DNA of 64,000 nucleotides from Prolixibacteraceae bacterium (GTDB taxonomy: Bacteria; Bacteroidota; Bacteroidia; Bacteroidales; Prolixibacteraceae), in contig JAQUIJ010000009.1 in the NCBI GenBank assembly GCA_028683385.1, forward strand, positions 124,001-188,000, written 5' to 3'. The notes beneath the pieces were generated by a model. It saw only the letters and a list, made by a program, of their open reading frames with translations. It searched no databases and was not told the origin of the DNA. Position numbers and translations under genes: made by a program. Positions 1 to 64,000 of this stretch are shown here, piece after piece (within the stretch, counting starts at the first letter, position 1; every line of letters begins with the position of its first letter).

Positions 1-1
1 T

Positions 2-85
2 TTCGGAATTGAATCCGGCGATGGTTTTTACAAATACGATGAGAATGGGAACCGAGTAATACAACCGAATAATCAACGGTGTTAA
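2..85 (+). CDS. 3' end of an unidentified gene (partial)
   Basis: A frame is open from the left edge to a TAA at 83-85 and encodes 27 residues ending in PNNQRC. The stretch contains GDGFYKYDENGNRV, which looks like ordinary soluble-protein sequence. A competing frame from base 3 stops at 57-59 and looks less protein-like. The 126 bases between this stop and ackA hold no other gene. Too little is present to name a family. Confidence 0.4.
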   Translation, partial: FGIESGDGFYKYDENGNRVIQPNNQRC

Positions 86-211
86 TTCTCAATGGATTGA
101 AAAATAAATAGAAATAGAATGAAACAAGTCATGCATAAATAGCTCATAGGTAAGAGTATGGATATGCCTTGACGAGTTTAATCTGGCAAGTAAAAAACAA
201 ATTAGATACAC

Positions 212-1420
212 ATGAAGATTCTGGTTTTAAACTGCGGAAGTAGTTCAATCAAATATCAGCTATTCTCAATGACCGACCGGGTGGTAATCGCCAAAGGTGG
301 TGTTGAAAAACTGGGGATGAAAGGCAGCTTTTTGAAGCATGTCCGTCAGGATGGTCAGGTAGTCGTTTTCGAAGGTGAAATTTTAGATCACAAAATAGGT
401 GTTGAGTATATATTAGGGATTTTAACCAGCGAAAAACACGGTTGTTTGAAAAGCCTTGAAGAATTGGATGCTGTTGGTCATCGTGTCGTTCATGGTGGCG
501 AGCTTTTTAATTCGAGCGTTCTTTTAACCGACGACGTACTTGCAGAAGTAACCAAATGCATCGATATCGCACCGCTTCATAATCCGCCCAACCTGAAAGG
601 CATCAAGGCGATGGAAGAGTTGATCCCCGGAATTCCACAGGTTGGAGTTTTCGATACCGCTTTCCACCAGACTATGGAGCCCAAAGCATATATGTATGGA
701 ATTCCTTATCCACTCTACAAAAAATATGGGATTCGTCGTTATGGATTCCACGGAACAAGTCACCGTTATGTAACTAAACGTGCTTGCGAATTGCTTGGAG
801 TTGATTACAATACCCAGAAAATTATTTCATGCCATTTAGGCAACGGAGCTTCTGTTGCTGCAATAAAGAATGGGAAATCGATTGATACGTCGATGGGATT
901 TACGCCAGTCGAAGGTTTGGTAATGGGAACCCGTAGCGGAGATTTAGATGTTGGTGTTGTGCTTTACATCATGGAAAAAGAGGAAATCGGAATAAAATCG
1001 GCCAATACTTTGTTTAATAAACATGCGGGGATGCTTGGTGTCACCGGAATTTCGTCGGATATGCGCGAAATTGAAATGGCAAGAGACAAGGGAGATGAAA
1101 GAGCAGCTCTTGCACTCGAAATGTACGATTACAAGGTGAAAAAATACATTGGCTCATATATTGCAGCCATGGGAGGACTTGATATTTTGATTATGACCGG
1201 AGGAATTGGCGAAAATGCTGATACAACCCGCGAAGGTGTGTTGAGTGATCTGGATTTTTTGGGGATTTCTTTGGATCATCAGAAAAACAAAGGTTTCAGG
1301 AAAGAAGGGGTTATAAGTACTCCTGAATCAAAAGTAAAGGTTATCGTTGTACCTACCGATGAAGAATTGATGATTGCTTTAGATACTGAACAAATTGTTG
1401 TAAGTCGAAATAAATTGTAA
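212..1420 (+). CDS. ackA: acetate kinase
   Basis: Catalyses reversible phosphoryl transfer between acetyl phosphate and ADP, giving ATP and acetate during fermentation; cytoplasmic. The 402-residue length is normal. Family signatures are all present: NCGSSSIKY at the N-terminus, GHRVVHGG, FDTAFHQTM, GFHGTSHRYV, HLGNGAS, the MGTRSGD loop and GGIGENA near the C-terminus. The ATG at 212 gives the expected N-terminus directly. No phosphotransacetylase (pta) gene sits beside it; the next genes are ptb and buk, separated by a strong terminator, so ackA is probably the end of its own unit, perhaps with pta upstream of the window. Butyrate kinase is a homologue, but the residues here are those of classical AckA. 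Confidence 0.97.
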   Translation: MKILVLNCGSSSIKYQLFSMTDRVVIAKGGVEKLGMKGSFLKHVRQDGQVVVFEGEILDHKIGVEYILGILTSEKHGCLKSLEELDAVGHRVVHGGELFNSSVLLTDDVLAEVTKCIDIAPLHNPPNLKGIKAMEELIPGIPQVGVFDTAFHQTMEPKAYMYGIPYPLYKKYGIRRYGFHGTSHRYVTKRACELLGVDYNTQKIISCHLGNGASVAAIKNGKSIDTSMGFTPVEGLVMGTRSGDLDVGVVLYIMEKEEIGIKSANTLFNKHAGMLGVTGISSDMREIEMARDKGDERAALALEMYDYKVKKYIGSYIAAMGGLDILIMTGGIGENADTTREGVLSDLDFLGISLDHQKNKGFRKEGVISTPESKVKVIVVPTDEELMIALDTEQIVVSRNKL

Positions 1421-1480
1421 GCAATATAGACAGCCTGAAGTAAAGATTATAAGTTGGCTTCTTTTCTTATGAAGATATTG

Positions 1481-1520
1481 AAACGTCCGGTGTTAAATAA
1501 CATCGGACGTTTTATTTTAC
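1481..1520 (+). terminator. intrinsic terminator after ackA
   Basis: AAACGTCCGGTG (1481-1492) can pair with CATCGGACGTTT (1501-1512), with one G-U wobble and an 8-base loop, followed by TTATTTT. It separates ackA from ptb. Confidence 0.85.
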
Positions 1521-1580
1521 AGCGGTTTAAAAACATTTTAGTTGATGATGTTTGTTACGTATTAATCAGGCCCGAAATGA

Positions 1581-1588
1581 TAATTTTG
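1581..1588 (+). promoter_or_regulatory. candidate -7 box upstream of ptb-buk
   Basis: TAATTTTG matches the Bacteroidota -7 consensus TAnnTTTG exactly and lies downstream of the ackA terminator and upstream of ptb. No well-spaced -33 TTG is evident, so the call rests on the -7 box and position. Confidence 0.4.
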
Positions 1589-1700
1589 TGTTTATAAATT
1601 ACTTCGGATGAAATGAGCATGATTCATGGAAATATAAACAGAAATGAATATTTTCTATCATGCGAATTACATTCGACAATTAAAAACAAATAATATACGA

Positions 1701-2603
1701 ATGAAACTTGAACGCTTAGCTGATTTATTCGTTTATACTAAATCGCTCCGGAAACGGACTCTGGTTGCTGTAAATGCAGTTGATTTACATACACTTGAGG
1801 CCATTTCTGAAGCCATTAAACTTGGAATTGTTTCGGGCGTGGTAACCGGGAACCGTGACGAGATTATCAAATTATGTAATGCACATGAGATTGATCACCA
1901 ATCATTCCAAATCATTCATGCCGAAACCGAAGAAGATGCAGCAATGCTTGCGATTAATCAGGTGAAGCAGATTTCAGGTAGTATTTTAATGAAAGGCTTA
2001 ATCAGTAGCGATAAATTTATGAGGGCTATTCTCAATAAGGAAGCCGGATTATTGCCTTCAGGAAATATTCTAAGCCATGTTTCGGTGATTGATAATCCGA
2101 ATTATCACAAGTTGCTAATTGTTAGCGATGTGGCTATTATTCCATATCCTACCATTCCGCAAAAAATAGGCATGGTTCAGTATTTGACAAAAATGGCTGT
2201 CGATTTGGGAATTACCCATCCAAAAGTAGCTCTAATTGCTCCAACCGAGCAGGTTTTATCTTCGCTGGTTTCGTGTACCGATGCTGTTGAAGTGATGAAA
2301 GCTGCTGAAGATGGTCGGTTTAAGCCAGGAGTAGTTTTTGGTCCAATGGCATTGGATGTGGCGATTGATCTGGAGTCGGCTCAAATTAAAGGTATTTCTT
2401 CAGAAGTGGCCGGAGACGCCGATTGCTTGCTATTCCCCAATATCGATGCAGGAAATGTTTTCTATAAGACGAATACTAAACTGTGTTATGCCGATCAGGC
2501 GGCAGTGGTGATGGGCGCCAATGTGCCTGTTGTGTTGTCTTCAAGAGGCGACAGCATACAAACAAAACTGAACTCAATTGCTCTTGCAGCGTTATTAAGT
2601 TAA
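1701..2603 (+). CDS. ptb: phosphate butyryltransferase
   Basis: Interconverts butyryl-CoA and butyryl phosphate (with some range for related acyl groups); cytoplasmic. The protein belongs to the phosphate acetyl/butyryl transferase family: an N-terminal region with GVVTGN, then KGLISSDKFMRAIL near residue 100, a SHVSV segment, and the C-terminal GDADCLLFPNIDAGN motif typical of Ptb/Pta catalytic domains. The frame extends upstream to an ATG at 1644, but the 19 extra residues are basic and unlike the family; starting at 1701 (MKLERLADL) gives the usual 300 residues. It is followed after 12 bases by butyrate kinase, so the pair forms the terminal energy-conserving steps of butyrate, or possibly branched-chain acid, fermentation. 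Which acyl-CoA is used in vivo cannot be read from the sequence. Confidence 0.9.
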   Translation: MKLERLADLFVYTKSLRKRTLVAVNAVDLHTLEAISEAIKLGIVSGVVTGNRDEIIKLCNAHEIDHQSFQIIHAETEEDAAMLAINQVKQISGSILMKGLISSDKFMRAILNKEAGLLPSGNILSHVSVIDNPNYHKLLIVSDVAIIPYPTIPQKIGMVQYLTKMAVDLGITHPKVALIAPTEQVLSSLVSCTDAVEVMKAAEDGRFKPGVVFGPMALDVAIDLESAQIKGISSEVAGDADCLLFPNIDAGNVFYKTNTKLCYADQAAVVMGANVPVVLSSRGDSIQTKLNSIALAALLS

Positions 2604-2615
2604 TTTATCCAATTC

Positions 2616-3695
2616 ATGAGCGATATTCGAATTCTGGCTATTAATCCCGGTTCAACGTCAACCAAGTTTGCCGTTTATTTTGAAGGAGAATGCAAGTTGA
2701 AAAAAACCTTGCGCCACTCCATCGAAGAATTATCGCTCTATGAAAATATCATCGATCAGTTTGAATTCAGGAAAGGCCTGATTATCGATTCGCTGGTTGA
2801 GGAAGGATTTGATGTAGATAAGATCAAGTATGTTATTGGCCGGGGTGGATTGACTTATTCTTTGAAATCGGGTGTTTACCTTGTCAATAATCGGATGCTG
2901 GAACATGCGCGAGCCGGAATTTACGGACAGCATGCCAGTAATTTGGGGCCACTTATCGCCGATTATATTGCACTTCAGATTCCGGGAGCTCATGCATATG
3001 TGGCCGACCCTGTTGTTGTTGATGAGCTTGACGAAATTGCCCGCTTCTCTGGCCATCCACTTTTAGAACGACGTTCGATTTTTCATGCACTGAACCAGAA
3101 AGCAACAGCCCGGCTTCATGCAAAAAAAATAGGACGCAAATATGAAAAGCTAAACCTGATTGTAGCACATTTGGGTGGAGGAATTTCGGTTGGTGCGCAT
3201 TGCAAAGGAAAGGTAATTGATGTGAACAATGCATTGGACGGTGAAGGCCCGTTCAGTCCCGAACGTAGCGGAACCTTGCCCGCCGGACAGTTGATTGATT
3301 TATGCTTCAGTAAAAAATACCAGAAAGATGAGATCCGCCGCATGGTGATTGGCGAAGGTGGGTACGTGGCCTACCTGGGAACCAATGATGCTATGGAAGT
3401 CGAAAAACGTGCTGCTGATGGCGAAGAATTGGCCATTAAAATACAGGATGCGCTTGGTTATCAGGTAGCGAAGGCCATTGGTGAAATGGCCGTAGTGTTG
3501 AATGGTTATGTCGACGCCATATTACTCACCGGTGGTTTGGCATACAGTAAATACCTTACCCGATTTATTACTTCGAAAGTCGAATTCATCTCCGAAGTTC
3601 ATGTTTATCCGGGCGAAGACGAATTGGAAGCATTGGCATTAAATGCTTTGCGAGTGGCCACTGGCGAAATTGAACCGCTCGATTATCCGAATTAA
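2616..3695 (+). CDS. buk: butyrate kinase
   Basis: Converts butyryl phosphate and ADP to butyrate and ATP. It is 359 residues, standard for the family, with the ASKHA-fold phosphate-1 motif LAINPGSTSTKFAVY at the N-terminus, GRGGL, the HLGGGISVGAH motif in the middle and the C-terminal LTGGLAYS adenosine-binding motif. It lies 12 bases after ptb and presumably shares its transcript. It is distinct from ackA 1.2 kb upstream, which has the acetate-kinase signatures. Some homologues prefer isobutyrate or branched-chain acids; that alternative stays open. Confidence 0.95.
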   Translation: MSDIRILAINPGSTSTKFAVYFEGECKLKKTLRHSIEELSLYENIIDQFEFRKGLIIDSLVEEGFDVDKIKYVIGRGGLTYSLKSGVYLVNNRMLEHARAGIYGQHASNLGPLIADYIALQIPGAHAYVADPVVVDELDEIARFSGHPLLERRSIFHALNQKATARLHAKKIGRKYEKLNLIVAHLGGGISVGAHCKGKVIDVNNALDGEGPFSPERSGTLPAGQLIDLCFSKKYQKDEIRRMVIGEGGYVAYLGTNDAMEVEKRAADGEELAIKIQDALGYQVAKAIGEMAVVLNGYVDAILLTGGLAYSKYLTRFITSKVEFISEVHVYPGEDELEALALNALRVATGEIEPLDYPN

Positions 3696-3723
3696 GTGTT
3701 AACCTACATTTTTCAGTGATTCG

Positions 3724-3758
3724 TTTGGGCTAATTTCGATGTAAAGATTTTATCTTTA
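3724..3758 (+). promoter_or_regulatory. weak promoter candidate for the CE15 gene
   Basis: TTTG at 3724-3727 and TATCTTTA at 3751-3758 (seven of eight positions of TAnnTTTG) lie 27 bases before the start codon. The 23-base spacing is at the long end for Bacteroidota promoters. Confidence 0.3.
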
Positions 3759-3785
3759 TGAATTGAAACTTCAAACCACTAAACC

Positions 3786-5057
3786 ATGAAATGTATTGCA
3801 TTTTTTGTTTTTCTCTCCTTGCTGATTTTTAAGGATGCCCCGGCTCAACAACCGAATGTGATTTATGATGAGGCGAATGTTCCGGAATATAAACTTCCCG
3901 ATGTTTTAACCCGGTTTAATGGTAGTAAGGTGAAATTGGCCAAAGTTTGGTATAAAAAGCAACGTCCGGAGATTTTGAAGAAATTTACAGAAGAGGTTTA
4001 CGGAAAGGTTCCCGGGAAATTAGAAATATCGGATGTGAAAGTCTGGGAAACATCAAATGATGCCATAAATGGTTTAGCCATCCGCAAGCAATTATCCTTG
4101 TTTTTCAAAAAAAACGACCGGAATCTGGAGGTAAATGTATTGATGTATTTGCCCAAATCACAACGAAAAGCGCCGGTTTTTCTGGCGTATAATTTCTCCG
4201 GAAATCATACCGTTTATAGCGATCCAAATATTCGGTTAACCGAATCTTGGGTCAATGATAATCCTTCTGTTGGAATCATCAATAATCGCGTGACTGAGCA
4301 ATCACGGGGGAGCGACTCGGATAGTTGGGCAGTCGAAAATATTATTAAAGCCGGGTACGGTTTAGTAACTGTGTATTACGGTGACATTGACCCTGACAGA
4401 AATGATTTTTCGGATGGAATCGAGCCGTTTTTTTACCAGCCGAATCAAACTCACCCGAAATATGACGAGTGGGGCTCTATAGCAGCCTGGGCCTGGGGAT
4501 TATCTCGGGTGATGGATTATTTGGAGAAGGATGAGCAAGTTAATTTTCAAAAGGTAGCTGTTTTAGGCCATTCCAGGTTAGGCAAAACGGCCTTGTGGGC
4601 TGGCGCTAACGATCAGCGGTTTGCGATGGTTATTTCAAACGAATCGGGTTGTGGTGGAGCAGCGCTTTCGATGCGTAAATTTGGTGAAACCGTTCAGATT
4701 ATTAATAATCATTTTCCTCACTGGTTTTGTGGAAATTTCAAGAAATACAGTGATAATGAATCTGAATTGCCGGTTGATCAACACATGCTTTTAGCTTTAA
4801 TTGCACCACGACCTCTGTATGTGGCCAGTGCCGAAGGCGACAAATGGTCGGACCCGAGAGGCGAATTTTTATCAGCTAAATATGCTTCAGCAGTGTATAA
4901 ACTACTTGGTACGGAAGGGTTGCCGGTTCAGGAAATGCCTGAAGTTGACCATCCGGTGATGGGCACAATTGGTTACCATATCCGCTCCGGAAAACATGAT
5001 TTGACTTTGTACGACTGGACGCAGTATATCAAGTTTGCCGATAAGTTCTTTAAGTAA
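3786..5057 (+). CDS. exported CE15-family esterase (glucuronoyl esterase-like)
   Basis: Likely cleaves ester links on glucuronic acid side chains of plant polysaccharides, as known for carbohydrate esterase family 15. A signal peptide ends near residue 20 (FKDAPAQQ). The alpha/beta-hydrolase nucleophile is Ser263 in the CE15-type motif GHSRLGK; Glu286 (NESGCGG) and His404 (GYHIRSGKHDL) sit where the other members of the triad are expected in bacterial CE15 enzymes. The RPEILKKFTEEVYGKVPG segment near residues 60-77 is also typical. It precedes rhamnulokinase by about 160 bases; the pairing suggests a plant or algal cell-wall diet but not one transcript. Some relatives are annotated acetylxylan esterases, so the exact ester is uncertain. 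Confidence 0.85.
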   Translation: MKCIAFFVFLSLLIFKDAPAQQPNVIYDEANVPEYKLPDVLTRFNGSKVKLAKVWYKKQRPEILKKFTEEVYGKVPGKLEISDVKVWETSNDAINGLAIRKQLSLFFKKNDRNLEVNVLMYLPKSQRKAPVFLAYNFSGNHTVYSDPNIRLTESWVNDNPSVGIINNRVTEQSRGSDSDSWAVENIIKAGYGLVTVYYGDIDPDRNDFSDGIEPFFYQPNQTHPKYDEWGSIAAWAWGLSRVMDYLEKDEQVNFQKVAVLGHSRLGKTALWAGANDQRFAMVISNESGCGGAALSMRKFGETVQIINNHFPHWFCGNFKKYSDNESELPVDQHMLLALIAPRPLYVASAEGDKWSDPRGEFLSAKYASAVYKLLGTEGLPVQEMPEVDHPVMGTIGYHIRSGKHDLTLYDWTQYIKFADKFFK

Positions 5058-5088
5058 CTGAAGGATTGAATTACTGAAGGATTGAATT
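5057..5088 (+). repeat. 16-bp tandem duplication in intergenic DNA
   Basis: ACTGAAGGATTGAATT occurs twice head to tail (5057-5072 and 5073-5088), starting inside the CE15 stop codon. It is followed by a degenerate ACTTTAGGCACTCCAAACTTTAG tract (to about 5130; here given only as pattern). The 12-mer ACTCCAAACTTT of that tract (5103-5114) recurs inside the helicase gene at 32788-32799. Confidence 0.8.
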
Positions 5089-5214
5089 TTTAAACTTTAG
5101 GCACTCCAAACTTTAGTTCACTTTAGACACTTTTTTTGTTTTCAGGATAGTACAGGATTCCATTTGCTGCAAAATTGAGTTTCTTTGTTTGTAACCTTAT
5201 TAAGATTCTAATTC

Positions 5215-6690
5215 ATGAATAAAAAATACTTTTTAGCTTTCGATCTGGGAGCTTCAAGCGGACGTGCCATTCTAGGAACTTTAATTAATGATACACTCGA
5301 ATTGACTGAAATTCATCGGTTTTCCAACCAGATGCAGTTGATTAACGGGCATTATTTCTGGAATATTTTCAGCTTATTCAATGAATTGAAAGCCGGACTG
5401 AAGAAGTGTGTCAAAGAGTACGGAATCCAGCCAGAATCCATTGGGGTTGATACCTGGGGCGTCGATTTTGTGCATCTGAACAGGGAAGGTTTAATTATTT
5501 CACTTCCTTTTGCTTACCGCGATTCGCGTACCAATACCTCGATGGACGATTTGTTTCAGATCGTTCCGCAGGAAGAAGTTTATGCACAGACCGGAATTCA
5601 GTTTATGCAATTCAATAGCCTGTTTCAGTTGTTCTCGATGGTAAAAGACCAATCGTCGCTGTTGGAGATTACCGATTCTATTTTGTTTATGCCTGATGCG
5701 CTGAATTATTTGTTTTCAGGAGTAAAGAAGAGCGAATTTTCGATTGCCAGTACCAGCCAGATGATTGTTCCGGGGAAATGCGAATGGAATTACGGGTTGA
5801 TCGAAAAAGTTGGGATTCCGAAACAAATTCTTCAGGAGATTATTCTACCAGGAACTATTCTTGGAAATATCACCAATGAAGTAGCCAATGAAACTGGCAG
5901 CAAATCGGTTCCGGTTATTGCTGTTGCCGGACACGATACCGCCTCAGCCATCGTTTCTACTCCTTGTTCGGAGACTAATTTTTCATACATCAGTTCAGGT
6001 ACCTGGTCGCTTATGGGAATCGAATGCCCGAAACCTCACATTTCAGCACAAACTCACCAGCTCAATTTCACCAACGAGGGTGGGGTAAATGGTACAACCC
6101 GTTTCCTGAAAAACATTATGGGTATGTGGCTTATTCAGGAAGTTCAGCGCATTTGGGAGGCCGAGGGAATGAAATACACATGGCCCGCGATGGTTGAACT
6201 GGCCCGGAGAGCAGAACCATTTCAATTCCTGATTAATCCGGATGACAGCATGTTTTTGAATCCACGAGATATGACTCAGGCTATACGCGATTTTTGCTAT
6301 CAAACGGCACAGGGAACACCGCAAAATCATGGCGAAGTTATTCGCTGTATTTACGATAGTTTAGCGCTGAAATACCGTTTTACGCTGGAACAAATCCGCG
6401 ATGTTTCCGATCAGCCGATTGAAGTGATTCATATCATTGGTGGTGGAGCCAATAACCATTTCCTGAACCAGCTAACTGCCGATGCGACTGGGCTGGATGT
6501 TGTTGCTGGTCCTACCGAAGCAACAGCGATCGGGAATATCATGATTCAGGCGAAAGCATTGGGTTACGTTGGTTCTTTAACTGAGATTCGTCAAATTATT
6601 GCCAATTCGAGCGAATTGGTACGATTTATTCCTTCGGGTGAACTGGATTGGGATGAAGCCTATAACCGGTATCTGAGGATAACTCTGTAA
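5215..6690 (+). CDS. rhaB: rhamnulokinase
   Basis: Phosphorylates L-rhamnulose to L-rhamnulose 1-phosphate in rhamnose catabolism; cytoplasmic FGGY-family sugar kinase. It is 491 residues, matching known RhaB. Visible landmarks are the N-terminal AFDLGASSGRAILG phosphate loop, GVDTWGVDFV, the AVAGHDTASAI catalytic region, YISSGTWSLMGIE and the C-terminal HIIGGGANNHFLNQ and GPTEATAIGNI motifs. The rest of a rhamnose pathway (isomerase, aldolase, permease) is not in this window: the downstream genes are convergent and unrelated, so rhaB is either isolated or co-regulated at a distance. Rhamnose may come from pectin or ulvan-like substrates. Confidence 0.95.
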   Translation: MNKKYFLAFDLGASSGRAILGTLINDTLELTEIHRFSNQMQLINGHYFWNIFSLFNELKAGLKKCVKEYGIQPESIGVDTWGVDFVHLNREGLIISLPFAYRDSRTNTSMDDLFQIVPQEEVYAQTGIQFMQFNSLFQLFSMVKDQSSLLEITDSILFMPDALNYLFSGVKKSEFSIASTSQMIVPGKCEWNYGLIEKVGIPKQILQEIILPGTILGNITNEVANETGSKSVPVIAVAGHDTASAIVSTPCSETNFSYISSGTWSLMGIECPKPHISAQTHQLNFTNEGGVNGTTRFLKNIMGMWLIQEVQRIWEAEGMKYTWPAMVELARRAEPFQFLINPDDSMFLNPRDMTQAIRDFCYQTAQGTPQNHGEVIRCIYDSLALKYRFTLEQIRDVSDQPIEVIHIIGGGANNHFLNQLTADATGLDVVAGPTEATAIGNIMIQAKALGYVGSLTEIRQIIANSSELVRFIPSGELDWDEAYNRYLRITL

Positions 6691-6712
6691 TTCAGCTTTG
6701 AGAAAACTCCAT

Positions 6713-6747
6713 AAAAAAAACCTTGTCGCAAAACGACAAGGTTTTTT
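6713..6747. terminator. bidirectional terminator between rhaB and floA
   Basis: CCTTGTCG (6721-6728) and CGACAAGG (6734-6741) form a perfect 8-bp stem with a CAAAA loop, flanked by eight A on the left and six T on the right, so it can end transcription from both convergent genes. Confidence 0.92.
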
Positions 6748-6756
6748 GAGAGGTAT

Positions 6757-6776
6757 GGACAGGACATGTCCTGTCC
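6757..6776. repeat. perfect 20-bp palindrome beside the floA stop codon
   Basis: GGACAGGACATGTCCTGTCC is its own reverse complement. It begins 9 bases after the bidirectional terminator and ends 3 bases from the floA stop codon (6780-6782). It contains no T tract and is not needed for termination; it could be a dispersed palindromic repeat or a protein site. Confidence 0.75.
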
Positions 6777-6779
6777 GCA

Positions 6780-7766
6780 CTATTTCTTCTTCTTGTTTTG
6801 TTCCTCCGCTGAAATGGATTCACGCATGGAAGTGTCGGCCATGATGTTTTTGTATTTCATGTAATCCATGATTCCCAGGTTTCCACTCCGGAAGGCTTCA
6901 GCGATAGCCATTGGGATTTGAGCCTCGGCATCGATAACCTTGGCACGTGCTTCCTGAGCTTTTGCTTTCATTTCCTGTTCAAGTGCAACTGCCATTGCAC
7001 GACGCTCTTCTGCTTTAGCTTGCGCAATGTTTTTATCGGCTTCAGCCTGGTCCATCTGCAATCCGGCTCCAATGTTTTTGCCGATGTCGATGTCGGCAAT
7101 GTCGATAGACAGAATTTCGAATGCAGTTCCGGCATCTAAACCTTTTCCCAAAACAACTTTCGAGATCGAATCAGGATTTTCCAATACGGCTTTGTGTGTA
7201 TGCGACGACCCAATAGACGACACAATACCTTCTCCAACACGGGCGAGAACAGTTTCTTCACCGGCACCTCCGACCAATTGTTTGATGTTGGCACGAACGG
7301 TAACCCTTGCTTTACAAATCAGTTGGATTCCGTCTTTGGCAACAGCCGCCACAGGTGGAGTATCTATTACTTTCGGATTTACCGACATTTGTACGGCCTG
7401 AAAAACATCACGTCCGGCAAGGTCAATAGCGGTAGCCATTTTAAAACTAAGCTCGATGTTGGCTTTTTGTGCCGAAACCAAGGCATGCACCACTTTTTCA
7501 ACATGTCCACCAGCTAGGTAATGGGCTTCCAGTTCATCGCGGTTAAGTACCAATCCAGCCTTTGTTCCTTCAATCATAGCACGAACGATAACTGATGGCG
7601 GTACTTTCCGAAACCGCATCAGGAAGAGCTGAATCAGTGAAATACGAACATCGGACACGAGGGCTGAAAACCACAGTCCAACTGGGACATAATACAAAAG
7701 TATGACCATGAGGATAAAAATCCCGATGATCAATCCAAATACTCCAAGACCTTGAATTTGCTCCAT
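6780..7766 (-). CDS. floA: flotillin-like protein FloA
   Basis: Scaffold of lipid-raft-like membrane domains. It is 328 residues with one N-terminal membrane segment (roughly residues 7-28, [16 protein letters not shown]), a SPFH-type domain ([17 protein letters not shown] region) and a C-terminal Ala/Glu/Lys-rich helical stretch ([20 protein letters not shown]) that forms coiled coils in the family. The start codon overlaps the nfeD stop codon by one base (TAATG), implying translational coupling. NfeD-FloA pairs are classical partners. On this strand the order is clpS, nfeD, floA. The gene ends at a bidirectional terminator shared with rhaB. Confidence 0.93.
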
Positions 7767-8239
7767 TATGATATATTTAAAGGTTCAACTGTAATCAGTG
7801 ATTTTTCAATGTGAATGATTCTGACTTGTTCTCCCGGATTGACAAATGTTCCGGTTGAACGTACTTCAACGACTTCATCGTTTACTTTAATTTTCCCCAT
7901 AGGGGCTAAACGGCCGATTGTAACTCCGATATCGCCAACTTTTACTTTTTCAGGATCAATTTCGTTGGTGTGACCGGTAAGAACTGCATTAAGCACCATG
8001 GATTTGCCCGCTTTGCTTTTAAATAGCTTATAAACAAGTAACGGTGCAGCGATCAGCACAAAAGCAAGTGTCAGAAATCCTGCCAACGAGCCATAGCCTG
8101 TGAATGCCAGGTAAACACTGTAAACAAGTACAAGGAAACTTCCGACTCCGGCAACGGTTATTCCGGGCAAAATGGTGACCTCAATCAGCAATAAAACAAT
8201 ACCCAAAATAATCAGGAAAATAATGATCAGGAAGTTCAT
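7766..8239 (-). CDS. NfeD-family membrane protein
   Basis: Short (157-residue) NfeD-type protein: about three N-terminal membrane helices (residues 2-20, 25-48 and 52-70 approximately) followed by a C-terminal OB-fold domain with [20 protein letters not shown] and the usual [15 protein letters not shown] ending. It lacks the ClpP-like protease domain of long NfeD forms. Partner of the flotillin encoded immediately downstream with a one-base overlap; known to act with flotillins in membrane organisation. Nine bases separate it from clpS upstream. Confidence 0.9.
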
Positions 8240-8248
8240 AGTTCAGGA

Positions 8249-8527
8249 TTAATCGATGGTTGCCCTGAGATCTTTTTGAACCAGAGCGTTTTTCATTGGT
8301 CTAAGATAAGAAAAACTTCCCTTCTTTACGTCGCATTTTCCTTTATAATGAACCAAAAGGGTACATTGTTCAGCCTGAATCATATCGTGTTCGCAAACAG
8401 TGATTAAGGCATCGATCACGTAATCGAACGTGTGGTAGTCGTCGTTGTGAAGAACCAAATACTTTTCTTTTTTGTCCTGAAAGTCTTGTTCTTCATCTTT
8501 TTCTTTATGTGGAGCTGTTCGTGTCAT
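8249..8527 (-). CDS. clpS: ClpS adaptor of the Clp protease
   Basis: Delivers N-degron substrates to ClpA/ClpC-ClpP. It is 92 residues, with a charged N-terminal extension (KEKDEEQDFQDKKEKY) that family members use to inhibit or engage the AAA+ unfoldase, then the conserved core VLHNDDYHTFDYVIDALI; the NDDYHTFDYV segment carries the substrate-pocket residues. Asp and Tyr positions of the pocket are intact. No clpA or clpP is nearby. It is the first gene of an apparent three-gene unit with nfeD (9-base gap) and floA, an association I do not recognise as standard. Confidence 0.92.
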   Translation of the reverse strand: MTRTAPHKEKDEEQDFQDKKEKYLVLHNDDYHTFDYVIDALITVCEHDMIQAEQCTLLVHYKGKCDVKKGSFSYLRPMKNALVQKDLRATID

Positions 8528-8669
8528 GATTTGGATATTAAATACGTTTTAATAAATTGAAAAACCTCGTACTCTGATTGCCTGTACTCGATTTCAAGTT
8601 TTGTGCTTGAAATACCCTAAAGCTAATACAATTCGTATCGTTTTTTGTTACAAGTAAATTAAAAATTCA

Positions 8670-9596
8670 CTAAGGCTTATCAGGTTCGTTATTTAATTTG
8701 CGGGCTTCATCCAGCGTAATTCTTTTCCCGTTGTTGTATGCTGCAATAGATGCGTTTTTTATTCCTTCAAGCTTAACCTGACTTTGTAAAGTCAAGGCTT
8801 CCTGATAGCGCTTCAAACTGCCAGTTGTGTAAACAGTAACACCCTTTTCGTCCTTGTAATTTTCTACTTTTCTTAGCATCCCCAGTTTTTTTATCGATTT
8901 GGCAGCAGTGTCGGGTAATTTCCCTTTAAAGGCTCCAACCTGAATTTTATAGGTTACTGAAGTAGCTGGTTCAGTATTCGCGACCGGTTTCGACTCCGAT
9001 TTATAATACGTAATCGTGTCGGGTACTTTTTGTTTGTTCAAAGCGGCAATTGCTTGTTGTATGCTATCCTGGTAAATTTTGATTTTTTCCTGAAACTTCG
9101 CCTTTTCGTCTGATGAAGCGGATTGCCAATACTGTTTTTCCTCGCTTCGGGCTTTTTCGTATAAATTAGGAATCTCTTCATTCAAGGTCATCATTTGTCC
9201 TTCTGCTTTTAAAATCAGTGCCGAAATTTTTTCTTTCTGATCGTCAGAAGAATCGGAATATGATTTTCGTAAACTGTCGGTTTGTGCCGAAAGCTTGCTG
9301 ACCTCTTTTTCTTTCAGCCAGGCCGAGTAAAATATTTTTTTCGATTCTTCTTTTACAAAATTGCTAAAACTGAAGTAGCTGATTTCCGAATTCACCTGAA
9401 AATCGATTGCAGCCTTTCTTGCATTTTCAGGAATAACAAATACTTCAGGCTGAGAAACTGGTGGTTTTATCGTAACAATTGTGTCGTTTTGGATCGGGCC
9501 TGCAGGTGAAATAACTGCATATGAATTTAATCCGCCAATTGTAAACAATAGGAGAATTAAGGTTGTTTTTATGCTTGTTGTGAATTGAATTAACAT
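8670..9596 (-). CDS. exported SPOR-domain protein
   Basis: A 308-residue protein with a signal peptide (hydrophobic to about residue 28), a central Lys/Glu/Gln-rich helical region (residues 75-200, predicted coiled coil from heptad-like Leu spacing) and a C-terminal SPOR domain from about residue 213 (VTYKIQVGAFKGKL to the KNASIAAYNNGKRI strand). SPOR domains bind denuded peptidoglycan at division sites. It stands alone between clpS and bcp on the minus strand. Envelope or division role is inferred from the domain; no specific substrate is visible. Confidence 0.8.
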   Translation of the reverse strand: MLIQFTTSIKTTLILLLFTIGGLNSYAVISPAGPIQNDTIVTIKPPVSQPEVFVIPENARKAAIDFQVNSEISYFSFSNFVKEESKKIFYSAWLKEKEVSKLSAQTDSLRKSYSDSSDDQKEKISALILKAEGQMMTLNEEIPNLYEKARSEEKQYWQSASSDEKAKFQEKIKIYQDSIQQAIAALNKQKVPDTITYYKSESKPVANTEPATSVTYKIQVGAFKGKLPDTAAKSIKKLGMLRKVENYKDEKGVTVYTTGSLKRYQEALTLQSQVKLEGIKNASIAAYNNGKRITLDEARKLNNEPDKP

Positions 9597-9718
9597 ATTC
9601 GGTATATGTTTGATTTGGCCTTAAAATTACAAAAAATGTAACTAGGTCGCTATACGATTGAACCGGTTTATTTTATTAACAACGTTTTGTTACGTCCGAA
9701 TCATATCAATATTTCAAG

Positions 9719-9726
9719 TATATTTG
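9719..9726 (+). promoter_or_regulatory. candidate -7 box for bcp-recA
   Basis: TATATTTG is an exact TAnnTTTG match 22 bases before the bcp ATG. A -33 TTG at normal spacing is not evident. Confidence 0.5.
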
Positions 9727-9748
9727 TCTAACTTAAAAACATTCAATA

Positions 9749-10216
9749 ATGACATCTTTAAGTAAAGGTGATAAAGCTCCTGAATTTCATGGGCTGAATC
9801 AAAACAATGAGACCATTTCATTGGAAACGTTCAAGGGTAAAAAGCTTATTTTGTACTTCTATCCGAAAGATAATACTCCGGGTTGTACCGCAGAATCGTG
9901 CAACCTGAATGATAATTACCAGGCTTGGCTGGCCAAAGGCTACGAGGTTGTTGGTGTTAGTCCGGATAGTGTTGCTTCACACAAAAAGTTCGCCGATAAG
10001 TTCCAATTCGGGTTTAACCTTATTGCAGATACTGAAAAAGAGATACTTCAGGCTTATGGCGTTTGGGGCGAAAAAAGTATGTATGGCAAAAAATACATGG
10101 GAGTTATGCGTACCACTTTTGTGATCAGCGAATCAGGAATTATTGAAGATATTTTTGAGAAAGTAGATACAAAAAACCATACCGATCAAATCATTAAAGC
10201 ATTAGATATCAAATAA
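9749..10216 (+). CDS. bcp: thioredoxin-dependent peroxiredoxin (BCP type)
   Basis: Reduces hydrogen peroxide and organic peroxides with thioredoxin. It is 155 residues with the motif [18 protein letters not shown]; the first Cys is the peroxidatic residue and the second, five positions on, is the resolving Cys of the classic two-Cys Bcp subgroup. The conserved Arg sits in the MRTTFVI segment. It ends one base before the recA start codon, so the two are almost certainly co-transcribed, tying peroxide defence to DNA repair. The ATG at 9749 follows a TATATTTG box. Confidence 0.95.
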
Positions 10217-10217
10217 A

Positions 10218-11243
10218 ATGGCAAACGACGAAAAATCAAAACAGAACATCGAAAAGCTAAAGGCTCTACAGTTGACAATGGATAAAATCGAGAAAAGCTA
10301 TGGCAAAGGCTCGATTATGAAATTAGGCGACCGTGTGGTTGAAGACGTTCCGTCAATCTCTTCAGGATCAATTGGACTGGACATTGCAATGGGCGTTGGT
10401 GGCTACCCCAAAGGAAGAATCATCGAAATTTATGGACCTGAATCGTCAGGTAAAACAACTTTAGCCATTCATGCCATTGCCGAAGCTCAGAAAGCTGGTG
10501 GAATTGCTGCGATCATTGACGCTGAACATGCGTTTGATCCTGGTTATGCAACCAAATTAGGCGTTGATATCAACGAATTGCTGATTTCTCAACCTGATAA
10601 TGGAGAGCAGGCTCTGGAAATTGCTGATAACCTGATCCGTTCAGGAGCCGTGGATATTATCGTTATTGACTCGGTGGCAGCATTGACTCCAAAAGCTGAA
10701 ATTGAAGGCGAAATGGGCGACTCAAAAATGGGTCTTCAGGCTCGTTTGATGTCTCAGGCTTTACGTAAACTGACTGCCAACATCAATCGCACTAAAACCT
10801 GTGTCATCTTTATCAACCAGTTGCGCGAGAAAATCGGTGTCATGTTTGGTAATCCTGAAACGACCACCGGTGGTAATGCACTGAAATTTTATGCTTCGGT
10901 ACGTTTGGATATTCGTCGCATTGGCCAGATTAAAGACGGGGAAGATGCCCAGGGAAATCATACCCGTGTGAAAGTGGTAAAAAATAAAGTAGCTCCTCCA
11001 TTCAAAAAGGCTGAATTCGACATCATGTATGGCGAAGGTATTTCCAAAACCGGCGAAATCGTTGATTTGGGTGTCGAGCTCAACGTCATCAAAAAGAGCG
11101 GATCGTGGTTTAGTTACGGCGAAACCAAACTTGGACAAGGACGCGAATCGGTTAAAACAGTACTTCGCGATAATCCTGAATTGGCACAAGAGCTGGAAGC
11201 CAAAATATTTGAAGCGATCACTACAACGACGACGGTAAATTAA
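10218..11243 (+). CDS. recA: recombinase RecA
   Basis: DNA-dependent ATPase that forms filaments on single-stranded DNA, drives strand exchange and triggers the SOS response. It is 341 residues. Walker A is GPESSGKTT near residue 75; Walker B is [12 protein letters not shown]; the L1-L2 DNA-binding loops are in [16 protein letters not shown] and [22 protein letters not shown]. The C-terminal acidic tail is short. It follows bcp after a single base and ends at a strong intrinsic terminator. No LexA box is obvious upstream, in keeping with transcription from the bcp promoter. Confidence 0.99.
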
Positions 11244-11266
11244 ATAAAGTTTAAAAATACAGTCAT

Positions 11267-11309
11267 GTCCGGGTTTGGCAGTTGTGCTGTTAAACCCGGA
11301 CTTTTTTTT
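11267..11309 (+). terminator. intrinsic terminator after recA
   Basis: GTCCGGGTTT (11267-11276) pairs perfectly with AAACCCGGAC (11292-11301) around a 15-base loop, followed by eight T. Confidence 0.93.
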
Positions 11310-11431
11310 AGTCGTATCTTTTGCCGCGATTTCTGATAGATTATTAAGAATCGTGGTTCATTTGTAATAAATATCAATCGGGAAGCTTAAAATGCTTGTA
11401 TATTTTAAGATCTTCCGTTAATTCAAGAATT

Positions 11432-13861
11432 ATGAAAGTTTTAAAGTTTGGAGGTACTTCTGTTGGAAGTGCTGAAAATATTCAAAGGGTAAAAGAAATC
11501 CTGAAAGGGCAGACGGACGATGTAATCGTTGTGGTTTCGGCTTTGGGTGGAATTACCGACAAGATTTTGAGTGCAGCAAAAATGGCTGCGATTGGAACCG
11601 GCTACTTTCAGGCTGAATTGACGGAAATCAACACGCGCCACTTCGAGACGATTGAAAAATTATTTGTTGCTGAAAAACAGGCTGATATTAAAGCGAAAAC
11701 CACCATCTTACTTGACGAGCTTGAGCGTATTATTCAGGGAGTTTCGTTAATTGGTGAACTCACCCCAAAAACACTCGATAAAATTGGCGGCTTTGGCGAA
11801 CGTTTGTCATCACTCATTATTTCAGAATATATTCCTGAATCGAAATGGTTTGATTCAAGTAAGCTGATCAAGACCAACAGTAATTTTGGTAAAGCTACAG
11901 TCGATTTTGGACAAACCAATCAACTCATTCAAACGGCTTTTGCCTCCTTTTCAGGACTTGCAATCGTTCCGGGATTTATTTCGAGCAACGAAGTTGGCGA
12001 ATATACCACTTTGGGTCGTGGTGGTTCCGATTATACCGGAGCTATTTTGGCTGCGGCTTTGGATGTGGCATCGCTCGAAATCTGGACCGATGTGAATGGT
12101 TTCATGACTGCCGATCCGCGAGTAATTAGCAAAGCCTACACCATAAAAATGCTGAGTTATTCAGAAGCCATGGAGCTTTCGCATTTTGGTGCAAAGGTTA
12201 TTTATCCGCCAACTATTCTGCCGGTTTACAAGAAGGGAATTCCGGTTCTCATTAAAAATACAATGGATCCCGAAAACGAGGGAACTTTAATTACCGATAG
12301 CAAACACAATGGGAAAGACCTGCCGATTAAAGGTATTTCATCCATTTCGAACATTACCCTTATAACCATACAGGGATTGGGTATGGTGGGTGTTACCGGT
12401 ATATCTTCCCGGCTTTTTGGCGCTTTGGCTCGCCAGAATGTGAATGTCATCCTGATTTCGCAAGCTTCTTCCGAAAACTCAATCAGTTTTGCCATTGATT
12501 CATCCAGTTCAGCAAAAGCTGAAGCAGCCATCCAACAAGAGTTCGATCGTGAAATTCAGCTCGACCAGATCAATAAGATTACGATTGAAGAAAATCTGGC
12601 CATTGTAGCTATTGTTGGCGAAAACATGAAGCATGCTACCGGAATTGCCGGAAAGCTGTTCAATACTATCGGTAAAAATGGGATTAACATCATTGCTATT
12701 GCGCAGGGAGCTTCGGAGTTGAACATTTCGTGGGTTGTAAAGATTTCTGATTTACGCAAAACCTTGAACGTCGTTCATGAATCGTTCTTCCTGTCGGAAA
12801 ATGTTGAGTTGAACGTTTTCTTGTTGGGAATTGGTTTGGTTGGCGGTAATCTGCTCGAACAAATCAAACAGCAACAACCCAAATTGCTAAAGGAAAAGCA
12901 CCTCAAGATTAAACTCGCCGGAGTTGCCAATTCCAAAAAAATGCTGTTTAATCGGGAAGGTATTGATATTGCTACTTTCCGCGAAAAAATGACGACTGAA
13001 GGTCAGGAATCGAGTCTCGAAAATTTTAAAAATGAAATTATCGGCCTGAATATGTATAATTCAATCTTTGTGGATTGTACCGCCAACGATCAGGCTGCAG
13101 GATTATATGCAGAACTGCTCAATGCCAATGTCTCGATTGTTACAGCCAATAAGGTGGCAGCTTCCTCAGAATACGAAAACTACGCGCTCCTGAAAAAAAC
13201 GGCCAAGCGAAAAGGTGTTAAATTCCTTTTCGAAACCAACGTTGGCGCTGGTTTGCCGATTATTACCACTTTGAACGATTTGGTTAATTCGGGCGATACC
13301 ATTGTGAAAATCGAAGCTGTTCTTTCCGGAACACTCAATTTCATTTTCAATACCATTAGCGAAACCGTTCCATTGAGTAAAACCATCAGGATGGCCAAAG
13401 ATCAGGGATTTGCTGAGCCTGATCCTCGCATCGATCTTAGTGGTGTTGATGTTGCGCGTAAACTCCTCATTTTGGTTCGTGAATCGGGTTACCAGTTCGA
13501 CATGAAAGACATTAAAATCAACACTTTTATTCCTGAAAAGTATTTTGAAGGAAGTGTTGACGATTTCTGGAAAAATATACCTGAAATGGATGCCGAATTT
13601 GAAGCCAACCGGAAAAAATTGGCTGACAAAGGACTTTTCTGGCGTTTCGTTGCCAAATTTGAAGACGGAAAAGCCGAAATCGGACTTCAGCAAATTGAAG
13701 CAAACCATCCGTTTGCCGATTTACAGGGATCGAACAATCTGGTCATGTTTAATACCGAGCGTTATCTTGAATTTCCGATGATTATTAAGGGTTATGGCGC
13801 TGGCGCTGCGGTAACTGCGGCCGGTGTTTTTGCCGATATAATCAGGGTTTCAAACATCTAA
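11432..13861 (+). CDS. thrA: bifunctional aspartokinase / homoserine dehydrogenase
   Basis: Performs the first and third steps from aspartate to homoserine. The N-terminal aspartokinase begins MKVLKFGGTSVGS, then two ACT regulatory domains (near residues 310-450, with GMVGVTGISSRLF and IVAIVGENMKHATG) that normally sense threonine, then the dehydrogenase with the NAD-binding GIGLVGGNLL near residue 465 and the catalytic region VEAVLSGTLNFIFN. Starting at ATG 11432 gives 809 residues; an upstream in-frame TTG at 11396 adds residues unlike the family. It is the first gene of the threonine cluster. Three bases separate it from the acetolactate decarboxylase gene. Confidence 0.96.
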   Translation: MKVLKFGGTSVGSAENIQRVKEILKGQTDDVIVVVSALGGITDKILSAAKMAAIGTGYFQAELTEINTRHFETIEKLFVAEKQADIKAKTTILLDELERIIQGVSLIGELTPKTLDKIGGFGERLSSLIISEYIPESKWFDSSKLIKTNSNFGKATVDFGQTNQLIQTAFASFSGLAIVPGFISSNEVGEYTTLGRGGSDYTGAILAAALDVASLEIWTDVNGFMTADPRVISKAYTIKMLSYSEAMELSHFGAKVIYPPTILPVYKKGIPVLIKNTMDPENEGTLITDSKHNGKDLPIKGISSISNITLITIQGLGMVGVTGISSRLFGALARQNVNVILISQASSENSISFAIDSSSSAKAEAAIQQEFDREIQLDQINKITIEENLAIVAIVGENMKHATGIAGKLFNTIGKNGINIIAIAQGASELNISWVVKISDLRKTLNVVHESFFLSENVELNVFLLGIGLVGGNLLEQIKQQQPKLLKEKHLKIKLAGVANSKKMLFNREGIDIATFREKMTTEGQESSLENFKNEIIGLNMYNSIFVDCTANDQAAGLYAELLNANVSIVTANKVAASSEYENYALLKKTAKRKGVKFLFETNVGAGLPIITTLNDLVNSGDTIVKIEAVLSGTLNFIFNTISETVPLSKTIRMAKDQGFAEPDPRIDLSGVDVARKLLILVRESGYQFDMKDIKINTFIPEKYFEGSVDDFWKNIPEMDAEFEANRKKLADKGLFWRFVAKFEDGKAEIGLQQIEANHPFADLQGSNNLVMFNTERYLEFPMIIKGYGAGAAVTAAGVFADIIRVSNI

Positions 13862-13864
13862 CTC

Positions 13865-14641
13865 ATGCAAATCCATCGAATCGGAATCGGATTGGTTGTT
13901 GGTTTTTTGACCGGTTGTGTCCCCAAACCATCAGCAGTTCAGGAACAGAGTCTGTTCCAGGTTTCGACTATTGATGCGCTATTGCAGGGCGATTACGATG
14001 GATATACAAGTTTGAACGAGCTTTCCTCGAAAGGTGATTTCGGTATTGGAACCGTTAATGCACTTGATGGCGAATTGGTCATTGAAAAGGGACAGTTTTA
14101 TCAGGTAAAATCTGATGGAAAAGTGTATCGTCCTTCCGGAGAACTGAAGACACCTTTTGCCTCAATTGTTAATTTTTTGCCTGAAGATTCGCTGGAAGTT
14201 CATAATCTGGATTTCGCACGGCTAAAATTACTGGTTGACAGTTTGATGAGAAGCCGAAACTACTTTTTTGCGATTCGGTTAGATGGCGAATTTGATTCGG
14301 TACATACCCGAAGTGTTCCTGCTCAGCAAAAACCATATCCTGCATTGGTTGTTGTAACACAAAACCAACCTGAATTTTCGATTCAGGAAACAAAAGGAAA
14401 ATTGACAGGTTTTTTCTGTCCTGATTTTGTGAAGGGAATTAATATGCCTGGTTATCACCTGCATTATTTGTCGGATGACAAAACCTCGGGTGGACATTTA
14501 CTCGATTTCCGGTTGAAATCAGGAAAATTAAAACTCGATAAAATTCGAAAATTTGAGATGCTTCTTCCTGAATCGGGTTCGTTTCAAAAAACCGAATATA
14601 AAACCGACAGGACAGGAGAACTGAAGAAAGTGGAAGGATGA
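13865..14641 (+). CDS. alpha-acetolactate decarboxylase, predicted lipoprotein
   Basis: Decarboxylates 2-acetolactate to acetoin; family members can also act on 2-aceto-2-hydroxybutyrate. The family fingerprint is clear: STIDALLQGDYDGY, GDFGIGTVNALDGELV, FYQVKSDGK, IRLDGEFDSVHTRSVP and KGINMPGYHLHYLSDDKTSGGH. The Zn ligands are expected to be His198, His200 and His211; Glu70 is also conserved. The 258-residue protein starts with a hydrophobic segment ending in a lipobox LTGC (Cys18), so it is probably exported and lipid-anchored, which is odd for an enzyme of cytoplasmic acetolactate. It sits 3 bases after thrA and 23 bases before the kinase-like gene, inside the threonine operon. No acetolactate synthase gene is in the window. 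Confidence 0.85.
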   Translation: MQIHRIGIGLVVGFLTGCVPKPSAVQEQSLFQVSTIDALLQGDYDGYTSLNELSSKGDFGIGTVNALDGELVIEKGQFYQVKSDGKVYRPSGELKTPFASIVNFLPEDSLEVHNLDFARLKLLVDSLMRSRNYFFAIRLDGEFDSVHTRSVPAQQKPYPALVVVTQNQPEFSIQETKGKLTGFFCPDFVKGINMPGYHLHYLSDDKTSGGHLLDFRLKSGKLKLDKIRKFEMLLPESGSFQKTEYKTDRTGELKKVEG

Positions 14642-14664
14642 TGAATTAGAAAATTTGGAAGAAC

Positions 14665-15882
14665 ATGAAATACATTATTGTTTTGGGTGATGGAATGGCC
14701 GATGAGCCATTGGCTGTTTATGGTGGAAAAACTCCGCTTCAGATGGCCGAAAAACCTGTGATTGACAGTCTGGCTAAAAAGGGCAGGACAGGACTCCTAA
14801 AAACGGTTCCCGATGATATGCACCCCGGAAGTGAGATTGCCAATATGTCGGTTTTGGGTTACGATGTGCAGAAGGTTTTTGAGGGTCGTGGTGTACTTGA
14901 GGCTGCCAGTATTGGCGTAACTCTGGGCGAAAATGATCTGGCGCTGCGCTGTAATTTGCTTACCATCGAAAATGAAAACATAAAAAATCATTCTGCCGGA
15001 CACATTTCAAATGCAGAAGCATACGAGTTGATCGATTACCTGAATAAAAAACTGGGTAACGAACTGATCAGGTTTTACCCTGGCGTTTCGTACCGTCATT
15101 TGCTGGTTATAAAAGGTGGCAAAAAGCACATGAATTGCACCCCGCCTCACGATGTTCCGGGAAAACCATTTCGTCCGTTTTTAATTAAAGCCGAGAATGA
15201 AGAATCTGCGGCTACTGCCAAATTACTGAATTACCTGATCTTGCGTTCGCAGGCATTGTTGGCAGAACATCCGGTCAACCTGAAACGTAAGGAAGCTGGC
15301 AAAGAAATTGCCAATAGCATCTGGCCTTGGTCTCCAGGCTATAAGCCTCAAATGCCAACTTTGAAAGAATTGTTTGGTATTGAAAAATCGGCGGTTATTT
15401 CAGCGGTTGATTTGATTCAGGGAATTGGTGTTTACGCCGGAATGGATGTGATTAAAGTGGAAGGCGCTACAGGATTGTACGATACCAACTACGAAGGAAA
15501 AGCTAAGGCTACAATTGATGCCTTAGAAGATCATGATTTGGTTTATTTGCACGTTGAAGCCAGCGATGAGGCCGGGCACGAAGGTGATGTGGAGCTGAAA
15601 ACCAAAACCATAAGCTATTTAGATTCAAGGATTGTGAAATACCTGGTTGAGGAAACCGGGAAAATGGATGAGCCTGTCACCATTGCCGTTTTACCCGATC
15701 ACCCAACGCCTTGCGCAACAAAAATTCATACTCGTGCAGCCGTCCCTTTTATTATTTATAAACCTGGCGAAAGCCCCGATAGTGCTCAGTTTTACGATGA
15801 ATTTGAGGTCACAAAAGGCTCGTACGGTACATTGAAAGGTGATGAGTTTATGAAAGCACTATTGACCAAAATTATCAATTAG
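14665..15882 (+). CDS. phosphoglycerate-mutase-like protein, proposed homoserine kinase
   Basis: Belongs to the archaeal-type 2,3-bisphosphoglycerate-independent mutase (ApgM) family of the alkaline-phosphatase superfamily: 405 residues, metal-binding N-terminus YIIVLGDGMADEP, the HPGSEIANMSVLGYD segment, HVEASDEAGHEG and LPDHPTPC metal ligands near the C-terminus. A subgroup of this family encoded between thrA and thrC has been proposed to replace ThrB (homoserine kinase); position in this window fits that exactly, and there is no GHMP-type thrB here. So the likely reaction is homoserine to O-phosphohomoserine, feeding ThrC. A true mutase role is the alternative; sequence alone does not decide. 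Confidence 0.82.
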   Translation: MKYIIVLGDGMADEPLAVYGGKTPLQMAEKPVIDSLAKKGRTGLLKTVPDDMHPGSEIANMSVLGYDVQKVFEGRGVLEAASIGVTLGENDLALRCNLLTIENENIKNHSAGHISNAEAYELIDYLNKKLGNELIRFYPGVSYRHLLVIKGGKKHMNCTPPHDVPGKPFRPFLIKAENEESAATAKLLNYLILRSQALLAEHPVNLKRKEAGKEIANSIWPWSPGYKPQMPTLKELFGIEKSAVISAVDLIQGIGVYAGMDVIKVEGATGLYDTNYEGKAKATIDALEDHDLVYLHVEASDEAGHEGDVELKTKTISYLDSRIVKYLVEETGKMDEPVTIAVLPDHPTPCATKIHTRAAVPFIIYKPGESPDSAQFYDEFEVTKGSYGTLKGDEFMKALLTKIIN

Positions 15883-15960
15883 CTAATGATTTTTTAATGT
15901 TGGAGATGATAGGTTTCAACCTCTATTTTTAACTTTAGCATCTAAATTTGAACTTCTGAA

Positions 15961-17262
15961 ATGAGATATTTTAGCACCAATAAAACTGTTCCTTCAGTAT
16001 CACTAATGGAGGCAGTTACCAAAGGATTGGCAAGTGATAATGGATTGTTTATGCCCGAACGGATCGAAGAATTCCGTCCTGAATTTTTTAGACGAATACA
16101 CAAGCTGAGCTTCCAGGAAATTTCGTTCGAAGTTGCCAAAAAATTCTTTGGAGAAGATATTCCCGAAAATACGCTGAAAGAGATTGTTGAAGATACCCTG
16201 AATTTTGATTGCCCGATTGTAAAAGTTAACGATTCAATGTATTCTCTTGAATTGTTTCATGGGCCAACCCTGGCCTTTAAAGACGTTGGTGGCCGGTTTA
16301 TGGCTCGTTTGCTTCGGTATTTTCTTCAGGGATTCCAGAAAGAAGTTAATGTGCTGGTTGCCACTTCAGGAGATACCGGGAGCGCTGTTGCCAATGGATT
16401 TTATGATGTTCCGGGGATTAAAGTATATGTGCTGTATCCGAAAGGTTTGGTGAGCGACATTCAGGAAAAGCAGTTTACTACGTTGGGCAAAAATATTACC
16501 GCACTCGAAATTGATGGGACATTTGACGACTGCCAGCGTTTGGTAAAATCGGCATTTCTCGACATCGAATTGAACGAAAAAATGGTACTGACTTCTGCCA
16601 ATTCAATTAATGTTGCGCGATTCCTTCCACAAGCTTTTTACTATTTCAATGCCTATGCTCGTTTGCGCGAAGCTGGAGTTGACAGTGATGTTGTGTTCTC
16701 AGTTCCAAGTGGCAATTTTGGAAACCTGACTGCCGGATTGTTTGCCAAATTTATGGGATTGCCTGTTAGCCGGTTTATCGCTGCAAATAACGAAAACGAC
16801 ATTGTTTATAAATACCTGAAGTCGGGAAAATATGAACCGAAGGCATCGGTTTCAACCATCGCCAATGCAATGGATGTGGGCGCTCCAAGTAATTTTGCCC
16901 GAATACTGGAATTGTATAATCAGTCACATCAGGATATTGCGAACGACATGGTTGGGTATCGATATTCAGATGATGAAATACGCGAAACCATGAAACAGGT
17001 TTTTGAGAAAGAAAACTACATGCTTGATCCTCATGGAGCGGTTGGTTATCGCGCCTTGAAAGCCGATTTAAAAGCGGGCGAAGTTGGTGTTTTTCTTGAA
17101 ACAGCCCATCCGGCAAAGTTCACTGAAACGGTTGAAAGTGTTTTGGGTGAAGGAACAGTTGTTCTTCCGGAGAAACTTGCTGCATTTATGAAAGGCGAAA
17201 AGCTTTCGATTAATTTGAATACCGAATTTGCTAATTTTAAACAGTTTTTACTGAATAAATAA
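15961..17262 (+). CDS. thrC: threonine synthase
   Basis: PLP enzyme converting O-phosphohomoserine to threonine. It is 433 residues with the typical N-terminus MRYFSTNKTVPSVSLMEAV; the PLP-binding Lys lies in GPTLAFKDVGGRF, and the phosphate/PLP loop in TSGDTGSAVANGF. Further family motifs are LTSANSINVARFLPQ and VPSGNFGNLTAG. It is the last gene of the threonine cluster, 78 bases after the kinase-like gene; TAACTTTA just upstream is a near match to a -7 box, so it might have an extra promoter. It ends at a strong terminator. Confidence 0.97.
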   Translation: MRYFSTNKTVPSVSLMEAVTKGLASDNGLFMPERIEEFRPEFFRRIHKLSFQEISFEVAKKFFGEDIPENTLKEIVEDTLNFDCPIVKVNDSMYSLELFHGPTLAFKDVGGRFMARLLRYFLQGFQKEVNVLVATSGDTGSAVANGFYDVPGIKVYVLYPKGLVSDIQEKQFTTLGKNITALEIDGTFDDCQRLVKSAFLDIELNEKMVLTSANSINVARFLPQAFYYFNAYARLREAGVDSDVVFSVPSGNFGNLTAGLFAKFMGLPVSRFIAANNENDIVYKYLKSGKYEPKASVSTIANAMDVGAPSNFARILELYNQSHQDIANDMVGYRYSDDEIRETMKQVFEKENYMLDPHGAVGYRALKADLKAGEVGVFLETAHPAKFTETVESVLGEGTVVLPEKLAAFMKGEKLSINLNTEFANFKQFLLNK

Positions 17263-17279
17263 GGATAGATATTTGCGTA

Positions 17280-17320
17280 AAAAGCCGTTTGTGATTGTTT
17301 CGCAAACGGCTTTTCTTTTT
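17280..17320 (+). terminator. intrinsic terminator after thrC
   Basis: AAAAGCCGTTTG pairs with CAAACGGCTTTT (core GCCGTTTG 17284-17291 with CAAACGGC 17303-17310), 11-base loop, followed by TTTTCTTTTTT. Confidence 0.9.
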
Positions 17321-17341
17321 TATTTGATCGGTGTAGATTGT

Positions 17342-17349
17342 TATATTTG
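17342..17349 (+). promoter_or_regulatory. candidate -7 box for the GH-A glycosidase gene
   Basis: TATATTTG matches TAnnTTTG exactly and lies 48 bases before the chosen ATG at 17397. A TTTG at 17323-17326 is the only -33 candidate and is spaced somewhat short (15 bases). Confidence 0.5.
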
Positions 17350-17396
17350 TGAAAAGTAAATTCAAACTAAACCACAAACCAAACAACCTAAACTGT

Positions 17397-19418
17397 ATGA
17401 AGACTTTTCAACGATTATTTATATTCCTCATCCTGTTTTTTTCATTTGCTAAATCTTCTGTAGCCCAAAAGTCGATGTCTGATGTGCCTGTTTTTGGAGC
17501 ACAGATTTTTATCGAACCAGGTCAAACTCCGGAAGATATTGATACCTGGTTTCGGATGCTGAAAGGAAACGGCATGAAAACCACACGGATCCGGATGTTC
17601 GAATCGTACATGCACAAAGCGGATGGAACCTGGGATTTCAGTTTGTTTGATTTGGCTTTTAAGTCAGCCGATAAATATGGAATTCAGGTTTATTGTACCA
17701 TTTTCCCATACACCGAAAAAACTGATATTGGTGGGTTCAAATTTCCACGTGACGAAGTTCATCTTCAATCAATCGCCCTGTTTATTGAAAAGCTGGTGAC
17801 ACATTTCAGTCAGTATAAAAGCATGTATGGTTGGGTTTTAATCAACGAACCTGGTGTTTCCGGAAATATTCCGTCTACTGAATTTACGAAAGCCAAATAC
17901 CAGGAATGGTTGCAAAAAAATCCACAAAGCGAGTTTGTTAAAAATGGTTACCCAATTTTGGTTGAGTTGACCGATCAACGTTTTTTACTTGATTACAATA
18001 CCTGGTTTCTGAACTGGATTGCCACTGAAATCAAGAAGTGGGATGCTAAACACGTGCTGCACGTCAATAATCATGCGATGTTTCAGAACTGTGCCGAATA
18101 CAATTTCCCGGAATGGCGGAAGTTCCTGACCACTTTGGGTGGTTCTGCCCATGCCAGTTGGCATTTTGGATATTTCAAGCGTGAACAGTACGCCATGGCT
18201 ATGTCTGCTAATAGCGAAATTGTGCGTTCCGGAGCGGGCGAATTGCCATGGATTATGACCGAAATTCAGGGAGGAAACAATACATACAGCGGAATGGCGC
18301 CATTTTGCCCGACTAAAAACGAGATTGCCCAATGGATGTGGGTCACCGTCGGAACTCAGGGCAAAGGTGGAATCTTCTGGTCGCTGAATCCACGTTCATC
18401 GGGAATTGAAGCAGGAGAGTGGGCCATGCTCGATTTTCAGGATCAACCTTCGGATCGGTTGATTGCCGCTGCTGAAGTTTCAAAAGTAATTGACTCCAAA
18501 CCAGAACTGTTTGCCAATGCACGTGAAGTAGAATCCGGAATCAACATTTTGTATGTACGGCAGTCGCTTTGGGCTGAGAAGAAAATGGCATCGCCTTCGG
18601 TGCAAAATTATGAAGGCCGTTTGGTTGGCGGAGTCATGAAATCGGCCTTAGGTTATTTCGAAACGTTTTCGGAATTGGGCATCAATTGCAGCCTGAAAGA
18701 ATTCGGTGAGTTTGATTTCACGAAGGATGATTATTCTGGTTCTACAATTATTCTGGCACATCAGATTTCCATTCCATCAGAATATGCTCCAAAATTGGAA
18801 GCTTTTGTCGCTAAAGGTGGGAAGTTGATTGTCGATGGATTGACTGGTTTTTTTGACGATAACCTGCACAACACTATTAAAACTGGATTCCCTTTTGCCA
18901 AATTGTTGGGGGGAAATATCAGTGAATTCAAGGCTGTTGATAATTTGTTTGACGTAAAAATAGATCAGCTCACTTTGCCGGCTCACCTTTGGAGAGGTTT
19001 TATCCGGAATACATCCGGGAAAGTAATCTCGACTGTTGATGGCGAACCTGTGGCTACCCGAAACCAATTCGGAAAGGGCGAAACCTTATGGATTCCTTCT
19101 TTACTTGGTTTGGGGGCACGTTTGGGAGGAAACGAACAATTGGCTCAATTACTGGCTCAGGAACTGAAGCCTAATTTCAATAAAGCGCCTTATTCTTTTG
19201 CGTCGCAGCAAAAAGGAATGTTAATGAAGACATTGCAGTCGGGTGATTCGTACATTACCATTTTTGTAAATAAATCAAAAGATTTGAAACGGATTGCTCT
19301 AAATACTACCGATAAGTTTAAAAAGCCCTCTACCTTATTTGCCGACAAAAAAGGAACTGTTTCTGGCGAAACTATTTCTATTTCTCCAGAGGAAACTATG
19401 GTCATTGAGTGGAAGTAA
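17397..19418 (+). CDS. exported clan GH-A glycoside hydrolase (GH42 beta-galactosidase-like)
   Basis: A 673-residue secreted enzyme with a TIM-barrel catalytic domain followed by a GH42-like trimerisation/flavodoxin-like region (residues about 440-570, LVGGVMKSALGYFETFSELG to GKLIVDGLTGFF) and a short beta domain. The signal peptide ends near KSSVAQ. Acid/base Glu151 is in WVLINEPG and the probable nucleophile Glu289 in WIMTEIQGG, the spacing expected of clan GH-A. The upstream GTG at 17349 in frame is rejected because it would overlap the -7 box and bury the signal peptide. Substrate (beta-galactoside, arabinogalactan or other) cannot be fixed; no sugar transporter lies beside it. Confidence 0.75.
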   Translation: MKTFQRLFIFLILFFSFAKSSVAQKSMSDVPVFGAQIFIEPGQTPEDIDTWFRMLKGNGMKTTRIRMFESYMHKADGTWDFSLFDLAFKSADKYGIQVYCTIFPYTEKTDIGGFKFPRDEVHLQSIALFIEKLVTHFSQYKSMYGWVLINEPGVSGNIPSTEFTKAKYQEWLQKNPQSEFVKNGYPILVELTDQRFLLDYNTWFLNWIATEIKKWDAKHVLHVNNHAMFQNCAEYNFPEWRKFLTTLGGSAHASWHFGYFKREQYAMAMSANSEIVRSGAGELPWIMTEIQGGNNTYSGMAPFCPTKNEIAQWMWVTVGTQGKGGIFWSLNPRSSGIEAGEWAMLDFQDQPSDRLIAAAEVSKVIDSKPELFANAREVESGINILYVRQSLWAEKKMASPSVQNYEGRLVGGVMKSALGYFETFSELGINCSLKEFGEFDFTKDDYSGSTIILAHQISIPSEYAPKLEAFVAKGGKLIVDGLTGFFDDNLHNTIKTGFPFAKLLGGNISEFKAVDNLFDVKIDQLTLPAHLWRGFIRNTSGKVISTVDGEPVATRNQFGKGETLWIPSLLGLGARLGGNEQLAQLLAQELKPNFNKAPYSFASQQKGMLMKTLQSGDSYITIFVNKSKDLKRIALNTTDKFKKPSTLFADKKGTVSGETISISPEETMVIEWK

Positions 19419-19456
19419 TCGTTGGTTTTATTGATTTTGAGAAAATGTTTAAATTT

Positions 19457-19587
19457 CTCCGTAAGGAGATAAATATCAATAGAAAAAGCACATCATTAAA
19501 CCAGATTTCCCTTAGGGAATTAACATTTTAACTGTTAATGTCCTAACGGACAATAGATTTTATTGTTGATTTTTTTTCTATTGATAT
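19457..19587. repeat. palindromic intergenic element with 15-bp inverted ends
   Basis: ATATCAATAGAAAAA (19473-19487) and TTTTTCTATTGATAT (19573-19587) are perfect inverted repeats bounding 115 bases. Within or next to them are small hairpins: CTCC-GTAA-GGAG (19457-19468), TTCCCTTAGGGAA (19507-19519), TTAACA/TGTTAA (19520-19538) and GTCC-TAAC-GGAC (19540-19551). There is no coding frame. It resembles a non-autonomous dispersed repeat. Confidence 0.6.
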
Positions 19588-19643
19588 GAATGCTCTATGG
19601 GCAAAAAAACAATTTGAAAAGCTACAAAACTTAACCCGAATTT

Positions 19644-20537
19644 ATGAATCGTTTTCAGGAACAGGATGTTATTCAATTGTGCATCGAAAGGCTGACAAAC
19701 ATTTATGGTTCGTCGGTTCGATTGAAGGACTCCCGATCAGTTGGGGGCGGATGTATCAATAATGCCGTGAAAATAAGCACATCGGTTGGCGACTTTTTCC
19801 TGAAATGGAATGCTACGGATCATGCTGAACTATTTCTGAAAGAAGCTTTTGGCCTAAATGAAATGCGTCTTGCAGGTTCTTCGCTGGTCATTCCTGAGGT
19901 TATCTGGAGTAAAGAAGTTGATGACTTTCCCGGACTATTGCTGATGGAATATTTGCAGCCGGCAAGTAATACTTATGGAATGGATGAGCGGTTGGGAAGA
20001 GGAATCGCTCAGCTTCACCGAAAAGCCGCTTCTGCATTTGGCTTCCATCATTCGAATTACTGCGGAACAACCCTTCAGGATAATACCTGGAGTGATAGCT
20101 GGCCTGAATTTTATGCTCAGCGTCGGATTTGGAGCTTGGTTGAACAGATAAAGAAATCGAGGGGAATGTCGATAGAAGAGCAGAAAATCTATGAAAAACT
20201 GGTTGTCCGAATTCCTGTTTTGCTTCCAAATCAAGCGGTCCCATCGCTTATTCACGGCGATTTGTGGTCGGGAAATTACATGTACACGGCCAATGGCTCT
20301 GCATTGATTGATCCGGCTTGTTACTATGCCGATCGCGAAATGGAACTGGGAATGATGAAGTTATTTGGTGGATTTTCTTCCCGCGTTTGGGAAGCTTATC
20401 AGGAAGAGTTTCCGCTTCCGGATGATTGGAAAGAAAGAAACCGGTTGTACCAGCTTTACCATGTTCTGAACCATTACCTGTTGTTTGGTGTTTCGTATGG
20501 GCAACAGGCGCTTGAAATAACCCATGAATACCTTTGA
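19644..20537 (+). CDS. fructosamine/ketosamine-3-kinase family protein
   Basis: Likely phosphorylates the sugar part of glycated amines or proteins so that they fall apart (deglycation). It is 297 residues with an aminoglycoside-phosphotransferase-like fold: N-lobe SVGGGCINNAVKI and FFLKWN (ATP-anchoring Lys), hinge LLLMEYLQP, catalytic loop SLIHGDLWSGNYMY and metal-binding ALIDPACYYADREMELGM, all diagnostic of the fructosamine kinase family. It is followed after 9 bases by a small membrane-protein gene, probably one transcript. Bacterial members vary in substrate, so the specific ketosamine is unknown. Confidence 0.9.
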   Translation: MNRFQEQDVIQLCIERLTNIYGSSVRLKDSRSVGGGCINNAVKISTSVGDFFLKWNATDHAELFLKEAFGLNEMRLAGSSLVIPEVIWSKEVDDFPGLLLMEYLQPASNTYGMDERLGRGIAQLHRKAASAFGFHHSNYCGTTLQDNTWSDSWPEFYAQRRIWSLVEQIKKSRGMSIEEQKIYEKLVVRIPVLLPNQAVPSLIHGDLWSGNYMYTANGSALIDPACYYADREMELGMMKLFGGFSSRVWEAYQEEFPLPDDWKERNRLYQLYHVLNHYLLFGVSYGQQALEITHEYL

Positions 20538-20546
20538 AAAACTCAA

Positions 20547-20807
20547 ATGACAAAAACGATTGGGTATATTATATTTGGAATTTCCATGTTGGTGTGGTTG
20601 TTGATTCCGGCAGTACCGTTTCTGGGGTTTTCTGTCGGGAAGGCTGCCGCAATAACTACCGGATTGATCGTAGCTGGTGAGATAACCTTTTACCTCAGTA
20701 TTTTCCTGATTGGCAAGGAATTTTTGGTCAAAATCAAAAATAAATTCAGGCGAAGGAAAGCAAAAACGAATCCTTCGTCAGAAGAATCTGAATCGGCGGA
20801 TTTATAG
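20547..20807 (+). CDS. small two-helix membrane protein (transporter-suffix-domain type)
   Basis: An 86-residue protein with two hydrophobic helices (residues about 5-27 and 35-57) and a strongly basic tail (KIKNKFRRRKAKTN), so the C-terminus is probably cytoplasmic. The pattern IGYIIFGISMLVWLLIPAVPFL resembles the short 'transporter suffix domain' family, whose function is unknown. It follows the fructosamine kinase-like gene by 9 bases and converges with the minus-strand gene 14 bases further on. Confidence 0.65.
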   Translation: MTKTIGYIIFGISMLVWLLIPAVPFLGFSVGKAAAITTGLIVAGEITFYLSIFLIGKEFLVKIKNKFRRRKAKTNPSSEESESADL

Positions 20808-20821
20808 GCTGGAGAAATTTT

Positions 20822-21904
20822 TTATATTCTTTTCAGTAATCGAAATATCATTCTTAACAATCGATACAATCCCCAACTTACTAAAGCAATAACAGCCAGG
20901 AACACTACCATTAGGAGGAATGGATGGTCAAAAATTACAAAGATGAATCCGATGGCTCTGTTTATTTTCTGTTGTTTTGTTATTTCACTCTGAATATCAG
21001 GAGTCTTCTGACTAAAATCGATCGATTCAATCTTTGTTAGAAAATTTTGTTGAACCGAAGTTTCCAGGCAAAAGATATGAATTTCGTTGGTAAATTGTGA
21101 AGCAATCAGAATATCGCGTTCCAGATTATCCCAGGTGATTGCTTTTAGTTCAACTCCTTCGATTTTTACTCCACCTCCGGTACTGCCCAATGCAACTGGC
21201 ATATCCTTTTGATGATAGACAGGAATGATTGCCGGATTGTTCAGTGCGCTGGTGTATAACATTGGAATTTCAATATCAGTTTTGATATCGATTATTCCCA
21301 TTAATTTTTGTGCCGATGTGGTTTTTTTTGCCCTTTCTTCGTAAATGAACGGAATGAGATAGCTTTCAACTGTATAGCCATCATTTTTCATCGTCGATAC
21401 TAATCTTTGATATACTTCTTTCCCTTCCTCAATTGATTGGTCATCGTAAAGTCGCTTGTATGCTTTCCATGCTAACTGCCACGGGTGTGAAATAGCTAGT
21501 TTAGCATCGTTTATATCGAGTTCAAGGTCAATCCCAATTCCTTCCCATTTCAAATTGTTTTCAGCCGTCCATGCTTTAAAATCGGCATACCGTTTTTCAG
21601 CTTTTGCCCCGTTGTACATGTTAAACCAATAGCCTTCCTCTTCCGGTAGAAGCAACCATGCAACAATTGGAATACCTGCCTGATTCAGTTTTTGAATGGT
21701 CATCGTTCGTTCCGGACTAAAATCATGAAGGCCAATGCGAACTTCGACCTTCATTTTTACTAGTTGATTAATAAGCGCCGAATCAGCAAACAATTCGCTA
21801 AACTCTTTGCCCTGAAGTTCGCAGAAAAATGAAAAATGTGGTTTAACAGCGTATGCCAGAGTTAACGAAAGGATAAGAGAAATTGAAAGTACAAGTTTCT
21901 TCAT
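20822..21904 (-). CDS. exported protein of unknown function with C-terminal membrane anchor
   Basis: A 360-residue protein I cannot assign. It begins with a signal peptide (to about residue 19), then a soluble domain of about 280 residues, and ends in a membrane helix (residues about 320-348, FLLMVVFLAVIALVSWGLY) followed by a basic tail. Several stretches look like TIM-barrel strands: VEVRIGLHDF, GIPIVAWLLLP, WEGIGIDLELD and EIPMLYTSA; the acidic GIDLELDIND motif could hold catalytic or metal-binding carboxylates, as in glycosidase-like barrels. That reading is inference. Upstream is the two-component pair on the same strand, 67 bases away. Confidence 0.6.
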   Translation of the reverse strand: MKKLVLSISLILSLTLAYAVKPHFSFFCELQGKEFSELFADSALINQLVKMKVEVRIGLHDFSPERTMTIQKLNQAGIPIVAWLLLPEEEGYWFNMYNGAKAEKRYADFKAWTAENNLKWEGIGIDLELDINDAKLAISHPWQLAWKAYKRLYDDQSIEEGKEVYQRLVSTMKNDGYTVESYLIPFIYEERAKKTTSAQKLMGIIDIKTDIEIPMLYTSALNNPAIIPVYHQKDMPVALGSTGGGVKIEGVELKAITWDNLERDILIASQFTNEIHIFCLETSVQQNFLTKIESIDFSQKTPDIQSEITKQQKINRAIGFIFVIFDHPFLLMVVFLAVIALVSWGLYRLLRMIFRLLKRI

Positions 21905-21971
21905 CGTTTAGGTCTTTGAGAGGAACTAAAGTAAGAATAAAGTCCTTTATTTCAAGACATAAAAAATAATT

Positions 21972-22628
21972 CTACAACTCGACAAGCTTGTTTTTGATAG
22001 CGTAAACCACCAGTTGGGCGGTATTCTTACTTTCGCTTTTTTCGAGAATATTAGCGCGGTGCTTGTCAACCGTGCGTTTGCTGATGAAGAGTTTATCGCC
22101 AATTTCCTGATTGGAGAGTCCTTGGCAAATCAGGATCAGGATTTCCATTTCGCGCTCCGAAAGTTCAGCATGAACTTCTTTACTTCTTGATGACGATTTC
22201 AGGCTGGCAACCAGGTTTTGAAGCAATTCCGAAGAGAAGAACGATCCGCCTTCATAAACCACGTCAAGGGCGGTTTTTACCTCTTTAATGTCCGAATTTT
22301 TCAGAACAAAACCTTTCACGCCGGCATTCACCATTTTGTAGTAATAATCTTCTTCACCATACATCGATAAAGTGATGATTTTGATGTCGGGATACAACTT
22401 CTGCGCGATTGTGGCCGCCTCAATTCCATCCATAACCGGCATATTGATGTCGAGCAAAACTAAGTCGGGTACATCTTTTTCAAGCAGCTCAATAAATTGT
22501 TTACCGTTGGCGGCCTCCGCAACTACCTGGTAGTCTTCAAGCGTATTTAATAAAATCCGCAACCCATTTCTGAAAAGGGTATGATCGTCGACGATAATTA
22601 CTTTTCGTTTTGTTGGTTTACTCGTCAT
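21972..22628 (-). CDS. NarL/LuxR-family response regulator
   Basis: A 218-residue two-domain regulator. The receiver carries the acidic pair Asp14-Asp15, phospho-acceptor Asp60 (PDLVLLDINMP) and the conserved switch and Lys positions (ITLSMYGEE, GFVLKNS). The C-terminal LuxR-type helix-turn-helix is LSNQEIGDKLFISKRTVDKHRANIL. Its start overlaps the 3' end of the histidine kinase gene by 11 bases, so the two are a cognate, translationally coupled pair. Targets are not visible; the TauE-family exporter gene upstream on the same strand is one candidate. Confidence 0.95.
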   Translation of the reverse strand: MTSKPTKRKVIIVDDHTLFRNGLRILLNTLEDYQVVAEAANGKQFIELLEKDVPDLVLLDINMPVMDGIEAATIAQKLYPDIKIITLSMYGEEDYYYKMVNAGVKGFVLKNSDIKEVKTALDVVYEGGSFFSSELLQNLVASLKSSSRSKEVHAELSEREMEILILICQGLSNQEIGDKLFISKRTVDKHRANILEKSESKNTAQLVVYAIKNKLVEL

Positions 22629-23580
22629 GCATCAGTACTTTAATGGTTACCAAAGTTCCTTTTTTGTTCTCACTTTCTATGTTTATTTCACCCTTCAACG
22701 AATTAATACGTGAATAAATATTTGAAAATCCCATTCCGCTACCGCCTTGTTGTTCAATTATTTTGCTCACGTCAAAACCTTTACCGTCATCGCTGTAAAT
22801 GATGGTGATATAATCATTATCAGTAATCGTCAAAGATATGTTAATCTTTTTTGCATGCGCATGTTTGATGGTATTGTTTATCAGTTCGCAAATAACCCTG
22901 TACAAAACGACCTCAACACTGGCATCAAACCGTTCATCTTTCAGCTCAGTAATCAGGTTGATCCGTATGGTTTTTGTGATGTTGATTTTGCTAGCGAAGT
23001 TGTTGAGTGCCCGCACCAATCCGAAGTTATTCAGGATATGCGGACTCAGATTATCCGAGATTTCTTTCAGACTTTTGATGGCTTCGTTAATGACCAGTTC
23101 AGTATTTTCAACAATTTCGCGCGAGGCTTCGTCGTGTTTCATTTGTGCCAGCGACGAAACCGACATTTTCACGCTCGAAAGCAATGGCCCAAGCCCGTCG
23201 TGCAGGTCTTTGGCGAAACGTTTTCGCTCTTTTTCTTCGGTTTGAATGATGGTATTCAGGAACATTTTTTCGGTCAGCCGCCGCGAATCTTCAGTTCGTT
23301 TCATGTACTTAAAAATTTTCTGAATCATAAAAACCCCAATGGCGAAAGCCAGCGAAGTGATTACACCTCCCCAGACAAAAATTTCGCGGTAATCCTGAGG
23401 TTTAATGTCGCTGATATAAGGCAGAAACTCGACCAGACGCATTATGGCCATCAGGATAAAACCCAGTGTGAGCAACATCCACGACGAATTATACTTGGTG
23501 ACACGAGTTAGTTTGACGGCTACTCCAACAGCAAAAAACTGTAGTACGATAGCAATGACGAACAATATTTTCAGGATCAT
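22618..23580 (-). CDS. membrane sensor histidine kinase (HisKA_3 / NarX type)
   Basis: A 320-residue kinase from the ATG at 23580; a longer frame begins at a TTG 21 bases earlier. Three membrane helices (roughly residues 2-24, 33-53 and 68-88) leave almost no extracytoplasmic domain, so the signal is probably sensed in or near the membrane. The dimerisation/phosphoacceptor motif is RFAKDLHDGLGP with His127; the ATPase has the N box ELINNTIKHAHAK and G box SDDGKGFD, then GGSGMGFSNIYSR. It precedes and overlaps the response regulator gene. Stimulus unknown. Confidence 0.93.
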   Translation of the reverse strand: MILKILFVIAIVLQFFAVGVAVKLTRVTKYNSSWMLLTLGFILMAIMRLVEFLPYISDIKPQDYREIFVWGGVITSLAFAIGVFMIQKIFKYMKRTEDSRRLTEKMFLNTIIQTEEKERKRFAKDLHDGLGPLLSSVKMSVSSLAQMKHDEASREIVENTELVINEAIKSLKEISDNLSPHILNNFGLVRALNNFASKINITKTIRINLITELKDERFDASVEVVLYRVICELINNTIKHAHAKKINISLTITDNDYITIIYSDDGKGFDVSKIIEQQGGSGMGFSNIYSRINSLKGEINIESENKKGTLVTIKVLMHDE

Positions 23581-23660
23581 ATTCTGTCGATTTTGTTGCA
23601 AACAAAGTTACAAGGTAATGTGATCTTTTGAAGCTGAGACTGAATTTAAATTTCAGTCTG

Positions 23661-24524
23661 CTATCTTGATTTCTCAATATGTGCCGATCGTAGCATCATT
23701 AGCGAAGTATAGAAAACAACGACGCAAACAATCCACTTCAAGATAACCAACGGCAACGATTTAACTACGTAAGCTGCAAGAAAAACTCCTGCAATTCCAG
23801 CCACAGTAAGAGCAATGGCTGTTTTTCGGTCGTAAGCATTTTCTTTAATAAACCTCGAACTTCCGGCTACCATCAACATGGCTGTGGAAGTCATCATAAT
23901 TGGGAAAGCGGTTAATGGATGCATACCCAAGCCGTAGGTCATTGCCATACAAGGTGCATAAAATCCAATGCCAATGCTTTGCAGGGCACCAAAAATAAAA
24001 CTCATCACTATAATGAAGGCCAATTTCCATCCCGACAATCCAATGGCTTCACCACCTACCGGTAACCAATTTAGAAGTCCTGCCAGTATGATTGTCGCAA
24101 CAACTAAAAGACCAAAGCCCATTCCTTCCTGAATTTTTCGGCGTGGCATCCGCGAAACAATTCCTGCACCCAGAACAGCTCCGACAGGTGCAGCAGTCGA
24201 TACCGATACCAGAGTAACCGGGTCAACGTGAACAGAAGTCATAAAAATAAAGGCTTGAACGACTGTCGGTAACGTATTTCCTACATTCATCGTTCCGGGC
24301 ATAAGCCGATCGTCAACCATCTTGAAAAGTTTAAATAATGCTGTTTGTTGTGCAAAGCTCCCGATGCCTAATGTGTCAAGAAAATTGGTGATAAAGCCAA
24401 TTCCAAGTAGTCCGGTGGCGGATTTGTTGGAAAGCGATTTCCGATTCCGGTACACGTCTTTGAAATAGAAAAAGCTAAAGAAACTGGTTAACAAACCAAG
24501 AATGGATTGCAGTAAAATTCCCAT
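23661..24524 (-). CDS. TauE/SafE-family anion exporter
   Basis: A 287-residue multi-pass membrane protein with about eight hydrophobic segments and the two-fold repeat of the TauE/SafE family (FITNFLDTLGIGSFAQQTALFK in the first half; IGFYAPCMAMTYGLGMHPLTAFPIMMTSTA in the second). Known members move sulfite, sulfoacetate or other organosulfur anions. It is encoded 80 bases upstream of the sensor kinase on the same strand, which makes control by that pair possible but unproven. Confidence 0.85.
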   Translation of the reverse strand: MGILLQSILGLLTSFFSFFYFKDVYRNRKSLSNKSATGLLGIGFITNFLDTLGIGSFAQQTALFKLFKMVDDRLMPGTMNVGNTLPTVVQAFIFMTSVHVDPVTLVSVSTAAPVGAVLGAGIVSRMPRRKIQEGMGFGLLVVATIILAGLLNWLPVGGEAIGLSGWKLAFIIVMSFIFGALQSIGIGFYAPCMAMTYGLGMHPLTAFPIMMTSTAMLMVAGSSRFIKENAYDRKTAIALTVAGIAGVFLAAYVVKSLPLVILKWIVCVVVFYTSLMMLRSAHIEKSR

Positions 24525-24786
24525 ATTTTGTCGGTAATGTTAAAACCTAAAACTACGAAAGAACCGGATGGAATGCAAATCGGGTCGACAAACCCCGGAA
24601 GATTGGTAATCGTTACATTTTGGTAAGATATGCCGTGAAAACAGTACGAAAATGTAGGATATTTTTCAGGCCAATACGTTTAATGTGCAAATTTTTAATG
24701 TTTTAGATTTTGAGGTATAAGTTTTGAATGAGCTCGATCGTCAAGATTTATTACTGAGAGAATATTTGAAACTAAAATTCACAGCC

Positions 24787-25185
24787 ATGAAGATTATTTT
24801 ACCGGTTACCGAGGATACCGCTTCAGGAAGAAGTATTGCCCGTGGTTTTTACAAAGCCGATTTGGCGTGCATTTACAATTGCATCAATCAAACCAAAGAA
24901 TGGCTACCAACCCAAAGCATCAGTAGGGATGCAGGCGATTTGGGAGACGCGCTTAAGCGAATTGGTATAGGCGCTGTAATCAGTTACCAGATGCCTTTAA
25001 TGGCGCTTGGTTTCTTTACCGATAGCGGATTGACTGTTTACAAAGCTGAGAGTGGAAATATTGAGGAAAACATTCGCATGTTTACCGAAAACCGGCTGAA
25101 ACCTCTGACCAATGCAACTTCAAAGAGCGGTTCGGCTTGCACCAGCTCATGCGGTTCGTGCAGCTCAACATCTTGTCAATCTTAA
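24787..25185 (+). CDS. NifX-like dinitrogenase-cofactor-family protein with Cys-rich tail
   Basis: A 132-residue protein resembling the NifX/NifB C-terminal fold: MKIILPVTEDTASGRSIARGFYKADLACIYN at the N-terminus (given here by its first strand and Phe/Ala region), a middle GDALKRIGIGAVISYQMPLMALGFF and a final VYKAESGNIEENIRMF helix. The last 20 residues hold four Cys in CTSSCGSCSSTSC, a likely metal site. I use ATG 24787; the frame opens earlier at a TTG (24724). No nif structural genes are near. It starts a three-gene plus-strand run with two small unknowns, so an Fe-S or metal carrier role is inferred. Confidence 0.65.
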   Translation: MKIILPVTEDTASGRSIARGFYKADLACIYNCINQTKEWLPTQSISRDAGDLGDALKRIGIGAVISYQMPLMALGFFTDSGLTVYKAESGNIEENIRMFTENRLKPLTNATSKSGSACTSSCGSCSSTSCQS

Positions 25186-25196
25186 AAACAAAAATT

Positions 25197-25415
25197 ATGG
25201 CACTGGGAAAATCAATCAATTTTATACGGAAATTCATTAAGGATAGTGAATTCAGACACGAATGCAATAAAAGTTCGAAAGAAGAACTTCTGAAAAATCT
25301 TGATTTTAATGAAACAGAATTTGAAGATGCCATCAATATGCAACTGGTAAAATGCCAGTCGTACGAAGAGGCTGAACGCATCCATCAAATCAAATTCTGG
25401 TTTGATGTGCTTTAG
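25197..25415 (+). CDS. 72-residue protein resembling a Nif11-like domain
   Basis: Begins at ATG 25197, 11 bases after the NifX-like gene. The layout SINFIRKFIKDSEFR, then KEELLKNLDFNETEFEDAIN, recalls the Nif11 helical domain (short helix, loop, helix with hydrophobic spacing), but the match is only by eye. The C-terminus has the segment YEEAERIHQIKFWFDVL. There is no signal peptide or membrane helix. It may work with the two neighbours in the same transcript. Confidence 0.55.
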   Translation: MALGKSINFIRKFIKDSEFRHECNKSSKEELLKNLDFNETEFEDAINMQLVKCQSYEEAERIHQIKFWFDVL

Positions 25416-25445
25416 GAAAACCCACGAACAATTAAAACTGACACG

Positions 25446-25745
25446 ATGATAATTCGGGATTTAGAAAAAGTGAGAGCATCAATAAAAGAGGCCACCGACC
25501 TTGATGTTGCTTACGCCTACGACGATCTGGTGTTTCCGGAACATGCGGCATTCATGATTGAGTTTGATGCTGAAACCGACAAAAAGCTTTATTGCTATTT
25601 CCATGTGGATTGTCTGCCAGATTCCAAGACTGAAATCCTGGATCAGCTCACTCAGTCATTTAAAAAACGGGGCTGTAAATTGTTTTCTAAAGGCCTGTTT
25701 TCCCTGAATCAGAAAGGGGAGGAAATAGAAATTCGGTTTGTTTGA
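25446..25745 (+). CDS. conserved-looking 99-residue protein of unknown function
   Basis: Third gene of the run, 30 bases after the Nif11-like gene and followed by a strong hairpin. It is a soluble, acidic protein with alternating strands and helices (MIIRDLEKVRASIKEA, FMIEFDAETDKKLYCYFHVDC, LDQLTQSFKKRGCKLF). Three Cys residues are present (YCYFHVDC and GCKLF). I do not recognise the family. Confidence 0.5.
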   Translation: MIIRDLEKVRASIKEATDLDVAYAYDDLVFPEHAAFMIEFDAETDKKLYCYFHVDCLPDSKTEILDQLTQSFKKRGCKLFSKGLFSLNQKGEEIEIRFV

Positions 25746-25747
25746 AG

Positions 25748-25787
25748 TTAAGGATTCCATCCTTTTTTAGAGGGATGGAATCCTTAA
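25748..25787. terminator. perfect 15-bp hairpin between convergent genes
   Basis: TTAAGGATTCCATCC (25748-25762) and GGATGGAATCCTTAA (25773-25787) are exact inverted copies around a 10-base loop. It lies between the 99-residue gene on the plus strand and the YCII gene on the minus strand. No long T tract follows, but position and stability suggest a bidirectional transcription end. Confidence 0.7.
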
Positions 25788-25789
25788 TC

Positions 25790-26134
25790 TTAATTGTTAC
25801 TGATTTCCCTCACTTCAACTGAAGTTCCTTTTCCTGCCAGAATAGGGCAGCCTTTAGCGAGTTCGGTGGCTTCGTCGAGCGAGGAGGCCAGAATAAGAAT
25901 GTAACCCAGTATGGATTCTTTATTTTCGGGAACTGATTCTACTGAAATTTCGCCATTGCTGCGAATAATTTTTCCTTTCGAAGTCAAATGATTTCCTCCT
26001 TCGGCCAGATGGTTTTGGTCAACCAAATCGTTTATCCAGTCCATCCACCGGTTATTTCGTTCCCGGGTTTCTGCTGCTGAAATACTTGCAATATCTTGGT
26101 AATTGGCTCTGAACAGTAGAATAAATTCTTTCAT
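25790..26134 (-). CDS. YCII-related domain protein
   Basis: A 114-residue single-domain protein of the YCII/DGPF dimeric alpha-beta barrel class: MKEFILLFRANYQD, a helix RERNNRWMDWINDL, and the typical ILGYILILASSLDEATELAKGCP followed by VEVREI. The family is of uncertain function; some act on small molecules or sit beside ECF sigma factors, but none is here. It stands alone, with a palindromic intergenic element upstream. Confidence 0.8.
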   Translation of the reverse strand: MKEFILLFRANYQDIASISAAETRERNNRWMDWINDLVDQNHLAEGGNHLTSKGKIIRSNGEISVESVPENKESILGYILILASSLDEATELAKGCPILAGKGTSVEVREISNN

Positions 26135-26165
26135 GACGATTGATTTTGCGAGTTTAAGTTAAAAG

Positions 26166-26301
26166 AATGTCGTATATAATATTGGTCAACTATCTTGACT
26201 CACCCCATCGCAGCTGCGATGCTCTGCCCCTCTCTACGCGTAGAGAGGGGAGAAAACTGAGCCTTAGGTCTTCGGGGTGAGTGAACTTAAAACACGACAT
26301 T
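26166..26301. repeat. nested palindromic intergenic element
   Basis: Outer arms AATGTCGT (26166-26173) and ACGACATT (26294-26301) are inverted; inside them ACTCACCCC (26198-26206) pairs with GGGGTGAGT (26274-26282). Between these lie two perfect palindromes, the 14-bp ATCGCAGCTGCGAT (26207-26220) and a 24-bp one at 26227-26250 centred on CGCG with CCCCTCTC arms. No coding frame. The nested structure suggests a dispersed non-coding repeat. Confidence 0.65.
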
Positions 26302-26336
26302 ATATTGGTTTAATTACTAAACTACGATGAACTTCT

Positions 26337-28226
26337 TTATTTCTTCTTTTTATCCAAAATCTTTTCAATTTCATCCATCACTTTATTCATAGCGGCTGTC
26401 GTTTTTTCAAATGGTTCCGAAGTGGTCATATCAATACCTGCATTTTTCAAAATTTCAATGGGATAATCGGAACCTCCGGCAGACAGAAATTTCATATAAT
26501 TTTTCAGCGCATTCTGATCGCCGCTCATCACTTTTTCGGCCAGTGAAATAGATGCTGTGAATGATGTGCTGTATTGATAAACATAGAAGGTACGGTAGAA
26601 ATGAGGGATGTAAGCCCATTCCATACTGATGTAATCATCCACCTTGCAAATGCCCTGGTCGTTTCCGTAATATTTGTCGGTAATGTCTTTGTAAATTTTG
26701 CTGAAGGTATCTCCGGTTAGCGGTTTGCCTTGCTCGGCCACTTCGTGAATTTTGAGTTCGAATTCAGCAAATTGGGTCTGGCGAAACAGCGTTCCTTTAA
26801 AATTGTCGAGCCAGCTCATCAGGAGCGAAAGTTTAACATCGTCGTCTTTTACAGTGCCAATCATGTAGTTGAAAAGCAACACTTCGTTGAACGTTGAAGC
26901 AACTTCAGCAACAAAAGTTTCATAACGGGCGAGCGGATAGGGTTGGGTTTTGTTCGAGAAATAGCTGTGCATGGTATGGCCAAGTTCGTGTGCTACCGTG
27001 CTGACATCGTTGTAGAAATTGTTGTAATTGAGTAAAATGTAGGGGTGCCCATCGTACGACGATCCGTTTGAATATGCTCCGGTGCGTTTCCCCGGTGTAG
27101 GATAAACATCAATCCAGCGTTCATCAATGGCCTTCTTTACTGTAGCTACATATTCGGCGCCCATTGGTTTTAGCGCTTCCAGAATGATTTTGGTAGCATC
27201 TTCATAACTGTATTTCAGATCCACGTCTTTCACCACCGGTGCGTATAAATCGAGGTATTTCAGGGTATCAACACCCATCATACGTTTTTTGATATTCAGG
27301 TAACGGTGAAACGAAGGCAGGCTTTTATTGACATTGGTAATGAGCGATTGATACACTTCAACCGGAATGTTATTGGGATAAAGCGAAGCCTCAAGCGATG
27401 AACTGTAGTGCCTTGCTCTGAATCGGAACAGATCAGCATTCACTTTCCCGTTTAGAGTTTCGCCAAAGGTGGCTTTAAATTTTGCATAATTGTCCCAGTA
27501 AGCTTTAAATGCAATTTCACGATCTTTCCGGTTGGCCGATCCCCTTAATTTGTTGTATTCCGAGCTGGTAAGTTTAACTTTTTCGCCGTTTGATAAAGTT
27601 ACTTCAGGACTAGGCATTTCAGCATCAGAAAAAGTGCCAAATACCGATTCCGGAACTCCTGAAATCGTACGCGAAAGTGCCATGATGCGTTCTTCAGGCT
27701 CGCTTAAGGTGTGTTTTTTAGTACGAAACATGTCTTCTAACCCTTTGCGGTAAACCTCTAATTTAGGCTCTTGTTTAATAAACCCATCGATTTTCTCCCA
27801 GTCGGCGGTTAAAATTTCGGGTTCGATAAATGCAGCCTTGGCGCCGAATTTTGAAAACAATTGTTGTAACTCCTGTTTCATCCCGGTATATTTCATGTTT
27901 CGGGTATCGAGATCCGAATTCATGCTGACGTAACTGTATAATTTCGAAGCTTCTTTGGAAATTGACGTGTTGAATTCGAGTGCCTGAAGCAGATTTCCAG
28001 ATGATTGGGTTAGCGTACCTTTAAACTTTTCAACCTGATCCAGTCGGGTTGTTATATCGCTAAACGCGGTGCGCCAGGCTTCGTCTGAAGTGAACAGGTC
28101 AGCTAAATTCCATTTGTATTTTTTAGGTATTTCCTCGCGGGTTTTCTGAGAATAACCATTCGTTGTTGCAACCAAAGTCAAAATAGTCAATACAACCAGG
28201 TGCGATCTAAGTTTAAATAATTTCAT
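26337..28226 (-). CDS. pepF: M3-family oligoendopeptidase F, exported
   Basis: Zinc peptidase that cuts oligopeptides. It is 629 residues with the PepF N-terminal domain, then the M3 catalytic core with the zinc motif VAHELGHTMHSYFS (HExxH) and a downstream Glu in the FVAEVASTFNEVL segment. Unlike the classical cytoplasmic enzyme it begins with a signal peptide (KLRSHLVVLTILTLVATTNGYSQ region, cleavage near residue 26), so it probably acts in the periplasm. It is monocistronic, with a 190-base AT-rich gap upstream and the nested palindromic repeat downstream. Confidence 0.93.
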   Translation of the reverse strand: MKLFKLRSHLVVLTILTLVATTNGYSQKTREEIPKKYKWNLADLFTSDEAWRTAFSDITTRLDQVEKFKGTLTQSSGNLLQALEFNTSISKEASKLYSYVSMNSDLDTRNMKYTGMKQELQQLFSKFGAKAAFIEPEILTADWEKIDGFIKQEPKLEVYRKGLEDMFRTKKHTLSEPEERIMALSRTISGVPESVFGTFSDAEMPSPEVTLSNGEKVKLTSSEYNKLRGSANRKDREIAFKAYWDNYAKFKATFGETLNGKVNADLFRFRARHYSSSLEASLYPNNIPVEVYQSLITNVNKSLPSFHRYLNIKKRMMGVDTLKYLDLYAPVVKDVDLKYSYEDATKIILEALKPMGAEYVATVKKAIDERWIDVYPTPGKRTGAYSNGSSYDGHPYILLNYNNFYNDVSTVAHELGHTMHSYFSNKTQPYPLARYETFVAEVASTFNEVLLFNYMIGTVKDDDVKLSLLMSWLDNFKGTLFRQTQFAEFELKIHEVAEQGKPLTGDTFSKIYKDITDKYYGNDQGICKVDDYISMEWAYIPHFYRTFYVYQYSTSFTASISLAEKVMSGDQNALKNYMKFLSAGGSDYPIEILKNAGIDMTTSEPFEKTTAAMNKVMDEIEKILDKKKK

Positions 28227-28418
28227 AGTAAAAGTTTTTTTATTTTGTAACCCAATTGGTATTCACATGCAGTATTGCATTACAAGCACAAATCGATGTT
28301 TGTTTGAAGAAAAAAAAATGTCTGAATTTAAACTTGCTTCCTGGTTTTATTGATGGAAGTTCGATCGTACAATTCTGATGAGTCTTTTTATTACTGAAAG
28401 TTAGAGCTAGATGCAGAT

Positions 28419-28790
28419 TTACTTCTTTCTTTCACCAAAGATTTTTTGTTCTTCATCAAGGGCAATGTGGTGCGCTTCAAAGTTCGAATATTCTTGATCG
28501 CGTAGATTGCATTCGACTATCTCATGAAATAATTTTTTTCTCCTTTTTTCTTCAGAAAGCGTTTCAAGCAAATAAATATCCCATCCGTCTTTTCCTCCGG
28601 TCGACTCAAAATATTCAGCTTCTTCATGGCTTTCATTTTGTTCGTGTTCTGCCAGCGTTAGCAAAAAGAGCAAAAAACTGCTTCCGTTGTAAGAAAATTC
28701 GTGGCCATTTTCCCATTTAATGTTATCTATGGTCAATAAAAGCTCATCAACCTTTATTTCCGGTTTATTGATATGTTTCAGATTTGTCAT
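28419..28790 (-). CDS. hypothetical protein, 123 residues
   Basis: An acidic soluble protein I cannot name. It has a YNGSSFLLFLLTLAEHEQNESHEEAEYF middle (hydrophobic helix then Glu-rich stretch) and ends in KLFHEIVECNLRDQEYSNFEAHHIALDEEQKIFG; the HEIVE...AHHIA spacing vaguely recalls an HExxH-type metal site but lacks the second His of the motif. No signal peptide. Isolated between pepF and the rhodanese gene, with 200-base non-coding gaps on both sides in which I see nothing else. Confidence 0.55.
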   Translation of the reverse strand: MTNLKHINKPEIKVDELLLTIDNIKWENGHEFSYNGSSFLLFLLTLAEHEQNESHEEAEYFESTGGKDGWDIYLLETLSEEKRRKKLFHEIVECNLRDQEYSNFEAHHIALDEEQKIFGERKK

Positions 28791-29000
28791 GGGTACGGAA
28801 AAGTGCGATTACATTCAAATTCATAACGAAGTTCATGGCGTTTTCTTGTTTTGGAAGTGGAAAATTACAACAAATTTTAGAAAAGTAATTCTATTTTGAT
28901 TTTGTTTGTCGACTGATTTTCAGGTTTGCTTTAGTTTTAAGTTTAATAGATGTATTTACAGCGACACATAATTTTATGTTATGACCACAATGACAGCTAA

Positions 29001-29441
29001 TTATTCAATCTCCTTATCCCATTCCCAACGAGAAATGCCACCCCAATTCATGTAACGTTTATATCCTGCTTTTTTTAGTTTTTTCGATACAATTTGTGCG
29101 TTTGCTCCTACGGTGCAATAAATAATCAAATATTGGCTTTTGGGTATTTCATTTAATCGGTTCATTACATCTCCTGCAGGAAAGGACTTAGCAGTAGGAA
29201 TATGGCCGCCTGCATATGCCTTTTCCGACCTGACATCAATAATCCAAATTGAATCGACTGGGTTGTCGGTGAGCTTTTTCAACTCCGACGGCTCAATGTA
29301 CTTTTTTAATGCTTTGCCTTGAGACCCGACTTTCCCAACATATAACGATTGTCCGGCGACAACCTGAATAAATAAAGTCAGGAAAACCAAAGAAATCAAA
29401 GAAAACTTTGAGATATGTTTTTTATTAGGTAGAGTATTCAT
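29001..29441 (-). CDS. exported single-domain rhodanese-like protein
   Basis: A 146-residue protein with a signal peptide (hydrophobic to about residue 30) and one rhodanese domain: IWIIDVRSEKAYAGGHIPTAKSFP, then the active-site loop YLIIYCTVGANA with the catalytic Cys, and GYKRYMNWGGISRWEWD. Persulfide or redox sulfur handling in the periplasm is the likely role. A full AAAGGAGG ribosome-binding site lies 5 bases before the ATG, inside the end of the upstream small membrane-protein gene, with which it forms a two-gene unit. Confidence 0.85.
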   Translation of the reverse strand: MNTLPNKKHISKFSLISLVFLTLFIQVVAGQSLYVGKVGSQGKALKKYIEPSELKKLTDNPVDSIWIIDVRSEKAYAGGHIPTAKSFPAGDVMNRLNEIPKSQYLIIYCTVGANAQIVSKKLKKAGYKRYMNWGGISRWEWDKEIE

Positions 29442-29446
29442 ATAAA

Positions 29447-29454
29447 CCTCCTTT
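29447..29454 (-). promoter_or_regulatory. strong Shine-Dalgarno before the rhodanese gene
   Basis: AAAGGAGG on the minus strand, 5 bases before the ATG at 29441. Such a complete site is unusual in Bacteroidota, where most start regions here show none, and it supports this start. Confidence 0.65.
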
Positions 29455-29624
29455 CAACTCTCTTTCGGATCCATCTTTTTTATGATTTCGCGTAACAAAT
29501 CGTTTTGTTCCTGCTTCAGAACAATGAACTTGTTGACCCAGGTATAAATCAAATAAAGGATACCAAATATGATTCCTAAATAGATGATGACAATCAGAAT
29601 CGGAAAAATTGCGAATAGACCCAT
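29454..29624 (-). CDS. 56-residue single-pass membrane protein
   Basis: Start ATG at 29622-29624 and stop TGA at 29454-29456 on the minus strand. It encodes MGLFAIFPILIVIIYLGIIF followed by a second part of the same hydrophobic stretch (to about residue 28) and a charged helical tail KQEQNDLLREIIKKMDP. This layout (N-terminal membrane helix, then an NDLLREI-type amphipathic helix) is common among small Bacteroidota membrane proteins of unknown role. The rhodanese gene follows after 12 bases, and its ribosome site overlaps this stop codon region. Confidence 0.7.
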   Translation of the reverse strand: MGLFAIFPILIVIIYLGIIFGILYLIYTWVNKFIVLKQEQNDLLREIIKKMDPKES

Positions 29625-29678
29625 GATGTTGATTTTAATATTTTGTAGTCATATAAGTTATTGTTGTTGAAGTAGTTG

Positions 29679-30362
29679 CTAATTAAAAAGCGTAATCAGC
29701 CATTGGCCGGGCTCATTAATCTGAATATCGAAAATAACATCTGTATTAGCTGATCGAAATGAATTTAAAGTACTATACGACACTTTACAGTTGAATGGGA
29801 ATTGAACATTGTCAAAGCCTTGGTCCTGTCCTAAGTTGATAAGCGTACCACTGCTTTCGGTAAATAGTAAACCAGTTACCGATCGGTTATTACCGCCATT
29901 CTGCATAAAGGAAAACATAACACGGTTTCCCGTTTTTACCTTCTGAACAGTGTACCGTTGAAGATTTTGCTTTTGAGAGATCTGATAAGGTAATGGAACT
30001 ATTTTTTTTACCAGTTTATCTTCTTTCCACATTCCAACGTAGGTAGAATCTTTACCTAGAAATTTGAAAGTAAATTTGCCATTGCCACTTCTCATTCCCT
30101 CTTTGAAATCGCCTACATAAACATCGCCGTTGGCATACAGGTACGTGCCATTCCCCTGAGGCAAGCCATCTTTAAACTTCCCTTCGTATTTGTCGGTTCC
30201 GGTGGCAATGCCATTACCATTAGCCAAACCTTTTTTACATTCTCCGGAATAGGTGGTAGCTATTTCCGGTTTCAAAACCTTGCAGTTTCCCGATTGGGAA
30301 TAGGAGAAATGAATCGTGGAAAGCATTAATAGCAGGGTGGGTAATAGGTGTTTTGGTTTCAT
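29679..30362 (-). CDS. exported MORN-repeat protein
   Basis: A 227-residue protein starting at ATG 30362 (a TTG lies two codons upstream). After a signal peptide (MKPKHLLPTLLLMLSTIHFSYS region) come about three to four MORN repeats: YSGECKKGLANGNGIA, YEGKFKDGLPQGNGTYLY, YVGDFKEGMRSGNGKFTF and YVGMWKEDKL. The C-terminal 110 residues form an unassigned beta-rich domain. MORN repeats often mediate lipid or protein contact; function here is unknown. It is followed by the 56-residue membrane protein gene 54 bases on. Confidence 0.8.
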   Translation of the reverse strand: MKPKHLLPTLLLMLSTIHFSYSQSGNCKVLKPEIATTYSGECKKGLANGNGIATGTDKYEGKFKDGLPQGNGTYLYANGDVYVGDFKEGMRSGNGKFTFKFLGKDSTYVGMWKEDKLVKKIVPLPYQISQKQNLQRYTVQKVKTGNRVMFSFMQNGGNNRSVTGLLFTESSGTLINLGQDQGFDNVQFPFNCKVSYSTLNSFRSANTDVIFDIQINEPGQWLITLFN

Positions 30363-30538
30363 GTTCAATTTGTTTAGAGTTTCTAAAGTTACAACCTTTC
30401 TCCTATATGTTCACCACCTTAAAACTCATTCTTCCCCAATACTTTTCAACAATTTATCAATTAACCAAACCCAATCGTGCTTGCCGTATCGGAGATATGC
30501 TTACTTTTAGTTTTTCAATTTTAAAAGCATAAATTTTT

Positions 30539-30601
30539 GCCACAAAGGCACAAAGACTCAACGTTTTTCAATCTGTGTTAATCCGTGTAATCTGTGGTGA
30601 A
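30539..30601. repeat. remnants of dispersed intergenic repeat text
   Basis: GCCACAAAGGCACAAAGACT (starting at 30539) and then AATCTGTGTTAATCCGTGTA (starting near 30569), continuing to about 30601, match phrases I know as recurrent intergenic repeats in many environmental bacterial genomes. They sit just before the helicase start codon. Confidence 0.5.
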
Positions 30602-30613
30602 TTACATTAAATT

Positions 30614-33600
30614 ATGTCGCAACTTAAAGTATATAAAGCCTCTGCCGGCTCCGGGAAAACTTTCCGGCTGGCCATCGAATACATGAAACTGGCGCTCACC
30701 AACGAGTCGAACTACCGGCACATTCTGGCTGTAACCTTTACCAACAAAGCTACTGCCGAGATGAAATCGCGCATCATTGGCGAATTGTATCATCTGGCCA
30801 AAGGGAAGCATTCTGTTTACATGGATGTTTTGACCCAGGAATTGAACTGGCACCCGATGCAGGTGGAGCGGCAGGCGCAATTGGTTTTGAAACGCATTTT
30901 GCACGATTATTCGCGCTTTTCTATTAGTACCATCGATAGCTTTTTTCAGCGGGTCATCAAGGCTTTCAACCGCGAACTTGGCATCAATGCGGCTTACAAT
31001 GTGGAGCTGGACGAAAAAAGCGTTTTGGAAGAGGCTGCCGACCGCATGATTCAATCGGTGGAAGACGATCCGAAACTGTTGGAATGGCTCGATGCGTTTG
31101 CTTCCGATAAAATTCGGGAAGGCAAAGGTTGGAACCTGAAAAAAGATATTTTGCGCCTCGGAAACGAGATTTACAACGAGACTTTTAAGTCGCTGAACGA
31201 TAGTTTGTACGAAAAGCTGAACGACCGCGCTTTTCTGAAAGATTACCGCGGAAAACTCAGCAAAATAATCGTTCTGTACGAAAATAAATTGAAATCGCTG
31301 GGTCAGGAAGGTTTGAATATTCTGGCGATGGAAGGCCTTTCGGTTGACGATTTTAAAGGAAAAGGCAGGGGACCGGCAGCAAGTTTTCAGAAATTGAAGG
31401 ACCTGAATTTTGATCCGTCCAATACGGTTCTGCAGGCCTCGGGCGATGCTTCGGCCTGGGTAACTGCAACAGTGAAAGAACCTGTGAAATCGCAATTGTT
31501 GGCAGTGGCCGAAACCAAAATGATGCCTAAGTTGCAGGAAGCCATTCGGCTGATCGATACCGAAAAACGCAAATATATTACTGCCAAACTCATCGTCAAT
31601 CAGTTATATACTTTGGGTATTCTGGTGGATTTGCGCAAATCGGTTAAAGAGTTGTGCCGCGAAAAGGGCATTGTGCTCATTCCCGATTCAGGGCATCTGC
31701 TTAAAGATGTGATTGCCGACTCGGAAACACCGTTCGTGTATGAAAAAACGGGATCGGTTTATTCGCATTTTATGATCGACGAGTTTCAGGATACCTCGGG
31801 TTTGCAATGGAATAACTTCCGGCCATTGATCAGCAATTCCTTGTCGGAAGGTAATCTGGGAATGGTGGTTGGCGATGTGAAGCAAGCCATTTACCGCTGG
31901 CGCAGCGGCGATTGGCGGTTACTGGCCGGCAAACTGGGCGAAAGTTTCCCGGTTTTTGGTCTTCAGAATGAAGTGTTGAGCAGTAACTGGCGCAGTCATG
32001 GCAAGGTAATTCGTTTTAACAATACGATTTTCAGATTGGTTCCCGAATTGCTTCAGCAGCACATCGAAGGTGAACTTGCAGAAGCTGAGATTGCTGAAAA
32101 TCCGGTTGGGATAACCATTCCCGAAGTGTATGCCGACAGTGTTCAGGAGGTTTCGAACAAAGAGGTATCCGATTTGGGACAGGTTCGGGTGCGGTTTCTG
32201 GAAGCGAAAAAAGAACTGACCAACGAGAATGAAAAGCTGATTCTTTCTGAATTGGTCGAATCCATCAAATCTCTTCAGGATAAAGGAGTCAAGGCGATTG
32301 AAATGGCTATTCTGGTTCGCCAGAAAAAGGAAGCCCGCCTGATTGCAGACCTGTTTCTGGAACAGAAAAGCCTTCCGGAGAACCGAAATTACAACTTTGA
32401 TATTCTTTCCGGAGAATCATTATACATCAACAATTCGGAGGTTATCAGCCTGATTATCTCTATCCTGACGGCATTTCTGAATCCGGATGACCAGGTGGTG
32501 AAAGCGCAGTTGAATTATTTGTATTACAGGAAAATAACGCCGAGGCTGAATGGGCAGAGGGAGACCGAAGACGGAAGTCCGGAGACCGGAGACCGGAAAA
32601 GAAGCTTTGGGCATGGGGCATGGGGCTTGGAGCAAACGGAGAAAGAAGATTGGAGTCAGTTGTTCGAAGCAACGCAGCCAGAGCGCGAATCAGTCGAAGG
32701 GAGACCGGAGACTGGGGACCGAAATCCGTCAGCTAAAGCAGACGGCAAAGAATATTTGTGGTCCGAAAATGAAACTTTAAACTCAGAACTCCAAACTTTG
32801 AACTCCGAACTAACTTTGTCGCAATACATTGCAAGCAAAGAGTTTGAGGAACTGGTGGCCGGAAAGCCTATTCTGGAGATTATTTACAGCATTTGCGAGA
32901 AATTCGATTTGTTTCGTCTGGCCGATGAATTGGCTTATTTACAGGCTTTTGTCGATCAGATTTCGGTGTTCGAGCGAAACCATGCTTCGGAACTGACCAG
33001 CTTCCTGAATTGGTGGGACGAAAATGGCGACCGGTTTACCATTCCGGTTTCGGACAGCATTGATGCCATTAATGTGCTGACCATTCATAAGTCGAAAGGG
33101 CTGGAATTCACCCATGTTTTTGTGCCGTTTTTCGATTGGTCGGTTCACCCGCATTCATCGCCCGAAATGGCTCCATTGCTTTGGTGTCAGCCCGATGTTG
33201 AGCCATTTAATGAGATGGAACTGGTTCCGGTGCGATTTAAATCGGATGTTGGTAAATCGATTTTTTACCGCGAATATTTTGCCGAAAAGTTTAATACTTA
33301 CATTGATAACCTGAACCTGATGTACGTGGTTTTTACGCGTGCGAAAGCTGGTTTGTACATCTGGGCATCGTTTTCGAGTAAGCTCACTACCGTTGGAGAT
33401 TTGCTGAAACTGGCTGTTGAGAAGCAAACCAGTCTGGGCTCTTGCGGATTAAATGCAGAGGAGTCGGTTCAGTTTGAAACTTCCTATGATCCTGAAAAAT
33501 TAGTGGTTGAGATTGGTGAATATTCAGCCTTGAAGGAAAAGAAAAAGGAAGAGCCAAGAATGAGAGATGTGCGACTGTCGGCTTTTGAATTTGCTGATTT

Positions 33601-34090
33601 CAGGCAATTCCTGAACATCAGGAAGCGGGGCGAAGATTTTTTTAGCAGTGAAAACAAAAAGCAAAGCGGTATCAATAAAGGAAAACTGATACACGAAATT
33701 TTATCGTTGATTGAAACAACCGGCGATTTGCAAAAGGCCATGAAACGAATCGAAACGGAAGGCAAAATCGGGTCGGGCGAAGCCGGGAAAATGATTGTAG
33801 AATTAACCGGATTGCTCAACGATCCGGAGGTGAAATCGTGGTTCGACGGAACTTTCAGGGTAGTGAATGAGCGAAGCATTTTGACCGGATCGAATGGAGT
33901 TAAGCGACCCGACCGGATCATGATTGGAGAAGATCGGGTAGTGGTGGTCGATTACAAATCGGGTGAACTGGAATCAGATAACTACAAATATCAGTTGCGA
34001 ACCTACATTCGCGAATTGAAAAACTGTGGTTTCGAAAATGTTTCAGGATTCATCTGGTACACGAAAACAAATAAAAGGGTAGCGGTATAG
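30614..34090 (+). CDS. AddA/RecB-like UvrD-family helicase-nuclease
   Basis: A 1158-residue SF1 helicase with a C-terminal RecB-type nuclease, expected to resect double-strand breaks. Helicase motifs: Walker A ASAGSGKTF near residue 10, Ia VTFTNKATAEMKSRI, II MIDEFQDTSGLQW, III VVGDVKQAIYRWR, and V/VI INVLTIHKSKGLEFTHVFVP plus YVVFTRAKAGLYIW. The nuclease motif is PDRIMIGEDRVVVVDYKSG (Asp and Asp-Tyr-Lys) followed by YKYQLRTYI. Residues about 644-735 are an in-frame low-complexity insert derived from repeats (separate entry). No AddB-type partner is adjacent: the neighbours are a MORN gene (divergent) and a DUF4293 gene. Confidence 0.9.
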   Translation: MSQLKVYKASAGSGKTFRLAIEYMKLALTNESNYRHILAVTFTNKATAEMKSRIIGELYHLAKGKHSVYMDVLTQELNWHPMQVERQAQLVLKRILHDYSRFSISTIDSFFQRVIKAFNRELGINAAYNVELDEKSVLEEAADRMIQSVEDDPKLLEWLDAFASDKIREGKGWNLKKDILRLGNEIYNETFKSLNDSLYEKLNDRAFLKDYRGKLSKIIVLYENKLKSLGQEGLNILAMEGLSVDDFKGKGRGPAASFQKLKDLNFDPSNTVLQASGDASAWVTATVKEPVKSQLLAVAETKMMPKLQEAIRLIDTEKRKYITAKLIVNQLYTLGILVDLRKSVKELCREKGIVLIPDSGHLLKDVIADSETPFVYEKTGSVYSHFMIDEFQDTSGLQWNNFRPLISNSLSEGNLGMVVGDVKQAIYRWRSGDWRLLAGKLGESFPVFGLQNEVLSSNWRSHGKVIRFNNTIFRLVPELLQQHIEGELAEAEIAENPVGITIPEVYADSVQEVSNKEVSDLGQVRVRFLEAKKELTNENEKLILSELVESIKSLQDKGVKAIEMAILVRQKKEARLIADLFLEQKSLPENRNYNFDILSGESLYINNSEVISLIISILTAFLNPDDQVVKAQLNYLYYRKITPRLNGQRETEDGSPETGDRKRSFGHGAWGLEQTEKEDWSQLFEATQPERESVEGRPETGDRNPSAKADGKEYLWSENETLNSELQTLNSELTLSQYIASKEFEELVAGKPILEIIYSICEKFDLFRLADELAYLQAFVDQISVFERNHASELTSFLNWWDENGDRFTIPVSDSIDAINVLTIHKSKGLEFTHVFVPFFDWSVHPHSSPEMAPLLWCQPDVEPFNEMELVPVRFKSDVGKSIFYREYFAEKFNTYIDNLNLMYVVFTRAKAGLYIWASFSSKLTTVGDLLKLAVEKQTSLGSCGLNAEESVQFETSYDPEKLVVEIGEYSALKEKKKEEPRMRDVRLSAFEFADFRQFLNIRKRGEDFFSSENKKQSGINKGKLIHEILSLIETTGDLQKAMKRIETEGKIGSGEAGKMIVELTGLLNDPEVKSWFDGTFRVVNERSILTGSNGVKRPDRIMIGEDRVVVVDYKSGELESDNYKYQLRTYIRELKNCGFENVSGFIWYTKTNKRVAV
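32545..32820 (+). repeat. repeat-derived insert within the helicase frame
   Basis: This segment is purine-rich and repetitive, unlike the flanks. It contains GGAGACCG units near 32580-32600 and 32700-32720, GGGCATGGGGCATGGGGC near 32608, and an ACTCAGAACTCCAAACTTTG-type tract at 32781-32800. It translates to SPETGDRKRS, GRPETGDRNPS and ETLNSELQTLNSELTLS, which have no place in the helicase fold. The 12-mer ACTCCAAACTTT is shared with intergenic DNA at 5103-5114. The frame stays open through the whole insert. Confidence 0.7.
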
Positions 34091-34096
34091 GTTTAA

Positions 34097-34247
34097 TTAA
34101 TTCTACTTTGACACATTCGAAAAATCGGGCTGTTTTTACCCTGAACCCTAAAGGGAACAGCCAGATTTTTCTCCTGGCTCCCTCTAGGGCAGGGGTAAAA
34201 CAGGAGAAAAATCGTGCAACATGTTTAGTTTGTCAAAGTAGAATTAA
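34097..34247. mobile_element. MITE-like element, 151 bp with 17-bp terminal inverted repeats
   Basis: TTAATTCTACTTTGACA (34097-34113) and TGTCAAAGTAGAATTAA (34231-34247) are exact inverted copies. The outermost TTAA at each end could be a target duplication. Inside are GATTTTTCTCCTG (34164-34176) with CAGGAGAAAAATC (34201-34213), another perfect inverted pair, GGCTGTT/AACAGCC (34128-34162) and small palindromes CCCTAAAGGG and CCCTCTAGGG. No transposase is encoded. It lies 6 bases after the helicase stop codon. Confidence 0.65.
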
Positions 34248-34317
34248 AATCAATATCAGAAAATTATTTTTGTACAACCCTTTGAAAAAAGTTTATTTTT
34301 GCACAAAAAAATAAGTT

Positions 34318-34761
34318 ATGATACAACGAATTCAATCTGTATATCTTTTAGTTTCTACCCTTTTGCTTGGTCTTTTGTTTTTATTGCCCTTTGCCGAAAT
34401 AGTTAAAGACGGCGCTATTTACACCTTTAATTTTAAAGGAATTTTATTGGATGGTGCTGTTCAGCAGAGTGGTGTAGCTATCTCTGTTTTTATAGTAGTT
34501 CTTATGGCTTTGCACGGTTTGGCTATTTCAAGTTTTAAGAACCGCAAGCGTCAAAAAATGATTGTTATTTATACAATACTGCTGCTGCTGGCACTATTTG
34601 GATTGTTTATTTTCTACACTTACCTTTCTTTCAGCGGCGCTCAAATCGGCTTAAAAATCGGGGCAATTTTACCTCTTGTAGCAATTGTTATTGATTATTT
34701 GGCCATTCTGGCGATTGATAAAGACGAAGCTTTGATCCGTTCCATCGACCGAATCAGGTAA
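34318..34761 (+). CDS. DUF4293 family membrane protein
   Basis: A 147-residue protein with four membrane helices (about residues 8-26, 50-70, 80-102 and 108-132) and the typical N-terminus MIQRIQSVYLLVSTLLLGLLF. DUF4293 is found almost only in Bacteroidota, often near DNA-metabolism or transcription genes; function unknown. It follows the helicase gene after the MITE-like element and converges with the LacI gene. Confidence 0.85.
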   Translation: MIQRIQSVYLLVSTLLLGLLFLLPFAEIVKDGAIYTFNFKGILLDGAVQQSGVAISVFIVVLMALHGLAISSFKNRKRQKMIVIYTILLLLALFGLFIFYTYLSFSGAQIGLKIGAILPLVAIVIDYLAILAIDKDEALIRSIDRIR

Positions 34762-34769
34762 AGTAAAAA

Positions 34770-34821
34770 GTCATTAGTCATTTGTAAAGTTGCAAATTAA
34801 CATTTTCTATTGACTAATGAC
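34770..34821. terminator. inverted repeat between convergent genes
   Basis: GTCATTAGTCA (34770-34780) and TGACTAATGAC (34811-34821) are exact inverted copies with a 30-base loop, preceded by AAAAA and followed by ATTTTCC, between the DUF4293 and LacI-family stop codons. A bidirectional terminator is plausible; the long loop lowers confidence. Confidence 0.45.
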
Positions 34822-34827
34822 ATTTTC

Positions 34828-35859
34828 CTATTTCCTGCTTGAAGATTCCCTGATAATCAATTCTGTAGGTAATGTAATAGTCTGGTAAGTTCGTTCCTTA
34901 TTTTCAATTTTCCGGATAATCAATTCCGCAGCTTTTTGCCCCATCTCAAAGCCTGGTTGCGCGATGGTTGATATGGAAGGCGAAACAACTTTTGAAAAGG
35001 GTTCATTACTGAATCCTACGATTCCGACATCTTCAGGTATCCGGATTCCTTTATTCCGCAAATAAATCATAACACTGAGAGCGGTCGTGTCATTTCCACA
35101 GAAAATTGCATCCGGAGGATTTGGCAGGCTCATTAATTGCTGAATTGCAGGAACACCTTCTTCGCTGGTCAGCGTGTTCACGATAATCAATGATTCGTCG
35201 AAAACGATTCCATTTTTATGAAGTGCATCCATATAGCCATTTTTTCGGTCGAGGTAGGTTGTAAGGTTTTGTGGTCCGGCAAGGTGACCAATTCGCTGGT
35301 ATCCCTGATCAATTAAATGCTGAGTTACCCTGAAAGCTCCTGCAAAATCATCAACTACAATTTTATCGGTTTCAATTTCGGGAACAGCACGGTCAAAAAA
35401 CACCAATGGAATATGTTTTTTACTGAAAAGTTTCAAATGATCGAAAGTGTCTGTCTGCATGGCAATGGAAATGATCAGTCCATCAACCCGGTTCGAAAAC
35501 ATTGATTGCACAATGCTGATTTCCTTTGCCGCAAGGTCGTTCGATTGCGAAATGACGACATTGTATCCGGCCTTGAACGCCACATCTTCGGCGCCACTAA
35601 TTACTGATGAAAAGAAATGCCTGTTAATCAGCGGAACCACGATTCCAATGGTATTTGATTTTTTGTTTCGAAGATTGGACGCAAGTGTGTTTGGGCGATA
35701 CCCCAATTTGTCGGCAACTGCTTTGATTTTCTCCTTTGTTTTCATGCTAATTCGCGGATTATCATTCAATGCCCGCGACACGGTTGACGCTGAAATTTCC
35801 AGTTCCCTGGCAATGTCATGAATGGTTGGTTCGGTATTCTTATTTCTATTCATAATCAT
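34828..35859 (-). CDS. LacI-family transcriptional regulator of the kdu locus
   Basis: A 343-residue LacI/GalR regulator. The N-terminal HTH is TIHDIARELEISASTVSRALNDNPRIS with the usual hinge helix (KLGYRPNTLASNLR), followed by the periplasmic-binding-protein-like effector domain (IGIVVPLINRHFFSSVISGAED; PDAIFCGNDTTAL; EDVGIVGFSNEPFSKVVSPSISTI). Starts at 35859 or 35853 are both possible. It is divergent from kduI, and the shared 180-base spacer holds a perfect CG-centred palindrome overlapping the kduI promoter, so it most likely represses kduI-DUF2264-kduD until a uronate catabolite binds. Confidence 0.93.
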   Translation of the reverse strand: MIMNRNKNTEPTIHDIARELEISASTVSRALNDNPRISMKTKEKIKAVADKLGYRPNTLASNLRNKKSNTIGIVVPLINRHFFSSVISGAEDVAFKAGYNVVISQSNDLAAKEISIVQSMFSNRVDGLIISIAMQTDTFDHLKLFSKKHIPLVFFDRAVPEIETDKIVVDDFAGAFRVTQHLIDQGYQRIGHLAGPQNLTTYLDRKNGYMDALHKNGIVFDESLIIVNTLTSEEGVPAIQQLMSLPNPPDAIFCGNDTTALSVMIYLRNKGIRIPEDVGIVGFSNEPFSKVVSPSISTIAQPGFEMGQKAAELIIRKIENKERTYQTITLPTELIIRESSSRK

Positions 35860-35921
35860 TCAGTAATTTGTACAAATATGCTAATAATTTCTTTTTTAAA
35901 CATGAAACTTAAAATAAAAAT

Positions 35922-35933
35922 GCAATCGATTGC
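35922..35933. promoter_or_regulatory. LacI-type operator
   Basis: GCAATCGATTGC is a perfect 12-bp palindrome with the central CG typical of LacI-family sites (wider context AATGCAATCGATTGCGCATT). It overlaps the putative -33 element of kduI and lies 63 bases from the start of the divergent LacI gene. Confidence 0.75.
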
Positions 35934-35959
35934 GCATTCGCAAATAACTTTTATCTTTG
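35930..35959 (+). promoter_or_regulatory. promoter of kduI
   Basis: TTG at 35930-35932, 19-base spacer, and TATCTTTG at 35952-35959, an exact TAnnTTTG box. The -33 element lies inside the operator palindrome, fitting repression by steric block. The leader to ATG 36042 would be about 75 bases. Confidence 0.65.
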
Positions 35960-36041
35960 TCTATTGATTTTATCATTTTTATGGAAGAATGGTAATTTAG
36001 TAATGTTTGTAAACAAATTCGAACTTTTAAATTCAAATATC

Positions 36042-36884
36042 ATGTCAATCATTTTTGAAGAACGTTTTGCTGCTCATCCTAAGGATGTGAAAAAGTATGA
36101 CACTGCACAGTTACGCGAAAATTTCCTGATCGAAAAAGTAATGGGAGCCGATCAAATCCGTTTGGTTTATTCGCATTACGACCGTTATATTTCTGGTGGC
36201 GCAGTTCCCGCAACCGCAACATTGGAACTGACTGCAATTGATCCGATGAAAGCCGCCTATTTTTGCGAACGTCGCGAATTGGGTATTATTAATGTTGGAG
36301 CTAAAGGTTCTGTGATTGTTGATGGAGTGGAATATTCAGTCGATTTCAAGGAAGCATTATACATTGGAAAAGGAGCCAAACAGATCACTTTCAAATCTGA
36401 AAGTGCAAGCGAGCCGGCACGTTTTTACCTGAATTCAACACCAGCGCACAAAGAATTGCCAACCCGCCACATTACCTTAAAAGATGCCAATGTGTTGCAA
36501 ATGGGGTCTCAGCTTACATCCAATGAACGCCAGATTAATCAGTTGTTGGTTAGTAAAGTGGTTGAAACCTGCCAGCTTCAAATGGGAATGACAGAATTAC
36601 GTCCCGGAAGTGTTTGGAATACCATGCCTGCACACACTCACAGTCGTCGCATGGAGGTGTATTTCTATTTTAATGTTCCTGAAGGGCAGGCTGTATGTCA
36701 CTTTATGGGAGAACCTCAGGAAACCCGTCACATCTGGATGCAGAACGAACAAGCTGTAATTTCTCCAAACTGGTCAATTCACTCGGCAGCCGGAACGAGC
36801 AACTACATATTTATTTGGGGTATGGCTGGCGAAAATATGGATTACACCGATATGGATGTGGTTCAGCCCAACCAATTAAGATAG
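36042..36884 (+). CDS. kduI: 5-dehydro-4-deoxy-D-glucuronate isomerase
   Basis: Isomerises 4-deoxy-L-threo-5-hexosulose uronate (formed from unsaturated uronates) to 3-deoxy-D-glycero-2,5-hexodiulosonate. The cupin-type protein is 280 residues from ATG 36042 ([20 protein letters not shown]), the normal KduI N-terminus; the frame extends upstream over the promoter and operator and is not used. Metal-binding His and Glu residues are in [16 protein letters not shown]. It is first in a run with the DUF2264 gene (9-base gap) and kduD, behind a LacI operator. Confidence 0.96.
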
Positions 36885-36893
36885 AAGATCTTT

Positions 36894-38135
36894 ATGAACA
36901 GGCGCAACGCATTCAAATTTTTATCCATTCTGGGTCTGGCACCTTTGGCTGCCCGCGTTCAGGCATCAACTCCGGTTGTTGCTCCTGAAATTGTTGATCG
37001 AAAATATTGGTTGAAGGTACTTGTCAAAATCGCCGATCCTCTATTGGAATCGCTGAGTAGGGGAGAACTCCGGAAAAATATGCCTGTTGAATGCAAACCA
37101 GGCATGGATGCCGATCGCCGAAAAGTGACTTACTTGGAAGCATTCGGACGGTTAATGGCCGGAATGGCACCTTGGTTAGAATTGGGTACTGACAACAGTG
37201 AAGAAGGACAACTTCGGAAAAAATACATTGCTCTTGCACAGAAGAGCATGAAAATGGCGGTTGATCCCAAGTCACCTGATTTTATGAATTTCACCGAAGG
37301 TGGACAACCATTGGTAGATGCGGCATTTCTGGCTCACGCCATTCTGCGTGCACCAAATGTTTTGTGGAAACAATTGGATGAGACCACCAAACAACAAATC
37401 GTTGTAGCGATGAAAAGAAGTCGGGTGATTACTCCTGGTTATAGCAATTGGTTGTTGTTCAGTGCAATGGTCGAAGCTTTTTTGCTTTTTGCAGGCGAGC
37501 AACACGACGAATTACGAATGGATCTGGCTATTCGAAAACACATGGAATGGTACAAAGGTGATGGGATGTATGGCGATGGTCCCGATTTTCATTGGGACTA
37601 TTACAACAGCTATGTTATTCAACCTATGCTAGTTGATATTTTAGGAGAACTGATGAAGCACGGTAAAAAGTACGAAAAGACTGCTGAAACTGTGGTTAAG
37701 CGGGCACAGCGATATGCCGATATTCAGGAACGTTTAATTTCTCCGGAAGGAACTTTTCCTGCCATCGGACGTTCGTTGCCATACCGATTCGGCGCATTTC
37801 AATTGTTAGCGCAAATGGCATTGCAGCATCGTTTGTCTGACGAGTTAAGCCCGGCACAGGTTCGATCTGCTTTATCGGCGGTTATTCAGCGAATGTTAGA
37901 AGCTCCTGGTGTATTCGATTCAAACGGTTGGTTGCGCATTGGCTTTTTTGGTCATCAACCCAATATAGCAGAATCATACATTTCAACCGGAAGTTTGTAT
38001 TTGTGCTCAGTTGGGTTACTACCATTGGGTTTGCCTGCTTCTGATCCTTTCTGGGCGTATGCTCCGATGGACTGGACTTCCAGAAAAATATGGAGTGGTC
38101 AGGATTTTAAAGCTGATCATGCAATTAATGATTAA
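36894..38135 (+). CDS. DUF2264-family protein with Tat-like signal (putative glucuronidase-type enzyme)
   Basis: A 413-residue protein starting MNRRNAFKFLSILGLAPLAA, a twin-Arg-like signal followed by a hydrophobic stretch, so export is likely. The rest is an alpha/alpha-barrel-type DUF2264 protein: NWLLFSAMVEAFLL, GDGMYGDGPDFHWDYYNSYVIQPML and a C-terminal GWLRIGFFGHQPNIAESYISTGSLYLC. To my knowledge DUF2264 proteins have been placed in a CAZy family (GH154) with beta-glucuronidase activity; I cannot verify this here. Acidic residues in GDGPDFHWD are candidates for catalysis. Its place between kduI and kduD supports release of uronic acid. Confidence 0.8.
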   Translation: MNRRNAFKFLSILGLAPLAARVQASTPVVAPEIVDRKYWLKVLVKIADPLLESLSRGELRKNMPVECKPGMDADRRKVTYLEAFGRLMAGMAPWLELGTDNSEEGQLRKKYIALAQKSMKMAVDPKSPDFMNFTEGGQPLVDAAFLAHAILRAPNVLWKQLDETTKQQIVVAMKRSRVITPGYSNWLLFSAMVEAFLLFAGEQHDELRMDLAIRKHMEWYKGDGMYGDGPDFHWDYYNSYVIQPMLVDILGELMKHGKKYEKTAETVVKRAQRYADIQERLISPEGTFPAIGRSLPYRFGAFQLLAQMALQHRLSDELSPAQVRSALSAVIQRMLEAPGVFDSNGWLRIGFFGHQPNIAESYISTGSLYLCSVGLLPLGLPASDPFWAYAPMDWTSRKIWSGQDFKADHAIND

Positions 38136-38161
38136 TTCAAAACAAATTTAAAATAAGCGAT

Positions 38162-38962
38162 ATGAATGAATTATTTGATTTAACCGGAAAAGTTGCCCTG
38201 ATTACCGGTGGAACTCATGGTATTGGAATGGCTATTGGTAAAGTGCTCGGTCAGGCAGGGGCTAAAATTTGTGTGAATGATTTGAGTGAAGAAAAGCTTG
38301 AAGCTTGCAAGGCACAATACAAAGCTGCCGGAATCGATGTTTTTACTGTTGTATTTAATGTTACCGATGAAGCTGATGTTGACCGGGGAATTTCGATTAT
38401 TGAGAAAGAAGTTGGTTCTGTAGATATTTTGGTTAATAACGCAGGAATCATCAAGCGTATTCCAATTCTCGATATGCCAGTTGCCGATTTCAAACAGGTT
38501 ATCGACGTTGATTTGGTTGCTCCGCTGATCGTTGGGAAACGCGTTGCTCCGGGAATGATCGCCAAACGTTCAGGTAAAATTATCAATATGTGTTCGATGA
38601 TGAGCGTTTATGGTCGTAATTCTGTTTCTGCATATGCTTCAGCAAAAGGCGGTTTAAAATTGTTAACGGCCAACATGTGCTGCGAGTGGGCAAAATATAA
38701 CCTTCAGATTAATGGTATTGGACCTGGTTATATTGTAACGGCTCAAACTGGCCCAATTCGCGAAAATGGTCATCCTTTCAACGATTTGGTGATGACCCGT
38801 ACGCCAGCAGGTCGTTGGGGCGAACCAGAAGATGTTGCAAATGCAGCACTTTTTCTCGCATCAAAAGCCAGTAATTTTGTGAATGGACATATCCTTTATG
38901 TTGATGGTGGTATCCTTGCCAATTTTGGTTATGTGAAAGGTGAAAATGAAATTCCGATGTAA
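38162..38962 (+). CDS. kduD: KduD-like short-chain dehydrogenase
   Basis: NAD(P)-dependent reductase expected to turn 3-deoxy-D-glycero-2,5-hexodiulosonate into 2-keto-3-deoxygluconate. A 266-residue SDR with TGGTHGIG near residue 17, NNAG, catalytic Ser in NMCSMMSVYG and YASAKGG (Tyr-x-x-x-Lys). Its closest named relatives include both KduD and gluconate 5-dehydrogenase (idnO); linkage to kduI makes KduD the better reading. It follows DUF2264 by 26 bases and ends at a very strong hairpin terminator, closing the operon before susC. Confidence 0.88.
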   Translation: MNELFDLTGKVALITGGTHGIGMAIGKVLGQAGAKICVNDLSEEKLEACKAQYKAAGIDVFTVVFNVTDEADVDRGISIIEKEVGSVDILVNNAGIIKRIPILDMPVADFKQVIDVDLVAPLIVGKRVAPGMIAKRSGKIINMCSMMSVYGRNSVSAYASAKGGLKLLTANMCCEWAKYNLQINGIGPGYIVTAQTGPIRENGHPFNDLVMTRTPAGRWGEPEDVANAALFLASKASNFVNGHILYVDGGILANFGYVKGENEIPM

Positions 38963-39011
38963 AAAGGAGTTTTTAGTCTTTTTATTTTATTAAAGAATAG
39001 GTAATCCGATC

Positions 39012-39065
39012 ATTTAAAGGGTTAAAATCAGGAATTAAAACTGATTTTAACCCTTTAAATTTTTA
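39012..39065 (+). terminator. very long intrinsic terminator after kduD
   Basis: A perfect 20-bp stem: ATTTAAAGGGTTAAAATCAG (39012-39031) pairs with its exact inverse (39041-39060) around a 9-base loop, followed by TTTT. It separates the kdu operon from the susCD leader. Confidence 0.9.
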
Positions 39066-39066
39066 T

Positions 39067-39659
39067 AAATCCGATAAAAAATTAATTATTTTCTCAATTC
39101 ACCGCACTGAATTTTAATGAAATGCAGCTAAATATTCTGATCTTGCTGTGTGTTAAGTTTCTGTTAATTAATGATATGTGTTCGTGTAAGTTTGGTTTGT
39201 GGTATTGAAAAATGCCATTAAAATTCTACTAGTCTGGAAAATGTTTTTTTTAACACATATTAACATTAACCACTTTGGTCATATTTAATATACTTTAGTA
39301 TCGTTAATTCAATCACGCAAAAACTGAATTAATGCACGCAAACACAAACAAGATCGAAGAAACTGGGTATTTTTAATGTTCAGGCTTTTTTACATCATCA
39401 GCTACATGGTGTAATTGGTTTGTTCTCTTTCAAAAATTTCGCAGGCCTTTCGGCTGATTTTTCATGTTTTGATGTTTGCATTTAGTTAAAGGAAAACTCC
39501 AGAGGGAGTTTATTAAATAAGTAACGAACCAAATTATTCATATAAACTAAATGCCTATGTAAGTCTCTGAAATTAAAGAATCCAGAAGTCACTCATTCGA
39601 CTTTCTTTAATCAAGTTGTTTCTAATCACGTTATTATCACAAATTAAACATTAAAATTT
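39067..39659 (+). other. long non-coding leader upstream of susC
   Basis: About 590 bases without a gene. A possible promoter is TTTG at 39274-39277 with TACTTTAG at 39291-39298 (seven of eight positions of TAnnTTTG, short spacing). If used, the susC mRNA has an approximately 350-base 5' leader, which contains an AAACTCC-AGAG-GGAGTTT hairpin (39494-39511) and a TTACATCAT/ATGGTGTAA hairpin (39390-39414). Neither is followed by a T run. Leader-based control of SusC synthesis is possible but unproven. Confidence 0.45.
39314..39342 (+). promoter_or_regulatory. CACGCAAA direct repeats, 21 bp apart, near the susC promoter
   Basis: CACGCAAA occurs at 39314-39321 and again at 39335-39342, two helical turns apart on the same face. 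An inverted pair TTAATTCA (39304-39311) and TGAATTAA (39325-39332) interleaves with it. The arrangement fits a dimeric activator site, but no regulator gene for it is adjacent. Confidence 0.35.
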
Positions 39660-42600
39660 ATGAAAAAAAGTAAATTAAAAGGTATCTGGAGAATTTCAGC
39701 ATTGCTGTTGTTCTCGTGCTTTTTAGCTCTTACCTCATTTGCGCAACAAAAAACTCTATCCGGAACGGTTATTGGTGAAGACGGTGGTCCGATACCAGGA
39801 GTTACCGTAGTAGTTAAAGGAACTACAACCGGTACGATTACCGACATGGATGGAAAATTCTCTTTTTCAGCGCCAGCTAATGCTAAAACTTTAAGCGTTT
39901 CATACATTGGATTGAAAAGTCAGGAAATTGAAATTGGGTCTCAAACCAGTTTTAAAGTGACTTTGCTTGCTGATGTAGTCAGTGTTGACGAAGTTGTAGT
40001 TGTAGGTTATGGTACTCGTAAGAAAGAGGAAATAACCGGATCTATTTCAACTGTTTCAAACGAACAGATGAAAATTTCGAGTGCTCCGAGTGTTGTTAGC
40101 CGCATGCAAGGACAGATATCTGGGGTAACAGTAAATGCTGGTAATACTCCAGGTTCTGATGCAGTAATTCGTATCCATGGTATTGGTACTATTAATAATG
40201 CCGATCCGTTGTACGTTATTGATGGTGTTCCTGTTGGTCCAGGTAATAATATTAACCCTAACGACGTTGAGTCGATTTCTGTATTAAAAGATGCTTCTTC
40301 ATCAGCTATTTATGGTAGCCGCGGTGCAAATGGTGTAATTTTGATTACAACCAAACATGGTCGCCAAAACCAGGAAGCAACTGTAACTTTGTCGGTACGG
40401 ACAGGTATTTCTCAAGCTACCAACCAATACGACATGTTGAATACCGCTGAATATGGTCAGGCTGTTTTTCTGCAAAAGAAAAATGGTTATACATTTGCAT
40501 CACAATATGGCAATGGAACTTCTCCTGTAATTCCTGATTATATTCTGCCTACTGCTGCTATGGAGGGCGATCCTGCTGCTGATGCTTCGAAATACGTCTA
40601 TCCTACCAACCAGATTATTAAGGCCAACAAACAAGGTACCAATTGGTTTGACGAAATCTACCGTACAGGTGTAATTCAGGAATACGATCTTTCTATTTCT
40701 GGCGGTGGAGCTAAATCTACCTATTCATTATCTTCAAATTATTTGAGCGAAGAAGGTTTTTTGATTCATACCGGCTTTAAAAGATACAATTTCCGAGTGA
40801 ATGCTGATACCAAATTTGGTAACTGGCTGAAAGTTGGAGAGTCTCTTCAGGCTATTATGATTCATCAAAATGGAGATTTGGCAAACAATGGTGAAGGTAA
40901 TGCGGTTTCAATGGCATACCGTATGCAGCCAATTGTTCCTGTATATGACATCATGGGTAATTTTGCAGGCACAAAAGCTCCAGGAACTGGTAATGCAGCC
41001 AATCCTGTTGCTATGCTCGATCATGCAAAAAATAACGATGGTAAATGGTTTCGCGTACTCGGTAATATTTATGGTGAAGTTACCTTGATGAAAGGTTTAA
41101 CAGCTAAGAGTTTATTCGGATACAATATGGGACAGTGGAATGCCAAAACTTATACCATTCCAACTTACGAAAATGCCGAACCAAACATGGTTCCCGGTTT
41201 AACTGTTGACTCAAACTATTCGATTTTATGGAACTGGTCGAATACCATTAATTACAGCACGACCATTAAAGACATTCATACCATCAACGTAGTTGTAGGT
41301 ACTGAAGCCGTAAATAATACTTACCAATGGATGTCAGCCGGACGCAGTCAGTACTTCTCACTGGCACCTGATTATATGCAACTTACTTCAGGTGAGTCAA
41401 ATAAAGTGAACGATGGAAACGGATCATCATGGTCATTATTCTCTCAGTTCGGACGTGCAAACTATGACTTGATGGGTAAATATTTCTTCGAAGCTACAGT
41501 TCGTCGTGATGGTTCTTCAAGATTTGGAGCAGCCAATCGTTACGGAGTATTCCCTGCTGCTTCTGCTGCTTGGGAAGTTAGTAAGGAAAGCTTTATGGCC
41601 AGTTCAAAAACATGGTTAGACCTTCTTAAAATTAGAGCAGGTTGGGGTAAATCAGGTAACGACCAAATCGGAGAATATAACATGTATTCAACCTTTGGAA
41701 CCAACGGTTACACTGCTGCTTATAATTTAAATGGATCACCAACCTCAGCTATTGCTGGATTTGAACCATCAACAAAAGGTAATGCTGATGTAAGTTGGGA
41801 AACAACCCAAACAATCAATGCAGGTGTTAATGCTTCTATGTTGAATAAAAAACTGACTGCATCAGTTGACGTATGGCAGCGGAAAACTTCAGATATGCTT
41901 TATCGTTTAAGTGTACCTCAGGTAATGGGTACTGCAACTCCACCTTTTGTTAATATTGGTGAAATGAAAAATACCGGTATTGACATTGAAGTTGGCTACC
42001 ACAATACTGCATTGGCAGGCAAATTATCTTATGCTTTGAATGCTACCTGGTCGCATTATAAAAACGAAGTTGTATCTCTTTCAAACAATTTAAAAGAAGT
42101 TGTTGGATACTCAGAACGTCAGGTTGAATATACCCGTGCTACTTCAGGCATGGCTTATCCAATGTTCTATGGTTTAATCGCTGATGGTATTATTCAGACA
42201 GCTGCTGAAGCTGCTGCTGCACCTCAGTTTGCTGATTATACCACAGTAGGTCACTATAAATACCGTGATTTAAATGGTGATGGCTTAATTACAATGGACA
42301 AAGACCGTACTTTTATCGGCGACCCTCATCCTAAGTTTGTTGGAGGTTTAAACGTTGATTTGGGTTATGGCGCTTTCGACTTGAATATGTTCTTCTACGG
42401 AAGTTACGGTAATGACTTGATCAACTATGTAAGCCGTTGGATCGACTACGGTCAGTTCGTTGGTGGATTAAGCAAGGATGCTCTTAATGATACATGGACA
42501 CCTTCAAACACTGGCGCAAGATTGCCTATGCTTGATGGAGCATCACGTTCACAGGAGGCTTCTACCGCCTTTATTGAAGACGGATCTTTCTTAAGACTTA

Positions 42601-42836
42601 AGACAATGAGATTGGGTTATACTTTACCAAAAAATGTTCTTGACAAAGTGAAAATGAAAAGTTTGAGAGTTTATGTACAGGCAACAAACTTGTTCACTCT
42701 TACTAAGTACCGTGGACTCGATCCTGAAGTAAATACATTGTCAAATGTCGCTGGTGAAGGTAACCGGATGGGCGTTGACAAAGGATCATGGCCAACACCT
42801 CGTCAGATTACATTGGGCTTGACCCTTGGTCTGTAA
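39660..42836 (+). CDS. SusC-family TonB-linked outer-membrane transporter
   Basis: A 1058-residue TonB-dependent receptor for glycan uptake. After the signal peptide comes a carboxypeptidase-regulatory-like domain (LSGTVIGEDGGPIPGVTVVV, GTITDMDGKFSF), the SusC hallmark SVDEVVVVGYGTRKKEE, the plug with DPLYVIDGVPVG and LKDASSSAIYGSRGANGVIL, and a beta-barrel ending TLGLTLGL. The barrel imports oligosaccharides bound by the SusD partner downstream (37-base gap). It follows the kdu operon but has its own leader; the substrate is probably a uronate-containing oligosaccharide by association only. Confidence 0.95.
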   Translation: MKKSKLKGIWRISALLLFSCFLALTSFAQQKTLSGTVIGEDGGPIPGVTVVVKGTTTGTITDMDGKFSFSAPANAKTLSVSYIGLKSQEIEIGSQTSFKVTLLADVVSVDEVVVVGYGTRKKEEITGSISTVSNEQMKISSAPSVVSRMQGQISGVTVNAGNTPGSDAVIRIHGIGTINNADPLYVIDGVPVGPGNNINPNDVESISVLKDASSSAIYGSRGANGVILITTKHGRQNQEATVTLSVRTGISQATNQYDMLNTAEYGQAVFLQKKNGYTFASQYGNGTSPVIPDYILPTAAMEGDPAADASKYVYPTNQIIKANKQGTNWFDEIYRTGVIQEYDLSISGGGAKSTYSLSSNYLSEEGFLIHTGFKRYNFRVNADTKFGNWLKVGESLQAIMIHQNGDLANNGEGNAVSMAYRMQPIVPVYDIMGNFAGTKAPGTGNAANPVAMLDHAKNNDGKWFRVLGNIYGEVTLMKGLTAKSLFGYNMGQWNAKTYTIPTYENAEPNMVPGLTVDSNYSILWNWSNTINYSTTIKDIHTINVVVGTEAVNNTYQWMSAGRSQYFSLAPDYMQLTSGESNKVNDGNGSSWSLFSQFGRANYDLMGKYFFEATVRRDGSSRFGAANRYGVFPAASAAWEVSKESFMASSKTWLDLLKIRAGWGKSGNDQIGEYNMYSTFGTNGYTAAYNLNGSPTSAIAGFEPSTKGNADVSWETTQTINAGVNASMLNKKLTASVDVWQRKTSDMLYRLSVPQVMGTATPPFVNIGEMKNTGIDIEVGYHNTALAGKLSYALNATWSHYKNEVVSLSNNLKEVVGYSERQVEYTRATSGMAYPMFYGLIADGIIQTAAEAAAAPQFADYTTVGHYKYRDLNGDGLITMDKDRTFIGDPHPKFVGGLNVDLGYGAFDLNMFFYGSYGNDLINYVSRWIDYGQFVGGLSKDALNDTWTPSNTGARLPMLDGASRSQEASTAFIEDGSFLRLKTMRLGYTLPKNVLDKVKMKSLRVYVQATNLFTLTKYRGLDPEVNTLSNVAGEGNRMGVDKGSWPTPRQITLGLTLGL

Positions 42837-42873
42837 TATTTGTGAATAGTATTAATTTAAAACAAAGGATGAT

Positions 42874-44661
42874 ATGAAAAAATTATCAATTATAATGGCT
42901 TCCGTTTTTCTTATGGCCATATCTTTCTCTTGCGCTGATTCATTTTTGGATAAAAAGCCGCTTGGATCGACTTCCGAAGATGTATTCTACAGCGAAAAGG
43001 GCGTTAGTGCTTTGTTGACCGGAGCTTACAGTATGGTTAAAGGGTCAGCTTTATGGTCTGTTAGCTGGGGTGCATCTATCACAAACTGGACCTACGGATC
43101 TGTTGCATCTGATGATGCTGGTAAAGGTTCATATATTGGCGACCAGATTCCAATTAATGAAATAGAACAATGGAATATGTCAACAACAAACAATTATCCT
43201 GCGGATAAATGGTTGTTAAATATTGGGATGGGTGTTAACCGTTGTAATATTGTCTTGAATGTAATTGCTAAAACTCCAACCTTAGCCGCTGCAACAGCTA
43301 CTGAATTCCAAGCTGAAGCACGCTTTTTGAGAGGCATGTATTATTTCGAATCATGGTTGGTTTTTGGCGATAAAATTCCATTGATCACTGAAGATAAGGT
43401 TGATGTTGCTAATACAATTAGCAATGACAATGCTCCAGGTGCAGTTTTGAAATTCATCGAAGATGACCTCGCATTTGCTGCCGCTAACCTTCCTGCCAAA
43501 CAGGCACAACCTGGCCGTGCAACCAAATGGGCTGCAAAAGCTTTGGCTGCCCGTGCATATATGCAAGTGTTGGATTATGCAAGCGCAAAACCTTTGTTAG
43601 ACGACATTATCGCTAATGGAGGATTTACTCTGGCTGACAAATTCTTTGACAACTTCCGTATTGCAAAAAATAACAATTCAGAATCAATTTTTGAAATCCA
43701 ACGGAATGTAAATGACATCAACGAATCGTTGAATGGTGAAATGGGTATTGGCTTAAATGCACCTTATGCTCCTGAATTGGGTATGTGCTGCGGTTTCCAC
43801 CAGCCAACTCAAAACTTAGCCAATGCATTCAAAGTTGATGCTGCCGGGTTACCATTGTTTGATACCTTTAACAATACCGACTTAAAGAATGACGCCGGAA
43901 TTGCTTCAGGTGATGAATTTATTCCAGCTACTGATTTGCTTGATCCTCGTATCGACTTTACTATGGGTCGCCGTGGACTTCCATACATGGATTGGGGTAT
44001 TATGCGTGGTTCTGACTGGATCCGCGACCAGGCATGGGGTGGACCTTATGTAACTGTTGAAAAAACGTTCTTCTACAAAGCTGAACGCAATAGCTTATCA
44101 ACAACTACAGGCTGGCAGACAGGTATCAATGCCAACAATTTCCGTTATCTTCGTTTAGGTCATATTTTATTGTGGAGAGCTGAAGTTGCTGCTTCTGAAG
44201 GCGATTTGGCTACTGCATTGAACTATGTCAATCAGATTCGTACCAGAGCTGGTAAAGAAGTTGTTATGGGTAAAGTTAATCTTTATAAACTGGGTGATAA
44301 GTCTATTAATGATGGTGATGCATGGAAACAGTATGTTGACTTCACTGTTCCTGCTGCCAATTATAAAATTGGAACTTATACTGCTTTTGCAAATAAAGAT
44401 GAAGCCATGAGGGCTGTTCAATGGGAACAACGCCTTGAATTTGCAACTGAAGGTATGCGTTTCTTCGATTTGAGACGTTGGGATAAAGCTAAACCAGGTA
44501 GTATGAAAGCCACTCTGGAAGCTTTTGCCGCTGCTGATCAAAGAGTAAGACCGCTTGTAATGAAAGGTGCTACATTTGATGAAAAGGATAAATATCAACC
44601 TATTCCTCAAGTTCAACTTGATTTGGAACCTGGTGTTTTAAAGCAAAATGCCGGTTACTAG
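42874..44661 (+). CDS. SusD-family glycan-binding outer-membrane lipoprotein
   Basis: A 595-residue SusD homologue, partner of the SusC above. The lipoprotein signal ends at Cys20 (MAISFSCADSFLDKKPLGST). SusD-like helical TPR segments follow (AEARFLRGMYYFESWLVFGD; KWAAKALAARAYMQVLDYASAKPLLDDI), and the C-terminal signature RLGHILLWRAEVAASEGDLATALNYVNQIRTRAG (given here by its first half) and QWEQRLEFATEGMRFFDLRRW is intact. It binds glycan at the cell surface and closes the SusC barrel. A terminator follows, so the transcript is susC-susD only; no lyase or sulfatase is in the window. Confidence 0.94.
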   Translation: MKKLSIIMASVFLMAISFSCADSFLDKKPLGSTSEDVFYSEKGVSALLTGAYSMVKGSALWSVSWGASITNWTYGSVASDDAGKGSYIGDQIPINEIEQWNMSTTNNYPADKWLLNIGMGVNRCNIVLNVIAKTPTLAAATATEFQAEARFLRGMYYFESWLVFGDKIPLITEDKVDVANTISNDNAPGAVLKFIEDDLAFAAANLPAKQAQPGRATKWAAKALAARAYMQVLDYASAKPLLDDIIANGGFTLADKFFDNFRIAKNNNSESIFEIQRNVNDINESLNGEMGIGLNAPYAPELGMCCGFHQPTQNLANAFKVDAAGLPLFDTFNNTDLKNDAGIASGDEFIPATDLLDPRIDFTMGRRGLPYMDWGIMRGSDWIRDQAWGGPYVTVEKTFFYKAERNSLSTTTGWQTGINANNFRYLRLGHILLWRAEVAASEGDLATALNYVNQIRTRAGKEVVMGKVNLYKLGDKSINDGDAWKQYVDFTVPAANYKIGTYTAFANKDEAMRAVQWEQRLEFATEGMRFFDLRRWDKAKPGSMKATLEAFAAADQRVRPLVMKGATFDEKDKYQPIPQVQLDLEPGVLKQNAGY

Positions 44662-44683
44662 TTTATTTGGTTAATTTATAATT

Positions 44684-44721
44684 GCGGCTGCTTCATTTTG
44701 ATATGGAGCAGCCGCTTTTTT
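44684..44721 (+). terminator. intrinsic terminator after susD
   Basis: GCGGCTGCT (44684-44692) and AGCAGCCGC (44707-44715) form a perfect 9-bp stem with a 14-base loop, followed by six T. Confidence 0.93.
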
Positions 44722-44756
44722 ATATATATTTAGTGCGTAATACCTAATTATATGGC

Positions 44757-45989
44757 ATGGCGCTGAATTATATCTGGATTTTCTTCTTTGTTGTTGCTTT
44801 TGTTATTGGTCTGGTTAAACTCATTTTCCTTGGTGATGTCGCTATTTTTTCTCAAATGATGAATTCGTCGTTTGAGATGGCAAAAACAGGTTTTGAAATA
44901 TCTATTGGTTTAACCGGTGTTTTGACCTTGTGGATGGGATTTATGAAAATAGGTGAGAGAGGGGGCGTGGTTAAAATATTCTCACGTTTTGTAGGGCCTT
45001 TTTTTAATAAGTTATTTCCATCGCTAGGAAAAGAACATCCTGCATATGGATCAATAATGATGAATATTGCTGCAAACATGTTGAATCTCGACAATGCTGC
45101 TACTCCAATGGGTCTGAAGGCAATGAAGGAGATGCAGGAATCCAATCCAACCAAAGAAACTGCTTCTGATGCGCAAATTATGTTTTTGGTTTTGAATGCT
45201 TCAGGCTTGACAATTATTCCAATTAGTATCATGGTTTATCGGGCTCAGCTCGGAGCCGTAAATCCTTCCGATATTTTTATCCCGGTTCTTTTGGCTACTT
45301 TTTTCGCAACATTGGCTGGATTAATGGCGGTTGCATGGCATCAGAAAATTAATCTGATTGATAAAACTATCATTTCTTATATCGGTGGCCTGACTCTCTT
45401 TATTGCCGGAATAATCTGGTATTTTTCAGGGCTGCCAAAAGATCAGATTCAGACGATATCGAGTGTTTCAAGCAATCTGTTTATCTTTTCGATTATCATT
45501 GGCTTTATGTTGCTGGCTTTTCGAAAGAAAGTAAATGTTTACGATGCTTTTATTGAAGGCGCAAAAGATGGATTTCATACCGCTGTTATGATTATCCCAT
45601 ACCTGATTGCGATCTTGGTTGCCATAGGCGTTTTTCGGACTTCAGGAGCAATGGAATGGTTTATTTCGGGAATTGCCTGGTGTTTTCAGCAATTGGGAAT
45701 TAATACCGACTTTATTCCTGCATTGCCAACGGCCATGATGAAATCGTTGAGTGGGAGTGGATCAAGAGGAATGATGGTTGATGTGATGAAGATGTATGGC
45801 GCCGATTCTTTTGTAGGGCGCGTGGCATGTACCATTCAAGGCTCATCTGATACAACTTTCTATATTCTGGCCGTATATTTTGGCTCGGTGGGAGTTAAAA
45901 ATACCCGATATGCACTGACATGTGCGTTAATTGCCGATTTTGTAGGAGCAGTGGCAGCCATTCTGATGGCTTACATGTTTTTTCATTAA
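44757..45989 (+). CDS. SpmA-SpmB fusion, nucleoside-recognition (GATE) domain membrane protein
   Basis: A 410-residue multi-pass membrane protein. The N-terminal half matches spore maturation protein A (FGIF-like KIGERGGVVKIFSRFVGPFFNKLFP, NIAANMLNLDNAATPMGLKAM); the C-terminal half matches SpmB (EGAKDGFHTAVMIIPYLIAILVAIGVFR, ALPTAMMKSLSGSGSRGMMVDVMK, CTIQGSSDTTFYILAVYFG). About eleven hydrophobic segments. In sporulating Firmicutes SpmA/B help dehydrate spores, but fused forms occur in non-sporulating Bacteroidota where the role is unknown, perhaps transport. It is followed after 24 bases by the lipoprotein cyclophilin. Confidence 0.85.
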   Translation: MALNYIWIFFFVVAFVIGLVKLIFLGDVAIFSQMMNSSFEMAKTGFEISIGLTGVLTLWMGFMKIGERGGVVKIFSRFVGPFFNKLFPSLGKEHPAYGSIMMNIAANMLNLDNAATPMGLKAMKEMQESNPTKETASDAQIMFLVLNASGLTIIPISIMVYRAQLGAVNPSDIFIPVLLATFFATLAGLMAVAWHQKINLIDKTIISYIGGLTLFIAGIIWYFSGLPKDQIQTISSVSSNLFIFSIIIGFMLLAFRKKVNVYDAFIEGAKDGFHTAVMIIPYLIAILVAIGVFRTSGAMEWFISGIAWCFQQLGINTDFIPALPTAMMKSLSGSGSRGMMVDVMKMYGADSFVGRVACTIQGSSDTTFYILAVYFGSVGVKNTRYALTCALIADFVGAVAAILMAYMFFH

Positions 45990-46013
45990 AACTTAAATCC
46001 TGAAGCAAACCCA

Positions 46014-46871
46014 ATGAAAAGAATTTTATTGATAATTATGGTTTTATTGTCACTTTATGGCTGTAATCCCTGGATTGCTGATGGAGTCAGAAAACGTGAT
46101 TTGAACCGCGATGTTGAATTGGTAACAGATAAAGGTTCAATTATCTTCAGGCTTTATGATGAAACTCCTTTGCACCGGAATAATTTTTTGAAATTGGTTA
46201 ACCAAAGCTTTTACGACAGTATCATTTTTCATCGTGTAATCAATAACTTTTTGATTCAAACGGGTGATCCTGAAAGTAAGCGTGCTTTGCCCGAAGCTTC
46301 ATTGGGAAATGGCGAGTTACCTTATGTTATTCCCGCCGAAATCAATAAATACTATTTTCATAAGCGAGGAGCTGTTAATGCCGCTCGTACAGGTGATTTG
46401 GAAAACCCTGAACAGTCTTCGAGCAGTACCCAGTTTACATTTATACAGCGGAAAGCATTAACCGATAGTTTGATTGACGTGGGAGAGAAGCGAATCAATT
46501 ATTATCGGGCCTATAACCATGTTGTTCGTAATCCGGCAAATCAAAAGCTCGTCGGTAGGTTACGTAAATTAAGTCTGACTGAAAGCAAAAATGATAGTCT
46601 TCCAATTCTCGAATCGCAATTAAATGATCTGGTGAAAACTGAACAGGCGCAAATGGTTCCTTATCGTATTCCGGAAGAACACCGACAGGTGTACCGGACA
46701 ATAGGCGGTAGTCCGCATCTCGATCAAAACTACACTGTTTTTGGCGAAGTAATGAAGGGAATGGATGTTGTGGACCAGATTGCCGGTGTTGAAACCCGAA
46801 AAACGGATGATCGTCCGGTAAAGGATGTGCGGATAATCAAGGTTCAGTTGATCAAAAGGAAACGATACTAA
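46014..46871 (+). CDS. peptidylprolyl isomerase (cyclophilin type), lipoprotein
   Basis: A 285-residue cyclophilin exported as a lipoprotein (signal to Cys17 in LLSLYGCNPW). Catalytic-core segments are recognisable: LHRNNFLKLVNQSFYDSIIFHRVINNFLIQTGDP, ending in the active-site-bearing FHRV (Arg), then STQFTFIQ and the final GGSPHLDQNYTVFGEVMKGMDVVDQI. Between the TQFTFIQ strand and the final LDQNYTVFG strand there is an extra stretch of about 90 residues (Arg/Lys/Asn-rich, YNHVVRNPANQKLVGRLRK) not present in minimal cyclophilins. Folding helper for envelope proteins is the likely role. Confidence 0.9.
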   Translation: MKRILLIIMVLLSLYGCNPWIADGVRKRDLNRDVELVTDKGSIIFRLYDETPLHRNNFLKLVNQSFYDSIIFHRVINNFLIQTGDPESKRALPEASLGNGELPYVIPAEINKYYFHKRGAVNAARTGDLENPEQSSSSTQFTFIQRKALTDSLIDVGEKRINYYRAYNHVVRNPANQKLVGRLRKLSLTESKNDSLPILESQLNDLVKTEQAQMVPYRIPEEHRQVYRTIGGSPHLDQNYTVFGEVMKGMDVVDQIAGVETRKTDDRPVKDVRIIKVQLIKRKRY

Positions 46872-46884
46872 TTATTTCCGGTTT

Positions 46885-47289
46885 TTACATCGCATCATAC
46901 ACGATTACCTTTTCCCAAAGGTGTTGGCAATCTTCTATAAACTTAAGGTGTATGGGATGTGTCTGGTAGGTATTTTGATCTTCTTTACTTTTGAAAAAAG
47001 CCATGTATGAATAAGTAAACGAATCGTCAACCACTTCGCGGAGCGATTCTACCGGAGTTCCGATGTGGTACGACTGAATTTGCGGAACTTTAATCAGGTT
47101 TTGCAATCCCAATTCAAATTGTTTCCGGGTTTCTGTATTTTCTGGTTCTTTCAACCAAAAAAATACATGATGAATAAAAGTGTCCTTTATTGGAGTTTCG
47201 CTTGCATCCGCGCTGTTTGAAACTGAAATGAATCCTGTTGCAGCCATTCCGGCAGCTATTTTGGCTACAAAATTTCTTCTGGTTTCCAT
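46885..47289 (-). CDS. Dabb-family (stress-responsive A/B barrel) protein with Tat-like signal
   Basis: A 134-residue protein beginning METRRNFVAKIAAGMAATGF, a twin-arginine-type signal, followed by a dimeric alpha-beta barrel (Dabb) domain: HHVFFWLKEPENTETRKQFELGL, YHIGTPVESLREVVDDSFTYSYMAFFKSKEDQNTY and the closing HPIHLKFIEDCQHLWEKVIVYDAM. The family is known from stress-responsive plant and bacterial proteins; substrate unknown. It lies 3 bases downstream of kdsA on the same strand, presumably co-transcribed. Confidence 0.8.
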   Translation of the reverse strand: METRRNFVAKIAAGMAATGFISVSNSADASETPIKDTFIHHVFFWLKEPENTETRKQFELGLQNLIKVPQIQSYHIGTPVESLREVVDDSFTYSYMAFFKSKEDQNTYQTHPIHLKFIEDCQHLWEKVIVYDAM

Positions 47290-47292
47290 ACC

Positions 47293-48102
47293 CTAGAATG
47301 TTTTAACGACTTGTCGGAGTTGTACAAGCCGGGTTAAAAGTCCTTCAAGTAAATCAATCTGCAACATATTTGCACCGTCCGATTTTGCATTGGCCGGATC
47401 TGGATGTGTTTCAATGAAGATGCCATCAACGCCAACAGCTATTCCGGCGCGAGCTATGGTTTCAATCAGCTGGGGTTGCCCTCCGGTGACTCCGCTCGAT
47501 TGATTGGGTTGCTGTAAGGAATGGGTAATGTCAAGAATTACAGGACAATTATTACGTTGCATTTCAGGAATTCCACGGTAGTCAACAATTAAGTCGTGAT
47601 ATCCAAAAGTTGAACCACGTTCAGTTAAGAATATATTGTCGTTGCCGCTTTCACGAACCTTGGTCACTGCAAATTTCATGGCTTCTGCTGATAAAAACTG
47701 GCCTTTCTTTATGTTGACAGCTTTGCCAGTTTCGGCAGCAGCAATCAGTATGTCGGTTTGACGGCATAAAAATGCAGGTATTTGCAACATATCAACGTAT
47801 TCAGCAGCCATTGAGGCTTCAAGTGCTGTATGAATATCTGTTACTGTTGGGATATCAAAAGTTTCGCTCACTTTCCGGAGAATCTTAAGCGCTTTTTCAT
47901 CACCAATTCCGGCGAATGAATCAAGTCGCGACCGGTTGGCTTTTCGGTACGATCCTTTGAAAATATAAGGTATCTGAAGCTTATCTGAAATCTTAACGAT
48001 TTTTTCAGCTATTTCCATGGCCATTTGTTCGCCTTCAATGGCACACGGTCCGGCCAGCAAAAGGAAATTTGAGTTTTCGTATTTTAATTTGGGTATCATC
48101 AT
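47293..48102 (-). CDS. kdsA: 3-deoxy-8-phosphooctulonate (KDO-8-P) synthase
   Basis: Condenses arabinose 5-phosphate with phosphoenolpyruvate on the path to KDO of lipopolysaccharide. It is 269 residues with the family motifs LLAGPCAIEGEQMAMEIA, FKGSYRKANRSRLDSFAGIG, TDIHTALEA, LQIPAFLCRQTDILIAAAETGK, LTERGSTFGYHDLIVDYRG and ILDITHSLQQPNQ, plus the C-terminal IFIETHPDPANAKSDGANM. Starts at 48102 and 48099 are adjacent Met codons. It supports a Gram-negative envelope. Confidence 0.96.
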   Translation of the reverse strand: MMIPKLKYENSNFLLLAGPCAIEGEQMAMEIAEKIVKISDKLQIPYIFKGSYRKANRSRLDSFAGIGDEKALKILRKVSETFDIPTVTDIHTALEASMAAEYVDMLQIPAFLCRQTDILIAAAETGKAVNIKKGQFLSAEAMKFAVTKVRESGNDNIFLTERGSTFGYHDLIVDYRGIPEMQRNNCPVILDITHSLQQPNQSSGVTGGQPQLIETIARAGIAVGVDGIFIETHPDPANAKSDGANMLQIDLLEGLLTRLVQLRQVVKTF

Positions 48103-48201
48103 CGAATATTTTTAGCGAAGATAATTCATTTAACCGCTCATTTCAAAATAAAATGGAAGCAGGCTTCTGTTTTGTTCTTCTGGGTTATTGGACCTTTTTT
48201 A

Positions 48202-48864
48202 TTAAAATTTCAAGCTATATCCAATTCCGATGATATTTGTACTTGATTTATCTGCTTCAGAATAATCCTGCAATCTGTAAAATAAACCAAGTTCATGGTG
48301 GTCACTTAACGGATAATTCAATCCACCTGTATATCTAACTTTGTCAACATGATCTAAAATCAAATCGTGAAAGGCTTCAACTGATACATAAGGAGCAAAT
48401 TTACTTCCTTTAATATCATAGTCGATTTTTGCTCGGTATCTGAAATAGGACGCCTTATCATCAGTGGTTTGGTCAAAGTCAGCGCCACTGGTATATCTTA
48501 ACCTGAATTGGAAATCGAATCGATTTAAATCGAATCCAGATTTAGCGTCGAAGGCAATTCGGTTTGATGCCACCTGACCTTTATAAGCCCCAGTACTTTT
48601 TTTATAATCCCATGCCTTTTCATACCGGTAATATCCTGCAATAGTGAGGTATTTGTGAAGTTTGTAAGAAAGCCCACCTTCCAAAATGTAGGTATCCATC
48701 TTAAAATCACCAAACAGTCTTATTTCCGGATTAAATTCAACTTTCAGGTTTTTAACCACCTTCTTACTAAAACCCAGTTCAATCCAGGTTGACGGATCGG
48801 TTTGGGCATAGGTAAAGAAATTAAACAGAATGGCCAGTATTAGTAAAGAGATTCTGATTCTCAT
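48202..48864 (-). CDS. DUF2490 outer-membrane protein
   Basis: A 220-residue exported protein (signal to about residue 20) predicted as a small beta-barrel: alternating strands WIELGFSKKVVKNLKVEFNPEIRLF, YILEGGLSYKLHKYLTIAGYYRYE, FDFQFRLRYTSG, YFRYRAKIDYDIKG and a C-terminal IIGIGYSLKF with terminal Phe as in outer-membrane barrels. Its start overlaps the end of the DUF4956 gene by 4 bases (ATGA), so it is the third gene of a VTC-DUF4956-DUF2490 operon. Confidence 0.85.
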   Translation of the reverse strand: MRIRISLLILAILFNFFTYAQTDPSTWIELGFSKKVVKNLKVEFNPEIRLFGDFKMDTYILEGGLSYKLHKYLTIAGYYRYEKAWDYKKSTGAYKGQVASNRIAFDAKSGFDLNRFDFQFRLRYTSGADFDQTTDDKASYFRYRAKIDYDIKGSKFAPYVSVEAFHDLILDHVDKVRYTGGLNYPLSDHHELGLFYRLQDYSEADKSSTNIIGIGYSLKF

Positions 48865-49532
48865 AAATCTGATTTGTTTTTGCCATTAATATCGAAGAAA
48901 ATATTGATGTAAGCTACGTCTCTCAGAAAATCAATACGTTCTATCTCAAATCGTTTGATGTTTTTTCCCGTTCTAAGTTTTAGGTCGGCAAGTAATTCAT
49001 CGTCTTTTCCTGCCTGAACATTTTCAATCTTTTCGTAAATAACACGGTATGAGATTTCTTGCCGCAGATGGAGAATTTTCTCGAGTACATATAATCCACC
49101 AACGATTAAGAGGTTGGTAGTAATCAATTCGGCATAACTGATTTTTTTATTGGCAAGCGCATTGATTACCGAAATCCCGATTACGACAAACAAATAGGTC
49201 ATTTCTTTGATCGGAATGGCGTCGGTTCGGTATCTTATAATTCCGAAAACTGCAAAAAGTCCGAGTGCAAAGCCCAGCTCGATCTTTACACTGACCAACA
49301 GAAAGCAAAGTAGAAATATAACCATGCTTACCGCAATATAGCTGAAATAGAAATCTTTGCGTTTGCTGTTTTTTGCGTATAAGCCAACTACAATGGCTAC
49401 TATTACAAGCAGATTAAGCGAAAACCTTATCAGTAACGATAAGAAATCTTCCATGTTGATTAGTTTGATACCGAAAAATTTTAACTCTTCGGAGCTCTGG
49501 ACAATTTGTAACACCATGTTCAATAAGTGCAT
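48861..49532 (-). CDS. DUF4956 membrane protein
   Basis: A 223-residue protein with four to five membrane helices (LIRFSLNLLVIVAIVVGLY, YIAVSMVIFLLCFLLVSV, FALGLFAVFGIIRYRT, MTYLFVVIGISVINAL, NLLIVGGLYVLEKIL) and a cytoplasmic C-terminal domain (from about residue 155, REISYRVIYEKIENVQAG). DUF4956 is regularly encoded next to VTC polyphosphate polymerases, as here (10-base gap), and is thought to be a membrane partner. An internal Met (MEDFLSLLI) is an alternative start. Confidence 0.85.
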   Translation of the reverse strand: MHLLNMVLQIVQSSEELKFFGIKLINMEDFLSLLIRFSLNLLVIVAIVVGLYAKNSKRKDFYFSYIAVSMVIFLLCFLLVSVKIELGFALGLFAVFGIIRYRTDAIPIKEMTYLFVVIGISVINALANKKISYAELITTNLLIVGGLYVLEKILHLRQEISYRVIYEKIENVQAGKDDELLADLKLRTGKNIKRFEIERIDFLRDVAYINIFFDINGKNKSDL

Positions 49533-49542
49533 AATTGATTAT

Positions 49543-50298
49543 TTAGTTGTAATAGTCTTTTCTGATCTTAATCAGAAGTGGTTTAAAATTATTTTTCTTG
49601 ATATTTTCTTCTAGTAAGGAGCGCCCAATGCAATATTTACTAAATCCTTGCTTTCTGATTTTGTTTTCCTTCAGAGCGTTAATAAATAATGTTGGTTTAG
49701 CCGCTTTACTTTGTTTTATTTCAATAATAACCAGCTTATTCAGAATTATTTCTTTTTCGTTGTTTTTGAATCCGGGAAAGAAGTCAATGGTTATTCGTTC
49801 TGTAAATTCGTTATCTATCAATGTGAGTCGGTTAAAATAGCTTCTGATTTTAGGTTCGATTTTCAGACCTGAATAACATGATGTTGTTTTGCCGATAAAG
49901 TTCAGCTCATCGTGAGTAAAATTCGACTCAAAATTGGATCGCTCCATGCGTTCTTTAATTGTCCGTCCTTTGTTGTTTTTGAATTTTACCTCAAGGAAGT
50001 TGTTGTTTGTTTGTACGTATTTCCGGATTCTGATTTTGTATCGGTTTAGTTTGCCATTCTGATGGCTAAGGAACATTTGATCATCTGCCGTGTCAAAGTA
50101 AGTATTGTCGTACTCGAAAATTGTTTCGCCATCAATGGACAAAACCGAATAATGGCTCTGAATCGCTTCTAAAATAGTTGGTAAATCTGCTATATGTAAA
50201 CAAAACTTCTGATCAATCCTGTCCATGAGTTTGACTTGATCCAAATCGGCCAAAGTTACTTTGTTAAAGGATAGTATGGTATTTTGAATTAAGTTCAT
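49543..50298 (-). CDS. VTC-domain polyphosphate polymerase
   Basis: A 251-residue VTC-type enzyme, a triphosphate-tunnel fold that makes polyphosphate from ATP in known homologues. Tunnel residues are visible: RIDQKFCLH (Arg/Lys/Glu-like basic positions), EYDNTYFDTADDQMFLSHQNG, the NRYKIRIRKY strand, FLEVKFKNNKGRTIKERM and the late LVIIEIKQSK strand. It has no membrane segment; the DUF4956 protein next door would anchor it. It is the first gene of the operon. Whether it polymerises phosphate or binds another nucleotide cannot be read directly. Confidence 0.85.
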   Translation of the reverse strand: MNLIQNTILSFNKVTLADLDQVKLMDRIDQKFCLHIADLPTILEAIQSHYSVLSIDGETIFEYDNTYFDTADDQMFLSHQNGKLNRYKIRIRKYVQTNNNFLEVKFKNNKGRTIKERMERSNFESNFTHDELNFIGKTTSCYSGLKIEPKIRSYFNRLTLIDNEFTERITIDFFPGFKNNEKEIILNKLVIIEIKQSKAAKPTLFINALKENKIRKQGFSKYCIGRSLLEENIKKNNFKPLLIKIRKDYYN

Positions 50299-50556
50299 AG
50301 TTTGGGTTCGTTGCGCTAAGCTACTCTTTTTCTTTTTTCTAATGTAATAACCTTTTCATTTGAATGCAATAATTTCTTAATTAGATGTAGAATCATAGCT
50401 GCACAATTGTTCTACAATTATAAATCCGAGCATACAAATTGCAACCCTACTTTTCTCGCTAAAATAATTTAATCGATTTGTAGTTTTTTTTGTTAAAAAT
50501 CTGATAACTAAGGTGCAACGGATTTTTTTTTGTTTGTGGTGATTCTTATTAAACGC

Positions 50557-51840
50557 CTATTTATTATAGCGTTTTCCCCAAAGGCTTTTTAAACGTTCGA
50601 GTATTTTTATTTCCAGTGGATTATTCTGAGGAGTGTAAAATCGGTGAGTTTTAACTTCCAGAGGCAGAAAATCTTGTTCAGCAAAATTTTTCTCGAACGA
50701 ATGGGCGTATTTGTAATCTTTTCCATAGCCCAGCTCTTTCATAAGTTTAGTTGGAGCATTACGGATGTGTAATGGCACAGGCAAATCGCCTGTTGATTTT
50801 ACCAAAGCAAGTGCGTCATCGATGGCCATATAGGCCGAATTGCTTTTTGCTGAAGTGGCGAGGTAAATGGCACATTGCGAAAGAATGATCCGGGCTTCGG
50901 GATAACCTATTTTGTGAACAGCGTCGAAGGTACTTTGCGCCAGAAGTAAAGCATTTGGATTGGCAAGTCCAATATCTTCCGCAGCGAGTATCAACATCCG
51001 CCGGGCAATGAATTTTACGTCTTCGCCGCCATCAATCATGCGGGCAAGCCAGTAAACCGAAGCATCAGGATCGCTTCCGCGCATACTCTTGATAAAAGCT
51101 GAGATAATGTCGTAATGCATTTCTCCGTTTTTATCGTAAATGGCCATGTTATTCTGAAGCCTGTCAATTACCATTTCATTGGTAATAATAGTATTTTCGT
51201 TTTCATCAGCATTTACTACCAATTCGAGTACATTGAGGAGCTTGCGGGCATCTCCCCCTGAAAAACGTAGCAAAGCTTCATCTTCCCTGATTTCGATCTT
51301 CCTTGTTTTCAGATAAGGATCTTTAGTTAGGGCCATTTCAACGATCTTCAGCAAGTCTTTTTTATCCAGATGTTTAAGTACATAAACCTGACAGCGAGAC
51401 AAAAGTGGCGAGATCACTTCAAAAGATGGATTTTCAGTTGTTGCACCGATCAGCGTAACAATTCCCTGTTCGACAGCCCCCAGCAACGAATCTTGCTGCG
51501 ATTTGCTGAACCGGTGAATTTCATCAATAAAAAGAATTGGATTGGGTTGGTTGAAAAATTGATTTCGCTGTGCTTTTTCAATCACATCCCGAATGTCCTT
51601 AACTCCTGAATTAATGGCACTTAATGTGTGAAATGGCCTATTTAGTGTATTTGCAATAATTTTTGCCAGAGTTGTTTTGCCAACTCCCGGAGGTCCCCAT
51701 AGGAGAAAGGATGAGATTTTGCCAGATTCAATCATTTTGCGCAAAACAGCTCCTTCACCAATCAGGTGTTCCTGCCCGATATAATCATCTAAAGTAGCGG
51801 GTCTCAAGCGTTCAGCAAGAGGTTGGTTGGCAAATTGCAT
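50557..51840 (-). CDS. rarA: replication-associated recombination protein A (MgsA/WRNIP1 family)
   Basis: AAA+ ATPase acting at stalled replication forks. It is 427 residues from ATG 51840 (MQFANQPLAERLRPATLDDYIGQ), the normal N-terminus; a TTG 17 codons upstream would overlap the TPR gene. Walker A is LLWGPPGVGKTTLA, Walker B ILFIDEIHRFSKSQQD, sensor 1 LIGATTENPSFEV, arginine-finger region LLSRCQVYVL, and the C-terminal tetramerisation domain includes YWLARMIDGGEDVKFIARRM. It follows the TPR gene by 41 bases. Confidence 0.95.
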   Translation of the reverse strand: MQFANQPLAERLRPATLDDYIGQEHLIGEGAVLRKMIESGKISSFLLWGPPGVGKTTLAKIIANTLNRPFHTLSAINSGVKDIRDVIEKAQRNQFFNQPNPILFIDEIHRFSKSQQDSLLGAVEQGIVTLIGATTENPSFEVISPLLSRCQVYVLKHLDKKDLLKIVEMALTKDPYLKTRKIEIREDEALLRFSGGDARKLLNVLELVVNADENENTIITNEMVIDRLQNNMAIYDKNGEMHYDIISAFIKSMRGSDPDASVYWLARMIDGGEDVKFIARRMLILAAEDIGLANPNALLLAQSTFDAVHKIGYPEARIILSQCAIYLATSAKSNSAYMAIDDALALVKSTGDLPVPLHIRNAPTKLMKELGYGKDYKYAHSFEKNFAEQDFLPLEVKTHRFYTPQNNPLEIKILERLKSLWGKRYNK

Positions 51841-51881
51841 AATGTTTTGAGTTGTTTTTTTATTCTCAGCCGAAGATACAG

Positions 51882-53849
51882 TTAATTGCAATACCGTTTA
51901 ATGATATTGTACGCATCCTGTATTCCCAGTTCACCGGCTTTGCTTAAATCCATGGCGCCACCTTCAACATCGTCCAGGTAAATTTTGGTTAATCCGCGAT
52001 TAAAGTACGCTTCAGCAAAATCTTTTTCAATTTCAATCGCTTTGTTCAGGTCCGCCAAAGCGCCTTGGTAATCACGAATTTTGCATTTCACAAACGCCTG
52101 ATTGAAATAGGCGTAAGGAAATTGCGGATTAATCTGGAGACAGCTTGCATAATCGTTCAAAACATCGGTGTAATCTGTTATCGTCTCTGTTGTCGTTTCG
52201 TTTTTTTGCTTTGGATTGCTTTTTAATGGAACTTTAATTGCATCGGACTTTTGGTTGATTACTTCAACCAGATCTGCCATTTTCATTCTGCAATTGGCTC
52301 TTGAAAAGTAGGTCAAAGCATTTTTATCATTCAGATTAATGGCTTTTTGCAGGTCGTTCATCGAGCTGGTATAATCGTCAATCAGGCAGTAAAAAATACC
52401 TCTGCTCAAAAAATTCATGCTTTCCTGACTGTTGTTTTTTATTCTCTCGTTGAAATATAAAATGTAGTTTTTATAGTTGTCTATCTGATCAACGGCTGGT
52501 TTATTGGAGATCGTTACTACCGGATCATAATTGTTGTAATTATTGATGGCTTCCAGTTCAAAATTATAATATTGAATCTGGTCGTAATCCGAAGAATTTT
52601 TGTTGTGCGACGAGAGAACAAAGATGGGCTGTAAATCGATCACAATATTTTTGTTCTGAATGCGGCCATCGTCAATAACTTCTTCTTTTGCTGAAGGTAA
52701 ATCGCGTGTATCGGCAAGCGACAACTTGTACCGTCTTCTGTCTCTTTCTTCCTTCGTTTCTTTTTTAGGTTCTGCATTTTCATCCGGATCAGACTTTTGT
52801 GCAGTAGTGCCAGTATTCGGTGCCGTTGAGCTTTGATTATGAGTTGTTTGTGCCTGGCTCTGAGTTGTGGCCTGTGTCTGATTCTGATTTTGTTGAGTAG
52901 GTTGAACCGGTTGTCCGGCTTTTTTCTTAGCCTGAGCTAAGGCGCTGTAATCAACATCTTTCGGATTGAATGCAAATTTTGGATCGAGTTTGGCTGCAAT
53001 GGCATAATCTTGATCAAAGCCCGGGATTTTTAGATTTTCTTTAGCAATTCCGCGGTTCATATAGGCATTTGCCATTGTCGGATCAAGTTGTAATGCCAGA
53101 TTATAATCGTTTATGGCTCCTTTAAAATCTTCAAGTTTCTGTTTTACAATCCCCCGGTTATTAAATGCATTCGCATTTTGTGGATCAAGTTTAATACACT
53201 GGTCAAAATCGCGTAGGGCCGAAGCATAATCATTTAACTCGAATCGGGCTAAACCTCTTAATAAATAGGCGTTTGCATAATGAGGTCTGATTATTATTGC
53301 CTGATTTAGATCCTTAATTGCTCCCTTAATGTCATTCTTCATCAAAAGCGCATTACTTCTGTTGATAAAGCTATTCGTAAATTTTGGATTGATTTTCAGC
53401 GCCTTGTTGTAATCAGCAATAGCACCATCAATATCTTTCATCGAAATTTTGGCAATCCCCCTGTTGTTGTAAATATTTGCATCATTGGGATTTAGCTCAA
53501 TTGCCCGGTCGTAATCAGCAATAGCTTTTGCAAAATCATTAATCTGTAAGTAAGCTAATCCACGGTTCATAAATGCGTCAGGATAGTACGGTTTTATTTC
53601 AATGGCTTTGTCGTAATCCTGAATGGCACCACGAAAGTCTTCGAGCTGATGTTTGGCAACTCCTCTGAAATAATAAGGCTCGGGCAGGTGTGGCCTAAAC
53701 CGAATAACAATATTGAAATTTTCAATTGCCCCAACATAATTACCGATCTGAATGCGCGTTTCGCCTACTTCCATGTAATAGTTGATGTTCAACTGACTGA
53801 AAGCCATATTTGAACTTAGTATAAAGAGTATAAGTATCAGTTTTTTCAC
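51882..53849 (-). CDS. large exported TPR protein
   Basis: A 655-residue protein with a signal peptide (MKKLILILFILSSNMAFSQ, GTG start codon at 53849) and about eight consecutive TPR units in residues 22-300 (for example YFRGVAKHQLEDFRGAIQDY, NNRGIAKISMKDIDGAIADY), each near 34 residues. A Gln/Thr/Asn-rich linker (about 313-350) and a charged stretch lead to two or three further TPRs at the C-terminus. It probably is a periplasmic or outer-membrane scaffold; partner unknown. Preceded by a TATTTTTG box on its strand. Confidence 0.8.
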   Translation of the reverse strand: MKKLILILFILSSNMAFSQLNINYYMEVGETRIQIGNYVGAIENFNIVIRFRPHLPEPYYFRGVAKHQLEDFRGAIQDYDKAIEIKPYYPDAFMNRGLAYLQINDFAKAIADYDRAIELNPNDANIYNNRGIAKISMKDIDGAIADYNKALKINPKFTNSFINRSNALLMKNDIKGAIKDLNQAIIIRPHYANAYLLRGLARFELNDYASALRDFDQCIKLDPQNANAFNNRGIVKQKLEDFKGAINDYNLALQLDPTMANAYMNRGIAKENLKIPGFDQDYAIAAKLDPKFAFNPKDVDYSALAQAKKKAGQPVQPTQQNQNQTQATTQSQAQTTHNQSSTAPNTGTTAQKSDPDENAEPKKETKEERDRRRYKLSLADTRDLPSAKEEVIDDGRIQNKNIVIDLQPIFVLSSHNKNSSDYDQIQYYNFELEAINNYNNYDPVVTISNKPAVDQIDNYKNYILYFNERIKNNSQESMNFLSRGIFYCLIDDYTSSMNDLQKAINLNDKNALTYFSRANCRMKMADLVEVINQKSDAIKVPLKSNPKQKNETTTETITDYTDVLNDYASCLQINPQFPYAYFNQAFVKCKIRDYQGALADLNKAIEIEKDFAEAYFNRGLTKIYLDDVEGGAMDLSKAGELGIQDAYNIIKRYCN

Positions 53850-54174
53850 TCGAAAATATGTTGTTAATGTGTTGTAATACTGTGCGTTCTTATGGAACTC
53901 GCAGATTGGGAGGCTTCCACTTCGAAATTATTTTTAACTCATTTAATTGCACTGCCATTTTAAACGAGAAACGCTATAGCTTGTACGTTTCAAGCGGTGC
54001 AATTTATACATAGCAAAAATAATATTTTAGACGAAATGGATTTCTTTTGAGAATTTTAATTATTTTTTGAAAAGATTAACCTTGACAACCAATCGCCAAT
54101 ACAAGATTTTTTGATGGTGTTTCCTATCTTATTTATAATTGTCAGAATATGAACATTTAAAAGATTAAATTATT
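53850..54174. other. non-coding gap with TPR-gene promoter
   Basis: Between the divergent TPR and tag genes. On the minus strand TATTTTTG (54021 down to 54014) is an exact TAnnTTTG box, about 165 bases before the TPR start. No other structured signal stands out; the rest is AT-rich and I see no gene. Confidence 0.4.
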
Positions 54175-54738
54175 ATGCTATATAGATGCGAGTGGTCACA
54201 AAAGAACGAGATTTATTCGAAGTATCACGATGAAGAATGGGGAAAGCCCTTACACGATGATCAAAAGTTGTTTGAGTTTTTGATTTTAGAAGGTATGCAA
54301 GCAGGCTTAAGCTGGATAACTATCCTGAAAAAGAGAGAAGCTTTCAGGATTGCGTATGAGAATTTTGATGTTCACAAAGTGGCCGGTTTTGATCAGCAAA
54401 AAGTTGAAGAGTTAATGTCGGATTCTGGAATTATCCGAAACAGATTGAAAATTGAAGCAAGTATTAATAATGCCAGGCGTTTTCTTGAGGTGGTTGAAGA
54501 ATTTGGAAGTTTTGATTCGTATATGTGGAGTTTCGTTGATCATCAGCCAATTGTTAATCATTGGACAAAACTCTCGGAAATACCTGCAAAAACAGAACTT
54601 TCCGATCGTATTAGCGATGATTTGAAACGAAGGGGATTCAAATTTGTGGGATCTACCATTATCTATTCACATTTGCAGGCAACCGGTGTAATTAATGACC
54701 ATTTGGTGAGTTGTTTTTGCCATCCGGACAATCATTAA
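54175..54738 (+). CDS. tag: DNA-3-methyladenine glycosylase I
   Basis: Removes 3-methyladenine from alkylated DNA. It is 187 residues with the Tag fold: RCEWSQKNEIYSKYHDEEWGKPLHDDQKLFEFL-type N-terminus (start shown in part), the EGMQAGLSWITILKKREAF helix-hairpin segment and the C-terminal SHLQATGVINDHLVSCFCH. The structural zinc ligands should be Cys5, His18, His176 and Cys180. It stands alone on the plus strand; no terminator follows it in its own direction. Confidence 0.95.
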   Translation: MLYRCEWSQKNEIYSKYHDEEWGKPLHDDQKLFEFLILEGMQAGLSWITILKKREAFRIAYENFDVHKVAGFDQQKVEELMSDSGIIRNRLKIEASINNARRFLEVVEEFGSFDSYMWSFVDHQPIVNHWTKLSEIPAKTELSDRISDDLKRRGFKFVGSTIIYSHLQATGVINDHLVSCFCHPDNH

Positions 54739-54792
54739 TAAAAGAGGATTACCTTGAGACTAATTTGGAGTATTAACGAAAGTGTCGGTCAC

Positions 54793-54908
54793 AAAAAAAA
54801 GAAAAAAGGATAGATTCTCTAATCTACCCTTTCTCTAAACCTAACTAAACCTAACTAAACTAACTAAACCAATAAAACTAATCAAACCTAACTTATGAAA
54901 TGTGATAA
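54793..54908 (-). ncRNA. candidate repeat-rich small RNA
   Basis: About 115 bases on the minus strand with no gene. Minus-strand RNA from a -7 box at 54921-54914 would run through TTAGGTTTGATTAG and then units TTTAGTTAGTTTAGTTAGG and TTTAGTTAGGTTTAG (plus-strand 54832-54893), into hairpin AAAGGGTAGATT-AGAG-AATCTATCCTTT (54832-54805) and a U tract TTTTTTCTTTTTTTT. One stem position is a G-U pair in minus RNA but an A-C mismatch in plus RNA, and the T tract exists only on the minus side, so transcription is toward the minus strand. Function unknown. Confidence 0.5.
54805..54832 (-). terminator. intrinsic terminator of the small-RNA candidate
   Basis: Stem plus 54805-54816 with 54821-54832, loop CTCT, followed on the minus strand by the T tract over 54807-54793. 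It does not suit the plus-strand tag gene, which lacks a T tract after the stem. Confidence 0.65.
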
Positions 54909-54913
54909 CGTTA

Positions 54914-54921
54914 CAAAGATA
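54914..54921 (-). promoter_or_regulatory. -7 box of the small-RNA candidate
   Basis: TATCTTTG on the minus strand, an exact TAnnTTTG match. A clear -33 TTG at the usual distance is missing (TTAACAC is there instead). Confidence 0.5.
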
Positions 54922-55219
54922 GGCTGTTGAAATGAGATAGGTGTTAATCGAACATTAATAAATGTGCTGAAAAACATTAATTTGTCTGTTTAATGTTTCC
55001 TGTTTGTTAAGCATTTGTCTGGGTGTTAGATTCAAATTGAAGTAAATCAGTTGTTTCGTATTTTTTAATCGAATTCAATTCGATTAGATTTCAAAAAATA
55101 CATTCTTCAGAATTCAAAAAAGTTTGAATAATAGGTTATTCCTGTTTTTATTTTGAGCTATACTTCTTTTCGATGTTTCGCAGGCCTAAGTCGAAGTAGT
55201 CCGTCCAGTTATTGAATCA
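54922..55219. other. AT-rich intergenic DNA
   Basis: About 300 bases between the small-RNA candidate and the comEC stop codon. I see no gene, no clear hairpin and no repeat here. Confidence 0.4.
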
Positions 55220-57208
55220 TTATTTCAAATTAAGAAGGTATGCGCCATCTGATTTGGTGTAAGAGTTGATTGTAAATTCCTGATTTACTTTGTAATTTGG
55301 ATATCCGGTGGAAATATTTGTGTTTTTATTTTGTGTTTGAACAGATAAAATATCGGAGTTTTTAAATTTTGAATGTTCTTTAAATTCGATTGAGCAGTTT
55401 AAAAATTGAAGATTACTTCCGTCCAGAACTAAATCCACCGAATGAAAATTGTTAATGCTTGATTTATAAAGAATAACTGGATTATTTAGTTTTAGTTGTG
55501 CAATTACTTTTTGTGTCATTTTTAAATCATTTTCAGGAATTGTTGAACCATTTGTTACCAGATAATTGTTGCGCCCGTTTATTAGGTGAATCATAGTATT
55601 TCGGGTGTTGTAAACAAAAATTTGCTTCTGGTTCAGTAATTTGAAATTCGTTGATAACACCGAGCATTGCAACACTATGATCAGGAAAAGTTCATAGAAC
55701 AACCATTGTTTCTTTTTCGAAAATCCATAAATTAAAAGCATTATTATAGTGCCGTACAAAAGCCAGACTTGTGCCGTTGATAATATAATTCCTTTAGAAA
55801 CAGCAATTGGCTGAGCATCCATTTCTTTAAGCGCCGCAAGCATAGCGTACGTCAGCTTTTGAATGATTTTGCCAATAAATAAGCCAAGGCCATGAAAAGG
55901 ACTAAGAATGAAGAAAGCAATGCCGAACCACATAATGAAAGTTGTTATTGGAACAACCACAAAATTACTTAGCCAAAACAGGTTCGGAAATTGGTTGAAA
56001 TAATAGAATCCCAGAGGGAAAGTCATGAGCTGTGCCGCTACAGAAACCGTAAATAAGCTCCATGTCCATTTTAGTATTGGATTTGTGAACTCAAAAATGT
56101 TGTTTAATGCCGGTTGAATAAGAACAATTCCAAAGATTGCCAGGTATGAAAGTTGAAACCCAACATCGAAAAGGACGTTAGGATTTAGCAAAATCAGGAA
56201 TAGGGCAGAGGCGGTAAGCGAATTGTAGATGTTGACTGGCCTTCGGATATTATTTCCGATAATGACAAAGGTAAACATCACCGTTGCCCGCTGAACTGGA
56301 GGCGAAAATCCTGAAATAAAGGCATAAATCCACAAAAAAGAAATCATTACCACTGAGAAAATAATTGGTCCAATTTTCCCTCGTTTCAGAAACGCCAATA
56401 GAAATCCGAGAATCATGTAAATTAAGGCTACGTGCAATCCTGAAACCGACAGCACATGCATGGCTCCCGTGGATGCAAAATAATCACGAGTATCCTGAGC
56501 AAGCTCTGTGCGGTACCCCAAAGTCAGCGCCGAAACCACTGATCGCTCTTCTTTGTTGGGCAAAGCTTCAGTCAGCAATGCGATAAGCCGATCGCGAACT
56601 TTTTCTGCCAAATTACCGATGTGAATAATCTGATGACCCGTCTTTAAATACATTCCATTTGTTAGGTAAACTGAAAACCATATGTTTCGCTGGTGCATCA
56701 ATGACTGATAATCGAATTCAAATGGGTTACCTGCATTCTTGATCGCTTGCGGTTTAGCTAGGATAATCAATTGATTTCCGGTAGTTATTGTCGAATCAAA
56801 TCCAACCTTGCTGAAATAGGCAATAACTTTTTCGGGCGCTTTTAATTTATCATTTTGAATGAGCAGGATGGTTTGGAAAGTCTTTGCTTTTTCTCCTGGC
56901 TTTTGGCAAACTTCAGCCAAATAATAGTCTTTTCTGATAAAATCAAGATCTTTTTTTTCGACGGTATGATTCGGATAAAAAGCTCCCAGAAGTGCTATGG
57001 TTAGCGCGAGTATTGCATTTTGAATCCTGATGGAAACAAAATTACTAGTATGCCAGAATAAAATCAGTGTTGAAATGAGGATTGCCAAAACAATGGCAAT
57101 CAGGCGTATATCAAGATTGAAGAAATGATTGACCAGAATGCCTATCAGGAAAAGACTAGTTATCCGAATAAAAGGAATCTTCTGGAAAAAGCTTCTTGTA
57201 ACTGGCAT
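55220..57208 (-). CDS. comEC: ComEC/Rec2-family DNA-uptake channel protein, no C-terminal hydrolase domain
   Basis: A 662-residue polytopic membrane protein. The N-terminal DUF4131 region (residues 1-185) with three helices is followed by the competence domain: GYRTELAQDTRDYFASTGAMHVLSVSGLHVALIYM, SGFSPPVQRATVMF and WIYAF... helices, up to about residue 510. The last 150 residues have lost any HxHxDH metal motif of the metallo-beta-lactamase domain found in full-length ComEC. It is thought to move single-stranded DNA across the inner membrane. Transcribed away from def and ruvX with a 120-base gap. Confidence 0.85.
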   Translation of the reverse strand: MPVTRSFFQKIPFIRITSLFLIGILVNHFFNLDIRLIAIVLAILISTLILFWHTSNFVSIRIQNAILALTIALLGAFYPNHTVEKKDLDFIRKDYYLAEVCQKPGEKAKTFQTILLIQNDKLKAPEKVIAYFSKVGFDSTITTGNQLIILAKPQAIKNAGNPFEFDYQSLMHQRNIWFSVYLTNGMYLKTGHQIIHIGNLAEKVRDRLIALLTEALPNKEERSVVSALTLGYRTELAQDTRDYFASTGAMHVLSVSGLHVALIYMILGFLLAFLKRGKIGPIIFSVVMISFLWIYAFISGFSPPVQRATVMFTFVIIGNNIRRPVNIYNSLTASALFLILLNPNVLFDVGFQLSYLAIFGIVLIQPALNNIFEFTNPILKWTWSLFTVSVAAQLMTFPLGFYYFNQFPNLFWLSNFVVVPITTFIMWFGIAFFILSPFHGLGLFIGKIIQKLTYAMLAALKEMDAQPIAVSKGIILSTAQVWLLYGTIIMLLIYGFSKKKQWLFYELFLIIVLQCSVLSTNFKLLNQKQIFVYNTRNTMIHLINGRNNYLVTNGSTIPENDLKMTQKVIAQLKLNNPVILYKSSINNFHSVDLVLDGSNLQFLNCSIEFKEHSKFKNSDILSVQTQNKNTNISTGYPNYKVNQEFTINSYTKSDGAYLLNLK

Positions 57209-57328
57209 TTTTGACTTTTTTACCAGTTACGCTAGAAACTTATGTTTGGTTTTTTCTGAAAAGTTAAATTTTTCTGATTGTCCGATTTTTTACTCGAACG
57301 GCCTGTTTTTACTAATGAAACGACCTTT

Positions 57329-57880
57329 TTATTTCCCCGGAACTTTAATCCGATATTTCGGAATTACTTTTCCTTTGGAAATCGCTGATAATTTGCTCTT
57401 CAGAATCCTTTTCCTCAGAGGATTAAGATAGTCAACAAACATTACTCCTTCCAAATGATCATATTCGTGTTGAATAACCCGCGAGGTAAATCCACTGTAT
57501 GTTTCAATGTGTTCATTGAATTCTTCGTCCAAGTATTTGATTTTTACAGTTTCAGGACGCAGAACGTCTTCGCGAATTTCAGGCAAACTAAGGCAGCCCT
57601 CGTTCATTAACCACTCGTCGCCTGATTTCTCAACGATTTCTGGATTAATAAACGCTTTTTTTATTCCGGGAAGTTCATCTTCATCATCAATATCCGAGTC
57701 AATTACAAAAATACGTACTGCTTGTCCAACTTGAGGCGCGGCTAATCCAACACCATCCGAATTGTACATGGTGTCAAACATATTCTGTATAAAACCTTTC
57801 AGATCCTGAAAATCTTTTGTAATTGGTTCTGCTTTTTTTCGAAGCACTGGATCGCCAAATACGGTAACCGGATAAATCAT
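57329..57880 (-). CDS. def: peptide deformylase
   Basis: Removes the N-formyl group from nascent proteins. It is 183 residues with motif 1 GVGLAAPQVGQ, motif 2 EGCLSLPEI (Cys ligand) and motif 3 QHEYDHLEG (two His ligands and the catalytic Glu). Its start codon overlaps the ruvX stop codon (ATGA), so both are translated from one message. Confidence 0.97.
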   Translation of the reverse strand: MIYPVTVFGDPVLRKKAEPITKDFQDLKGFIQNMFDTMYNSDGVGLAAPQVGQAVRIFVIDSDIDDEDELPGIKKAFINPEIVEKSGDEWLMNEGCLSLPEIREDVLRPETVKIKYLDEEFNEHIETYSGFTSRVIQHEYDHLEGVMFVDYLNPLRKRILKSKLSAISKGKVIPKYRIKVPGK

Positions 57881-58299
57881 TTAATGTAATTTTTTTGTTC
57901 TAAATAGCTTTGTAAAATAATGGTGGCGCTAACCCCATCAATTGTCCCTTTATTCTGCCTGTCCTTCTTTTTTAGCCCGGCATCGATCATGGTTCTAAAT
58001 GCCATTTTGGATGTAAATCGCTCATCAACCTGTTCCAAAGGCATGTCTGGGTAATCTTTCTGAAATTTCTTCAAAAACGGATTGATATACAGAACGGCTT
58101 CGGATGGCTGATTGTTCATTTGCATCGGATATCCTACAATTACTTTTTCGACACTTTCTTTTGCAAAGTAGTCTTTCAGGAAGATCCAGATTTCATGACT
58201 CGAAACAGTTGTTAAACGTGTTGCAATCATCTGCATCGGATCTGTAACCGCAATTCCAACACGTTTTTTCCCGTAATCGATGGCTAATATTCGTCCCAC
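57877..58299 (-). CDS. ruvX: Holliday-junction-resolvase-like RuvX/YqgF
   Basis: An RNase-H-fold nuclease of 140 residues implicated in 16S rRNA 5'-end processing and formerly in recombination. Motif GRILAIDYGKKRVGIAV carries the first Asp; VGYPMQMNNQPSEAV, LEQVDERFTSKMA and the C-terminal KGTIDGVSATIILQSYLE supply the rest. I use the GTG at 58299, which gives the usual MGRILAIDYG start; a TTG three codons upstream also lies in frame. It overlaps def by four bases. Confidence 0.92.
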   Translation of the reverse strand: MGRILAIDYGKKRVGIAVTDPMQMIATRLTTVSSHEIWIFLKDYFAKESVEKVIVGYPMQMNNQPSEAVLYINPFLKKFQKDYPDMPLEQVDERFTSKMAFRTMIDAGLKKKDRQNKGTIDGVSATIILQSYLEQKNYIK

Positions 58300-58545
58300 A
58301 AGGTTCAATTTTGTCGCAAAAATAACAATATTTAGGCTATAATTTCTCTGGTTTATAAATGTTTGAATCAGTAATGAGCTATCTGTCTGTATGCTAGCCT
58401 GATGATTTCGATTTGTGTGGCTTGTAATTCATCGAATTCTGTTTAAAATTAAACAAACCGGATAGACAGTTCTGTTTATTAATCAGTCTGAAATTGTAAA
58501 TTCGTTGCTTCATGATTCTATCTGATTTATCTAATAAATTTGAAA

Positions 58546-59706
58546 ATGATTTTATTCCGACAATGTGAAATATTTGCTCCTGAAGTTCTTGGTATCAAGG
58601 ATGTTTTAGTTGCTGGCCAGAAAATAGTGGCGATTTCGGATCATATTGAAATTCCTTCTGGAATTGATGTGGAGGTAATTAATTGTTCAGGATTACGAAT
58701 GATTCCAGGATTGATTGATGCTCATGTACATATTGCTGGCGCTGGTGGCGAAGGTGGTCCGGCTACACGAACTCCTGAGATTCAGTTGAGTCAATTACTC
58801 GAAGCCGGAGTCACCACTGTGATAGGATGTTTAGGAACCGATGGATTAACCCGAAGTGTTGAATCTGTGCTGATGAAAGCCAAAGGTCTCAGGCAGGAAG
58901 GAGTAAGTGCCTGGATTTATACCGGTTCGTACCAGGTTCCGGTGACTACCATATTAGGGGATGTTGGAAAAGATATTGCTATGATCGATGAAGTGATTGG
59001 TACTGGCGAAATTGCTATTTCTGATCATCGGTCTTCAGCCCCATCAGTTAATGAACTGATCCGAATTGCGGCCCATTCGCGTGTTGGCGGAATGCTCGGC
59101 GGAAAAGCTGGAATCGTTAATATCCATATGGGCGATGCTGAACATCCGTTTCAACCCATTTATGATGCTGTGGCGCAGAGCGAACTAAATTTTAAGCAGT
59201 TTTTACCTACCCATTGCAACCGCAACCATTACATTTTTGAAGAAGCAAAAGAATACGGGAAAAAAGGATATGTTGACATCACTGCAAGTTCGTATCCATT
59301 CTTTCCTCAATACGAAATAAAACCTTCGAAAGCCATTAAAGAACTTGTAAGTGCAGGAGTCCCAATTGAGCACATTACCATGAGTAGCGATGGATGCGGA
59401 TCGTTGCCAAGCTTTAATGAAAATGGTGACATCGAAAGGCTTGAAATGGGCTATCCCATGTCGGTTTATACGGAATTATCTGATTTGGTTAACGAGGAAG
59501 GCATGTCATTGGAAGTGGCGGTGAAAGTTCTTACTTCAAATATTGCTGATATATTGAAACTTTGGCAAAAAGGCCGGATTCAGATCGCAAAAGATGCCGA
59601 TTTGGTCATTTTGAATGCTGATTTTGTCATTCATCATGTTGTAGCAATGGGAAAACTCATGGTAAAAGATGGCATCTCGCTTAAAAAAGGAAACTACGAA
59701 AAATAA
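58546..59706 (+). CDS. iadA: beta-aspartyl (isoaspartyl) dipeptidase
   Basis: Zinc amidohydrolase that hydrolyses beta-linked Asp dipeptides. It is 386 residues from ATG 58546 (a TTG two codons earlier opens the frame). The metal His pair is in GLIDAHVHIAG, followed by GEIAISDHRSSAPS, VNIHMG, LPTHCNRN and the Asp of SSDGCGSLP. In cyanophycin breakdown this enzyme splits beta-Asp-Arg to Asp and Arg. Cyanophycinase follows 4 bases later, then a transporter, making a catabolic operon; no signal peptide, so it acts in the cytoplasm on imported dipeptides. Confidence 0.93.
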   Translation: MILFRQCEIFAPEVLGIKDVLVAGQKIVAISDHIEIPSGIDVEVINCSGLRMIPGLIDAHVHIAGAGGEGGPATRTPEIQLSQLLEAGVTTVIGCLGTDGLTRSVESVLMKAKGLRQEGVSAWIYTGSYQVPVTTILGDVGKDIAMIDEVIGTGEIAISDHRSSAPSVNELIRIAAHSRVGGMLGGKAGIVNIHMGDAEHPFQPIYDAVAQSELNFKQFLPTHCNRNHYIFEEAKEYGKKGYVDITASSYPFFPQYEIKPSKAIKELVSAGVPIEHITMSSDGCGSLPSFNENGDIERLEMGYPMSVYTELSDLVNEEGMSLEVAVKVLTSNIADILKLWQKGRIQIAKDADLVILNADFVIHHVVAMGKLMVKDGISLKKGNYEK

Positions 59707-59710
59707 GTCT

Positions 59711-60568
59711 ATGAAGCATTTAATCGTAGTTCTTCTCATTATTTTTCTAGCATCAAAAAGCCAGCAATTGGTTGCCCAGGAGCAGGTTCCAAAAGGTAAA
59801 CTCTTTATTATTGGCGGAGGCAGCCGATCGGATTTGATGGTGAACCGCCTGATTGATGAGGCTTCGTTAAGGAAGAAAGGATATGTATTCATCTTGCCAA
59901 TGGCAAGCGAGTCAGCCGATTCGGCTATCATTTGGTCAGGTGATCAATTTATCCGAAATGGTATTAAAAACATATCCGGATATAATTTTCATGAAAAGGA
60001 ATTACCCGGAAAACAATTGATCGATTCACTTCAAAATGCTTCGCTTATTTACATCTGCGGTGGCGATCAGGCGCGCTTCATGAAAGCCGTTTCGGGATCG
60101 ACTGTGTTTGATGCTATTCACACAGCTTTCAGAAATGGCGCTGTGATTGCCGGAACAAGCGCAGGTGCCGCTGTTATGAGCAAAAAGATGATTACAGGTA
60201 ACGAATTACGATATCCGCAATACAGTGAGACTTTTAAGTGTATCGAAGCCGAAAATATTGAATATGCTGATGGTCTTGGATTGCTCAAGACTGCAATTGT
60301 CGATCAGCATTTTGTGAAACGAAGCCGTTACAACAGATTGATTACTTCGGTGCTCGAAAATCCCGATCTACCCGGAATTGGGATTGATGAATCCACCGCG
60401 ATTCTCGTTCGTGGCGATACTGCGGAAGTTGTTGGTGACTCACAGGTCATTGTGTTCCGCAATAATAGTAAATCAGCTAAACGACTTGGCACAAAAATGG
60501 GAGCTGGAAAAATTCAGCTCGAAATATACCTTCCGGGCGAAAAATTCTCAATTTCAAAATCAAACTAA
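59711..60568 (+). CDS. cphB: exported cyanophycinase
   Basis: Serine peptidase that breaks cyanophycin (multi-L-arginyl-poly-Asp) into beta-Asp-Arg dipeptides. It is 285 residues from ATG 59711 with a signal peptide (VVLLIIFLASKSQQLVAQEQ), so it is likely secreted or periplasmic. The nucleophile is Ser150 in GTSAGAAVM; His200 lies in VDQHFVKRSRYNRL, the family's diagnostic segment, and GIDESTAILV follows. IFIIGGGSRSD-type N-terminal strand present. The ATG 42 bases upstream in frame (59669) overlaps iadA and is rejected. External polymer digestion followed by uptake is inferred. Confidence 0.9.
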   Translation: MKHLIVVLLIIFLASKSQQLVAQEQVPKGKLFIIGGGSRSDLMVNRLIDEASLRKKGYVFILPMASESADSAIIWSGDQFIRNGIKNISGYNFHEKELPGKQLIDSLQNASLIYICGGDQARFMKAVSGSTVFDAIHTAFRNGAVIAGTSAGAAVMSKKMITGNELRYPQYSETFKCIEAENIEYADGLGLLKTAIVDQHFVKRSRYNRLITSVLENPDLPGIGIDESTAILVRGDTAEVVGDSQVIVFRNNSKSAKRLGTKMGAGKIQLEIYLPGEKFSISKSN

Positions 60569-60574
60569 GCCGAT

Positions 60575-62170
60575 ATGACTAAAAAATTTCCACATACCTA
60601 TGTGATCGTTTTTACCATTATTATTTTGGCGGCAATTACTACCTGGCTTGTGCCTGCCGGTGAATTTAACCGACAAATGCTGGAAACAAACGGAAATAAA
60701 CGTGAAGTTATCCAAACCGACTCTTATCATCAGGTTGAACAACAGCCCCAGACCTGGCAAATATTTTCGGCCTTTTACAAAGGCTTTGTAAGGTCACCTA
60801 AAATCATTGTTTTCATTCTGATATTAGGCGGTGCATTTTGGATTTTAAATGAAAGCAAGGCAATTGACGCTGGTGTTGACTCGTTTCTGAAGAAAAGTCA
60901 GACGCTTGAGAAATTCTGGGTGTTTAAGAAACTTGGTGTCAACAATATTATTATCACTTTAATGATGTTGATGTTTAGCTTTTTTGGTGCAGTATTTGGC
61001 ATGAGCGAAGAAACCATTGCTTTTATTATCATATTTGTTCCATTAGCTGTTTCAATGGGTTACGATTCGATTGTGGGGGTTTGTATGTGCTTTATTGGTG
61101 CTGGAATTGGCTTTGCGGGTTGTATGCTTAATCCTTTTACACTTGGAATTGCTCAGGAAATTGCAGGTTTGCCTTTATTTTCAGGAATAGAATACAGGGT
61201 GATTATTTGGATCGTTGTGAATGTTGTTGGTATTGGTTATGTGTTGCGTTATGCAGCCAAAATCAAGAAAAATCCAAATAAATCTATAGTTTACACGGAG
61301 GACGAATATTGGCGGAAACATCATAGCCAGGCGACTACTGATTTACGACAGCCTTCATTAATCCAAACATGGATCGCTTATGCCTTTGTTTTGATGGCAA
61401 CGCTAATCTATGCAGTAATGATGCCGATGAACAGCATTAAAGTAGGTCAATCGGCATTTGTAATCCCGTTATTACCCATTTTAAGTATTCTGTTTGCTGT
61501 TTTCGGATACATTTCAGCCCGAAAATCAATGCAGTATTTCGTCTTGAACCTTTTGATGTTTACCATTGCTTATCTGATGGCTGGCGTGATGGGTTTCGAC
61601 TGGAGCTTGATGGAAATCGCCGCATTATTCTTTACTATGGCTCTTGTGGCCGGGATGGCAATGGGCAAAGGGCCTAACGACATTACCAAATTATTCGTAA
61701 CGGGTGCAAAAGATATCATGTCGGCAGCTTTAGTGGTTGGTTTAGCCGGAGGAATAATCGTTATTCTGGAAGATGGTAAAGTGATCGACACCATATTGCA
61801 TGGAATCTCCAGATCGATGATTGGCATGGGCAAAGTGGCAACGCTTTCATTGATGTATGCTTTTCAGTCGGCTTTAAATATGGTGATCACCTCCGGAACG
61901 GCAAAAGCGGCGTTGATTATGCCAATTCTAAGAGATATTTCTGAAATGATTGGCCTGTCGAAACAAGCTACAGTAACTGCTTTCCATATTGGCGATGGAT
62001 TTACAAACCTGATCACCCCAACATCAGGAGTGCTGATTGGAGTACTCGAAATAGCCAGAATTCCTTTCAATAAATGGTTTAAATGGGCATGGCCACTTAT
62101 TTTATTACTTACTATTGTTGGTTTTTTGTTATTGATACCAACGGTAACAATGAAACTGAACGGTTTTTGA
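60575..62170 (+). CDS. YfcC-family integral membrane transporter
   Basis: A 531-residue carrier with about twelve membrane helices, of the YfcC type (MTKKFPHTYVIVFTIIILAAITTWLVPAGEF N-terminus; FFGAVFGMSEETIAFIIIFVPLAVSMGYD; a second-half ALNMVITSGTAKAALIMPIL with a GDGFTNLITPTSGVLIGVLEIA segment typical of this superfamily). Members move amino acids, dicarboxylates or small peptides. Six bases after cyanophycinase, so it most likely imports the beta-Asp-Arg dipeptides or Arg. Specificity is inferred from position only. Confidence 0.85.
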   Translation: MTKKFPHTYVIVFTIIILAAITTWLVPAGEFNRQMLETNGNKREVIQTDSYHQVEQQPQTWQIFSAFYKGFVRSPKIIVFILILGGAFWILNESKAIDAGVDSFLKKSQTLEKFWVFKKLGVNNIIITLMMLMFSFFGAVFGMSEETIAFIIIFVPLAVSMGYDSIVGVCMCFIGAGIGFAGCMLNPFTLGIAQEIAGLPLFSGIEYRVIIWIVVNVVGIGYVLRYAAKIKKNPNKSIVYTEDEYWRKHHSQATTDLRQPSLIQTWIAYAFVLMATLIYAVMMPMNSIKVGQSAFVIPLLPILSILFAVFGYISARKSMQYFVLNLLMFTIAYLMAGVMGFDWSLMEIAALFFTMALVAGMAMGKGPNDITKLFVTGAKDIMSAALVVGLAGGIIVILEDGKVIDTILHGISRSMIGMGKVATLSLMYAFQSALNMVITSGTAKAALIMPILRDISEMIGLSKQATVTAFHIGDGFTNLITPTSGVLIGVLEIARIPFNKWFKWAWPLILLLTIVGFLLLIPTVTMKLNGF

Positions 62171-62314
62171 TCTTCTGGCATGTGTTTCTCAAAAAACAAT
62201 CTCAGTAATGGCTTAATTTATCTCATGGTTTTCATAAATTAAAAAATGCGACGGAATTCTTAAATCGATATTTTTGTTTCATTTTAAGAAATGAAAGTGT
62301 TTTGTAACGTGCAG

Positions 62315-62322
62315 TATATTTG
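62315..62322 (+). promoter_or_regulatory. candidate -7 box for the Tyr/Arg-rich protein gene
   Basis: TATATTTG, exact TAnnTTTG, 112 bases before the ATG at 62435, in an otherwise empty 264-base gap. Confidence 0.45.
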
Positions 62323-62434
62323 TGTGTTAAATTTTTTGTTCAATTTTATTTTATTTTGGCACAAGCTTTGTTTTAACCTAATCAATTACCGGTAAAGTTC
62401 AAACAATTATTGATTCACCTTAAAACGAAAAGCC

Positions 62435-63031
62435 ATGAAAACTTTAAATAATTTTAGAACATATTTTCCAGTTTTAGCACTTGCAACAGTAATGATCGCT
62501 TCTACAATTGAAGCAAAAGCAGAGGATCACAGAGAAGGGAAAAAAGGAAACGGACACGAACGGAAGGAATATCGGGAATCACGTCATGACAATGACAGGT
62601 CAGCGTATAACGACAGGAGAGATGACCGGAGTGGTTATTACGAACGGAAAAACTGGAATAACCGTGAAAACAATAGGGAATATCGCCCGAAATATGCCAA
62701 TAAATATAAACACTACAATTCTGATTATTACGAACATCCTAGATACGGACGTGTTTATGAGCGATTTGACCGCAGTCCGGTAGTGTTTCATCACGATAGA
62801 GACGATTATTATTATTACGGCAATCATTTTTACAGTTATCGAAGAGGAGTAGGTTATTGTTTAGTTGATGCTCCACGTAACGTGTATTTCAGAGAGCTTC
62901 CTGTTCGTTGCGAAAGAGTTTATGTAAATGGAAATGCCTTTTTCAGAAATGGAGATTTATACTTTCAACTTTCACCCAGAGGATATGCTTTGGTTAATTT
63001 ACCGGCCATCAGTATCTCTGCAAGGTTTTAG
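62435..63031 (+). CDS. exported Tyr/Arg/Asp-rich low-complexity protein
   Basis: A 198-residue protein with a signal peptide (cleavage near AEA or AKA, residues 26-29) and a middle dominated by Arg, Tyr, Asp, Asn and His (DNDRSAYNDRRDDRSGYYER). The C-terminal 80 residues form a more ordered domain with YYYYGNHFYSYRRGVGYCLVD, RCERVYVNGNAFFRNGDLYFQLSPRGYALV. The charged Tyr/Asp repeats could bind metal, nucleic acid or surfaces. I do not recognise a family. It has its own promoter and a strong terminator. Confidence 0.6.
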   Translation: MKTLNNFRTYFPVLALATVMIASTIEAKAEDHREGKKGNGHERKEYRESRHDNDRSAYNDRRDDRSGYYERKNWNNRENNREYRPKYANKYKHYNSDYYEHPRYGRVYERFDRSPVVFHHDRDDYYYYGNHFYSYRRGVGYCLVDAPRNVYFRELPVRCERVYVNGNAFFRNGDLYFQLSPRGYALVNLPAISISARF

Positions 63032-63073
63032 CTCAAACTAAAAATCAATCGTTCGGTATTCTATATTTTAAGA

Positions 63074-63112
63074 ATGGCTGCCTTAGTTTTCTGAGGCAGC
63101 CATCTTTTTTTT
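63074..63112 (+). terminator. intrinsic terminator after the Tyr/Arg-rich gene
   Basis: ATGGCTGCCT (63074-63083) pairs with AGGCAGCCAT (63094-63103), followed by C and eight T. The purC stop codon lies just inside the T tract, so purC (minus) may share the hairpin as a weak terminator. Confidence 0.88.
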
Positions 63113-64000
63113 ATAAGTTATTCAGGAAATTCCTTACGTTCTTATCTATTCGTCCCTGAATGTCGGATAAATCTGATTTGACGAACTTATCTCCAGTGAT
63201 ATTTTCGAATAATTCGATGTATCGATCAGATACTGAAGCCACAAAAGCTTCGTCCATTTCAGGAATTACCTGTCCTTCTTTGCCCTGAAAGCCATTTTCA
63301 ATCAACCACTGACGTACAAATTCCTTCGATAGCTGTTTTTGACTTTCGCCTTTCGCTAAGCGTTCTTCGTATCCTTCAGCATAAAAATAGCGCGATGAAT
63401 CGGGAGTGTGGATTTCGTCAATCAGGTAGATTTTGCCATCTTTTTTTCCAAATTCATACTTGGTATCAACCAGAATCAATCCCATTTCGGCAGCTATCAC
63501 CGTACCGCGGCGAAATACTTCACGGGTATATTTTTCAAGCAATTCGTAGTCGTGCTCATGCACAATACCTTGTGCAATAATTTCTTCTCTTGAAATGTCT
63601 TCGTCATGTCCTTCCGAAGCCTTAGTAGTAGGAGTGATAATTGGTTCCGGAAATTTCTGGTTTTCAACCATTCCTTCCGGAAGTGCGATTCCACAAAGCA
63701 TGCGTTTGCCACTTTTGTATTCGCGCCAGGCATGACCGGTAAGGTAACCACGGATAACCATTTCTACTTTGAATGGTTCGCAATGGTGACCAACCGTTAC
63801 GTTAGGATCGGGAGTTGCCACTTTCCAGTTCGGAACAATGTCGCTGGTAGCGTCCAGAAATTTAGCTGCGATCTGGTTTAATACTTGTCCTTTGTAAGGA
63901 ATGCCTTTGGGCAGAACCACATCAAAGGCCGAAATACGGTCGCTGACAACCATGACCAAATATTCATCGTCGATGTTGTACACATCTCTCACTTTTCCGT
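63111..64000 (-). CDS. purC: phosphoribosylaminoimidazole-succinocarboxamide synthase (5' end outside window)
   Basis: Purine biosynthesis enzyme joining CAIR and aspartate. The fragment reads [21 protein letters not shown] from the right edge inward; its GTG at 63992 is an internal Val codon, not a start. Motifs [76 protein letters not shown] and the C-terminal helix are intact. About 15-20 N-terminal residues are missing. Confidence 0.95.

Follow-up and report, generated by a model that had tools for sequence, protein, structure and literature searches.

What lies between the methyladenine glycosylase gene (54175-54738, plus strand) and the ComEC-like gene (55220-57208, minus strand) of this environmental Bacteroidales genome and, if it is an RNA, of which kind? 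The window, i.e. the whole stretch of 64,000 nucleotides analysed here, leaves a gap at 54739-55219 between these two genes. Both turn their 3' ends to the gap, so that an element located there is the leader of neither. The original prediction placed in it, on the minus strand, a small RNA made of TTTAGTTAGG-type repeats with its own promoter box and terminator. Judged by its sequence, the element appears to be a conserved small-RNA gene, most likely encoding a divergent FopS-like sRNA.

Organization of the element

Box, repeats and hairpin with its U tract were all confirmed on the minus strand of the gene gap, at 54793-54921. Read on this strand, the order is the TATCTTTG box, which we take to be a Bacteroidota TAnnTTTG-type -7 box, then ...GUUAUCACAUUUCAUAAGUUAGGUUUGAUUAGUUUUAUUGGUUUAGUUAG..., the TTTAGTTAGG-type units, the hairpin and the U tract. 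The features are listed below, type A being the window's own type among its relatives.

54793-54921, minus strand: small-RNA element (box, repeats and terminator), in the gene gap
54942-54958, minus strand: upstream element TTAATGTTCGATTAACA, a TTAAC-/TTAAG-type sequence found upstream of many family members
54914-54921, minus strand: promoter -7 box TATCTTTG, with TAnnTTTG letters that all 18 aligned orthologues share
54793-54909, minus strand: putative transcript of about 117 nt, its start put 5 nt past the box, following the 5' ends of FopS
54892-54897, minus strand: CATAAG, whose CAU is complementary to an AUG start codon; common to the paralogues, with CATGG or CATAG in FopS
54860-54897, minus strand: best-conserved 5' block CATAAGTTAGGTTTGATTAGTTTTATTGGTTTAGTTAG of the type A alignment, the proposed seed
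54835-54893, minus strand: TTTAGTTAGG-type repeats, variable in copy number among orthologues
54802-54835, minus strand: terminator hairpin of 15 pairs, from a terminator scan and compensatory changes in orthologues
54793-54800, minus strand: terminator U tract, from the sequence

Tandem Repeats Finder described 54835-54893 as an array of period 10 (6.2 copies, 78% matches, 11% indels, score 76), with the unit CTAAACCTAA on the plus strand and TTAGGTTTAG on the minus strand. There is overlap between this array and the conserved 5' block, which begins UUCAUAAG and is the best-kept part of the element; the array also reaches the foot of the terminator stem. The terminator hairpin, with 3 G-C among its 15 pairs, a 4-nt loop and the tail CTTTTTTTTG, was the only site in a terminator scan of 54700-55000, where shuffled sequences averaged 0.1. 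Folding of 54788-54906 gave -23.1 kcal/mol (z -2.73), with 2 of 200 shuffles as good. The prediction that the repeats stay unpaired has to be weakened: the predicted mean unpaired probability is 0.51 over nt 1-40 and 0.46 over nt 1-75, and about the first 16 nt are the only stretch of the transcript predicted to be open.

The upstream TTAATGTTCGATTAACA has its sole exact match of the window at 54942-54958. Taken alone, its enrichment in the window is not significant (with up to one mismatch, 4 matches vs 1.92 by chance, a number reached by 12 of 100 shuffles). No match to Rfam at gathering scores and no tRNA by ARAGORN were found in the window.

Conservation of type A orthologues

A DNA search matched 25 of 41 genomes, including 22 of 23 genomes of the same genus (own genome included in both counts), some of them through paralogues only. 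The single match outside the family, in genome G029 (E 9.5e-4), appears not to be a member. Type A loci numbered 19 in the 41 genomes, own included (L032-L050), of which 18 were aligned. The locus left out, L044 in genome G020, is a type A orthologue that carries CAGAAG for CATAAG and no exact box, and is possibly a decaying copy. An exact 20-mer scan of a contig collection returned 11 stretches, among them 2 from Prolixibacteraceae and 1 from Draconibacterium; matches in Shewanella, Vibrio, Enterococcus and Prometheoarchaeum were taken as chance.

Besides the box, most letters of TTCATAAG...GGTTTGATTAG were invariant across the 18 aligned loci. The distance from box to CATAAG varied, with a longer insert in several loci, which means that the type A seed need not lie right at the 5' end. 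Orthologues contained 0-2 exact TTTAGTTAGG units and 1-3 copies of TTTAGTT(A/G)G. The TTTAGTTAGG units are the least steady part of type A and the 5' block is the best kept. Accordingly, the description of the RNA as made of repeats needs amending: the period-10 array is present, while what is kept is the block around CAUAAG. Homologous loci do retain the parts jointly: across the 18 aligned loci, terminator, box and 5' block are conserved side by side, the repeats being the part that varies in number.

The type A helix was paired in 98.5% of alignment cells and showed 7 double changes vs 0.6 in shuffles, a number reached by 0 of 500. Of the 15 pairs, three consist mostly of G-U when read on the minus strand and would be A-C on the plus strand, in line with the strand argument made at first from a G-U pair. 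An alternative is that the feature belongs to the plus strand, where it would be either a leader rich in A and C that carries a start codon (AACCTAACTAAACC...ATGAAA) or the terminator of the glycosylase gene. The plus-strand sequence does resemble a start region of Bacteroidales, and the hairpin lies about 64 bases past the glycosylase stop. However, both the box and the long run of T belong to the minus strand, no more than an 11-codon frame (MKCDNVTKIGC) exists on the plus strand, and the model R1 matched the plus strand with 13.5 bits against 67 on the minus strand (54797-54912, E 1.6e-9; the training set of R1 included orthologues of the window element). We regard a plus-strand feature as highly improbable; the hairpin might conceivably be shared as a terminator for the glycosylase gene.

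The glycosylase gene was present in the fetched flank of 13 of the 19 type A loci (own included). It adjoined the element in 6 of them, including L048 from another genus, and lay about 1.2-1.3 kb off in the other 7.

Paralogues in the genome and the family

The genome carries at least six family members, all of which have a CAU antisense to AUG. The six are the window copy, two of type B (on contigs C12 and C37) and three tandem copies of type E on contig C8, and boxes were seen upstream of the paralogues. Type B reads ACATTTTTTTTCATAAGTTTAGGTTTAGTTAGGTTAGTTAG..., then a hairpin and a T run; many of the genomes have it at more than one place, in different flanking sequence. Type E starts with TTTTTTTTCATAGA...; the third C8 copy is the weakest, with 27.2 bits. 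In the C8 trio (L191:1075-1572, minus strand) every copy has a box and a hairpin, the U run and CATAGA being alike and the hairpins different. A further place in this genome, C51:425764, scored 50.1 bits and was not counted, having neither CATAAG nor a box.

In 38 aligned type B copies the helix was paired in 99.4% of cells, with 33 double changes vs 10.8 in shuffles (reached by 0 of 500). By a fixed-rule script, TAnnTTTG was located within 75 nt upstream in 59 of 64 family members, which are related rows and not independent, vs 3.2% of random 75-mers; the box started 22-24 nt before CATA in 50 of the 64. Dropped from these counts were L062 and L109, which are not members, L142, which lies at a contig edge, and L044, which the script missed because of its CAGAAG. 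TTAAC or TTAAG was found within 75 nt upstream in 56 of 64 members, as a raw count. The TTAACA-type sequence upstream of the box is often doubled (TTTAACATCATTTAACA in type B copies) and could be a shared regulator site.

That the element is an RNA gene of the minus strand, with a promoter and a terminator of its own as first proposed, is well supported by box conservation in type A and across the family, together with the helix covariation. These data also speak to a quite different explanation, namely a dispersed DNA repeat (REP- or MITE-like) without RNA function, in which the terminator-like hairpin arose by chance. Such a repeat would account for type B bodies that are nearly identical between different flanks and that some genomes carry in several copies. 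It would not be expected to keep the box at a fixed 22-24 nt ahead of CATA, nor to show helix covariation with G-U pairs that fit one strand, and the recurrence of the glycosylase gene near type A loci is unlike dispersal. We therefore consider a DNA repeat very unlikely.

In genome G053, two different FopS-like elements stand head to tail within about 220 bases (L113:1359-1573), and the genome has other matches besides this pair.

Relation to FopS and GibS

According to PMC11697453, FopS RNAs of gut Bacteroides block the translation start of nutrient-uptake genes, and are bound by the RRM protein RbpB, which counteracts FopS repression in B. thetaiotaomicron; their conservation is described there within Bacteroidaceae. 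FopS and GibS are both presented as a 5' seed followed by a terminator, the seed pairing over start codons (PMC11697453, PMC7366714). The original prediction knew of no described family with the make-up of the window element; FopS (Rfam RF04319) and GibS have a layout of this kind.

The likeness to FopS covers a multicopy state, a TAnnTTTG box just upstream, a 5' U run with CAU, UUAG-type sequence and a terminator. Checked one by one, these features are present here: CATAAG after three T near the 5' end, a 3' Rho-independent terminator, and several paralogues per genome (at least six) with their own promoters. The box was found within 20 nt upstream in 32 of 33 FopS copies from 30 fetched FopS loci. 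The two also differ. FopS is 65-70 nt long, against a putative 117 nt or so for the window member, in which CAU is preceded by just three U (in type B by eight T) and which carries TTTAGTTAGG repeats, whereas FopS has few UUAG-type units. Seed openness was predicted at 0.51 for nt 1-40 of the window member and 0.74 for nt 1-45 of a type B copy. GibS resembles the element in its extended single-stranded 5' seed pairing over start codons (PMC7366714), and differs by description in its 145 nt, two internal hairpins, second seed and promoter motif PM2.

The RF04319 consensus reads GUGUUUUUCAUgGUAUUAGAUUUAAGGUUAAuAAA, then a hairpin and a U run. Comparison with Rfam, which had been suggested as a check, gave a divided answer. 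The window element was not matched by RF04319 at the gathering score or with E relaxed to 10; a search with E up to 5 missed it as well, together with both type B copies of this genome. Two C8 copies were matched at 36.6 and 33.5 bits, the former being the best score of the genome, and elements of three other Bacteroidales genomes at 29-33 bits, all below the curated cut-off of 56 bits. In control genomes RF04319 matched 1 of 14 at E 0.01, the Bacteroides one, and 8 of 14 at E 5; weak matches therefore mean little.

The model R1 was built from types A, B and C, with FopS, D and E left out. It matched type D and E elements and locus L124 at 27-51 bits. On the 30 FopS loci it gave 28 matches, 24 of which sit on the FopS place of 24 loci, each of them weak (E 0.0074-0.68), with 6 of 30 loci giving no match.

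Could the resemblance have arisen independently, from convergence on the same target? This variant of our preferred explanation, in which the sRNA arose as start-region antisense without kinship to FopS, draws on the fact that any RNA antisense to start regions carries CAU and U-rich sequence. A pattern scan of 149 genomes of the order gave matches in 21 of them, at 23 places, a few of which were real elements; many were gene starts read backwards or lay in genes. Both models, moreover, score weakly across the gap between FopS and types A and B. However, in the intermediates the match runs past CAU through UUAG and UUAAGGUUA, box and layout agree, and intermediates do exist. Independent origin seems unlikely to us, if less so than the two alternatives above. 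The element has a common make-up with FopS as far as sequence elements are concerned, and kinship between the two, linked through the intermediates, is probable.

Predicted pairing with translation start regions

All six copies of this genome place a CAU able to pair with AUG. The consensus of SusC starts here (matrix from 30 genes) is ...CAAATTTATGAAAAAAAAT, with AAA as second codon in 22 of 30. The position-matrix fit of the seeds was compared with that of 1000 shuffles, on the starts of 629 genes and of the 30 SusC genes. Shuffles as good numbered 1 and 0, respectively, for type B, 6 and 2 for one type E copy, and 0 and 7 for the FopS seed used as positive control. The fit of the window member was not significant, with 230 of 1000 shuffles as good for the 629 genes and 179 of 1000 for SusC; on SusC its reversed seed scored higher (10.16 vs 4.27). 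A longer matrix span, one base too long for FopS, showed no signal for that seed (406/500 and 219/500 shuffles as good), and the 1000-shuffle run used a shorter span for all seeds. With the longer span, 7 and 0 of 500 shuffles were as good for type B, 25 and 5 for the other type E copy, 2 and 8 for a type D seed and 99 and 57 for the window member.

Duplex energies at starts were also compared with those of stretches inside genes, the shuffle test covering 300 of the 629 genes. By two measures the window member was borderline, with 3/40 and 1/40 shuffles as good; the numbers out of 40 were 2 and 2 for type B, 0 and 0 for FopS, and 3 and 5 for type E. Raw mean energies scarcely separate starts from gene interiors: the window seed averaged -14.64 at starts vs -14.16 inside genes, and the reversed seed -14.57 at starts.

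CTAA, the partner of UUAG, was most frequent in the two five-base bins that cover 6-15 bases ahead of start codons (38 and 34 occurrences); the two bins above these had 22 and 21, and bins further upstream 8-12. The reverse control AATC, commoner overall (245 vs 148 for CTAA), also rose (42 and 34 vs 23-29).

These results support start-region pairing for the paralogues, as a prediction from sequence. For the window member we infer it from kinship and from the kept CAUAAG. Its predicted duplex with the gene at 17397 (glycoside hydrolase family 42 domains) reaches -32.2 kcal/mol, which makes this gene a possible target.

A search of 25 genomes for the complement of the 30-nt type A block (up to 3 mismatches) returned nothing apart from the sRNA loci themselves, and no unique conserved target of the block was found among them. 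SusC leaders as direct targets of the repeats were not supported, CTAACTAAACC being present in 0 of 30 and CTAACTAAA in 1 of 30.

Repeats and the RRM protein

Protein-sponge RNAs of the CsrB/RsmY type carry repeated short motifs able to hold an RNA-binding protein, and here lies their likeness to the window element. They differ from it in that the element has no repeated GGA stem-loops, and in that conservation lies outside its variable repeats. The repeats, though not the conserved core, might extend the pairing with leaders rich in A and C, or serve as a docking site for an RRM protein. The initial suggestion that the RNA may bind many targets or a repeat-binding protein is plausible. This genome encodes one RRM_1 protein (contig C23, L157:3942-4427, E 1.6e-25), which has a glycine-rich tail. 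The motif 5'-GUAGGAUA-3', cited in PMC12119571 as bound by B. thetaiotaomicron RbpB, and the window repeats have UAGG in common.

The element could then act mainly as a sponge, its UUAG/UAGG repeats titrating the RRM protein in the way CsrB titrates CsrA, with mRNA pairing secondary. Besides the shared UAGG and the presence of the RRM_1 protein, the UUUAGUUAGG-type units are several and variable in number, as binding arrays can be, and UUAG-repeat RNAs without the CAU element also exist outside the order. Set against this, conservation resides in the 5' block and not in the repeats, FopS has few such units, and RbpB is reported to relieve FopS repression in B. thetaiotaomicron (PMC11697453). 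A sponge as main function is of low probability, about level with independent origin; it overlaps with our preferred explanation, so that the two do not exclude each other.

In open-licence PMC papers, the string TTAGTTAGG yielded, by title, no Bacteroidota RNA among the matches listed; one paper bearing it concerns Musashi, an RRM protein (PMC10942595). The string CATAAGTTTAG yielded nothing relevant by title in the same literature.

Proposed mode of action

Gene anatomy, conservation, paralogues and the link to FopS via intermediates are established here at the level of sequence. The explanation that we prefer, with good though not full confidence, is a divergent FopS-like sRNA that pairs with start regions and whose UUAG repeats extend the pairing or dock an RRM protein. 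The element would be a small-RNA gene in its own right and would belong, as a divergent member, to a multicopy group of Bacteroidales sRNAs that includes FopS. Transcription would begin just past the TATCTTTG box and end at the hairpin. The 5' part (UUUCAUAAGUUAGGUUUGAUUAG...), predicted to be open over about the first 16 nt and weakly self-paired beyond, would pair with start regions, CAU lying against AUG and the next UUAG/UUAGG against the A- or C-rich leader just upstream. Such pairing would block initiation, resulting in repression. The UUAG-rich repeats would lengthen the pairing and/or bind the RRM protein, by analogy with RbpB and FopS in Bacteroides.

A wider proposal can be put forward only tentatively, and we think it somewhat less likely true than false. 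All these elements might form one ancient, multiplying Bacteroidales sRNA class with a 5' end antisense to a generic start 'CTAAA..ATGAAA(AAA)', each copy damping a class of secreted or outer-membrane proteins. Variable UUAG/UAGG repeats would tune the hold of the RRM protein, and the window element would be a locus-bound, repeat-extended branch.

Bacteroides are said in PMC12119571 to lack Hfq, ProQ and CsrA. How sRNAs act with RRM proteins where these three are lacking is a question on which this family bears; as its members differ naturally in seed and in number of repeats, the roles of pairing and of protein docking can be tested directly.

Distribution in Bacteroidales and beyond

RF04319 at E 0.01 matched 108 of 393 genomes of the order, 75 of 393 above the cut-off, and the matches listed fall under at least 16 family labels. 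In the window's family it matched 1 of 5 sampled genomes, below the cut-off only; looser relatives there are of more variable forms, some of them repeat-extended. R1 at E 0.01 matched 57 of the 393 genomes, 5 of them of the same family, and 26 of 295 genomes in a draw from the class, 3 of them in the order. Since R1 matches also outside the order, its weak matches are not all signal.

Individual loci were read, 25 from 52 genomes of the order outside the family and 17 from 23 genomes outside the order. The CAU motif was found by script in 17 of 25 vs 1 of 17, and by eye in L250 and L257 in addition to the 17 of 25; the box was present in 13 of 25 vs 6 of 17.

Four loci outside the order, L269, L270, L272 and L280 (family label f131), show a box, a ACTAAAATATACTCCC-type start, GTTTAGTTAAGTTTAGTTAGGTTAGGTT and a terminator, without CAU. 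UUAG-repeat RNAs may extend beyond the FopS-like kind. Another locus outside the order, L281, the one among the 17 that has the CAU motif, carries TTTTTTTCATAGGTTTAGATTTAG followed by a terminator, with no exact box in the stretch read; it is FopS-like and looks like a real element.
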